A stretch of 64,000 bases of DNA from Chloroflexota bacterium (lineage in GTDB: Bacteria; Chloroflexota; UBA11872). The notes below the pieces were generated by a model. That model was given only the letters and a program-made list of their open reading frames with translations, made no database searches and was not told the origin of the DNA. The stretch's first letter is position 1, and each line of letters opens with the position of its first letter. The stretch lies in NCBI GenBank assembly GCA_022824865.1, contig JAJDZD010000013.1:79162-143161 (forward strand). Reading direction: 5' to 3'. Below, one piece after another: positions 1 to 64,000 of the stretch. The position numbers were made by a program, and so were the translations under genes.

Positions 1-291
1 AGGCTCATCGCGCCTCGAATAGCTCAACCCAAGCTCGTGCCGGGGCCGCCCAAGCGCTTCGCGCAAACGGTCGGCCTTGCCTGCTCGGTCACCGCGCTGC
101 TGTTGCACTTCGTCGCAGGGTTGTCGGTAGCGGCAGGCGTCGTCCTCGCCATACTGACCGTCTTCGCCGCGCTCGAGTCATTCCTCGGATTCTGCGCCGG
201 CTGCTTCGTCTTCAACCACCTGATTCGCTGGGGCCTGATCCCTCAGTCCGTCTGCGAAGCCTGCGTCAACTTCGACCCGACTCAACATTAG
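1..291 (+). CDS. DUF4395-like small membrane protein, 5'-truncated by window edge
   Basis: Frame stays open upstream of the listed start to base 1; two hydrophobic stretches and Cys motif FCAGCFVFNHLIRWG...CEAC. Confidence 0.65.
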   Translation, partial: RLIAPRIAQPKLVPGPPKRFAQTVGLACSVTALLLHFVAGLSVAAGVVLAILTVFAALESFLGFCAGCFVFNHLIRWGLIPQSVCEACVNFDPTQH

Positions 292-360
292 ACGGCTCTC
301 TACGAGCTTCAGCGATGCTTCTGTCAGGTTTGGACTGGGCTCGGTGTGCTGACTACAGAC

Positions 361-786
361 CTAGAGCACGCCCTTGGTCAGGATCAGGTTTCCGTAGAGG
401 CGTCGCTCACCGGTGGCCACAATTGCGAAGGCTTGGCGGGCTCGCTCGTAGAAGGCAAATCGCTCCACGCGCTCGAATCCAACCACTCCGCCGTGGGCCG
501 CCTCGGCAATACGTTGAAACTCCACCCAAATCTCGGGTTCAGCGTCGGGATCGCCGACTACGGACATTACGGCGGCCGGCTCGTCAACGTACTCGTCGAG
601 CGGCAGGAGCGAGAGGACGGCCTCGGCGGCGCGGGTTGCCGTCACGTCGTCCAAACGCACCAAACGCTTGGCGTTGGCTTCGGCCGGGAAGTTGGCGTCC
701 ACGATAGCCAGTTCGTCCCCGTGCCCCATGGCCGCGAGGATCCGCAGCAGATCCGGGCCCAGGAGCGGATCGATTCCCTTCAGCAT
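361..786 (-). CDS. RbsD/FucU family sugar mutarotase
   Basis: N-terminus MLKGIDPLLGPDLLRILAAMGHGDELAIVDANFPA typical of FucU; internal Met chosen as start. Confidence 0.85.
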   Translation of the reverse strand: MLKGIDPLLGPDLLRILAAMGHGDELAIVDANFPAEANAKRLVRLDDVTATRAAEAVLSLLPLDEYVDEPAAVMSVVGDPDAEPEIWVEFQRIAEAAHGGVVGFERVERFAFYERARQAFAIVATGERRLYGNLILTKGVL

Positions 787-896
787 GGCGGTGTTCCATG
801 TGGCGGAGCGTGGCGGCATGGTGTCACACGACGGCCTTGCGAAGGTGTGATGCGCCACGGACCACGCGTGACGGTCGCGCTACGCTGAGCCGCCCT

Positions 897-1703
897 GTGG
901 AACATGAGGTGACCTTGAGGAAGCCAGCCGACTACGCCGAGATCACGGCGCGAGTTGAAGCCGCCGCCACTTTGGCAAGCCTCGAGTTGACTCGGTATCC
1001 GATTACGGAGCTTGGCTTGGATCTGTTGCGCGTCGACATTCCAGCGCGGGAACCCGCCGTGGCCCGACTCGCGGTTTTCGCCGGCACGCACGGTGATGAG
1101 CCGGCGCCGGTAGTGACGGTGCTGGAGTTCCTGGAGCAGGGCCTGTGGAAGCGGAGCCCGACGGTTGCCTTCAGCGTCTTTCCATGTCTGAATCCAACCG
1201 GCTATGACCTTGAGACGCGCGAAAACAAAGACGGGATTGACCTGAACCGACAGTTCGCGCGCGACGAAGTGCCCGAAGTCCGCACCCTGCGCGCCGCCGT
1301 GGGGAACGACACCTTCGACACCTTCGTCGACGCCCACGAAGACCCTGAGGAAGTAGGGTTTTACACCTACGCGTTCTTTAGCGACAGTTCCTGGCCGCGT
1401 CTGATCGTGGAAGCAGTGGCCGAGCATGGCCCGATCATCGACACGCCTGAGGCGGACGACCATCCTGTCGAAGGCGGGGTGGTGGCACATGGCGACGAAG
1501 AGACCCGGGACGAACGGTTTCGCGAATACATGGCGGACGGGGAATGGCCATTGCCCTTCTACTTCTATGATCGCGGGATCCGCGACTTCATGACGACCGA
1601 GACGCCGGGGATGATTGCTCTCGCCACCCGTGTAGCCATGCAACACGCCGCGCGTGACCGCCTGGTGGATCTGCTGACAGCCTCAAGGAGCGCCGACACA
1701 TGA
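897..1703 (+). CDS. M14/succinylglutamate desuccinylase-aspartoacylase-like hydrolase
   Basis: FAGTHGDEPAPV...DLNRQF...DAHED zinc carboxypeptidase-like motifs; GTG start assumed. Confidence 0.65.
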   Translation: MEHEVTLRKPADYAEITARVEAAATLASLELTRYPITELGLDLLRVDIPAREPAVARLAVFAGTHGDEPAPVVTVLEFLEQGLWKRSPTVAFSVFPCLNPTGYDLETRENKDGIDLNRQFARDEVPEVRTLRAAVGNDTFDTFVDAHEDPEEVGFYTYAFFSDSSWPRLIVEAVAEHGPIIDTPEADDHPVEGGVVAHGDEETRDERFREYMADGEWPLPFYFYDRGIRDFMTTETPGMIALATRVAMQHAARDRLVDLLTASRSADT

Positions 1704-2590
1704 CGGACACCAGTCTTCCGGTAATCGACGCTCACGCCCACGTTGGCGTGCAGAAGTTGCAGGACCACATGCCGGGCTACTGGCCGGAAGGCAAGAACGG
1801 TCAGTCCGAGGCCGACATGCTGGCCTGTATGGACGCCACCGGGGTCGACTACGCCGTGCTGCATACCTGCAACATCTGGGGCATGAAGTACGCGGCACGG
1901 ATGATTCGCGAGCACGGCGATCGCTTTATAGCCGTCATTAAGGTCGAAGGTGGGGAGGCACACCTCCCGCCCCAGTTGGCGACCATTCGGCGTCATGTGG
2001 AGGACGAAGGATTCAAGGGGCTGTATTACGACCCCTGGCCGCCGTCGGACGACGCCTTCGCCAACTTCCATGCGCCACGATTCTGGCCCGTGTGGGAACT
2101 CGTCGATCAAATGAAGCTGCCGGTCTGCACGGTGTCCTACGGCACCGATTCGCCGGACCACTTCCAGGCCCTGATCAAGCTGCTGGATGCGTGGCCAGAT
2201 CTGACGATTACGGTCGTGCACGGTCTGTACGTGGGAATGAAGGCACCGGAAGGGCTTATTGACGCGCAAGGCCGGGTGACGTTCGACCAGGGCATCGTTG
2301 ACCTGGTGAGGAACTACGACGTCAACCTCGAAGTCCTGGTCGGGTATCCGGGCGCCTGGTGGGGGCCGGACGACGTGGTGCTTCGCGCGCTTTACGACAC
2401 GTTCGGTCCGCGCAAGCTGATCTGGGGATCCGAGTTCACCAAGGCCAACGCGCTGACCCAGGAGCAAGCGCGCTCGCCGGAGTTTTACGGCAACCAGGTC
2501 AACTACCTGCGGGACCACTGCCCCTATATCCCCGACGAGGATCGGGCCTGGATCATGGGCGGGAACACGGCGCGAATCTACGGCGTATAG
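1700..2590 (+). CDS. Amidohydrolase family protein
   Basis: DAHAHVG near N-terminus, HG and WGSEF motifs; overlaps previous stop by ATGA. Confidence 0.8.
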   Translation: MTDTSLPVIDAHAHVGVQKLQDHMPGYWPEGKNGQSEADMLACMDATGVDYAVLHTCNIWGMKYAARMIREHGDRFIAVIKVEGGEAHLPPQLATIRRHVEDEGFKGLYYDPWPPSDDAFANFHAPRFWPVWELVDQMKLPVCTVSYGTDSPDHFQALIKLLDAWPDLTITVVHGLYVGMKAPEGLIDAQGRVTFDQGIVDLVRNYDVNLEVLVGYPGAWWGPDDVVLRALYDTFGPRKLIWGSEFTKANALTQEQARSPEFYGNQVNYLRDHCPYIPDEDRAWIMGGNTARIYGV

Positions 2591-2707
2591 GCCGCGACCC
2601 GCGGCGGATCGGCTATCCGGCACCTGCCTCTGTGTAGCAGGTCTTACAGTCGACATCGACACCGCGCTGCATAGAATGCTTGGACGGCGTGGCGCAATGG
2701 TGGGCTC

Positions 2708-3127
2708 ATGCAATCGTCGAAGGCTCGACGACTCATTCGACTACTGGCTACATGTCTCTGGCTGCCGCTGGCGATCCTGGTGCTATCGGTGATTCGCTTC
2801 GGAGGCTTGCCGACCGATGGCGGCCTGGGCGGTCCACTGGCGGTTGCCGCCATGGTTGGGTCCATGGTCCTCTTCACCTGGATCGCGGCGATACCGCTGA
2901 CCGTGGCGTTGGCGCTGTTACTTCGTCGCGCACGCATCGTCGCCTACGCGTGCGGAGCGGTGCTTGGCCCGATCACGGTGTTTGGCGCGTTGATCGGCGG
3001 CCTGTTCGGGCCCATCGGCATCCTGGCCTACCCGCTGGTGTTCTCCGCTCCGGCCTGGGTCGCCCTTGGCATCACCGTCCTCGTTCAACGCAACCGAACG
3101 GACGCGCAGCCGGCAGAGAGCGCCTAG
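2708..3127 (+). CDS. Hypothetical multi-pass membrane protein
   Basis: Four hydrophobic segments, coding-like composition. Confidence 0.5.
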   Translation: MQSSKARRLIRLLATCLWLPLAILVLSVIRFGGLPTDGGLGGPLAVAAMVGSMVLFTWIAAIPLTVALALLLRRARIVAYACGAVLGPITVFGALIGGLFGPIGILAYPLVFSAPAWVALGITVLVQRNRTDAQPAESA

Positions 3128-3174
3128 CGCAGTCCACTCCGTCGCTGCCTGGGCCTAGTCCGCGATCGAATCAA

Positions 3175-4560
3175 CTAGGCCGGGACGACCGGTCGTCGCT
3201 CGTGGTATGCGGTGGCCTGTTGAAAGGCGTGGCCGATTTGGAGGACGGTGGCGTCGTCGTGCATGCGGCCGACGATTTGCAGGCCTACGGGTAGGCCGTC
3301 CGCAAAGCCCATCGGGATGACTAGCGCCGGATGATGCGACGAGTTGAACAACGAGGCGTGCAGGGTGTCGTTGGCGCGGGCGTCGAAGCGTTGGATGGGT
3401 TCGGCCGGATACGGATAAGCCGGGCTGAGCAGGAAATCGCGGGACTCCAGGGCAATCGAGACCGCGGTCTCGATGTCGGCGCGGGCTTCCAATCCCCGCA
3501 GGTAGTCGAAAGCCGACGCGTCGGCACCGACGTTCAGGCGTTGATGGATGGACTCGTCAATGGAACTGAAATCGCCGTCGAACATCGCGTGGATGCTGAC
3601 GTATCCCTCGGAGCGGGAAACGACCTGGGCGGCCTTTGGGTCAAGGTCTGTAGGCAGCGACCAGGTGTCGATCGCGACGCTGTGATCGCGAATGACCTGA
3701 ACCGCATCAGCGAATAGCTCGCGGATTCGCGGCTCCGCGTCGTCCGCGAAGTCCCGGACGATTCCAGCTCGATAGCCACCGATCGGGTCGTCGAGTGTGG
3801 CGGCGAAGCTGCCGGCTGGCTGTGTGACTGCGTCCGGGTCGTTCGGGTCCGGTCCGGCCATGACCTCCAGCATCAGCGCGCAGTCGGCGGCCGAACGCGT
3901 CATCGGACCGATGTGGTCGAAGTTGCGAACGAGGGGTCTGGCGCCCGTGCGGCCGACCAGACCGTGCGTTGGTTTCAGTCCGCTGATGCCGGTCATGTGC
4001 GCGGGAATCCGCACCGAACCGCCGGTGTCGGTACCCAGCGCCCCGAGAGCCATGCCCGTGGCAATGGCGGCGCCGGAACCGCCCGACGATCCACCGGGAT
4101 GCCGGGTCAGATCCCAGGGATTGCGCGTCGGCCCGAAGTGCGGGTTATCGGTGGTGATGCCGCGGGCGAGCTCGTGGGTGTTGGTCTTGCCCAGGATCAC
4201 CGCGCCGGCGTTCCGCAACTGCCGCACCACGTGGGCATCGGCATCGGGACGATGGTCGCGATACCTGATCGATCCATAAGTCGTCACCACGCCTTCGGTG
4301 TCGATGACGTCCTTAATGGCGATGGGGATTCCGTCCAACGGGCCAAGCTGCCGGTCGGCGGCGATGCGAGAGTCAGCCGCTCGCGCATCAGCTCGCGCGG
4401 AATCGGCCATGACCAACGTGTAGGCGTTGAGCGTCGGGTTGAGCCGCTCGATGCGGTCCAGCACGGCCTCGGTCAGGTCCAGCGACGACAGTTTGCCGCT
4501 GGCGAGCGCCGCCGCAGCCTCGCCGATTCCGAGATAGCCCAGATCCTGCCTGTCGGCCAT
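3175..4560 (-). CDS. Amidase (amidase signature/GatA-like)
   Basis: GxxxAIKD, GGSSGGSGAAIATGMALGALGTDTGGSVRIPA signature. Confidence 0.92.
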   Translation of the reverse strand: MADRQDLGYLGIGEAAAALASGKLSSLDLTEAVLDRIERLNPTLNAYTLVMADSARADARAADSRIAADRQLGPLDGIPIAIKDVIDTEGVVTTYGSIRYRDHRPDADAHVVRQLRNAGAVILGKTNTHELARGITTDNPHFGPTRNPWDLTRHPGGSSGGSGAAIATGMALGALGTDTGGSVRIPAHMTGISGLKPTHGLVGRTGARPLVRNFDHIGPMTRSAADCALMLEVMAGPDPNDPDAVTQPAGSFAATLDDPIGGYRAGIVRDFADDAEPRIRELFADAVQVIRDHSVAIDTWSLPTDLDPKAAQVVSRSEGYVSIHAMFDGDFSSIDESIHQRLNVGADASAFDYLRGLEARADIETAVSIALESRDFLLSPAYPYPAEPIQRFDARANDTLHASLFNSSHHPALVIPMGFADGLPVGLQIVGRMHDDATVLQIGHAFQQATAYHERRPVVPA

Positions 4561-4682
4561 TGGCGTCGCGCTCCATGCGTCCGGTGAACCGCGGCCTACG
4601 GTATCAGCCGTGGGCGGCCGTTGTTCCGTCCGCTCTGCGAGTGCCAGAATCGGCCGCCCGATGCCTGCGGATCCGAAACCCC

Positions 4683-5480
4683 ATGTCTAATCCTCATGCC
4701 GACGAACTGCTTGAGCGTGGCGTCACGCTGATCGAAGGCGTGATTCCTTCAGACGAGGTGCCCGGAATTCGTGATCGCGTCCGGGCCGACATTCTGGCCA
4801 ACAGCGACATCGACATCCCGGCGCTGGGTAAGACCTCCAACCTCCTGCGGATCAACCAGGACCTGGCCCCCTACCTGGCAGAGCCGCGGCTGACGGCCGT
4901 GCTGGACGCCACGCTTGGCCCGGGCTTTCGACTGTCGTTTTTTACGGGATTCGTGACCGGGCCGGGGCGCACGCGTGACGTCTGGCACGCCGACTGGCCA
5001 TACAACCAGGAGCACAACACGCGGATCCCAGCACCGTATCCGGACGTCCCGCTGCACTTCACCACCTTCTGGATGCTGACGGACTTCAAGGTCGAGAATG
5101 GGGCCACGATCATCGTTCCCGGCAGTCACAAGCTGAGCGACCACCCACGCGACGGTGGTCCTTATGGCGACGCGATGACGCCGCGGGGCGACGAAGAGCG
5201 GCTGATCGGTTCGGCCGGGTCGGTAGGCATCGTGGACAGCCGCATCTGGCACGCCGTGTCGCCAAATCTCACGGACCAGGACCGGGTGGCCGTCGTGATC
5301 CGCTACGCCGCCTGGTGGCTAAACCTCAATCCAACGCGCACGAGTTCACAGGAATACGATTCGGCGTATCACAAGTCGCGGATCGATGACTTGCCGGAGG
5401 ACGTGTACCTGGGCCTCCCCGCCGAGGTACAACCGCAGGTTCGCCACCTGCTGCCGCCGGGAGCGGCGGCGCTGGCGTAA
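4683..5480 (+). CDS. Phytanoyl-CoA dioxygenase family protein
   Basis: WHADWPYNQ (HxD), VPGSHKLSDHPRDG, SRIWHAVSPN motifs; internal ATG chosen. Confidence 0.88.
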   Translation: MSNPHADELLERGVTLIEGVIPSDEVPGIRDRVRADILANSDIDIPALGKTSNLLRINQDLAPYLAEPRLTAVLDATLGPGFRLSFFTGFVTGPGRTRDVWHADWPYNQEHNTRIPAPYPDVPLHFTTFWMLTDFKVENGATIIVPGSHKLSDHPRDGGPYGDAMTPRGDEERLIGSAGSVGIVDSRIWHAVSPNLTDQDRVAVVIRYAAWWLNLNPTRTSSQEYDSAYHKSRIDDLPEDVYLGLPAEVQPQVRHLLPPGAAALA

Positions 5481-5508
5481 GTCGCTCGACGCCGCCGAGG
5501 GGTCTCGC

Positions 5509-5886
5509 CTAGCCAACGGTGCCGTCGTCGCGTCGGTGCAGCATGACGGGGTTGCCGTCCAGATCGCCTACGATCGCTATTGTGCAGGTGCCGCTTTCAA
5601 ACGGCTCCACGGCGACGCTGCCGCCGGCTTCGCGAACTCTCTCGGCCATTGCGGCGACATCCTCACAGGCAAACGCCGTGGACGGGCGCATGCCGGAGTC
5701 GGGCGCAGCGATAGGGGCATCGTCCTCCACGTGCAGCGCGACTGTCGTGTCCCCCGCCTGCAGTTCGCCCCACATGCCGCCCACGCTGAAGGTTGGCGTG
5801 AGGCCCAGCACATCGCGGTAGAACGCCGTGGCCTTTTCGAGGTCGGAAACCGGGAAGTACACGTAGTCAACGCCCAGAACTTTCAT
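5509..5886 (-). CDS. VOC family (glyoxalase-like) protein
   Basis: MKVLGVDYVYFPVSDLEKATAFYRDVLGL. Confidence 0.88.
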   Translation of the reverse strand: MKVLGVDYVYFPVSDLEKATAFYRDVLGLTPTFSVGGMWGELQAGDTTVALHVEDDAPIAAPDSGMRPSTAFACEDVAAMAERVREAGGSVAVEPFESGTCTIAIVGDLDGNPVMLHRRDDGTVG

Positions 5887-6035
5887 CGCATCCCCCTTGG
5901 GTTCCGCTGGAACACGCGCGATCGGACTCGCAGCTTATGCCGCCGAACACCTCGGCACTCAGGAAGGTTTGCGACGGTGCCCTGCGGGCACGGCGTTCAT
6001 CCTTGCAAATCGCAGACTCGACAGGGAGCAGGCAG

Positions 6036-6401
6036 ATGGCGAACCCCGTGGTGCACTGGGAAGTCAACGGTAAGGACGGCCCGGCGCTGCACAAGTTCTT
6101 CGGCGACCTCTTCGACTGGCAGGTCCTCACCGATAACCCAATGGGCTATGGCGTTGTCGGCGCAGACCCCGAGTGCGACAACAGCATCGGCGGCGGCATC
6201 GGCCAGACGTTCGACGGCTCGTCCGGCTTCGTCACTTTCTACGTAGAGGTTGTCGACGTCACGGCAACCCTGGAAAAGGCGGCCGGCCTGGGCCGCAAGA
6301 TCCTGATGCCCGAGACCGACGTCATGGAAAGCGTGACAATCGGCCACGTTGCCGATCCGAAAGGGCACATCATCGGCTTGCTGAAGAAGGAGTCGATGTA
6401 G
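6036..6401 (+). CDS. VOC family protein
   Basis: MANPVVHWEVNGKDGPALHKFFGDLFDWQV...DPKGHIIGLL. Confidence 0.88.
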   Translation: MANPVVHWEVNGKDGPALHKFFGDLFDWQVLTDNPMGYGVVGADPECDNSIGGGIGQTFDGSSGFVTFYVEVVDVTATLEKAAGLGRKILMPETDVMESVTIGHVADPKGHIIGLLKKESM

Positions 6402-6497
6402 GGGGTCTCGACGCCCTCCCGGCTTGCCTGCGAATGCGTCCGCGGCAGGGCCGTTGACGGCTAAACTGGCGTTCCGGCCGCAGGCTTGGAGGGGACC

Positions 6498-7475
6498 ATG
6501 GTTCGCGCAGCGTTCATAGGCGCAGGCCGCAGGGCCACCAGCGCGCACTATCCGGCGATCGACCGGGCCCATCGACGCGTCGAGCTGGCGGCGATGTGTG
6601 AGCTGGACGAGGATCGGCTCGCAACCACCGCCGACCAGTACGACGTCGAAGGCCGCTATAGCGATTTCCGGGAGATGCTGGAGCGGGAGACCCCCGAGGT
6701 TGTCTATGCAGTCACGAGGCCTCCCGACATTGCCGACATCGCGGTGGAAGTGCTGGCCTCCGGCGCGCATCTCTTCGTCGAGAAGCCGCCCGGTGTCGGA
6801 TCGGCGGATGCCGAGAAGATCGCTGCGGCGGCGGAGGCCAACAACCGCATCGTCTGCGTGGGTCTGCAGCGCCGTTGGACGCCGATGCTCCGCGCGGCGC
6901 GGGCGCGGGTCGAAGTCAACGGCCCTGTCATGTTGGCCAGCGCCGGCATGAGCAAGAACCTGATCGCAGACGACCAAGGCGGCCGTGTTCTCAACCGGCT
7001 CTACGAGCAGGACATTCACATGGTGGACTGGCTGCGCTGGCTCTGCGGCGGAACCTGGGACCAGGTGCTGACCCGCGGCGATGACACCTACACAGGCTGG
7101 ATGAACACCTACAACTCCATCATCCACTTCACCAATGGGGCCGTGGCGGTGCACTCGGTGACCGGCCACGCGGGGGCTCGCCACTACCGGATCGAGATGC
7201 ACGGCAACGGCGTCAGCGCCTATCTGTTGCCGCCCATCCACGGGCAGATCTACGCCGACGACCGACCGGAGCCGGAGATCATCGAAGGCCAGCCGATTCC
7301 TGGTCACCCCGGCGGAAATTTAGATGACGGAGTTGATGCGCTGCACGCCGATTTCCTGAACGCCATCGCGGAAGGCCGGCAACCGCTTACGAACATCCAT
7401 GACGTGATTCACTCGGTGCGGCTTCTGGAGGAGATCGGGCAGCTCGATCCGACCGGCCAGCCGCTGAAGACCTAG
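6498..7475 (+). CDS. Gfo/Idh/MocA family oxidoreductase
   Basis: Rossmann N-terminus, VEKPPG motif, DIHMVDWLRWL. Confidence 0.88.
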   Translation: MVRAAFIGAGRRATSAHYPAIDRAHRRVELAAMCELDEDRLATTADQYDVEGRYSDFREMLERETPEVVYAVTRPPDIADIAVEVLASGAHLFVEKPPGVGSADAEKIAAAAEANNRIVCVGLQRRWTPMLRAARARVEVNGPVMLASAGMSKNLIADDQGGRVLNRLYEQDIHMVDWLRWLCGGTWDQVLTRGDDTYTGWMNTYNSIIHFTNGAVAVHSVTGHAGARHYRIEMHGNGVSAYLLPPIHGQIYADDRPEPEIIEGQPIPGHPGGNLDDGVDALHADFLNAIAEGRQPLTNIHDVIHSVRLLEEIGQLDPTGQPLKT

Positions 7476-7484
7476 GTTCGCGCC

Positions 7485-8963
7485 GTGGCCCTGAAGATCG
7501 CGGTGATCGGCGCCGGCAGCGTGGGCTTCACGCGCCGGCTCATGCGGGACATCCTGTCGGTTCCGGAGTTGCAGGACACGCACTTTGCGCTAACCGACAT
7601 CTCGCAACCCAACCTGGATCTGGTCACGCAGCTCTGCCAGAAGGACATCCGCACCAACAAGCTGCAGGCCCGAGTTTCGGCCACTACCGACCGCCGACAG
7701 GCCTTTCGCGATGCCGATTTCGTGATCTGCTGCGTGCGCGTGGGCGGATTAGACGCGTTCAAACTGGACGTAGAGATTCCGCTGAAGTACGGCGTGGACC
7801 AGTGCGTGGGCGACACGATCTGCGCCGGCGGGATCATGTATGCCCAGCGCACCATTCCTCAGTTGCTGGCCTTCGGCGAAGACATCCTCGACGTGGCCAA
7901 GCCGGATGCATTGCTGCTGAATTACGCCAACCCCATGGCCATGAACTGCTGGGCGCTGCTGGACCACGGCGTTAACGTGGTGGGGCTGTGCCACGGCATC
8001 GAGCACGGCTGGACCCAGATTGCCGAGGTGCTGGGCGCGGACCGACGCGAGGACGTTGACATCATCTGCGCCGGCATCAACCACCAGACCTGGTACACGC
8101 GCATCGAGCACCAGGGCCGCGAGATCGGCAGCGAGGAGTTGCTGGCGGCCTTCGAGGCGCATCCTAGATTCTCCAATACAGAGAAAGTGCGTATCGACGT
8201 GCTGCGGCGGTTCGGCTACTACTCAACCGAGTCGAACGGCCACCTGTCCGAGTACCTGCCGTGGTACCGGAAGCGTCCGGAGGAGATCGAACGCTGGATC
8301 GACCTTGCCAGTTGGGGAAACGGCGAGACCGGCGGGTATTTGAGGGTCAGTACCGAGAAGCGCAACTGGTTTGAGACGGACTTTCCCGAGTGGATGGCTG
8401 CCGACGATCCGCCGATCAGCACCGAGGACCGGTCCGACGAGCGCGGCAGCCGAATCATCGAGGCCCTGGAAACCGGCCGGCCCTACCGCGGGTTCTTCAA
8501 CGTCCGCAACGACGGCGCGATCAGCAATCTGGCCGACGACGCAATTGTGGAAGTGCCCGGGTACGTAGATGCGCTGGGTATTCACATCCCGAGAGTGGGC
8601 GATCTACCGCTGGCCTGCGCGGCCACGTGTACCGCCTCGATCGACGTGCAACGCATGGGTGCCCGCGCTGCCGCGGCCGGCGACTCCACGCTGCTGAAAC
8701 AGGCCATGCTGCACGACCCGCTGGTGGGAGCCGTGTGCGACCCGCCGGAGGTCTGGCGCATGGCGGACGAGATGCTGGTGGCGCAGGCCGAGTGGCTTCC
8801 GCAGTACGCGGACGAGATCCCCAAGGCAGTCGAGCGGCTGCAAGCACCGTCCGACGTGAAGACTCGGGACTGGCAAGGCGCCGCCCGAAAGCAGGTGCGC
8901 TCACTCGAGGAGATCCGGGAGGCCGACGAGAGACCTCCGATGCCGGTGAGCCAGCGGCGCTGA
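7485..8963 (+). CDS. GH4 family alpha-galactosidase/alpha-glucosidase-like
   Basis: IAVIGAGSVGFTRRLMRDIL...NYANPMAMNCWA...GLCHGIEH...GINHQTWY. Confidence 0.9.
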   Translation: MALKIAVIGAGSVGFTRRLMRDILSVPELQDTHFALTDISQPNLDLVTQLCQKDIRTNKLQARVSATTDRRQAFRDADFVICCVRVGGLDAFKLDVEIPLKYGVDQCVGDTICAGGIMYAQRTIPQLLAFGEDILDVAKPDALLLNYANPMAMNCWALLDHGVNVVGLCHGIEHGWTQIAEVLGADRREDVDIICAGINHQTWYTRIEHQGREIGSEELLAAFEAHPRFSNTEKVRIDVLRRFGYYSTESNGHLSEYLPWYRKRPEEIERWIDLASWGNGETGGYLRVSTEKRNWFETDFPEWMAADDPPISTEDRSDERGSRIIEALETGRPYRGFFNVRNDGAISNLADDAIVEVPGYVDALGIHIPRVGDLPLACAATCTASIDVQRMGARAAAAGDSTLLKQAMLHDPLVGAVCDPPEVWRMADEMLVAQAEWLPQYADEIPKAVERLQAPSDVKTRDWQGAARKQVRSLEEIREADERPPMPVSQRR

Positions 8964-9090
8964 TCAGAGACCCCGGTGCGTCGGGGTGAGGTAGGATTTC
9001 GGCAGTGACTGGGCGGCACTCCGAGAGAGACTGCTTGCCCATGCCCATAACCTCCGCGCGAGCTATCCGCACAGAGATCCCCGGCGCGCC

Positions 9091-9414
9091 ATGAGCGCGG
9101 ACCTAGCCACGATGCTGGTGGCGACTGTGACCGTTGGCGTGAACCTGGCCGGCCCTACCCTGGCTCTTTGGCGTGGCGTGCGTACCGATATCCGCGCCAT
9201 GGAAGCGGGGCTGCGCGCCGACATCCGCGCGGTTGAAGCTAGCCTTCGTGCTGAAGACGCCGAACTTCGAGCTGATATCCGTGCTGTGCGAGCGGCTATT
9301 GACGCCGGCCGGCTGGCGCACGAGGCACTGCATGCGGCTGAGCGGCAGACTAGGGCAGACGAATGGCGCGAACTGTTGGCGACAATTGCAGGCAACCGGG
9401 AGGGCGCGCCATGA
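9091..9414 (+). CDS. Tandem TM + coiled-coil protein, copy 1
   Basis: MSADLATMLVATVTVGVNLAGPTLALWR then Ala/Glu/Arg-rich coiled coil; paralog of the next ORFs. Confidence 0.75.
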   Translation: MSADLATMLVATVTVGVNLAGPTLALWRGVRTDIRAMEAGLRADIRAVEASLRAEDAELRADIRAVRAAIDAGRLAHEALHAAERQTRADEWRELLATIAGNREGAP

Positions 9415-9776
9415 GCGCCGAACTCGTTGCAATCCTCGCGACCGTCGTGACGGTCGGCGTCGGACTGGCCGGACTCATCGTGGCTCTCTGGCGCGACTTA
9501 CGCGCCGAGGACGCCGAGCTTAGAGCCGATATACGCGCAGTACGCGCGGCTATTGACGCTGAACGGGTGTCACACGAGGGGCTACATGCCGCGGAGCGGC
9601 AGGCCAGGGCCGAGGAACGGCGCGAACTGCTGGCGGCCATCGATGCCGACCGTGCGGCACATGAGGCATTGCATGCGGCACATGAGTCATTGCATGCGGC
9701 GGAGCGGCAGGCCAGGGCCGACGAAAAGCGCGAATTGCTGGCAGCCATTGCCGCCATCCGAGAGGGTGCGTCATGA
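9411..9776 (+). CDS. Tandem TM + coiled-coil protein, copy 2
   Basis: MSAELVAILATVVTVGVGLAGLIVALWRD; ATGA overlap with copy 1. Confidence 0.8.
   Translation: MSAELVAILATVVTVGVGLAGLIVALWRDLRAEDAELRADIRAVRAAIDAERVSHEGLHAAERQARAEERRELLAAIDADRAAHEALHAAHESLHAAERQARADEKRELLAAIAAIREGAS
9660..9701 (+). repeat. 21-bp tandem repeat x2 adding one heptad
   Basis: catgaggcattgcatgcggca / catgagtcattgcatgcggcg encoding HEALHAA-HESLHAA. Confidence 0.9.
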
Positions 9777-10150
9777 GCGCCGAACTCGCCGCCATCCTTG
9801 CGACCGTAGTGACGGTCGGCGTCGGGCTGGCCGGACTAAACGTCGCACTCTGGCGCGATATGCGCGCCGAGCTTCGCGCAGTGGAAGCCAGCCTGCGTGC
9901 TGAAGATGCTGAGCTTCGATCCGACATCCGGTCCGTACGAGCGGCGATTGACGCTGAGCGCGTAGCGCATGAGACCTTACATGCCGCGGGGCAACAGGCC
10001 AGGGCCGAGGAACGACGCGAACTCCTGGCAGCGATCGACGCTGATCGCACCACGCGCGAGGCTCTCCATGCGTCGGAGCGGCAGGCGCGAGCCGACGAAC
10101 GGCGCGAACTCCTGGCGGCCATCGCAGCCATCCGAGAGGACGCCCCGTAA
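9773..10150 (+). CDS. Tandem TM + coiled-coil protein, copy 3
   Basis: MSAELAAILATVVTVGVGLAGLNVALWRD; ATGA overlap with copy 2. Confidence 0.8.
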   Translation: MSAELAAILATVVTVGVGLAGLNVALWRDMRAELRAVEASLRAEDAELRSDIRSVRAAIDAERVAHETLHAAGQQARAEERRELLAAIDADRTTREALHASERQARADERRELLAAIAAIREDAP

Positions 10151-10416
10151 ACGCTGATCTCGCCGCGATCCTCGCGGCTGTTGCAACGGTAGGAATCGGA
10201 CTGGCTGGCCTTACCGTGGCGCTGTGGCGTGATGTTCGCGCGGATATTCGCGAGTTGCGTGCATCAATCGACGCGGACCGAGTCGCACACGAGGAACTTC
10301 ACGCCGCCGAACGGCAGGCACGTGAGGAAGTAGGGAGGGAACTACTCATGGCAACTGCCACTACTCTAGACGACTTAGGGAAAGCGCCACAGCACGCGCC
10401 AACGTCAGACTCCTAG
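10147..10416 (+). pseudogene. Tandem TM + coiled-coil protein, copy 4, conserved start codon lost
   Basis: Frame reads (V)NADLAAILAAVATVGIGLAGLTVALWRDVRADIREL from codon GTA where the others have ATG; only a downstream GTG (10216) is available. Confidence 0.55.
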
Positions 10417-10478
10417 TCCCTCTTTTTGTCGGCAGGATGGGGAGAAGCTATAGGCTCTTTGCTCTTCTGGCCAGAAAT

Positions 10479-10504
10479 GCGGCGTTTTCCAGCGAGAACG
10501 CCGC
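10479..10504. other. Hairpin between convergent genes
   Basis: GCGGCGTT...AACGCCGC perfect 8-bp stem, 10-nt loop; no U-tract. Confidence 0.5.
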
Positions 10505-10522
10505 GAATCCACTCACCTTGCG

Positions 10523-11575
10523 CTAACATCTGAAGCTATACAGCATCTCATTTCTATCGTCATTGTAGTTAGACAAGAATCCATCATATACAAAAGTGGT
10601 AATATAAAATCCCCACGGCATGCGTTCAACATCGTGATGAAATGTGCAAAAGATAGTATCGCGTGTCAAGTGCTTGTGATCGACATATCTAATGGCCCAT
10701 CTGAACTCTCCAACGGCATCAAACTCTTCGAGCTCAAAATCATCCTTTGATCCAACATTATCCATCGCGTTAGACAAAACCCACTCCGCGAAGACTCTCA
10801 ACCCGGCCGCGTCGTGCTCAACCTCGCTACCCTCCAAGTCAACTGCGTCGACACGAAAACAAGCCTTGCGATCGTCGGTTTGAAATACAACTTGACCCCA
10901 GTCCTCTATCGGCAGCGGATGCCAACCCTGCGGTATGTCAAAGCTATACTCGTACACCCAATTGCGAAAAGACTCTCCAACTGATATTCCACTTTCTAGG
11001 CGCTTGATTCTATCCGTGAACTCACAGGCGTCGATTGCCAACCCAATTCCTTCTACTGCAGCCTCGCCGTGCTGATGAATCTTTGAGGAAACAATTCCCA
11101 CAACATCGCCTTCGCAATTGAGAAGTGGGCCCCCGCTAGTGCCTGGATTAATAGCGGCATCTGTCTGCAGATACGAAACTGCTCCAGAACGTCCTTTGGC
11201 CGAGATAATACCCCTCGTTATTGTGGGTGATCCTCGCAGTACTTCACCCAGAGGGTATCCGATAACTACAACATCTTCACCACGGCGTATATAGTCGGAA
11301 GTTCCTATTGGAATCGTCGGGTATAAGTCGCCTTCGACACGATCAGAAACTACCCGAATTACTGCCAAGTCAACAACATCGTCTTTACCGATCAGAATGG
11401 CACCACACTTTTGGCCACCGAGCTCTACTTCAACAAAGTGGCTGCCCCCGACTACATGGGCATTTGTCACCGCCAGCCCAGCACCGTCGTATAGGAAACC
11501 CGAGCCTGTACCAGTGGGTGTCGATATCCGAAGGACACTAGGCTCTGCTCGGCTGACGAGGTCCGAGAGGTTCAC
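10523..11575 (-). CDS. Trypsin-like serine protease (S1C/HtrA-like) with unknown C-terminal domain
   Basis: GSGFLYDGAGLAVTNAHVV, DLAVIRV, NPGTSGGPLLN catalytic triad motifs. Confidence 0.88.
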   Translation of the reverse strand: MNLSDLVSRAEPSVLRISTPTGTGSGFLYDGAGLAVTNAHVVGGSHFVEVELGGQKCGAILIGKDDVVDLAVIRVVSDRVEGDLYPTIPIGTSDYIRRGEDVVVIGYPLGEVLRGSPTITRGIISAKGRSGAVSYLQTDAAINPGTSGGPLLNCEGDVVGIVSSKIHQHGEAAVEGIGLAIDACEFTDRIKRLESGISVGESFRNWVYEYSFDIPQGWHPLPIEDWGQVVFQTDDRKACFRVDAVDLEGSEVEHDAAGLRVFAEWVLSNAMDNVGSKDDFELEEFDAVGEFRWAIRYVDHKHLTRDTIFCTFHHDVERMPWGFYITTFVYDGFLSNYNDDRNEMLYSFRC

Positions 11576-11701
11576 GTACTAGTAACCATGTCACTTTATC
11601 CTTGAGCCGCAGCGGACTTGCTGCTTGTGGGTTTGTGACGACTCCAAGCCTCAGAGCCACCGGACCTAGCCTTTAGGCCAAGGAGCATTGCCATTTGCTC
11701 A

Positions 11702-12601
11702 TTACAAACCTGCGGCGTCTGCCTTGGCGGAGACGATTTCGGCCATTTTCAGGGTGGCGGCGTCGACCATGTCGCCGTCGATGGCGATGGCGCCCAGGCC
11801 GTCGGCCAGGGCCTGTTTGTACTCGACCATGATGCGGCGGGCCTTGTCCACGTCGGCCGCGGAAGGCGAGAAGACGTCGATGGCCACGTCGATCTGGCCG
11901 GGATGGACGGCCCACTTGCCGTCGCAGCCCAGGGCCAGGGCCATTTCGCAGGACTGGCGGTAGCCCTCCAGGTTGCGGTAGTCGGCGAAGGGGCCGTCGG
12001 TGACCTGGAGGCCGGCGGCGCGGGCGGCGACGACGATGCGGTGGATGGCGTAGTGCCAGACGTGGCCCGGATAGCGTTCGCTGGCGCCGATTGAGAGGCC
12101 GCGGGCTTGGACGCTGGCAGAGTAGTCGCCGGGGCCGAAGATCAGGGACTTGAGGCGGGGGCTGGCGAAGGCGACCTGGTTGACGTTCATCATGCCTTCG
12201 GCCATCTCGATCTGGGCCTCGATGCCGATGCGGCCGATTTCCAGGCCGTTGTGCTCTTCGATCTGGGTCAGCAGCATGTCCAGCATGTAGACGTCATGCG
12301 GCTTGTTGGCCTTGGGCAGCATGATGGTGTCCAGGTACTGGCCGGCGCCTTCGACCACCTCGATCACGTCGCCGTAGAACCACTCCGTGTCGATGCCGTT
12401 GACCCGGACGCAGGCGATCTTGCCGGACCAGTCGAAGTCCTTGAGAGCCTGGACCACGACTTGGCGCGCTTCGACCTTCTGGTTGGGCGCGACGCTGTCT
12501 TCGAGGTCGAGGAAGACGTGGTCGGCGTTGCTCTGGCTGCCGCGCTCGAGCATGCGCAGGTTGGATCCGGGACTAGCGAGCTGAACGCGGCGAAGTTCCA
12601 T
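11702..12601 (-). CDS. HpcH/HpaI aldolase / CitE-like CoA ester lyase
   Basis: RVQLASPGSN...FLDLEDSV...CVRVNGIDT...KWAVHPGQI. Confidence 0.9.
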   Translation of the reverse strand: MELRRVQLASPGSNLRMLERGSQSNADHVFLDLEDSVAPNQKVEARQVVVQALKDFDWSGKIACVRVNGIDTEWFYGDVIEVVEGAGQYLDTIMLPKANKPHDVYMLDMLLTQIEEHNGLEIGRIGIEAQIEMAEGMMNVNQVAFASPRLKSLIFGPGDYSASVQARGLSIGASERYPGHVWHYAIHRIVVAARAAGLQVTDGPFADYRNLEGYRQSCEMALALGCDGKWAVHPGQIDVAIDVFSPSAADVDKARRIMVEYKQALADGLGAIAIDGDMVDAATLKMAEIVSAKADAAGL

Positions 12602-12651
12602 CAGGTTTCCCTCCTCGGGGAGTGCGGCGAGGTGCCGGCGTGGGGCCGGGC

Positions 12652-14106
12652 TTAGTTGTCCTCCAGGTTCACGACCAGCAGCTTGGGCTCGGTCATTTCC
12701 TCGATTGCGTATTTCAGGCCTTCGCGCCCGAAGCCGGATCGCTTGACGCCACCGTAGGGCATGTGGTCCACCCGCCAGCGGTTGGTGTCGTTGACGATCA
12801 GGCCGCCGACCTCGATGTCGCGGTAGGCGCGTTCGATGATGCGGATGTCGTTGGTGAAGATACCCGCCTGCAGGCCATAGTCGGAATCGTTGACCAAGTC
12901 GATTGCCTCGTCGATCGAGTCGTAGGCGATGACGGCGATTACGGGGCCGAATACCTCATCGCGCACGATGCGCATGCCGTTGTCGGCGTTGGCGACGATG
13001 GTGGGTTCGATGAAGGGGCCGTCGGCGCTGCCGCCGGTGACCACAGTGGCGCCGGCGGACTGAGCCTCGTCGAGCCAGGACATGATGCGGATGACGGCGT
13101 CGGCGTCGATCATCGGGCAGAGGGTGGTCTCGAGGTCGTTGGGGTCGCCGGGCTTGAGGTCGTCGAGTAGGGGCAGAACGGCGTTGACGAAGTCGTCGTG
13201 GACGTCGCGGTGGACGTAGACGCGCTGCACCGAAATGCAGTTCTGGCCGCTGTAGAGGAAGCCGCCGAAGGGGATGCGGGCGGCGACGGCGTCAATGTCG
13301 GCATCGTTGTGGACGATGAGGGCGCCGTTGCCGCCGAGTTCCAGGGTGACGCGCTTGAGGCCGGCGTTGGCCTTGATGCCCCAGCCGACTTCGGCGCTGC
13401 CGGTGAAGGTGACGACCTTGAAGCGGTCGTCGCGGACCAGGGATTCGGCCTGGGCACCGGCCATGGGCAGCACGGAGACCGAGCCGTCGGGAAAGCCGGC
13501 CTCGTGGGCCAGTTCGGCCAGGCTGAGGGTGGTCAGCGGGGTCTTGCTGGCGGGCTTGATGACGATGCTGTTGCCGGCGGCGAAGGCGGGGCCGAGCTTG
13601 TGGGCGGCCAGCAGCAGCGGGAAGTTGAACGGGGTGATGCCCAGGATGGGGCCGATGGGGAAGCGCTGGACGCGGCCGGTGCGGTCGACGCCGGTGGGGA
13701 CGGCGTCGAGGGTGAGGATTTCACCGGGGATGCGGAGAGCTTCCTCGGCGGCGCAGTGGAGGGTGGCGACGGTGCGGTCGATTTCGCCGTGGGCCTCGCT
13801 GCGGAGCTTGCCGGTTTCGTCGATGTCCTCGGCGATCAGGCGCTCGCGGTTGGCTTCCACCAGGTCGGCGAGGCGGTGGAGCAGCTCTGAGCGGCGATGG
13901 GCGGGGATGGCGCGGGTGACGTTGTGGAAGGTGTCGACGGCGAGTTGCACGGCTTGCTCGGCGACCTCGGGGGTGGCCCGATGGACGACGGCGGCAACGG
14001 TGTCGTCGTAGGGGCGGCGGACTTCCAGGAGGTCGCCGGTTTGGACGGGCCGGCCGCCCAGAATCAGGGCGCGTTCAGCCACGGGGGCGGTGGTTGCGAC
14101 AGCCAT
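12652..14106 (-). CDS. Aldehyde dehydrogenase family protein
   Basis: GITPFNFPLLLAAHKLGPAFAAGNSIVIKP, FTGSAEVG, LELGGNGALIV, GQNCISVQRV; ORF trimmed to Met at 14106. Confidence 0.93.
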   Translation of the reverse strand: MAVATTAPVAERALILGGRPVQTGDLLEVRRPYDDTVAAVVHRATPEVAEQAVQLAVDTFHNVTRAIPAHRRSELLHRLADLVEANRERLIAEDIDETGKLRSEAHGEIDRTVATLHCAAEEALRIPGEILTLDAVPTGVDRTGRVQRFPIGPILGITPFNFPLLLAAHKLGPAFAAGNSIVIKPASKTPLTTLSLAELAHEAGFPDGSVSVLPMAGAQAESLVRDDRFKVVTFTGSAEVGWGIKANAGLKRVTLELGGNGALIVHNDADIDAVAARIPFGGFLYSGQNCISVQRVYVHRDVHDDFVNAVLPLLDDLKPGDPNDLETTLCPMIDADAVIRIMSWLDEAQSAGATVVTGGSADGPFIEPTIVANADNGMRIVRDEVFGPVIAVIAYDSIDEAIDLVNDSDYGLQAGIFTNDIRIIERAYRDIEVGGLIVNDTNRWRVDHMPYGGVKRSGFGREGLKYAIEEMTEPKLLVVNLEDN

Positions 14107-14246
14107 CAGCACATCCTTCGCGGGCCTTCGGAGTTCGAGGTGTGAGTGTAGCGGTCGGGCGGGGCGGGGCCGGGTGGCGGGGGTGCGGCGGGAGGGTCGA
14201 ATCGGAGTGGTCTGGGGGGTGCTGGGAAGGGCGCCTCGCGCGCAAT

Positions 14247-14270
14247 AAGAGTTTTTTCCAAAAAACTCTT
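14247..14270. repeat. Perfect inverted repeat AAGAGTTTTTT-CC-AAAAAACTCTT
   Basis: 11-bp arms, 2-bp spacer, in an otherwise very G-rich spacer upstream of the ALDH gene. Confidence 0.85.
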
Positions 14271-14680
14271 GAGGGCGGGGGGCGTCGGTTTTGGGGTGAA
14301 TTTGGGCGGTCCGGGTGGCATAGCCACTCTTGCTGGAGTCGGTGGCGGAGGGCGCGCGGGCGGCCGACGGGGCATGGGCATTGGGATGAAGTTCGGTGGT
14401 GGGCGGGTGGACATTTCGCACGGCACGAGATGGGGACGTTGACGCATGGGTTGCGCGGGTCCGACATAGCCCGAGGGCGGGATGGTGGGGCGCCCGACGG
14501 CGGGACCGGGGCGGCGGGTGGGTGGTGGGGAATTGGGGTTGCGTGTTCATGGGGGGATGGTACTCTTTCTGAGTACCAATGGCAAGGGGCTGGGGAAGGA
14601 GTGAGCGGAGAGTAGTGAGAGGGGAAGGGGATGGGATCGGGGTCGGGGGCTAGGGGCGGGGTGCGGGCGCTGGGTTCGGG

Positions 14681-14735
14681 GGTGTGGTTCGACACGGGCC
14701 TCCGACGGACTCCGGCCCGGCTCACCACGAACGGT
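14681..14735. repeat. Dispersed intergenic repeat, copy 1 (gggggtgtggttcgacacgg...cggcccggctcaccacgaacgg)
   Basis: Matches 16131-16185 except in the central segment. Confidence 0.7.
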
Positions 14736-14740
14736 TTGGG

Positions 14741-15904
14741 TCAGCGGGCTTTTTGGTAGTCCTTGGTGGCTTTGTCGAGGGATTTGGTGCGGAGGGCCAT
14801 GAGGTTGTGGCGTTCGCGGGCGGCCCACTCCTGGGAGGCAGTGAGGTTGGTGAGGGAGTTCTGGAATTGGGGCATGACGTAGCGGGCAATCAATTCGTAG
14901 CTGTGGCGGACTTGCTGGCGGTTGCCCCACTCGGTGGCCATGATGAGCAAGCCGCCGAAGCCGCCGCTTGATTCGTCCAGCCGATGGATGGCGGCGATCA
15001 GGTCATCGGGGGTGCCGACGCACCAGGCGCCGCTGTCGACCATGTGGTCGATGAGTTGTTCGGGCGGGCCATCAAAGGTCTTTTCGAAGCCCATGGTGTC
15101 TTCGAAGTAGTCGCGCTGGAAACGGGCGGCGCCGAGGCGGGCCTGTTCGATGGCTTCGGTGCGGGATTCGGCGAGGTGGACGGGCATGACGAGGCGCCAG
15201 TCGTGGCGGTTCATGGTCTTGCCGTGCTCTTTGGCGACATCGAGGGCGATTTGCCAGAAGGAGTCGAGCTTGACGGTTTCGGAACTGCCGGGGCGGATGC
15301 CAAGCGAGAGCACCGCGGCGCCGTGTTTGCCGGCGAGTTGCATGCCGGAGGGGGACTGGGCGGCGGCAACGGCGATGGGAAAGTGGGGCTGGGTGTAGGG
15401 GCGCAGGTGGGTCATGGCGCGCTGGAGGGTGAACCACTCGGCGTGGTGGGTGATGGGTTCGGTTTCGGTCAGCAGGCGCATGATGACGCCGAGGGCCTCG
15501 TCCATGCGGGGGCGCTGGGTGAGGGGTTCGATGCCGAGCATGTAGGCATCGGACACGAGGGCGCCGGGGCCCACACCAAGCATGACGCGACCGCGGGTGA
15601 TGTGGTCGAGCTGGATCATGCGGTTGGCGACCATGAGGGGGTGGTGGTACGGAAGGCTGATGACGCCGGTGCCGAGCTTGATGTGGCGGGTGCGCTCGGC
15701 GGCGGTGGCGATGAAGAGTTCGGGGGACGAAATAGTCTCCCAGCCGGCGCTGTGGTGTTCGCCGATCCAGGCTTCGTCGTAGCCGAGATGGTCGAGCCAC
15801 TGGACGGTTTCGAGGTCGCGCTCGAGGCCGAGGGTGGGGTTTTCGCCGAGCCAGTGGAAGGGGGCCAGGAAGATTCCGAATTTCATGCGTGGGGGGAGAG
15901 GCAT
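14741..15904 (-). CDS. LLM class flavin-dependent oxidoreductase
   Basis: MKFGIFLAPFHWLGENPTLGLERDLE...DEAWIGEHHSAGWE...GRVMLGVGPG. Confidence 0.92.
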   Translation of the reverse strand: MPLPPRMKFGIFLAPFHWLGENPTLGLERDLETVQWLDHLGYDEAWIGEHHSAGWETISSPELFIATAAERTRHIKLGTGVISLPYHHPLMVANRMIQLDHITRGRVMLGVGPGALVSDAYMLGIEPLTQRPRMDEALGVIMRLLTETEPITHHAEWFTLQRAMTHLRPYTQPHFPIAVAAAQSPSGMQLAGKHGAAVLSLGIRPGSSETVKLDSFWQIALDVAKEHGKTMNRHDWRLVMPVHLAESRTEAIEQARLGAARFQRDYFEDTMGFEKTFDGPPEQLIDHMVDSGAWCVGTPDDLIAAIHRLDESSGGFGGLLIMATEWGNRQQVRHSYELIARYVMPQFQNSLTNLTASQEWAARERHNLMALRTKSLDKATKDYQKAR

Positions 15905-16089
15905 TCGGGGGCTCCTCTGGCTGGGAAGCGGGCTGGTGGGGTTGGCGGAATGATAGAGGAAGAAGGGGAGAGTGGAGAGGGAAGAGGAGTGAGAGAAGAG
16001 TAGGAACGGGACAGGAGGGTTCGGGGGCTTGGGTGCCAGGGGTGGCAGGCGAATTTCGGGAATGTTGGTTGCTGCTGGGTCCCGGCCGC

Positions 16090-16111
16090 GGACGCCGGGA
16101 TGACGGAGGGG
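16090..16111. repeat. 22-bp direct repeat ggacgccgggatgacggagggg, left of relBE-like pair
   Basis: Identical to 16775-16796. Confidence 0.85.
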
Positions 16112-16130
16112 GTTGGGTGGTGTAGTTGGG

Positions 16131-16185
16131 GGTGTGGTTCGACACGGTCCGCCGGGGACGTCGGCCCGGCTCACCACGAACGGCG
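16131..16185. repeat. Dispersed intergenic repeat, copy 2
   Basis: See copy 1. Confidence 0.7.
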
Positions 16186-16290
16186 TGGGGAAAGTAAGGA
16201 GGGGGAGGGGACGCGGAGAGAGGTGGAGGGGACGGTGGAGTGGTTGGTGCGATACTTTGAATACAAGCATTCGCAGAGAGGTGCACGCCG

Positions 16291-16518
16291 GTGGCTACTT
16301 CGATTCGATTGGACGCTGAGACGGAGGCGCGGCTGAACTTTCTGGCGGCGCAGACGGGACGGTCGAAGGCGTTTTATCTGCGTGAGCTGATCGAAAATGG
16401 GTTGGCGGACCTGGAGGACTATTACCTGGCCGCCGACGTACTGGAGCGGGTCCGCAAGGGTCAGGAACCGGTGCATTCCGCCGCCGACGTGAGGGCCGAG
16501 CTTGGCCTGGACGATTGA
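16291..16518 (+). CDS. RHH-type antitoxin (RelB/DUF6290-like)
   Basis: TSIRLDAETEARLNFLAAQTGRSKAFYLRELIENGL. Confidence 0.82.
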   Translation: MATSIRLDAETEARLNFLAAQTGRSKAFYLRELIENGLADLEDYYLAADVLERVRKGQEPVHSAADVRAELGLDD

Positions 16519-16768
16519 ATACACCGAGACGGCGGGACGCGAACTGCGGAGGCTCGACCGGCAGGCGGCGCGACGGATCCTGGACTACATGGATCAGCGC
16601 GTGGCGTTGCTGGATGACCCGCGGCGGCGCGGCGCAGCCCTCACGAAGCCGCTGGGCGACTTGTGGCGATACCGGGTCGGCAGGTATCGGGTGATCTGCG
16701 ACATTCAAGACCGGGTGCTGCGAGTCCTGGTGGTGCGGGTGAGCGGCCGCGACCAGGCTTATCGCTGA
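16502..16768 (+). CDS. RelE/StbE-family toxin
   Basis: WTIEYTETAGRELRRLDRQAARRI...LWRYRVGRYRVICDI; overlaps antitoxin. Confidence 0.88.
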   Translation: MAWTIEYTETAGRELRRLDRQAARRILDYMDQRVALLDDPRRRGAALTKPLGDLWRYRVGRYRVICDIQDRVLRVLVVRVSGRDQAYR

Positions 16769-16774
16769 TTAGCC

Positions 16775-16796
16775 GGACGCCGGGATGACGGAGGGG
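16775..16796. repeat. 22-bp direct repeat, right of relBE-like pair
   Basis: Identical to 16090-16111. Confidence 0.85.
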
Positions 16797-16863
16797 CAGG
16801 TTCGGATAATGCCGGGAGGGTGAGGTCGGTATGACCTCGGTCCGACGGATTGGCGTTGATCGC

Positions 16864-17778
16864 ATGCCGCGTGTGGTGAAGGTGTTGGTGGCGGTCCTGG
16901 TGGTGGGCGTGACGGCGATGGGGTGCGGGCCGGAACGCGAGGATGCCGCGCCCGCAACGACGCGCGCGTGGCCGGCCAACTGGCCGGTTCCGCCGTTGCC
17001 GGTGATGTGGCTGGAGCACCCGAGCGGCTCGATCTGGGGCTCGCCCAGCCGCTACTGCTGGCACGTTGAGGACGCAGCCGATCGTGTCTGCGAGGAATTC
17101 GTCATTTGGTCTGGGGTCGATGCCTTTCCGGAGACAAAGGCAGGCAGGCCGATTCCCGTCAGGATCGAGTCGGAGACGAAGCCGGAGAAGGTGTTCGCGC
17201 AGGTGTACACGCGGCACGGGGACCTGAGGGTGGACTCTATGCAACTGGGTCCAAACTATCCCGTGCTCGAACTGGACCTGGATCCCGGGGACTACCACCT
17301 TCGCGTGATCGGGCAATGGCCATACAGCGACGCCAGCGCTCCCCTGGGTCGGCGGTACAACGAGGTCGCGTATGAGTTCGGGCTGCACGTGCCCGGTGCG
17401 GTCAAGCTGATCGGCGGGTGCGACACGACGGATATCGGCGGCGACCTGAGCATCGTGCTGCGCTCGCCGGACGACCGGATGCGCACGGCCAAGGACAGCG
17501 CCAACCGCGCCGGATGCAGATTCAATAAGCCCATCGCCGGGCTCTCGCTGACCCTGGACAACGGCACCCAGCGGTATACGGAAGTCTTCCGTTTCGACCC
17601 GCCGACGCTGAGATTCGGCCTTCCGCTGCCCGAAGACTTTGGCTCCGAGACGAGCGGCGGACCGCTGCCGCCGGGCGTCTACTCACGCCGGATCGTCGCG
17701 ATAAGCGAGGACGGGGACGAGTTGGATGTGACGACGTCTGCCGAGTTTCTGCAGACCATCACGCTGGCCGGAGGCTGA
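16864..17778 (+). CDS. Hypothetical lipoprotein
   Basis: MPRVVKVLVAVLVVGVTAMGCGPE lipobox-like N-terminus. Confidence 0.6.
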   Translation: MPRVVKVLVAVLVVGVTAMGCGPEREDAAPATTRAWPANWPVPPLPVMWLEHPSGSIWGSPSRYCWHVEDAADRVCEEFVIWSGVDAFPETKAGRPIPVRIESETKPEKVFAQVYTRHGDLRVDSMQLGPNYPVLELDLDPGDYHLRVIGQWPYSDASAPLGRRYNEVAYEFGLHVPGAVKLIGGCDTTDIGGDLSIVLRSPDDRMRTAKDSANRAGCRFNKPIAGLSLTLDNGTQRYTEVFRFDPPTLRFGLPLPEDFGSETSGGPLPPGVYSRRIVAISEDGDELDVTTSAEFLQTITLAGG

Positions 17779-17829
17779 CCTGTCCAGACTGAAAGCCGGC
17801 GGTAAACACGTGGGTCGAAGGGGTCCAAG

Positions 17830-18258
17830 ATGCCGATTGTGCGGATAGCGGAGCAGGCGGTGGGGGCGTGGCGGCCGGGGCAGGTGGTGCGGGAGGTTGT
17901 GGGGGAGGCGCAGGGGTCGCGGTCGGTGTCGATGCAGCATTTTGAGGTGGAGCCGGGGGCGGTGACGCCGTTGCATCGGCATGACGTGGATGAGGCGATC
18001 GTGGTGTTGCGGGGGCGGCTGCGGGTGCGGATGGAGGATGCGTGGTGGGACGCGGCGGCGGGGGACGTGTGCGTGTTTCCGGCGGATACGCCACATGGGT
18101 TTGTGGGGGCCGGGGACGGGGTGTCGGAGATCATGGTGGTGTTTCCGATTCCGGCGGCGATTACGGCGGAGCACACGACGTACCTGGAGGGCGGGCCGCC
18201 GGTGACGTGGGATGGCGGGGGAGAAGCTAGCGGCCTGGATCCAGCAGCCGAAGGCTGA
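17830..18258 (+). CDS. Cupin domain protein
   Basis: VEPGAVTPLHRHDVDEAIVVLRGRLRV...VFPADTPHGF. Confidence 0.88.
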   Translation: MPIVRIAEQAVGAWRPGQVVREVVGEAQGSRSVSMQHFEVEPGAVTPLHRHDVDEAIVVLRGRLRVRMEDAWWDAAAGDVCVFPADTPHGFVGAGDGVSEIMVVFPIPAAITAEHTTYLEGGPPVTWDGGGEASGLDPAAEG

Positions 18259-18260
18259 CG

Positions 18261-18298
18261 GAAGCCTCCACGGAGCGGGAGGCCTTTTTCTCTTTTTT
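18261..18298 (+). terminator. Rho-independent terminator
   Basis: GCCTCC...GGAGGC stem followed by CTTTTTCTCTTTTTT. Confidence 0.75.
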
Positions 18299-18312
18299 GG
18301 GGTTTTCAGGAG

Positions 18313-19056
18313 GTGAGGGGGATTGTGGAGGGGTATCGAGCTTCAACGTATGGGGACCGGATAGCGGGGGTGTATGACCGCTTCTATGAGCCGGTGGATG
18401 TCGAGGTGCGGATGGATGTGCTGGAAGCGCTGGCCGCGGGCGGGCGGGCGCTGGAGCTGGGGATTGGGACGGGGGAGTTTGCGCTGCCGCTGGTGGCTCG
18501 GGGGGTGGAGGTGCATGGGATCGATGTTTCGGAGGCGATGGTGGAACAACTGCGAGCCAAGGAGGGCGGGGCGGGGGTGCCGGTGACGATCGGGGACTTT
18601 GCGGACGTGGAGGTGGAGGGGACGTTTTCGTTGATCTACGTGATCAACAACACGCTGTTCATGCTGACGGAGCAGGAGGAGCAGGTCAGGTGTTTTGCGA
18701 ATGCGGCGGCGCATTTGGATGAGTCGGGGGTCTTGCTGGTGGACGCGTTTGTTCCGGACGTGACGCGGTTCGATCGGGGACAGGAGGTGCGGGCCCGGCT
18801 ACCTGACCTGGAGACGGTACGGCTGGATGTGTCAACGCATGATCCGATGCAGCAGCTGGTGGACTTCCGGCATGTCTTGCTGAGTGAAGACGGGATCCAG
18901 GTGTATCCGGCGCAGCTGCGGTATATCTGGCCGTCGGAGATGGATCTGATGGCACGACTGGCGGGGCTGCGGTTGCGGGAGCGGTGGGGCGATTGGCGGC
19001 GTGGGCGGGTTACGTCGAAGAGCCAGGGGCACGTGTCGCTTTACGAGCGGGCGTAG
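18313..19056 (+). CDS. Class I SAM-dependent methyltransferase
   Basis: ALELGIGTGEFALPLVARGVEVHGIDVSEAMVEQL. Confidence 0.88.
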   Translation: MRGIVEGYRASTYGDRIAGVYDRFYEPVDVEVRMDVLEALAAGGRALELGIGTGEFALPLVARGVEVHGIDVSEAMVEQLRAKEGGAGVPVTIGDFADVEVEGTFSLIYVINNTLFMLTEQEEQVRCFANAAAHLDESGVLLVDAFVPDVTRFDRGQEVRARLPDLETVRLDVSTHDPMQQLVDFRHVLLSEDGIQVYPAQLRYIWPSEMDLMARLAGLRLRERWGDWRRGRVTSKSQGHVSLYERA

Positions 19057-19112
19057 CGGAGATAGTGGTCAGGGCCTATCGGCCAAACCGGTCGATCAGT
19101 CGCTGCTGCGGC

Positions 19113-19442
19113 CTAGGCGCTGTGCGTGAGTTGGCCTACGTGGAGCTTGTGGAATCGGACAAGATCTGACGTTGAGTTGACTGACAGTTCGCAGGTTCTC
19201 GATGCCGTGCCATCAGGCTCAGGGTTGATGCCGAAACGATCCAGGAAGTCGCTCAGGCTTCCCGTTTCTTCGAGAAAAGCGATGTGGTCTTCGGCCATTT
19301 CCCGCAGTTCGGTGACCAGCGTGTCGAGCGACGGATCGAAGGTTGACACGCCCAGTTCGTCGCATTTGCCGACCCACACGTCGTCTTCCCGCCAGTAGCG
19401 AAGGGTTACAACCAGCGAGAGGTCGGCATCGTTACCTGTCAT
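19113..19442 (-). CDS. HicB-like protein, no adjacent HicA
   Basis: LRYWREDDVWVGKCDELGVSTFDPSLDTLVTELREMAEDHIAFLEE. Confidence 0.55.
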   Translation of the reverse strand: MTGNDADLSLVVTLRYWREDDVWVGKCDELGVSTFDPSLDTLVTELREMAEDHIAFLEETGSLSDFLDRFGINPEPDGTASRTCELSVNSTSDLVRFHKLHVGQLTHSA

Positions 19443-19590
19443 TGCGGACTCGATTCCACGCCCAAGAGACCGCCCAGTTGCCGTGAAGCCGATTGTACCC
19501 GGCAGGTCCACGCGGTCCACGGACACGGCGTGGGGCGGGCGCGGGTATCCTGACGATAGACCAGAGTTGGCGAGGAAAGGAGCGTGGGCG

Positions 19591-20241
19591 GTGCTGAGAT
19601 TTCCTGAAGAGATCATGCTGCTGCTGCTGGACGATGAGGGCGGCGATTTCGTCCGGGTGCCGGAGTGGTCGGTGCAGTGCGCGCTGGCGGGCGCGGTGCT
19701 GATGGACCTGGCGCTGGAGAACCGGATCGACACGGACCCGAACTGGCTGACGGTGATCGACCCGACGCCGGTGGGCGACGACCTGCTGGACCCGACGCTG
19801 GAACGAATCACGCAGGCGGACGGGGAACGGGACACGAGGTTCTGGATTCAAGACATCGCCCAGCGGGCGGGCCCGATTCGCGAGCGGGTGCTGGAACGGC
19901 TGGTGGACCACGGGATCCTGCACGTGCGGGACGAGAAGTTCCTGTGGGTGTTCCAGGCGCGGCGCTACCCGGCGGTGGACGGCAAGGCCGACCGCGAGGT
20001 GAAGCTGCGGATCATGGAAGTGCTGTTCAGCGACGAGATCCCGGACCCGCGGGATATCGTGATCGTGTGCCTGGCGGAGGCCTGCGGGATTTTCCGCGAG
20101 CTGCTGTCGCGGCGGGAACTGGAGCACGTGACCGGGCGGATCGAGCAGGTGCGCAAGCTGGACCTGATTGGCCGGGAGGTTTCGCAGGCGGTCTGGGACA
20201 TCGAGACGTCCCTGGCCCTAACGATGCACCCCATGATGTAG
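19591..20241 (+). CDS. GOLPH3/VPS74 (GPP34) family protein
   Basis: LPEEIMLLLLDDEGG-like N-terminus (FPEEIMLLLLDDEGGDF), ALAGAVLMDLAL, RERVLERLVDHGIL. Confidence 0.8.
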   Translation: MLRFPEEIMLLLLDDEGGDFVRVPEWSVQCALAGAVLMDLALENRIDTDPNWLTVIDPTPVGDDLLDPTLERITQADGERDTRFWIQDIAQRAGPIRERVLERLVDHGILHVRDEKFLWVFQARRYPAVDGKADREVKLRIMEVLFSDEIPDPRDIVIVCLAEACGIFRELLSRRELEHVTGRIEQVRKLDLIGREVSQAVWDIETSLALTMHPMM

Positions 20242-20413
20242 TCGCAAGCGACTCCTGCTGGGGATCGAGTTTCAGCCGGGGCGCCGTGCAACGGACCTGA
20301 GATGTCGCAGCGCGCTCCCTTATAGGCGGCAAGCGGCCGCTCGCGGCTTTTGCTATGGATCGAGTTTCAACCGGGGCTGGGGTGCTGGGGACGCGACGAA
20401 GAGTCGGGGCCGC

Positions 20414-21007
20414 TTAGCAGTCGGCGCAGAGGTTAAGGGCAGCGCGCACACGGGCGATGACGGCTTCGTTGTCCACCGTGGCAAAGTCGGTCGTGTCGAT
20501 TCGGAAGAGTTCAGTGCCGCAGGTGAGCGGTCCGTAGACCAGGTACTGCTGGCGCCACTCGCGGGCCTGGGCGTCGGTACTCATTCCGGCGTCGTGTCCC
20601 GCGTGCCTTTCAGTTGTGCGGGATCGACGCATGTACCTGTGGAATGCCGTTTCGGGGTCGGCGTGGCAGTGCAGTTCGAGGACCTTGACCTCGAAGCGTT
20701 CTCGCACGCGGTCGAGCCAGCGAATCGAGTACGGACGATGAAACGCGGCCTCGGCGATGACCGATTGGCCAGCGGTGAGGTGAGTCTCGGCAGACAGATA
20801 GAAGACCGCGAAGGAAGCCGCGCCCAGCTTCTTTGACCACTCGCGGTCACCAACGCCCAAGCTGTCGAAGAGCGTCTCCTTGATGGCGTCCCGTTCGATG
20901 ACGGGGACGGGCAGGGCTTCGCCCAGGCGGCGCGCCAATACGGTCTTTCCAGTAGCCGGCGCCCCGGAAATGAGAACCAATACAGGCTTGGCCATGGTGC
21001 CCGGCAA
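20414..21007 (-). CDS. P-loop ATPase / kinase-like protein
   Basis: LVLISGAPATGKTVLARRLGEALPVPVIERDAIKE. Confidence 0.82.
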   Translation of the reverse strand: MPGTMAKPVLVLISGAPATGKTVLARRLGEALPVPVIERDAIKETLFDSLGVGDREWSKKLGAASFAVFYLSAETHLTAGQSVIAEAAFHRPYSIRWLDRVRERFEVKVLELHCHADPETAFHRYMRRSRTTERHAGHDAGMSTDAQAREWRQQYLVYGPLTCGTELFRIDTTDFATVDNEAVIARVRAALNLCADC

Positions 21008-21103
21008 CCTACGGCTGGCAAGGCGTCAATCTTGAGCCTAACCGGCGATGTGCTGCGCGCGTCACCCAAGAGGGTCCCGGGCCGCGCGCAGCATGAGCCC
21101 AAA

Positions 21104-22780
21104 CTAGGCGGTGGTGACGGCGCCCTGGCTGGCGGAGGAGACGAGGGCGGCGTATTTGGCCATGGCGCCGGTGGGGTAGCGAGGAGCCGGGGGCTGCCAG
21201 TCGGCCAGGCGCTCCTCGATCTGCTCGTCGGTGAGGTGGACGTCCAGGGTTCGATTGTCCACATCAAAGGTGATGAGGTCGCCGTCCTGGACGGCGGCGA
21301 TGGGGCCGCGGCGGAAGGCTTCGGGGGCGACGTGGCCGATCATGAAGCCGTGGGAGGCGCCGGAGAAGCGACCATCGGTCATCAGGGCGACGGAATCGCC
21401 CAGGCCGGCGCCCTGGATGGCGCCGGTGACGGCCAGCATTTCGCGCATGCCGGGGCCGCCGGCGGGGCCTTCGTTGCGGATGACGATGAAGGAGCCGGGT
21501 TCGATGTCCTGGTCGATGACGGCCTGGAAGCAGGCTTCCTCGCCGTCGAAGACGCGGGCCGGGCCGGTGAAGGTGTCGCGCTCCTGGCCGGAGACCTTGA
21601 TGACGCAGCCGTCCGGGGCCAGGTTGCCGCGCAGGATGAGGATGCCGCCGGTGGGCTTGAGGGGGTTGTCGGCGGGGTAGATGACCTGCTGGCCGGGGGT
21701 TTCCACGGCCGCGTTCGCCACCTCGCCGATGGTGCGGCCGTCGACGTAGCGCTCGTCGCCGTGGAGCAGGCCGAGCTTGTGGAGCTCGCGGGCCACGAGG
21801 GACAAACCGCCGGCCTGGAAGACATCGGTGGCGACGTAGTTCCCCCAGGGCTTGAGGTCGGCCAGGATCGGCACGCGGGCGGCGATTCGGTCGAAGTCCT
21901 CGAGTTCAAGGTCCACGCGGGCCTCGTGGGCGATGGCCATGATGTGCAGGACGGCGTTGGTGGAACCGCCGGTGGCGGCGACGGCCGAGATGGCGTTTTC
22001 GACGGACTCGCGGGTGATGATGTCGCGGGGGCGGACGTCGCGATCCAGCAGGTCCATCACCAGACGGCCGGCTTCGAAGGCGGTGTCGGCCTTGCCGCCG
22101 TCCATGGCTGGCACGACGTTAGCGCCGGGCGGGCTGATGCCCAGAAAGTCAAGCGCGGTGGCCATGGTGTTGGCGGTGAACTGGCCGCCGCAGGCGCCGG
22201 CGCCGGGGCAGGCGGCGTTCTCGATCTCCATCAGTTCGTCGGCGCTGAGCTTGCCGGCGGCGTGGGCGCCGACGCCTTCAAAGACTTCCTGGATGGTGAT
22301 GTCCTGGCCGCGGAACTTGCCGGGGGCGATGCTGCCGCTGTAGAGGGCCAGGCCGGGGATGTTCAGGCGCGCCAGGGCCATGGCGCCGGCGGGGATGGTC
22401 TTGTCGCAGCCGACGATGACGACGAGGGCGTCGAAGGAGTGGCCGATGGCGGCGACTTCGATGGAGTCGGTGATGACCTCGCGGCTGATGAGCGAGGCGC
22501 GCATGCCTTCGGTGCCCATGGAGACGCCGTCGCTAACGGAGATGGTGTTGACCTCCATGGGAGTGCCGCCGGCGGCGCGGATGCCCTCCTTGACGCGCTG
22601 AGCCATGCGCCGGTGGTTGAAGTTGCAGGGCATGGTTTCGATCCACTGGTGCGCCACGCCGACGATAGGCCGGGCCAGGTCTTCATCGGAAAACCCGATG
22701 GACTTGAGCTGGGAACGGGCCGGCGCGCGGGCCGGGCCGTCGGTCATGGCGGCGCTGTTGCGCTTGCGTGGATCGGACAT
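21104..22780 (-). CDS. ilvD: Dihydroxy-acid dehydratase
   Basis: GVSMGTEGMRASLISREVI, CDKTIPAGAMALARLNIPG, CPGAGACGGQFTANTMA, TDGRFSGASHGFMIGHVAPEA. Confidence 0.95.
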   Translation of the reverse strand: MSDPRKRNSAAMTDGPARAPARSQLKSIGFSDEDLARPIVGVAHQWIETMPCNFNHRRMAQRVKEGIRAAGGTPMEVNTISVSDGVSMGTEGMRASLISREVITDSIEVAAIGHSFDALVVIVGCDKTIPAGAMALARLNIPGLALYSGSIAPGKFRGQDITIQEVFEGVGAHAAGKLSADELMEIENAACPGAGACGGQFTANTMATALDFLGISPPGANVVPAMDGGKADTAFEAGRLVMDLLDRDVRPRDIITRESVENAISAVAATGGSTNAVLHIMAIAHEARVDLELEDFDRIAARVPILADLKPWGNYVATDVFQAGGLSLVARELHKLGLLHGDERYVDGRTIGEVANAAVETPGQQVIYPADNPLKPTGGILILRGNLAPDGCVIKVSGQERDTFTGPARVFDGEEACFQAVIDQDIEPGSFIVIRNEGPAGGPGMREMLAVTGAIQGAGLGDSVALMTDGRFSGASHGFMIGHVAPEAFRRGPIAAVQDGDLITFDVDNRTLDVHLTDEQIEERLADWQPPAPRYPTGAMAKYAALVSSASQGAVTTA

Positions 22781-22972
22781 GGAGGAGTCCTTGGGGTGTG
22801 GAGACAGTGGCCGTGTCGGGCTACATGGTGGGGGCGGAGGCGCGGGGATTCAAGGGATTAGCCGCGGTTGGTGGCTAGCGGTGAGCGGTTAGATGCCAGG
22901 GTTCGTCGCGGCGCTGCCCCAGGAGGCTCTTGTCTAGCCCAAGGTTGGTTGCGCGGAAGACCCTCACCCCGA

Positions 22973-22993
22973 CCCTCTCCCACGGGGAGAGGG
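22973..22993. repeat. Intergenic hairpin ccctctccc-acg-gggagaggg
   Basis: Near-perfect 9-bp stem between ilvD and the mutarotase gene. Confidence 0.6.
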
Positions 22994-23052
22994 GGAAAGA
23001 GCAGCCGCAATTCCTATGGCGAGGGGCCCTTTTTGCATCGGTCTTCGTGGGT

Positions 23053-23367
23053 TCAGTCCTGGTGGAAGAGTTCCTCCAGCATCTGGAGCGGGACGAGGCC
23101 GGAGGCGGTGTCGACGTCGAGGATGTCCGCGTGCTCGGCCTGCCAGCGGGCCTGGACGTCGGACTTGTCGAGGTAGGCGGAGGCGGCTTCCCAGTCCTCG
23201 CATTCCAGGAGGCCGATGGCGTGGTTCATGAAGAGGACGATGGTGAAGTTGCGGATGCCGGCTTTGGTGTTTTCGTCCTGCAATTCCTGCCAGACGGCGG
23301 CGTGGGTGCGGCGGTAGTCGTCGACCCGGTCGGGCTTGATGGGCAGAGCGAAGGCGATACGTTGCAT
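23053..23367 (-). CDS. L-rhamnose mutarotase family protein
   Basis: MQRIAFALPIKPDRVDDYRRTHAAVWQELQ...LLECEDWEAA. Confidence 0.88.
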   Translation of the reverse strand: MQRIAFALPIKPDRVDDYRRTHAAVWQELQDENTKAGIRNFTIVLFMNHAIGLLECEDWEAASAYLDKSDVQARWQAEHADILDVDTASGLVPLQMLEELFHQD

Positions 23368-23396
23368 GATGCGCTCCGGGAGAGACGTATGACGCC

Positions 23397-24323
23397 TTGG
23401 AGCATGCGCGGATTGCCGTGAATCGTCCACACACCTTTGCGGGAAACCCGCTGGATCGAGCGGAATACCAGCGGCGCGACGCGGACTGGCTGGAAGCACG
23501 CGAGCGGGATCCGGCGAGCCGGTTTCTTCCGCTGCGCAACCTGGACGTGCTGCTGGACGGCGAGGATCCGGCGCGGCTGGCGTGGGTGAGCAGCGCTTCG
23601 GCCGTTGGCCTGGAAGGGCCGAGGTTCCTACTGGGACTGCGAGACGGCGTGGCGCATTTCGCGCTGGACGTTAGCGACACCGAAGACGATCTGGCGTCCG
23701 GCAACGAGCGGCGCTTTGTGGATGTGCGGACGGCGGCGACGCTGCTGTCGGCGGAGGATGCGGGGATTACGGCGCAGGCGCGTTCGCAGGTGGACTGGCA
23801 CGCGCGGCACGGCTATTGCAGCGTGTGCGGAGAGCCGACCGAGGCGGTGCGGGGCGGCCAGCAGCGGACGTGCAGGAGTTGCGGGGCGGACCACTTTCCG
23901 CGGACCGACCCGGTGGTGATCGTGGTGGTGACGGACGGGAACCGTTGCCTGCTGGGACAGTCGCACGGGCGGCTGTCGCAGATGCGGATGTTCTCAGCGC
24001 TGGCGGGGTTTATGGACCAGGGGGAATCAATCGAAGAGGCGGTGCGGCGGGAGGTGTTGGAGGAGGCGGGCGTTCGGGTTGGGGAGGTGCGATATCACTC
24101 GTCGCAACCCTGGCCGTTTCCGTCGTCGCTGATGATTGGCTGTCACGCCGACGCGCTGACGACGGACTTGCGACCGGACAAGGTGGAAATGCTGTCCGTT
24201 CAGTGGTTCGAGCGGGCGACGGTACGGCGGGCGCTGGCCGGCGAGGACGACCAACTGCGGGTGCCGGCTTCCTTTGCCATCGCGCACCACCTGATCAGGG
24301 CCTGGGCGGAAGGTTTCGTCTAG
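23397..24323 (+). CDS. nudC: NAD(+) diphosphatase (Nudix)
   Basis: Zn ribbon CSVCG...CRSCG, Nudix box GFMDQGESIEEAVRREVLEEAGV, SQPWPFPSSLMIG. Confidence 0.92.
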   Translation: MEHARIAVNRPHTFAGNPLDRAEYQRRDADWLEARERDPASRFLPLRNLDVLLDGEDPARLAWVSSASAVGLEGPRFLLGLRDGVAHFALDVSDTEDDLASGNERRFVDVRTAATLLSAEDAGITAQARSQVDWHARHGYCSVCGEPTEAVRGGQQRTCRSCGADHFPRTDPVVIVVVTDGNRCLLGQSHGRLSQMRMFSALAGFMDQGESIEEAVRREVLEEAGVRVGEVRYHSSQPWPFPSSLMIGCHADALTTDLRPDKVEMLSVQWFERATVRRALAGEDDQLRVPASFAIAHHLIRAWAEGFV

Positions 24324-25162
24324 GACATCGGCGCTAGCGTGGAGCTAACGCTCGGACGCATCAGCCATTCATCCGAAATCCCTGTAAGTGCCCGACGGCC
24401 CCCCAGTCCGTCCGCCTCGTCCTCGCCTCGTTCCCCCCAAACGACTATCTCCGCAGTGGACAGGCCCATCCATCAGTGCTCACATCGGCAGTTTCAAGCC
24501 ACCGATGCTGCAGTGCTTGAGAATCCGCAATCTTCACCGCGCCCGTGCTCGCGCCACACTCTCGCCAAGCGCCCGATTCCCACGAGGCGTGCGGCACGGC
24601 GGGTAGCGGGCAGCAGGAGGCGGCATTCGGCTAGGTGACCTCAGCGACATTCCGGCGCTAGAGCGACGTTCGACCTCCGTTTAGTGAGCGGTTCTGTCAT
24701 TCAAGGGACGTTCGACAACGGTCACGTTGGCATCGACAGTCTCAGTGTCGCGATGGAGTACGAGGCGGTGGTGTCGAGCCATCGCGCCAATACGATGGGC
24801 CTCGGGGGCTGCCTATGGCAGCGCAGGCGAGCCTTGGCCCACGAGATCGCCGACGGGCGTGTCGTGGCGAAAAGCACGCGGGATGGAGCAGTTCGATGAT
24901 TGCCCGAAATCGCGCGGCGATACCGGCGCGGCTTTGGCCGTGGAGGCTCAAGAGCGGAGTTTTGGGTGCAGGGGTATTGGCAGTCGCAGGGCCAAGGCGA
25001 TGTGGCGAGCAGAAGCGGAGGGGCGAGGCGGCGCGACGAGAGAGTTAGGCTACTGGCTGTCGACCCGCCGCGTCATTTCGATCATGAGTTACGCAGGGGG
25101 CGCCCCCCAACGATCGCCGCATCCACTTGATGTCTTGGGGCTGATGGTGCTCCGTCAGTCGG

Positions 25163-26749
25163 GTGCGGGGCGCAGTGCCTAGCCTCTTGCTTAGAGTCTT
25201 CGTGTCGCCTTGCACAGGCAATCGGGCTCTTGTCGCCGCAATAGCAATCGTGTTGGGATTGACAGTGCTTGCATCAGGCTGCGGCATTGACGAGGAGACG
25301 TCGTCGGCCGCTGTCGAGCGGACGGAGAGGACCGAAAGCGCTGTCAGTCAAGACGAAGCGCCCAGCGAGGCGAAAGCCGACGATGGCAATGCGTCGGCGG
25401 ACGCAAGCGTTGGGAGGGGTTCGGTTTCGGCACAAACTCCCGTTGCCACAGCTCCTGTGGTCGCCGCGACACCTGACACGAGGATCGAGTCAGGTGCGGG
25501 AGCAGGCTTCAGGAACGCGCCCATGCGTGAGCCAACGTTTCCGTGCGGGCCATTCCTCGGAGGGTTCGCTAATTATTCCCACAGCATTGTGGAGTGGACA
25601 CCGGACGGATCCCGGCTGATCTTCGGTTTTCAGCACCAGCTGTGGGTTGTGGATCAGACGGGACGGGAGCTCCGGCGACTTGTGGATGCAAATCCAGGGC
25701 CGCGCCGGAAGTTTGGGTTTCGAGACGGTTTTCACGCGGATATTTCGCCGGACGGGCAGCAGGTGGTCTATACGTCGTGTGCCCATCGCAGCGACGACCC
25801 AATTCCTGCCCTTGATGGCAGTATTTATGAGGAAGGGACCCCCGCCTGGCGCGAGCGTTCCCATTTGAATTATGAATTGGCGGTGGTCGACATTGATGGT
25901 CGAGAGCCGCGGCGGCTGACGCACGATACGCGCTTTGACCACTTCCCGGCCTGGTCGCCCGATGGAACGCGAATAGCCTTTATCTCAGCGTCTGCCGATC
26001 GACGGTCCATTGACAATGACGAACTCCAGATATACCTGACGACGCCAAGCGGCGGGGGCGTACAGGTCGACGATTTGTCGGTCGGCTACGTTAGCTCGGG
26101 TCCACTGGCATGGTCACCAGACGGCGAGCGACTGGCGTATAGAAATGGCTATCTTGTATTTACAGTGAAGACTGGCTCTTATTTGACGGTCACGACTGAC
26201 ATGTCGACCACTACCTCGCTCTCGCCGTCTCCTGGTGACGTGCCGACGACGCAGCCTGATACATCCATGGTCCCCGTGTCCATGGTGACTGAGATTGGCC
26301 ACTCGGATATCGCGCCGTCGTGGTCGCCCGACGGCGAGTGGATCCTGACGGTGTCCGATGCGAGTGCAGGGTCGGCCTTCATCAGGGTGCGAGCCGACGG
26401 ACAGGCGAGCGAACCAATTGTCACGTTGTCGTCAATTGGAGTTGGGGTGCCGGTGTCCGAGGCGGCGTGGTCGCCGGACGGCTCGAAGATCGCGTTTGTT
26501 GCGGGGGGCATCTGGGTCGTTGATGCGGACGGTCGAAATGCACGCTTCTTACTTAGTGTCAGTGGTGGTCTCACACCGGCGGGGCGCGGCCATGTGGCCT
26601 GGTCGCCGGATAGCAAACAGATTGCGGCCTATTACTCCGGTGCCGGGCTGTTGTATGCGATTTCACTCGAGAACTTTGAACAGCGGCTCCTAGTGACAAA
26701 TGATGCCATGGAGGGCGTTCAGGCAGGGCAAGCGGTGCGGTCCAAGTGA
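25163..26749 (+). CDS. Secreted/lipoprotein beta-propeller (TolB/PD40-like repeats)
   Basis: Lipobox VLASGCG; repeated WSPDG motifs. Confidence 0.82.
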   Translation: MRGAVPSLLLRVFVSPCTGNRALVAAIAIVLGLTVLASGCGIDEETSSAAVERTERTESAVSQDEAPSEAKADDGNASADASVGRGSVSAQTPVATAPVVAATPDTRIESGAGAGFRNAPMREPTFPCGPFLGGFANYSHSIVEWTPDGSRLIFGFQHQLWVVDQTGRELRRLVDANPGPRRKFGFRDGFHADISPDGQQVVYTSCAHRSDDPIPALDGSIYEEGTPAWRERSHLNYELAVVDIDGREPRRLTHDTRFDHFPAWSPDGTRIAFISASADRRSIDNDELQIYLTTPSGGGVQVDDLSVGYVSSGPLAWSPDGERLAYRNGYLVFTVKTGSYLTVTTDMSTTTSLSPSPGDVPTTQPDTSMVPVSMVTEIGHSDIAPSWSPDGEWILTVSDASAGSAFIRVRADGQASEPIVTLSSIGVGVPVSEAAWSPDGSKIAFVAGGIWVVDADGRNARFLLSVSGGLTPAGRGHVAWSPDSKQIAAYYSGAGLLYAISLENFEQRLLVTNDAMEGVQAGQAVRSK

Positions 26750-26870
26750 CGCATGGACCGCGAGGGCCATGAGGCAGATCAGGCACACGTATCGGCACGC
26801 ATTGGACAACTTGCGGATGACGGGTTGATCAGTGCTGGGCGTTACTGCAAGGCCCAAATCGAAGAAGCCG

Positions 26871-27083
26871 TGGCCGTTTCCGTCGTCGCTGATGATCGGG
26901 TGCCACGCGGACGCGCTGACGACGGACTTGCGACCGGACAAGGTGGAGATGCTGTCCGTGCAGTGGTTCGAGCGGGCGACGGTACGGCGGGCGCTGGCCG
27001 GCGAGGACGACCAACTGCGGGTGCCGGCGTCGTTTGCGATCGCGCACCATCTGATCAGGGCGTGGGCAGAAGGCTCGGCGTGA
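26871..27083 (+). pseudogene. nudC 3'-end remnant, copy 2
   Basis: 213 bp colinear without indels with 24111-24323; differences mostly synonymous. Confidence 0.92.
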
Positions 27084-27141
27084 CCGACACGCTCGTATCC
27101 CGCGGTCCAGCACGCGATTCCGCCCGCGAGCAGCGCGTTAG

Positions 27142-28026
27142 TCATGGGTCGACCGCAATGCGGAAGCCGTGGCTGGCCAGGCGGCGTGTCGGGTCGCCGC
27201 GGTAGCGACGCGACGACAGCAGCTGATCGGGGCGCAGCTTGCCGAACGACCCGCCACGCAGGATGCGTCGGTCGGATGACGCGAACCGGTCCTGGCACCA
27301 CTCGTTCACGTTGCCGCCCAAGTCGTAGAACCCATAGGCGTTCGGCGTGAATGACCCAACGGGCGACGTGAACAGATGGCCGTCGTTGAAGCCCGGGATG
27401 CACGGCAGCGGGTCGTCGATCTGTTCGATCTCGGCCGCCGTGCGGTCGGGATAGTAGTGCCGGTACTCGTGTCGGAGTTCGCGAAACGCGGCCGCGTTGC
27501 CGCGCCACTCTTCACCCTGATAGTTGCCCGCGCCGCATGGTGGCGGCCACGACTCGCCCCACGGGTAGACGCCGGCTAGCCGGCAGTCCTTGCGCGCGGG
27601 TTCGGCCGCCGGGTTCTCCAGATGCCCGATGCCGACCGCGCAGCTCCACTCGTGATCGGTCGGCAGGCGGTGGGTTCGGCCCTCGCGTTCGCTGAGCCAG
27701 GCGCAAAACGACTGCGCGTCGTACCAGCTGATGTTGCCAACCGGGTGGTCCGGGCTCTCATGCCGGAAGGATTGAGGCCCGTGGTACTGGCGGCCCATAG
27801 CGACCCAATCACTAATCCGCACTGGCCATACGCCAAGCAGCACGTCCATGCCTGGAACCGGCAGAAACTCCACGCCGAGCAACCTCCCCGCGGGCCGGTC
27901 GTGCACCTTCAAGCGAGAGTCTGTCTTCTGGCGCTGGCGTCCCGCAACGACCCCATCATCCCGCGCCGCGCCTGTGGGTTCGATTGGTTGCCTGCGCGGA
28001 TGATCCGGCGCGTTCATGACCGTCAT
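27142..28026 (-). CDS. Formylglycine-generating enzyme / SUMF1 family protein
   Basis: PVGNISWYDAQSFCAWLS, LPTDHEWSCAV, PNAYGFYDLGGNVNEWCQDRF, RILRGGSF, HGFRIAVDP. Confidence 0.88.
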   Translation of the reverse strand: MTVMNAPDHPRRQPIEPTGAARDDGVVAGRQRQKTDSRLKVHDRPAGRLLGVEFLPVPGMDVLLGVWPVRISDWVAMGRQYHGPQSFRHESPDHPVGNISWYDAQSFCAWLSEREGRTHRLPTDHEWSCAVGIGHLENPAAEPARKDCRLAGVYPWGESWPPPCGAGNYQGEEWRGNAAAFRELRHEYRHYYPDRTAAEIEQIDDPLPCIPGFNDGHLFTSPVGSFTPNAYGFYDLGGNVNEWCQDRFASSDRRILRGGSFGKLRPDQLLSSRRYRGDPTRRLASHGFRIAVDP

Positions 28027-28043
28027 GAATCCGCCAACCAGTG

Positions 28044-28211
28044 CTGACCGCTGACCTGCGGCCTGACGACGCGGAGCGGCAGGCCTTGCGGTGGTGTGAG
28101 CGGGCCATGGCGCCGCGGGCGCTAGCCGGCGAGAACGTCGGGCTTCGGGTGCTGGCTTCCTTTGCGATCGCAAATCATCTGATTCGAGCGTGGGTAGAGG
28201 GTTCCGCGTAG
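28044..28211 (+). pseudogene. nudC 3'-end remnant, copy 3 (divergent)
   Basis: Frame reads LTADLRPDDAERQALRWCERAMAPRALAGENVGLRVLASFAIANHLIRAWVEGSA*, colinear with the NudC C-terminus. Confidence 0.85.
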
Positions 28212-28310
28212 CCGCTAGGTCCAACCACCCAATACGCTCCATTACGTACACCCATGCGACAACAGTTCAAACGACCAAGACCTATTCGAGTTAGAGCGAC
28301 AACTGATGGT

Positions 28311-37748: not shown

Positions 37749-38995
37749 ACCGGTCTCCCCAGGTCGCGCGGCTCTGGGGCCTGGCGCGGCAGCACGGGAT
37801 GGACCGGCGGCGATTCTTTCAGGCGCTGACGGCTGGCGGGGCGGCGGCGGTGCTGGCGGCGTGCGTGGAGCCGCGCGATGCCGAGCAGGCTGCGGCGACC
37901 GACAGCGCGGCAAGAGCGGCATCGCCCGCGCCGGGGCCGGCCTGGTTCAAGGACACGTCGCCGTTCATCGTGCACGACGACGGGAAGAGCCTGGAAGCGC
38001 GGCTGGAGAACATGCAGGGGTTGATTACGCCGGTGCGGTACTTCTTCGTGCGCAACAACTCGGTGAGCCTGGACGTGGACGTGGAGAGTTGGCGGCTGTC
38101 AATTGAGGGCGACGCGGTTACCAGTCCGATCCAGTTGAAGTACGACGACATCCGCCAGATGCCGAGCCGCACGCTCGTTTCCTACCTGGAGTGCGCGGGG
38201 AACCACCGGGCGATGTTCGACCTGGTGAGGGGTCAGAAGGCCAAGGGGACGCAGTGGAGAACGGGCGGCGTTGGGAACGGGGAGTGGACCGGGGTCCCGC
38301 TGGGTGAGTTGCTGCGGCTGGCCGGAGTTACCGATGATGCCGCAAACGTGTTGCTGATCGGACTGGATACGGAGTCGCCAGAGGAAGGCTTCCGGCGCGT
38401 GGTGTCCGCCGAAAAGGCCCTGCACCCGGACACGTTGCTGGCCTACGGGATGAACGGAGAAGCGCTGCCACGGGATCATGGGTTTCCGCTGCGGGCGCTG
38501 ATTCCCGGCTGGGTGGGCAGCACGAACGTGAAATGGCTGGGGCGGATCGTGGTGTCGAAGAGCCCGATCTGGACGCGGAATAACACGACCTCGTACGTGC
38601 TGATCGGGGACTCGTACCGGCCGGAGGGCGAGGCCTCGGGGAAGGTGACGACGACGCAGGTGATCAAGAGCGCGCTGGCGCTGCCCTGGCCGGCCGAGTT
38701 GGAGGCCGAGACGCGACGAATCCACGGGTTTGCGCACTCGCCGGACGGGCCTATCGATCGGGTGGAGTGGAGCGTGGACTCGGGACGGACCTGGAAGCCG
38801 GTGGAGGCTCTAACGCCGCAGGTGCAGTACTCGTGGGCGCGGTTCGAGTTTGGGTGGGATCCGCGGCCGGGCGAGTACACGATCATGACGCGGGCCACGG
38901 ACGCGGTAGGGAATACGCAGCCGGAGGAGATTCCATTCAACGAGAAGGGGTACCTGTTCAACCAGCCGCTGCCGCATCCGGTGCGGGTGACCTGA
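37745..38995 (+). CDS. Sulfite oxidase-family molybdopterin-dependent oxidoreductase, Tat-type N-terminus
   Basis: MDRRRFFQALTAGGAAAVLAAC; LVSYLECAGNHRAMF; DHGFPLRALIPGWVGSTNVKWLGRI. Confidence 0.92.
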   Translation: MNRSPQVARLWGLARQHGMDRRRFFQALTAGGAAAVLAACVEPRDAEQAAATDSAARAASPAPGPAWFKDTSPFIVHDDGKSLEARLENMQGLITPVRYFFVRNNSVSLDVDVESWRLSIEGDAVTSPIQLKYDDIRQMPSRTLVSYLECAGNHRAMFDLVRGQKAKGTQWRTGGVGNGEWTGVPLGELLRLAGVTDDAANVLLIGLDTESPEEGFRRVVSAEKALHPDTLLAYGMNGEALPRDHGFPLRALIPGWVGSTNVKWLGRIVVSKSPIWTRNNTTSYVLIGDSYRPEGEASGKVTTTQVIKSALALPWPAELEAETRRIHGFAHSPDGPIDRVEWSVDSGRTWKPVEALTPQVQYSWARFEFGWDPRPGEYTIMTRATDAVGNTQPEEIPFNEKGYLFNQPLPHPVRVT

Positions 38996-39023
38996 CATAG
39001 GCGAGCGGAGCGCCATAGGACAC

Positions 39024-40004
39024 ATGAGCAACCAGTCGACCTCAGCGCCCGTCCTTCGCGTCGAAGACCTGGGGATGTATTACGGGACGCGGTCGGGTGA
39101 CGTGAAGGCGGTGGACGGCGTTTCGTTTGCGGTGGGGCGCGGGGAGTCGGTTGGGCTGGTGGGGGAGTCGGGCTGTGGGAAGTCGTCCATTGCGATGACG
39201 CTGCTGAAGCTGCTGCCGGAGAACGGGCGGATCGTTGGTGGAAAGATTCTGCTGGACGGGACGGACCTGGCGCCGCTGTCGGAAGACCAGATGCGGACGC
39301 ATCGCTGGAACCGGATCGCGATGGTGTTCCAGGCGGCGATGAACTCGTTCAACCCGGTCTATACGGTCGGGGACCAGATCATCGAGGCGCTGGAGGTGCA
39401 CATCGAGACGAGTCCGGACGTGTCGATGGAGCGGGTGCGGGAGCTGTTTGAGCTGGTGAGCCTGGACCCGGGCTTCATTGGGCGCTATCCGCACGAGTAC
39501 AGCGGGGGGATGAAACAGCGGGCGGGCATCGCGATGGCGCTGGCCTGCGAGCCGGATCTGCTGATCGCGGACGAGCCGACGACGGCGCTGGACGTGATCG
39601 TGCAGGACCGCATCCTAAAGGAACTGCGGGACGTGCAGCAGGCGCTGAACATGAGCCTGATCTACATCTCGCACGACATGGCGGTGATCGCCGAGGTGAG
39701 CCACACGGTGGGGGTGATGTACGCGGGGCGGATCGTGGAGTGGGGCGAGACGGTGGATATCTTCCGGAACCCGATGCACCCGTATACGCAGACGCTGATG
39801 TCGGCGTTTCCCAGCGTGACCGGGCCGAAGCACGAACTGGCGATGCTGGGCGGCGAGCCGCCGAATCTGCTGAACCCGCCGTCGGGTTGCCGGTTCCATC
39901 CGCGGTGTCCGTACGCGACAGACGTTTGCAAGTCCGCAGAGCCGCCGAGGGTCGAGGGGTCGGATACGCACTGGGCGGCGTGCTGGCACCCGTTGGAGGC
40001 GTAG
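39024..40004 (+). CDS. ABC transporter ATP-binding protein (DppD-like)
   Basis: GESGCGKSS, YSGGMKQRAGIAMAL, LIADEPTTALD. Confidence 0.95.
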   Translation: MSNQSTSAPVLRVEDLGMYYGTRSGDVKAVDGVSFAVGRGESVGLVGESGCGKSSIAMTLLKLLPENGRIVGGKILLDGTDLAPLSEDQMRTHRWNRIAMVFQAAMNSFNPVYTVGDQIIEALEVHIETSPDVSMERVRELFELVSLDPGFIGRYPHEYSGGMKQRAGIAMALACEPDLLIADEPTTALDVIVQDRILKELRDVQQALNMSLIYISHDMAVIAEVSHTVGVMYAGRIVEWGETVDIFRNPMHPYTQTLMSAFPSVTGPKHELAMLGGEPPNLLNPPSGCRFHPRCPYATDVCKSAEPPRVEGSDTHWAACWHPLEA

Positions 40005-40009
40005 GCGGC

Positions 40010-41032
40010 ATGGCTGTAGCGGACACGGGTGTTACAGAAGTCGGAACCAGGCCGCTGATCAAGGTGGAGGGGCTGGAGAAGCGGTTTCCGGTGGCCTCGC
40101 ACTGGTTCCGGCGCAGTCATAGCTCGGTGCACGCGGTGGATGGGATCTCGTTCGAGCTGGCGCGCGGGGAGAGCTTTGGCCTGGTGGGCGAGTCGGGCTG
40201 CGGCAAGACGACGACGGGTCGGCTGCTGGTGCGGCTGGCCGAGCCGACGGGCGGGCACGTGCTGTTCGACGACGGCGAGGGCGCCGCCACCGACATCACG
40301 ACGCTGCGCGGCGAGGAGCTGAAGTCCTTTCGGCGCAAGGCGCAAATGATCTTCCAGGATCCGTACGAGTCGCTGAACCCGCGGCGGACGATCTTCGACA
40401 CGGTGGCCGAGCCGCTGAAGGTCCAGGACGCCTGCCCGCCGCTGGAGCGGCTGGATCGGGTGTCGCGCATGCTGGAAATGGTGGGGCTGTCGCCGCCCGC
40501 GACCTACCTGTTCCGGTACCCGCACGAGCTGTCGGGCGGGCAACGGCAGCGGGTGGCGATCGCGCGGGCGCTGATTATCGAGCCGATCTTCGTGGTGGCC
40601 GACGAGCCGACCTCGATGCTGGACGTCTCGATCCGAACCGGCGTGATGAACCTGATGGAGAGCCTGGCGGAGCGCCTCGGCATCAGCTACCTCTATATCA
40701 CCCACGACCTGGCCGTGGCCCGCTACATGTGCTCCCGCATCGCCGTGATGTACCTCGGCAAGATCGTCGAAATGGGCGACACCGAGGCCGTCCTCCAACA
40801 CCCCAAGCACCCCTACACCCAGGCCCTCCTCTCAGCCGTCCCAATCCCTGACCCCACCGCCACCCGCGCCCCCGTCCAAATCACCGGCGGCGTCGCCACC
40901 CCCCTCGACCCACCACCCCGCTGCCGCTTCTACAGCCGCTGCCCGATTGCGGATGACTTCTGTCGCGACAACCCGCATCCGCCGCTGGAGACAAAGGGGG
41001 ATGGGCAGCGGGTGGCCTGTTACAACGCGTAA
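40010..41032 (+). CDS. ABC transporter ATP-binding protein (DppF-like)
   Basis: [35 protein letters not shown]. Confidence 0.95.
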
Positions 41033-41171
41033 CAACAAATCTCAGTTTTACAATACCGCCCTGCATCTTTGGCCACTTCCTACATGAATAACCGTTTCTA
41101 AACGTTCGCTAGAATCAACATTACTCCACAATTTCATACTGCCACTACATCCGACATATCCGCGCGCCAAG

Positions 41172-41933
41172 TCAGCCGTCAAAACGATCCTGATACATTG
41201 CACACACTCGTTTATGCAGGTTCTCCATCTCGTGATGACCATCGCCTGCCTCTAGCGAACCGATATCGACTCTTGAGCAAACCCGAACGTCCATCCAAGA
41301 CATATAGTACGCATGTATTAGTACCTCGCGAATCTGTTCGTCTGGGTCGAAATGCTCACGAGTATTAGGATCGGCACTGTTGCGTAGAAACTCTTGATAG
41401 TGCTGCTCAATAATACTTACCTGACACGATTGGATCTCATCAACCGCGCGAAGGATCTTTCTGACCTGCTCTTCAAATGTGGTTGCGTGCCTGAAGTGAA
41501 CGTTGCCGTTTGCGTGTGCTATGCCATTACGATCTCGCACAAGCCTAGCGTATACTCCGATCTTTTCGTCGCCGCAGCCAATCAACCGTAGAATACGAAA
41601 GACGCTGGACTCGTTGACTTTGCTGAATGCGAACGGTGACCTGCCACGAAGTAACTGTCGCTCATCACCCTTCGAAAAACCAATAGTTGCATTGTTGAAT
41701 TCCGTTGGCAGGGAGTACCTGATCTGCCAAATCTTGAAGTAAACAAACACCATCATAACCATATGGTACGCCAGATACGCGAATTGGTACTTTAGGCTCT
41801 CGAGATTCGCCCAGAACGTATCCCAAAGAAAAGAGACGTACTCCCCCTCATCCGGGTTCATGAATGAGATCGGTAGAAACTCGCCGAGCGCAGCCGCCTC
41901 CTCTGCTAGCTCGTCCACATACAGACGGCTCAT
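41172..41933 (-). CDS. Hypothetical HEPN-like protein
   Basis: LVRDRNGIAHANG (RNxxxH-type motif); starts at ATGA overlap with the HsdMS stop. Confidence 0.6.
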   Translation of the reverse strand: MSRLYVDELAEEAAALGEFLPISFMNPDEGEYVSFLWDTFWANLESLKYQFAYLAYHMVMMVFVYFKIWQIRYSLPTEFNNATIGFSKGDERQLLRGRSPFAFSKVNESSVFRILRLIGCGDEKIGVYARLVRDRNGIAHANGNVHFRHATTFEEQVRKILRAVDEIQSCQVSIIEQHYQEFLRNSADPNTREHFDPDEQIREVLIHAYYMSWMDVRVCSRVDIGSLEAGDGHHEMENLHKRVCAMYQDRFDG

Positions 41934-44482
41934 TGGTCTTCCCACACACGTGAGACAATATCTGAGACCTTCGCTTGAAAGTGCTGCACTAACTCGTAGT
42001 TCCCTCGCACATATGCCTGCTCCATCAAGACTTCGTCAACGATGGCTCGTTGAACATCAATGTCGGGTAGTGGAATCTCAAGATCGGAAAAGCGGGACTT
42101 GGAAAGCTCTCTAAATGTGCCCCCGCTTGCCCATGCAACCATAGTCGGAACCAGTCTCTTCAGTGCCAGAGCTACAAACTCCGGGAGGGCTCTATTGTGA
42201 TCTTCAATGATCACATTCTTAAACCCCTGATTGGTCGCCAATGGAACTCGGTTAATGGCGATTCTACCGATAGTCGCCCGGGACGACACTATTACTGATC
42301 CCACCGGCATAAGCTTTGCGGAAGACTCCTGTAACCCTAAATCAGTAATCGTTCGTCGAGTCGAAGTGATGTCACTGACTGTGTTACCGACCGGGATGTC
42401 CACAAGTGTTGCCCACGGCACACTGCCGTTCCAATATTCCGCGACGTTCGACCTAGGTGTCCCACCACCCTCAACACGGAACACATCCCGATCCCCAATG
42501 GACACAAGCGGCCACCGGCGATCAATAGGGACACGCGGATTGTATGCTGCGATGACTGCCCGCGCTCCATCGATCAGTGCTCCATACTCACTGATCTCTC
42601 GCATGATCTCTCTTTGCTCGTCTAGGGGTGGCAGCGGGACTGCAAATCGATAAAGCAATTTGGCGCTAAGGTTATTGATGTTTACTCCCGATATTTGGCT
42701 ACGAAGAAAGTCATTGAATCGACGGTCCCGAAGCTGATAAAATAGATAGTGAGGATCCACGACATCAGGATATGATCTCACGACACCCATAAATCCGCCA
42801 AAATAGTAGTCCATATCTTCAGCAATATACGCGACTTTCCCAATATGGTCCTTGCTTCCGCTAGCTAGGCAGATGAATATATCGAATTTTCGTAGCATTT
42901 TGTCTTGCGGAAGATTCACAGCACCAGAGATCCGCTTTACTTCTGACAAGTCAAGACTGGAAGCTTCAACGACGATGTTGTTCGCGCGAAGAATCCCGTG
43001 CCCACCTGAAGATACCTCGTCACCCCTCCGGTATGTAACACCCCGAACTAATCTGCAGATTTCACCGAGTGGCACTATTGGGTTTTTCCCACTCCTTTGA
43101 CTCGTATCTCGATACCGCTCCATACTGAGACTGTAGTCGTCCGTATCAGCTATACGGCTCTTGTCGACTATAAGGGCTGCGCCTTGATCGAGGAGGGCTG
43201 AGAGGAAGGGAGCGGGTTGTTCGTAATTCGAGCCAACGATGTGCGTAGGTATGGAGAGGTATTCTTTGAGCGCGCGGGTTGTCTGGGGCAGATCGTTTGA
43301 GTCGATTGTTCGGCGCTGGGCACCCAAGTCATAGCCGTCATTCTCAACCTTGAAGAAAGCGACTTGGCTTAAGGGTCTCGATGGGTCTCGACTCAGCATC
43401 AGAATCGAAGTTTTCACCCCGGAATAGGGTTGAAACAAACCTGCTGGCAACGAAACGACCGCCACCAGCAAGTTCTGTTCGATCAGGGCTTTGCGAAGAC
43501 TAGTGTGGGCCTTTTGGCTTTGGAAGACGATCCCTTCCGGAACTATGAGCCCGGCACGGCCTCCGTGTGCGAGGTGCTCGGCTATGTAGCCTGCAAATAG
43601 GACTTCGCTGCGACTGGACTGAACGGCAAATCGGTTGTGCGGCCGAATGCCTCCCCTTGGCGACATGAACGGTGGATTAGCAAGGATCACATCGAAGTGC
43701 TCGTTCCAGCGCTCGTCGCTGGTGAGCGTGTCGTATTCGTGGATATCGGGCTGGACGAAGCCGTGCAGATACATGTTCACCAGCGAAAGGCGCACCATGT
43801 CGGGCGAGATGTCGTACCCGGTGAAGCTCTCCGCCAGCCGGCTGCGTTCGTGGGGCGTGAGCGTGCTCTGGCCGTCCGCGTCGGTGTTGGCCCGCTGGAT
43901 GTGCTTGTAGGCGGAGATCAGAAAGCCTGCGGTGCCGCAGGCGGGGTCGAGAACGGTTTCGCCGAGCTGCGGGTTCACGATTTCAACGATGAAGTCGATG
44001 ATGTGACGAGGGGTGCGGAACTGTCCGGCATCGCCCTGGGCGCCCATGATGGAGAGCAGGTACTCGAAGGCATCGCCCAGGCGCTCCGAGTGGTCGTATT
44101 GGAACTGGTCGATGACCTTCAGAAACTCGCGCAGCGTCTCCGGGTCTCGGTAGGGGAGATAGGCGTTGTTGAAGATGTTGCGAAAAAGCGGTGGAAGGCC
44201 CGGATTCTCCGGAATCCGGTCGAGGGCTTCAGCGTAGAGGTTGAGGGTTTCGAAGCCGCCGAGTCCCGAGCGCAGCAGCTTGGGCCAGGCGTAACGTTCG
44301 AAGTCGTTCACAAAGAAGCTGCGCTGGCCGCCAAGCTCCTCGCCTCGCGCCTCGATGTCCCACATGAACTTGTAGATCAGCGCAATGGTGATCTGCTCGA
44401 CCTGCGACTTGGGGTCGGGGACCTTGCCCACGAGAATGTCGCGGGCGGTGTCGATTCGGCGGCGGGTTTCGACGTCTAGCAT
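41930..44482 (-). CDS. Type I RM fused methyltransferase-specificity protein (HsdM-HsdS)
   Basis: VLDPACGTAGFLISAYKHI, NPPF, GRAGLIVPEGIVF, then two TRD-like regions each followed by PLPxxDxQRxI conserved regions. Confidence 0.93.
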   Translation of the reverse strand: MLDVETRRRIDTARDILVGKVPDPKSQVEQITIALIYKFMWDIEARGEELGGQRSFFVNDFERYAWPKLLRSGLGGFETLNLYAEALDRIPENPGLPPLFRNIFNNAYLPYRDPETLREFLKVIDQFQYDHSERLGDAFEYLLSIMGAQGDAGQFRTPRHIIDFIVEIVNPQLGETVLDPACGTAGFLISAYKHIQRANTDADGQSTLTPHERSRLAESFTGYDISPDMVRLSLVNMYLHGFVQPDIHEYDTLTSDERWNEHFDVILANPPFMSPRGGIRPHNRFAVQSSRSEVLFAGYIAEHLAHGGRAGLIVPEGIVFQSQKAHTSLRKALIEQNLLVAVVSLPAGLFQPYSGVKTSILMLSRDPSRPLSQVAFFKVENDGYDLGAQRRTIDSNDLPQTTRALKEYLSIPTHIVGSNYEQPAPFLSALLDQGAALIVDKSRIADTDDYSLSMERYRDTSQRSGKNPIVPLGEICRLVRGVTYRRGDEVSSGGHGILRANNIVVEASSLDLSEVKRISGAVNLPQDKMLRKFDIFICLASGSKDHIGKVAYIAEDMDYYFGGFMGVVRSYPDVVDPHYLFYQLRDRRFNDFLRSQISGVNINNLSAKLLYRFAVPLPPLDEQREIMREISEYGALIDGARAVIAAYNPRVPIDRRWPLVSIGDRDVFRVEGGGTPRSNVAEYWNGSVPWATLVDIPVGNTVSDITSTRRTITDLGLQESSAKLMPVGSVIVSSRATIGRIAINRVPLATNQGFKNVIIEDHNRALPEFVALALKRLVPTMVAWASGGTFRELSKSRFSDLEIPLPDIDVQRAIVDEVLMEQAYVRGNYELVQHFQAKVSDIVSRVWEDQ

Positions 44483-44500
44483 GGGGGAGTGGGGGAAGAG

Positions 44501-44635
44501 TTATCCACGAAGGGCACGAAGTACACGAAGTGGAAGAGCGAAGGACGGAAAAGTAAAGAGAATGGTCCGCGAGATCTTGCACTTAGACACGTCAGTGAGT
44601 CCTGTTTGTCGCCCTTCGTGAACTTCGTTGATCAA
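44501..44635. repeat. CACGAAG-rich inverted pair (right of GxxExxY gene on its own strand)
   Basis: ttatccacgaagggcacgaagtacacgaag (44501) and gcccttcgtgaacttcgttgatcaa (44611). Confidence 0.75.
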
Positions 44636-45009
44636 TTGACGAACCGCTTCCATTCGAGTTTGCCGTGGCTGCCGAAGTTTAGCAGGATGCCCAGCTTGAA
44701 TCCGGTGGCCTTCAAGTAGTTGAGCGTCTGGGCTTCTTCGTTGCCGGTGAGGCGGCTAAGAGTCTTGATCTCGACGATCACTTGGTCATAGCAAACCAGA
44801 TCAGCAAAGTAGTCTCTTTTCAGCAGTTGCTCCTTGTAGCGGACTCGAATCTGCGCCTGTGCCTGGAACGGGATGTCTCTTGCCGCAAGCTCAATCTCCA
44901 TTGCTTCCTGGTACACCGCCTCGAGAAAACCCGGGCCGAGTTCACGGTGCACCTCAATAGCGGCGCCCACGATGGCGTAGGACTCTTCGCCTAGGATTAT
45001 TCCGTCCAT
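44632..45009 (-). CDS. GxxExxY protein (PDDEXK-like)
   Basis: AAIEVHRELGPGFLEAVYQEAMEIEL...DYFADLVCYDQVIVEIKTL. Confidence 0.93.
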   Translation of the reverse strand: MDGIILGEESYAIVGAAIEVHRELGPGFLEAVYQEAMEIELAARDIPFQAQAQIRVRYKEQLLKRDYFADLVCYDQVIVEIKTLSRLTGNEEAQTLNYLKATGFKLGILLNFGSHGKLEWKRFVN

Positions 45010-45012
45010 TTA

Positions 45013-45101
45013 CTTGTCCACGAAGGTCACTAAGTACACGAAGTCGGATAGGACACTTACATTCTCTTCATTCGTGTCCCTTCGTGCCCTTCGTGGATCA
45101 C
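45013..45101. repeat. CACGAAG-rich inverted pair (left of GxxExxY gene on its own strand)
   Basis: cttgtccacgaaggtcactaagtacacgaag and ttcgtgtcccttcgtgcccttcgtggatcac. Confidence 0.75.
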
Positions 45102-45125
45102 GTCTTCTTCCGCCAACGCGTTTCG

Positions 45126-45371
45126 TCACGCGGGAATCTGGAACGAGCGACCCAGGGGATGGAACTCGTCGACCTCCTGGTTGGCGAGCTTGGCGCGAAT
45201 CTGCTCGAAGCGGCTGATCGTGGCGCGCGAGTAGAGCCGCTCGCCGCAGCGCAGGCAAACATCGGCGCGGACCTTCACTGTCGCCAGGTTGACGCCGCCG
45301 CGCAAGAGTTTTTCGACGTCCTTCTCGCTCAGATCGCCGCCACAGACCGGACACTTGCCAAAGCGCTGCAT
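45126..45371 (-). CDS. YgiT-type zinc finger protein (putative antitoxin)
   Basis: CPVCGG...CLRCGERLYSRATISRFE. Confidence 0.85.
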   Translation of the reverse strand: MQRFGKCPVCGGDLSEKDVEKLLRGGVNLATVKVRADVCLRCGERLYSRATISRFEQIRAKLANQEVDEFHPLGRSFQIPA

Positions 45372-45688
45372 TACCTCGGTCTCCTTGTTCGCCAGTTCAG
45401 CCAGCGTTCCGGATCAGGCCGGTAGACCGTAATCAGAGCCGCCCACCCGGTGTCAGAATTATATGCCCAGACGCTGTGGATCGGATCGTCGCCAGGCGTG
45501 CCCCCGTAGATCAGACAGCTCGGAAATGGCCGGTCGTCAGGGTATTCCTCAATTACTTCACCGTGGAGCACACTTGCGAACACCTCGTCGAACGAAAGGT
45601 GATCCGCCTGAGCTTCTTCGTCAGCGTGGTCGGTAATGCGTACATGATCATGGCGAATCGCCGCAATGATCGCCGCCATGAAGTCCAC
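45371..45688 (-). CDS. DUF4258 domain protein (putative toxin)
   Basis: RITDHADEEAQADHLSFDEVFASVLHGEVIEEYPDDRPFPSCLIYG...ALITVYRPDPERW. Confidence 0.85.
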   Translation of the reverse strand: MDFMAAIIAAIRHDHVRITDHADEEAQADHLSFDEVFASVLHGEVIEEYPDDRPFPSCLIYGGTPGDDPIHSVWAYNSDTGWAALITVYRPDPERWLNWRTRRPR

Positions 45689-45700
45689 GACGAAGACTAG

Positions 45701-48235
45701 CTAGGCAATGAACTGGTTGATCGAGACGTAGTCCTTGATGTACTCGGGGATGAGAGTGCGGTATTCGTCGGGGAGCCTGATGAAGTCATTGAGCGTGAAG
45801 GTCGGGTTGGTGTCCAGGTCAGTGTACTTTTTGTCCTCGATGATTCGCCGCGTTCGTTCGTCGGCGGCATAGGCCTTGAAATAGCTGCGCAGCGCCGGCA
45901 AGGCGGCCGGCTCGCCGGGCTGACGATCGACAATGAACTTGTCAAACTCCTCGTCCAGCAACTCATCCAAAGATTTGAAGCGCTGAATGCGCCCAAAGGC
46001 GCGCTCCAAAATCTCGCGCAGTGAGATACGGCGGTCTGCATCGACGGCTTTGCGGAGTCTCGCCAGGTTGAAGTAGTCCTCGGGCTTGTCGAAGTGGTTG
46101 CGGCTGACGTGATCGACGGCCAGGTCCCACTGTTCAGCTTCCACGGCCTCGGCGACGACCGGATCCTCTCTGACCCTGTCCGCAAACCGTTCGAAGAGCA
46201 TCCGGTCGATCTTCATCCCCTGAAAGCCGATAGTCTCCTGACGAATGCTGGCCAGGGTGTCGCCACCAGCGTGTTCATACGCGCCCACGGTCTCAACTGT
46301 GTCCGCCTCGCCGCCGTTTTCGAAATTGACAGAAGTGGCGGGCAGCTTCAGTACCTCGTCGTAGTTGAAGTCCTCCTCGAAATACTCGTTGTTGCCGAAG
46401 AAGTCGAAGAGCTTGAACGCATTCTTCTCCGGGCGTCTGATGCCCTCGGCCAGATCCTTGTCGAGCAGATCGTCCCGAAAGTCATGCAGACGCGTGCCCC
46501 GGCCCTTGATCTGGATGAAGTCGGTGGGTGAGAAGACTGGACGGAACAAGCCGAGGTTCAGGATGTCCGGACAGTCGTAGCCGGTGGTCATCATGCCGAC
46601 GGTGACGCAGACGCGAGCCTTGCTGGTTCGGTAACCCGCTACCGCGTCGCTGTAGCCCAGAAGGTGATTGTTGGCGAAGTTGACGGTGAACCGCTGGGCG
46701 TCCGCCACGTGCGAGGTGACCTGCACGGCAAAGTCGGACTGGTAGTGACCCGGAAACATGTGGTCGGCAATCTCGTTAAGCGTCTGCGTCAACCGGGCGG
46801 CGTGATCCTGGCTGACGGCAAAGACGATGGACTTGCCAATCTCGCCGCTGACCGGATCGCGGAGCGCGTGTTCCAGAAAGGTCTTGCAGAACAGCTCGTT
46901 GGTCGCCTTGGAGAAGAAGCGCTTCTCGTACTCGCGCTGCGTGAAGGCCTCCTCGTGGTCTTCGCCTAAATCGTCGCTGAACTGGGCGATGAAGCCCTCT
47001 TCCGACAGGAGTTGGGTCGTCACTCCGGTGCGCGCGTCGACAACGGTGGGGTTGATGAGGATGCCGTCCTTGACTCCGTCCAGCAGCGAATACCGGAAGG
47101 TCGGCTGACCGCTCTCGCAGCCGAACGTGCGGTAGGTGTCGAGGAGTTGCCGACGCTCCGCCTCGCGAGGATCGCGAACGCCCGGGCCGAGTTCATCGAA
47201 GCCGCGCAGATAGTTGCGCGGAGTGGCAGTGAGTCCAAGCTTGTAGCCGACGAAGTGCTCGAACAGGGCGCGGGCGTTGCCGCCGATGGAGCGGTGGGCC
47301 TCGTCGGAAATGACCAAATCAAAGTCGGTTGCCGCAAGCCGCCGGTACTTGTTGTCGAACAGCAGCGACTGCACGGTGCTGACCACGATCTCGGCCGACC
47401 GCCAGTCGGTGCGGTTCTCCTTGTAGACGACCGTTCGGTAGTCACTGGATAGCAACCCCGTGAACACCTTGCGGGCCTGTTCCTCCAGTTCCAGCCGGTC
47501 CACGAGGAATAGAACGCGGCGGGCGTTTGCGGTCCGAAGGAACAGCTTGATGACCGCGGCCGCGGTGAGCGTCTTGCCGGTCCCAGTGGCCATCTCGAAA
47601 AGAAACCGGTCTGCGCCATCTCGCACCGCCCGCTGGAGTGCGTGAACCGCTCGCAACTGGTACGGACGCAGAAAGCGCAGGCCGTTAGCCCTGACGAAGT
47701 CAGCGCGCTCGTCCTTATTGCGCCACGCGGCCTCCGACGCGTAGTTGGGCCGCTGGGTCAGCACGATGTAGTCCTCGTCCACGCGCTGGTCCGCCAGACG
47801 CTTTGGATTCGGCACGAACTGCTTGTGGACGGCAATGGAGTCTGGTGGAGGGAAGACGGCGATGACCCTGGGATTGCCGTGCTCGAGGTCCCAAAGGAAG
47901 TGCAAATTGCCGTTGGAGAGAATGACGAAACGGCAATTCTGGGAGCGGGCGTACTTGCGCGCCTGCTCCTTGCCGGAAAGCGGGTGCTTGGCTTCGGCCT
48001 TGGCTTCCAGCACGACAAGGGGAAAGCCGCTCGCGTCCAGCAGCAGAAAGTCGACTACGCCACGCTTGGTTTTGATGTGCTCGAAGTTGTCGCCCATGGC
48101 GTCCAGGTCACTGGGCTCGAGGTTGACGCCGACTTCAAGCTGGATGTTGGCGGGACCTTCTGGCCCGTCGAAGAACCGCCAGCCGGCCTTTTCGAGCAGC
48201 TTGTTGATCTTGATTCGGGCGGATGCTTCGTTCAT
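45701..48235 (-). CDS. Type I restriction endonuclease subunit R
   Basis: VLEAKAEAKHPLSGKEQARKYA; MATGTGKTLTA; ISDEAHRS; GLTATP; DUF3387/EcoEI_R_C-like C-terminus. Confidence 0.93.
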   Translation of the reverse strand: MNEASARIKINKLLEKAGWRFFDGPEGPANIQLEVGVNLEPSDLDAMGDNFEHIKTKRGVVDFLLLDASGFPLVVLEAKAEAKHPLSGKEQARKYARSQNCRFVILSNGNLHFLWDLEHGNPRVIAVFPPPDSIAVHKQFVPNPKRLADQRVDEDYIVLTQRPNYASEAAWRNKDERADFVRANGLRFLRPYQLRAVHALQRAVRDGADRFLFEMATGTGKTLTAAAVIKLFLRTANARRVLFLVDRLELEEQARKVFTGLLSSDYRTVVYKENRTDWRSAEIVVSTVQSLLFDNKYRRLAATDFDLVISDEAHRSIGGNARALFEHFVGYKLGLTATPRNYLRGFDELGPGVRDPREAERRQLLDTYRTFGCESGQPTFRYSLLDGVKDGILINPTVVDARTGVTTQLLSEEGFIAQFSDDLGEDHEEAFTQREYEKRFFSKATNELFCKTFLEHALRDPVSGEIGKSIVFAVSQDHAARLTQTLNEIADHMFPGHYQSDFAVQVTSHVADAQRFTVNFANNHLLGYSDAVAGYRTSKARVCVTVGMMTTGYDCPDILNLGLFRPVFSPTDFIQIKGRGTRLHDFRDDLLDKDLAEGIRRPEKNAFKLFDFFGNNEYFEEDFNYDEVLKLPATSVNFENGGEADTVETVGAYEHAGGDTLASIRQETIGFQGMKIDRMLFERFADRVREDPVVAEAVEAEQWDLAVDHVSRNHFDKPEDYFNLARLRKAVDADRRISLREILERAFGRIQRFKSLDELLDEEFDKFIVDRQPGEPAALPALRSYFKAYAADERTRRIIEDKKYTDLDTNPTFTLNDFIRLPDEYRTLIPEYIKDYVSINQFIA

Positions 48236-48538
48236 CGGGGACTTTCTTTCGGTAGGAGGCTCGAACTCTTCGAGGCACGATTGAATGCGACCGGACGAAC
48301 TGGAGTAGGCGAATCCGGAACGAACTGACGGACTAAACCAGTAGATTCACGTACGCGTTCGAACGCGTCTGTGACCATCCAACACATCTGAACCCCGCCC
48401 TTTGTCGGCTCAGAGCACCCGGATGCCGACTTCACCCGACCCGCCGCGCGATGCGATCGAAGGCATCAAATCGCGAGAGGCCGAAGTCCTTAGCCGGAGC
48501 TACTTCCCAACTGGAGTAGGTTCATCCGCTGCTGGTGG

Positions 48539-48631
48539 CGGAGGAGGTGGGATTCGAACCCACGACCGAGGGGAGCACCCCCGGTAACCGCTTAGCAGGC
48601 GGCCGCACTAGACCAACTATGCGACTCCTCC
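48539..48631 (-). tRNA. tRNA-Ser(GCT)
   Basis: GGAGGAG acceptor, CTGCTAA anticodon loop, long variable arm, GGTTCGAATCCC T-arm. Confidence 0.92.
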
Positions 48632-48661
48632 AGGCGTTGGTGAGACAGGACAGGGACTTGG

Positions 48662-48748
48662 CGGAGGGGGTGGGATTCGAACCCACGAGGCGGTTGCCCG
48701 CCTAGTGGTTTTCAAGACCACCTCCTTAAGCCACTCGGACACCCCTCC
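48662..48748 (-). tRNA. tRNA-Ser(TGA)
   Basis: GGAGGGG acceptor, CTTGAAA anticodon loop, variable arm, GGTTCGAATCCC T-arm. Confidence 0.93.
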
Positions 48749-48837
48749 AATTCACCACTGAATTATAGCCCCGCCGGGGCCGGGAATGGTCATACTCTCG
48801 ATAGGCCGCCGCACGGAGAGCCACGGGAGCGCAGACG

Positions 48838-49353
48838 ATGGGCGCGGAGCAATCCGTCAACCGGCCAGACAGCGCCCGGGCGAACCCCATCCCTCCCGAC
48901 AGCCCTGAGCCCCGCCACAGTCCGCTGCCGGACAAGGTGCTGGAGGGCATCCGGATGTTCAATGCGCGGGCGTTCTTTGAGCAGCACGAGGCGCTCGAGG
49001 AGGCCTGGCTGGCGGAGCCGGGGCCGGTGCGCGACCTTTACCGGGGGATCCTGCAGATCGGAGTGGGGTTCTACCACCTGGAGCGGCAGAACTTCCGCGG
49101 CGCGCGCAACCTGCTGACCTACGGGATGGACCGGCTGGCCCCATTTGAACCGGTCTGTCGGGGTGTGGACGTGCGGGGTCTGCGGGCGGCGGCGCTGCGG
49201 TGTCGTGACGAGTTGGAACGCCTGGGGCGGGACCGCATCGCGGAGTTCGACATGGGCCTCATTCCGCTGGTACGGGTAGATGAGTCCACGCAGGTTGCGT
49301 CCGGGCAGGGCGGGTCGCAGACTTCGGCAGCGTCAGCTAATCCGAGGGGCTAG
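48838..49353 (+). CDS. DUF309 domain protein
   Basis: FNARAFFEQHEALEEAWLAEPGPVRDLYRGILQIGVGFYHLERQNFRGARNLL. Confidence 0.85.
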   Translation: MGAEQSVNRPDSARANPIPPDSPEPRHSPLPDKVLEGIRMFNARAFFEQHEALEEAWLAEPGPVRDLYRGILQIGVGFYHLERQNFRGARNLLTYGMDRLAPFEPVCRGVDVRGLRAAALRCRDELERLGRDRIAEFDMGLIPLVRVDESTQVASGQGGSQTSAASANPRG

Positions 49354-49359
49354 CCGCCC

Positions 49360-50415
49360 ATGCCCAAGCACCTGCGCGTTGGAATCGCCGGGATCCGTCA
49401 CAGCCACACGCCCACGCTGGTCCGGCAATGGGGCGAGCTTGAGGACGCCGAGGTGGTGGCGGCGGCGGATTCATTTCCGAGCGCGCGGGCGCTGGCCAGC
49501 GACGCGTGGGGCATCCCGGCGATCTACGAGACCTGGGACGCGATGTTCGACGCCGAGGACCTGGACGTGGTGACGTCCACCCTGCCGAACACCCAGCACG
49601 CGGACATCGTGGACGCCTGCGCGGCGCGCGGGCTGCCGGTGCTGATCGAGAAGCCGATGGCGAGCTCATTGGCGGACGCCGACCGCATGGTGAAGGCGGC
49701 CGAGGGCGCGGGGATCCCGGCGCTGATCAACTGGCCGACGCTGGGGCAGACGGCATTTGAGACGGGCACAAAGCTGGTTGCGGACGGAGCGATCGGCGCG
49801 CCCAGGCAGTACGTCTTCCGGGGCGGGAACCCCATTGCCACGCGCAAGGCGGAGCAGCCCGACTGGTTCCAGTGGCTGTTCGACGCGGCGCAGGGCGGAG
49901 GGTCGTGGATCGACTACGCGGGCTACGGCGCGGCGCCGTGCCTGCTGTGGATGGGGCGGCCGCGCCGGCTGGCGGCGCGGGACGCGTCAGTTACCGAGCG
50001 CAACGCCCGGGCGGACGAAAGCGCGGCCGCGGTGCTGGAGTTTCCGCGCGGCCTGGGCCTTATCCAAACCTCGCACGTGCAGGTGGGATACCCGGGACCG
50101 CAGGGGACGATGTTGCACATCGAGGTGAGCGGCGAGACGGGCGTGCTGGTCATGACGCCGGGCGCGGATGGCGTTGAGTTGCGCATCTACGACGGCAACG
50201 AGCGGCGAGCGGGTGAACTGATCGAGTCGCCGCCGCCTGCACCCGAACGGCGCAGCGGGGTGGCCTACTTTGCGCACTGCGTCCGCGAGGGCGCGCCGGT
50301 CGACGGTCGTGGGAGCTTCCGGTTCAACCGGGAAGTTGTAGCCATCATCGACGCAGGCGTGCGCGCGCTTACCACCGGCGCATCGGTGGGCGTACCGCCG
50401 GCGCTGGACGGATAG
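49360..50415 (+). CDS. Gfo/Idh/MocA family oxidoreductase
   Basis: RVGIAGIRHSH...LIEKPMASSLADADRMVKAAE. Confidence 0.88.
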   Translation: MPKHLRVGIAGIRHSHTPTLVRQWGELEDAEVVAAADSFPSARALASDAWGIPAIYETWDAMFDAEDLDVVTSTLPNTQHADIVDACAARGLPVLIEKPMASSLADADRMVKAAEGAGIPALINWPTLGQTAFETGTKLVADGAIGAPRQYVFRGGNPIATRKAEQPDWFQWLFDAAQGGGSWIDYAGYGAAPCLLWMGRPRRLAARDASVTERNARADESAAAVLEFPRGLGLIQTSHVQVGYPGPQGTMLHIEVSGETGVLVMTPGADGVELRIYDGNERRAGELIESPPPAPERRSGVAYFAHCVREGAPVDGRGSFRFNREVVAIIDAGVRALTTGASVGVPPALDG

Positions 50416-50426
50416 AGGGCGACGCG

Positions 50427-51194
50427 ATGACCGGGGCAGTCGCGATAACCGGCGCGGGCCGAGGCATCGGCCGGGCCACGGCGCTGCGGATGGCAGCCGA
50501 CGAGTGGGCCGTGGCGGTCTCCGACATTGACGGCGACTCGGCGGCGGCCGTGGCCGAGGAGATTCGAAGCGGCGGCGGAACGGCGTTTTCGGCCCGGTTG
50601 GACGTAACCGACCACGCCGCAGTCCGCTCGTGGGTCTACGAGGTCGACGACGAGCTTGGCGGACTGACGGGGGCCGTGGCCAACGCCGGGATCATGCGAG
50701 TGCAGAACTTCCTGGACCTGACACCCGAAATCTGGCGCCAGGTCATGTCCGTCAACCTGGACGGCACGTTCCACTTCGTGCATCCCGTGGCGGAGCGAAT
50801 GGCCGAACGCAAGCAGGGCAGCATCGTCATCATTGCCTCGGCCTCATCGCGCCTGCCCTCGTTCGCCACCAACGTCTACAACACCAGCAAGACGGCCCTG
50901 CACGGCTTGACGCGGGTGATGGCGATGGAACTGGGTCCGCTCAACGTTCGGGTGAACGCCGTGAGCCCCGGAGTCGTGGACACGCCGATGTGGGAGTACA
51001 TCGACCGCGAGCGGGCAAGGCTGTTGGGCAAGCAGCCGGGGGAAGTCATCGCCGAAGCAATTTCCCGGATTCCGCTGGGGCGGGTTGAAACGCCCGAGGA
51101 CGTGGCCGGGTTCGTGGCCTACCTGCTGTCGGATGCGTCGGACTACATGACCGGCCAGAACATCAGCTACGACGGCGGCTTCGTGATGCCGTAG
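50427..51194 (+). CDS. SDR family oxidoreductase
   Basis: AITGAGRGIGRATALRMA; YNTSKTALHGLTRVMAMEL; NISYDGGFVMP. Confidence 0.95.
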   Translation: MTGAVAITGAGRGIGRATALRMAADEWAVAVSDIDGDSAAAVAEEIRSGGGTAFSARLDVTDHAAVRSWVYEVDDELGGLTGAVANAGIMRVQNFLDLTPEIWRQVMSVNLDGTFHFVHPVAERMAERKQGSIVIIASASSRLPSFATNVYNTSKTALHGLTRVMAMELGPLNVRVNAVSPGVVDTPMWEYIDRERARLLGKQPGEVIAEAISRIPLGRVETPEDVAGFVAYLLSDASDYMTGQNISYDGGFVMP

Positions 51195-51252
51195 GCGTCT
51201 CGAAGAACCTGCCGACGTTTCCTGAGCCGTTAGATATACTCGACGAGGCAGC

Positions 51253-51275
51253 CGCCCCCTATAGGCGGCGCCATC
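51253..51275 (+). promoter_or_regulatory. Hairpin in the putative rpsA leader
   Basis: GCCGCC...GGCGGC inverted repeat downstream of a TATACT-like box. Confidence 0.35.
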
Positions 51276-51301
51276 CCCAATACATCGAAAGGCATCTCCG
51301 C

Positions 51302-52654
51302 TTGAGCGCGACTCAGGACGCTGCGGCGCCAGCCGACGTCTCGGTAGCCGAACCAGAACCAGTCGTTGAACTGGAGTCGATGGAAGACCTGCTGAACGAG
51401 CCGGGCGGCGCGATGCAGGGCATATCCCGAGGCGATGTGATCGAGGGTCTGGTCGTTGGGGTCGACCCCGATGAACTGTTGATAGACATCGGGTTGAAGT
51501 CCGAGGGCGTGGTTCCGCAGCGGGAGTTGTGGGACTCGCGGTCCGAGGAGCCCAAGCCCGTCTTCAGCGTCGGCGACGTAGCGTTCGTCTACGTGGTGCG
51601 CCCGGAAGGCGACGGGCCGGCGGTACTCTCGGTACGCCGGGCGGCGCAGGAGAAAGTCTGGCGCGCCACCGAGGAACTCTTCGAGAACGGCACGATCATC
51701 GAGTCCACCGTCCAGGAATACAACAAGGGCGGCGTGCTGGTTGACGTGGGGCCGCGCGGCTTCGTGCCGCTGTCGCAGCTCACCAGCCTGCGGCGCGGGC
51801 CGGCCGACGAGACCGAAGAGGAACTCAACGCAAAGCTGTCGGAACTGGTCGAAAAGCAGATTTACGTGAAGATCATCGAGCTCGACCGGCGGCGCAACCG
51901 CCTGATTCTCTCGGAGCGGGTCGCCGAGCGCGAAATGCGCGCGCAGCGGCGCGAGGTGCTGCTGGACGAGTTGCAGGTCGGCCAGGTCCGCAAGGGCATC
52001 GTCAGCAACATTTGCAGCTTCGGCGCCTTCATTGACCTGGGCGGCGCCGACGGGCTGGCCCACATCTCCGAGCTTTCGTGGAGCCGCGTGGAGAGTCCCG
52101 AGGAAATCTTGCGGCCGGGCGAGGAAGTGGACGTCTACGTGCTGGCGCTGGACCGGGTGGACAAGAAGATCGCGCTGAGCATGCGCCGCGCCACCACCGA
52201 CCCCTGGGCCGATCTGACCTCACGCTTCCAGGAGCACGAAGTCGTCCCGGGCACAGTCACCAAGCTGGCGCCGTTTGGCGCGTTCATACGGCTGGCGGAC
52301 GGAGTCGAAGGGCTGGCGCACTCGTCGGACCTGGGCAACGCCGCGCTGCACATGGTCAACGAAGGCGACATCGGGCAGTTCCGCATCCTGAGCATCGACG
52401 CCCAGCGTCGTCGCATCCGGTTGACGCCGGTTGAGATTTACCCGCCGCCCGACGAGGACTACCTCGACGAAGAAGTCGAAGGCGAACTGGCCGCAGTGGC
52501 GGAGAGCCCTGACGCAGCCGTCGCCGAGGATTTTAACGACGCGGACGCAGCTGTCGCCGAGGACTCCGACGACGCGGATGCGGCAATCGCTACGGAATCC
52601 GACGACGTGGATGCCACAATAGAGGCGAGCGACGAGACCAAGAGCGGTTCGTAA
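51302..52654 (+). CDS. rpsA: Ribosomal protein S1-like, four S1 domains, acidic repeat tail
   Basis: Repeated GxVxxxxxFGAFIDLGGADGLAHISELSW-type domains; TTG start assumed. Confidence 0.9.
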   Translation: MSATQDAAAPADVSVAEPEPVVELESMEDLLNEPGGAMQGISRGDVIEGLVVGVDPDELLIDIGLKSEGVVPQRELWDSRSEEPKPVFSVGDVAFVYVVRPEGDGPAVLSVRRAAQEKVWRATEELFENGTIIESTVQEYNKGGVLVDVGPRGFVPLSQLTSLRRGPADETEEELNAKLSELVEKQIYVKIIELDRRRNRLILSERVAEREMRAQRREVLLDELQVGQVRKGIVSNICSFGAFIDLGGADGLAHISELSWSRVESPEEILRPGEEVDVYVLALDRVDKKIALSMRRATTDPWADLTSRFQEHEVVPGTVTKLAPFGAFIRLADGVEGLAHSSDLGNAALHMVNEGDIGQFRILSIDAQRRRIRLTPVEIYPPPDEDYLDEEVEGELAAVAESPDAAVAEDFNDADAAVAEDSDDADAAIATESDDVDATIEASDETKSGS

Positions 52655-52683
52655 GCTCTGGGTCGCCGCCACCGGAGGTTGCC

Positions 52684-55152
52684 GTGAACGACAGGCTCGA
52701 TAAGTTCACGGAGCGCGCCAAGAAGGTTCTGGTCTACGCGCAGGACGAGGCCACGCGCTTTAACCACAACTACATCGGCACCGAGCACCTGCTGCTGGGG
52801 CTGGTGCGCGAAGGCGAAGGCATCGCGGCGCAGGTGCTCAAGAACCTGGGCGTGGAGCTGAACAAGGTTCGCAGCGCCGTCGAGTTCATCATCGGCCGCG
52901 GCGAGCGCATGGTCGTCGGCGACATCACCCTGACGCCGCGCGCCAAGCGGGTCATTGAGCTTTCGATCGAAGAAGCCCGGCGGCTCGGTCACAACTACAT
53001 CGGCACCGAGCACCTGCTGCTGGGCCTGGTACGCGAGGGCGAAGGCATCGCCGCCGGCGTGCTGGAGAGCCTGGGCGTGAACCTGGAGAAGGTGCGCTCG
53101 CAGGTCGTACAGGTCGTCAGCCAGAGCCAGGGCGAGCGCCCGCGCGAGGCGGCAACCACCGCCCCGTCCAAGCGTTCGTCCAAGACGCCGGTCGTGGACC
53201 AGATGGGCATCGACCTCACGGCCGCCGCGCGAGCCGACAAGCTGGACCCGGTAATCGGACGGCACGACGAAGTCGAGCGCGTGATCCAGATCCTGAGCCG
53301 CCGCACCAAGAACAACCCGGCGTTGATCGGCGAGCCTGGCGTGGGCAAGACGGCCATCGTGGAGGGCTTGGCGCAGCGCATCATCGAAGGTGAAGTGCCG
53401 GACTCGCTGCGCGACCGGCGGGTGCTGACCCTGGACATGGGCACGCTGGTGGCCGGCACCAAGTACCGCGGCGAGTTCGAGGAACGCCTGAAGAAGGTGA
53501 TCGACGAGATCAAGGGCTCCACCGACTCGGTGCTGTTCATCGACGAGCTACACACGGTCGTTGGCGCCGGCGCGGCCGAAGGCGCGGTGGACGCCGCCAA
53601 CATCCTCAAACCGTCACTGGCGCGCGGCGAGCTGCAGGTGATCGGCGCAACAACCCTGGACGAGTACCGCAAGTACATCGAGCGCGACGCCGCCCTGGAA
53701 CGCCGGTTCCAGCCCGTAATGGTTCAGGAACCGTCGATCGAGGAAACCGTGGACATCCTGCGCGGCGTACGCAGCCGCTACGCCGACCACCACAACGTGG
53801 AGATCACGGACGACGCCCTGGTCGCGGCCTCCGAGCTGGCCGGCCGCTACGTCACCGACCGGTTCCTGCCGGACAAGGCGATCGACGTGATGGACGAGGC
53901 TGCCGCCCGCGTCAAGATCCGCTACGGCATGCCGCCCAAGGGGCTGCGCGAACTCGAGTCTCGCGCGGACCAGGTGGCCGCGGAGAAATCCAAGGCCATC
54001 GACGCGGAAGACTTCGAAGCCGCCAACCAGTTGCGGCAGGAAGAAGAGCAACTGCGCGGCAAGGCCAACGCCCTGCGCGAGGAATGGACCAAGTCCAACG
54101 AAGGCCAGTCGCCGCGCGTGACCGAAGAGGAAGTCGGGCAGGTCGTGTCCATGTGGACCGGCATCCCGGTCACGCGCATCCGCGAGGAGGAATCCGAGCG
54201 GCTGCTGCACATGGAAGACGAGTTGGCACGCCGCGTGGTGAGTCAGAAGGAAGCCATCGAGTCCATCTCACGCGCCGTGCGCCGCGCGCGGGCCGGCCTG
54301 AAGGACCCCCAGCGCCCGATCGGCGCGTTCATGTTCCTGGGCCCCACCGGCGTGGGCAAAACGCTGCTGGCGCGTGCGCTCGCCGACTTCATGTTCGGCA
54401 GCGAGGACTCCCTGATTCGGATCGACATGTCGGAGTACATGGAGCGCCACGCCGTATCGCGGCTGGTTGGCGCGCCGCCGGGCTACGTGGGCTACGAGGA
54501 AGGCGGCCAGTTGACAGAGGCCGTGCGCCGGCGCTCCTACGCCGTGATCCTGCTGGACGAGATCGAGAAGGCGCACCCCGAGGTCTTCAACATCCTGTTG
54601 CAACTGATGGACGACGGCAGATTGACCGACGCCAAGGGGCGGTCGGTGGACTTCCGCAACACGATCGTGATCATGACCTCCAACGTGGGCGCGCAGCACA
54701 TCAAGCGCAACGCCACCCTGGGATTCCACAGCGAGGACACATCAACCGAGGACACCTACTACCGCAACATGCGGTCCAAGGTGCTGAACGAGTTGAAGAA
54801 GGTGTTCCGGCCCGAGTTCCTCAACCGGGTCGACGCCAGCGTGGTCTTCCACGCGCTGACCCGCGCCGACGTGGCCGACATCGTGGACCTGGAACTGGCG
54901 CGCGTGCGGCTGCAACTGAGCGAGCACGACCTGGAACTTGAAGTCACCGCCGACGCCAAGGGCCTGCTGGCCGAGCAGGGCTACGACCCGGACTTCGGCG
55001 CGCGTCCGCTCCGCCGAGTCATCCAGAACCTCATCGAGGACCCGCTGGCCGAAGAACTCCTGCGCGGCGCCTTCGAGCCGGGCGCCCAGGTGATCGTGGA
55101 CAAAGATGGCGACGACGTGGCCATCACATCGCGAGAGCCGGTCGAAGCCTAG
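52684..55152 (+). CDS. clpC: ATP-dependent Clp protease ATP-binding subunit ClpC
   Basis: Two N repeats ([21 protein letters not shown]), [38 protein letters not shown]. Confidence 0.96.
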
Positions 55153-55304
55153 TCTTCACGTCCTTCTGACAGAACAAGGCCTGACGCTCGTACTTGTGGC
55201 GGCCTGCTCAACCGCCCAGATCCTCTAGAGCCGTCAACGCGATCGACCGAGGGGCAGCTAACACGCCTCTGTGGCTTGCCTTGCTTCTAAGCTCTTCGCA
55301 GCCT

Positions 55305-55805
55305 CTACGGTGCTCGGTGGGCTGCTTCGCCGTCTCGCCGGGACTTGCCGCCGAGTCCCAGCGTCGTCATCCAGAGTGTCACACCGACGGGAACCAGGGC
55401 CCCGGCGGCGGGCACGGGCACATGGCCGACGGCGCCGTTGGCTACCGTCCATACGCGGTCCACGACCGACATCTCCCCCCAGCGGTCCGAGTAGTCCTGA
55501 TCAATAGCGGCCGTTTCGTAGTTGTGGTCGAAGTGCCGCCAGGTGCCGAGCAGGGCGCAGAGCAGGACGAGCACGGCGACAACACGAGCGATCCGAATCG
55601 TCGCCCGTGACGTGCGAAGCACGAGCGCGGCCAGGGCCAGACCACTCAACACCACGGCTGCCCACGGCACCAACTGCCAGAAGTCTCCCCAGTGCCGTTC
55701 GTAAGCAAGCGCAACGGCGACGCTCAGGATGCTGATAACGCCGAGCAACGCCATGGCGCCCCGCAGCGTCCCGGCTACTCCCTCACCGGCGAAGGATCGA
55801 ATCAC
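55305..55805 (-). CDS. Hypothetical membrane protein
   Basis: Several hydrophobic segments; ATGA overlap with the upstream lipoprotein gene. Confidence 0.55.
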   Translation of the reverse strand: MIRSFAGEGVAGTLRGAMALLGVISILSVAVALAYERHWGDFWQLVPWAAVVLSGLALAALVLRTSRATIRIARVVAVLVLLCALLGTWRHFDHNYETAAIDQDYSDRWGEMSVVDRVWTVANGAVGHVPVPAAGALVPVGVTLWMTTLGLGGKSRRDGEAAHRAP

Positions 55806-56161
55806 GGCAGCTTGAGTAGCCCGATGATCGTCTCCACGACATCGGGCGCGGCGTTGTGCTCCTCGAGCCCCCGCCGAAGCTTCGCAAACTCCGGGTCGTC
55901 GGCCGGGAACGGGCGGTGGTGCTCAATATCGTGAGCCCACGCCCCGGGATTGCTGATCCCGGCCGCCGCAAGCGCCGCCTCCAACTCCTCAACGGTGGCG
56001 TTGTTGGCAGAGATCTTGCCGGCGGTGGCGGCATCGCCCGCGGCTGGCGTTGCCGGGGATGTTGCGCCGGTCGTGGAATCGCCGGAGTCCTCACCGCAGC
56101 CGGTGATCGCCACGGCGAAAGTAAGCGCAAGCAATAGTGCGATGAATCTGGGAATCCGCAT
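55802..56161 (-). CDS. Hypothetical small lipoprotein
   Basis: MRIPRFIALLLALTFAVAITGCGED. Confidence 0.65.
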   Translation of the reverse strand: MRIPRFIALLLALTFAVAITGCGEDSGDSTTGATSPATPAAGDAATAGKISANNATVEELEAALAAAGISNPGAWAHDIEHHRPFPADDPEFAKLRRGLEEHNAAPDVVETIIGLLKLP

Positions 56162-56382
56162 ATGACTGCCTCCGAAACTCGTCGACGCTGGGGGATCCGC
56201 CCGACCGCCAAAAAGCCTCCGTCTCGCCGACGGAGGATACTCCCATCCCGTTGCTCACGACATTCACGGAGCCCACGGTTATGCGCGAATCCCGAATTGC
56301 AGCGCAGGACGCAGCCTTCGACACCTGGCCCGGCTTCGCCCGGCGCTACCATTCGGGGCACCCGGTCCGAGGCTGACGTCCA

Positions 56383-64000: not shown

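Follow-up and report, generated by a model that had tools for sequence, protein, structure and literature searches.

Displaced gene ends downstream of nudC in a Chloroflexota bacterium: a probable spot of recurrent insertion

Hotspots lacking mobile elements are a broader known class (PMC5635113). The interval between nudC and a peptide ABC transporter operon of a Chloroflexota bacterium, analysed here, resembles them in its conserved flanking genes, its small variable cargo and the lack of an integrase, while it differs in that the old gene end is left at each event and in that one joint is apparently illegitimate. As every event leaves the old end in place, the order of the events can be read. 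Moreover, homology-facilitated illegitimate recombination, described in competent bacteria, combines one homologous and one illegitimate joint, the latter usually at a microhomology of 3–10 bp (PMC3240628). The nudC case would share with it an anchored side, a broken joint and foreign DNA of a few kb, whereas it is reconstructed from fossils rather than observed. Finally, prophage e14 at icd rebuilds the gene with an alternative 3′ end, the former end (163 bp) being moved to the far side (PMC6379469). The likeness to e14 is confined to the outcome, a rebuilt gene and a displaced old end, since e14 is a prophage with site-specific integration, whereas neither a recombinase (integrase gene) nor a fixed break (crossover point) was found at nudC. 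Overall, the nudC locus belongs to a hotspot type that is already known and preserves it well. Nothing points to a new mobile element or system, and the ordinary recombination machinery of the cell is most likely behind the insertions. As the rebuilt nudC is intact and the displaced ends are retained, the events can also be ordered by decay, and the possible entry of genes into a genome without the help of a mobile element can be read here with unusual clarity. The locus also suggests a simple way to search uncultivated bacteria for such fossils, namely to look for orphan tails of a gene behind its intact copy.

The nudC locus and its three tail copies

The window, that is, the whole stretch of 64,000 nucleotides analysed, is part of contig C34 of a genome (G000) of 3.52 Mb in 80 contigs, from a bacterium of probable sponge origin. 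The best nudC relatives were uncultivated Chloroflexota assemblies, with 85–91% NudC identity. The comparison set consisted of 12 congeners (G001–G011 among them) and 6 sister-genus genomes, giving 19 family genomes including G000. The order ilvD, mutarotase-like gene, nudC and, further on, the peptide ABC transporter operon was preserved in 10 congeners and, wherever the contigs extended far enough, in the sister genus; G002 and G003 differed downstream. In the transporter-gene tree, G010 was placed outside (G000,(G004,(G001,G006))), with a moderate support of 0.71 for the G000 branch. The repeat CCCTCACCCC..CCCTCTCCCACGGGGAGAGGG was observed beside ilvD (window 22960–22995) and also in the G001 insert (L090, about 1924–1962). 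The nudC copies and the right anchor of the interval were as follows:

23397–24323, plus strand: nudC (NADH pyrophosphatase), intact, 308 aa (PF00293, PF09296, PF09297)
24099/24111–24323, plus strand: copy 1, the last 213 bp of the intact nudC, end type T1, matching the tail of the intact nudC in G001 and in G006
26866–27083, plus strand: copy 2, an orphan nudC 3′ end, end type T2, colinear with the nudC–FGE junction of G004 and G010
28043–28211, plus strand: copy 3, an old, decayed nudC 3′ end; eight or more other congeners have a homologous remnant at the equivalent position
33432–41032, plus strand: peptide ABC transporter operon, the conserved right anchor of the interval

In the NudC protein, which is complete, Pfam detected a rudimentary Nudix, a zinc-ribbon and a Nudix domain. 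All three same-orientation copies of the nudC end proposed in a preliminary description were recovered by sequence comparison, and a whole-genome search for the tail found only these three, all on the contig of the window. Copy 2 had the same length and frame as copy 1, as had been proposed (93.7% identity over 206 bp, E about 1e−85), its start being moved from 26871 to 26866, where colinearity with the relatives begins. Copy 3 was 73–75% identical to the nudC end (E about 1e−19 to 1e−25). At the nudC loci of other genomes, a protein search detected extra nudC tails only in close congeners. An assembly or binning artefact, by which the contig would be chimeric, is extremely improbable: the window does come from a fragmented assembly, but the order copy 2–FGE–copy 3 and both outer anchors agree with separate assemblies of relatives, comparable inserts occupy the equivalent place in other genomes, and the copies are not identical (94% and 73%) and so are not a single repeat assembled twice.

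The copies differed in age. A total of 13 differences separated copies 1 and 2 over 204 bp, all 13 at third codon positions (p = 6e−7). This argues that selection at the protein level still acted on copy 2 not long ago and that its orphaning is recent, and it is the pattern to be expected of two functional alleles newly brought together. The 45 differences of copy 3 were spread over the codon (22 at third, 13 at second and 10 at first positions), which indicates that this copy is old. Furthermore, the tails of copies 1 and 2 formed a mosaic. The last 61 bp of copy 1 were only 78.7% identical to their counterpart in copy 2, while the middle tract differed at just 2 of 110 sites, compared with 11 of the other 94 (p = 0.007, for a tract picked after inspection), and showed four variants common to both copies that were absent or nearly absent in the relatives. 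This hints at gene conversion between the copies, or at a crossover there. The trees of the nudC body and tail had support too weak to place copy 1.

The near-identical middle tract with its four rare variants would also suit a local duplication in which the nudC tail was copied in tandem inside a single genome and unrelated DNA then arrived between the copies. However, the outer parts of copies 1 and 2 and the sequences downstream of them were of two end types, T1 and T2, whose matches lie in different relatives, and a duplication would yield identical ends; such a duplication is thus disfavoured and considered unlikely.

Origin of the DNA between nudC and the transporter operon

The following features were found between the copies and beyond copy 3:

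24324–24602, plus strand: segment D, directly 3′ of copy 1, homologous to sequences of G010, G001 and G006
24807–25079, no strand assigned: non-coding, decayed segment with 67.5% identity to sequence next to a PD40 gene in G005 (contig C52)
25079–26839, plus strand: operon scrap containing a PD40 lipoprotein gene, with 81% identity to an operon located elsewhere in G004
27142–27954, minus strand: FGE-sulfatase-like gene, about 270 aa (PF03781)
28311–29267, minus strand: small partner of the nSTAND NTPase, with no credible family match
29236–32652, minus strand: nSTAND NTPase gene (PF25199)

The two relatives matching copy 2 help to place it. FGE lies directly after the intact nudC end in G004 and G010, and copy 2 together with its downstream sequence was 92% (G004) and 89% (G010) identical to this junction over 335 bp. 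The sequence after the copy 1 stop codon resembled instead what follows nudC in G001 and G006 and what follows copy 3 in G010. In particular, segment D was 70% identical to the G010 sequence after copy 3 and, over 141 bp, 70% identical to the G001 sequence after nudC, and it matched the first 35–38 bp after the intact nudC of G006. The simplest reading of these matches is that copy 2 is the former resident nudC end, before which another nudC end was set together with its own downstream sequence.

The FGE gene and copy 3 belong to an older layer. FGE was found in 11 of the 19 family genomes, G000 included, as a single copy always at nudC, and it was absent from G002, G003 and all 6 sister-genus genomes. 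A longer ORF of 369 aa starting at 28251 is probably spurious, since the ORFs of the relatives are mostly 271 aa. The decayed nudC tail after FGE was present in G000 and at least eight other genomes, with a doubtful trace in G007 and G011, while the same nudC–transporter interval of the sister genus held neither FGE nor a nudC copy, and other small ORFs were found there instead. As FGE and copy 3 are common to the relatives, they represent an old arrangement, ancestral to the subclade, and do not belong to any recent array.

Between copies 1 and 2, the order from left to right was segment D, the G005-like segment and the operon scrap, the last comprising the very end of a metalloprotease gene (its last codons), the PD40 gene in full (25163–26749; PF07676) and around 24 codons of the gene that follows. 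At 67–76% identity, PD40 orthologues were located at other loci in G004, G008 and G009. In G004, the gene lies between genes of fibronectin/metalloprotease type and cadherin/LRR type (typed by eye), and the G000 scrap is broken within both neighbouring genes of this three-gene operon. The insert is thus a patchwork with ends inside genes, which argues against a cassette with defined ends. The cargo first described between the copies, a PD40 gene and then an FGE-family gene, was borne out by Pfam (PF07676 and PF03781). PD40 proteins form a large family across the genus, with 14 matches in G000 and up to 43 in one relative.

After copy 3, the preliminary description had placed a STAND/HEPN operon, of which the nSTAND NTPase was recovered, but the partner had no Pfam HEPN match. 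Among the 19 family genomes, the nSTAND NTPase gene was found in G000 alone, where it is inserted between copy 3 and the transporter operon, and PADLOC returned no credible match. It is possible that the NTPase and its partner are a defence pair, a guess from the domain alone.

The content of the nudC–transporter interval varied across genomes: the PD40 scrap and the nSTAND pair in G000, a methyltransferase in G001 and G006, metalloprotease-like, PD40-like and LRR-like ORFs in G010, and toxin–antitoxin-like or NYN-like ORFs (by eye) in the sister genus. In the G001/G006 insert, the methyltransferase was accompanied by a remnant in which nudC residues from about 86 to 143 are fused to the final 24 bp in front of FGE. 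In G010 (L097, 4735–7293), T1-D came after copy 3, and between it and the transporter operon lay, in this order, a short metalloprotease-like ORF with HEAGH, a PD40 gene that has diverged (about 30%) and an LRR-like stretch. The first proposal of repeated insertion at the nudC 3′ end, with alternative and displaced ends, agrees with this comparison, as the inserts of the interval differed from species to species and the sister genus lacked FGE and the copies there.

Routes of insertion

The interval is probably a recurrent insertion spot that lacks a recombinase of its own, with a homologous joint in nudC and an illegitimate joint on the opposite side. Incoming DNA of a relative would bring a nudC end with its flanking sequence. 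On the left, the donor end would recombine homologously with the resident nudC, while on the right illegitimate recombination would join the insert to a point inside the resident gene, so that nudC would be rebuilt with the donor 3′ end and the orphaned resident 3′ end would stay behind. The locus would record two or more such events, an older one common to the subclade, which may have brought FGE and left copy 3, and a younger one on the G000 line, which may have brought T1, segment D and the PD40 operon scrap and left copy 2; the insert in G001 and G006 would be a comparable one with a different remnant. Sequence comparison showed the homology, the colinearity, the relative ages, the changing content and the scrap-like nature of the cargo, and it found no recombinase nearby; from this we infer the uptake of DNA, by transformation or otherwise, as well as the nature of both joints and the donor. 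The left side lies within nudC homology and the right joint is broken inside genes. No donor sequence was found in which T1, D and PD40 are arranged exactly as here, and neither joint can therefore be read against both parents. The joints of the FGE event are uninformative because of its age. Moreover, this recurrent insertion by one homologous and one illegitimate joint needs a later gene conversion or crossover in the near-identical middle tract of copies 1 and 2. It also requires that T1-D inserts, present in G000 and in G001/G006 and missing from G004, were either gained twice or gained once and lost, and recombination between copies 1 and 2 would be a route to clean loss of an insert.

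Regarding the machinery, a ComEC-family gene was present in all five genomes tested. Genes of this family are widespread and are no proof of competence, and in the laboratory homology-facilitated illegitimate recombination occurs rarely, which counts against the preferred explanation. Ku was not found in any of the five genomes tested, and Ku end joining was set aside for this reason.

The mobilising recombinase acting at a fixed site, as first supposed, did not find support. No tyrosine integrase matched at the nudC locus, nor did Pfam detect one in its main ORFs, and the search in trans returned three tyrosine recombinases, all away from the locus on contigs C46, C42 and C9. As an alternative, such a recombinase might act in trans and integrate small elements site-specifically at the nudC 3′ end, each element carrying its own nudC end, as e14 does at icd. 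Besides the presence of the three recombinases, this would suit the start of copy 2 at a conserved WPFPSSLM-encoding block, as expected of an attachment core, the identity of the block TGGCCGTTTCCGTCGTCGCTGATGAT in most relatives and the rebuilding of nudC with a different yet coding 3′ end, as in e14/icd (PMC6379469). However, neither a recombinase nor an element backbone was seen in or near the inserts, the PD40 insert terminates in pieces of other genes, and the remnants start at three different nudC codons, which for copy 2 is about 238, for copy 3 about 253 and for G001 and G006 about 86 or earlier, although later deletions could be a partial source of these differences. This reading appears quite unlikely, and an integrase-type element was rejected as the main explanation because the breaks vary and no recombinase was found nearby.

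The nudC ends might also be movable homology handles, with blocks of a nudC end plus cargo being excised and re-inserted at any copy through ordinary recombination, as an integrase-free shuffled array. The block type with T1-D and PD40 was found behind copy 1 in G000 and behind copy 3 in G010. Such an array is very unlikely.

Finally, a scan of 304 kb of the genome for orphan gene tails retrieved nudC together with matches in three other stretches, most of them in L137; repeat-domain genes are a possible cause of these matches. Two further repeated regions were observed in the window, namely a cluster of short, diverged direct repeats (9212–10252) and a tandem direct repeat of 786 bp and 88% identity (58523–60215), the latter holding two minus-strand ORFs of 187 aa that resemble a duplicated gene (Uma2-like by eye).
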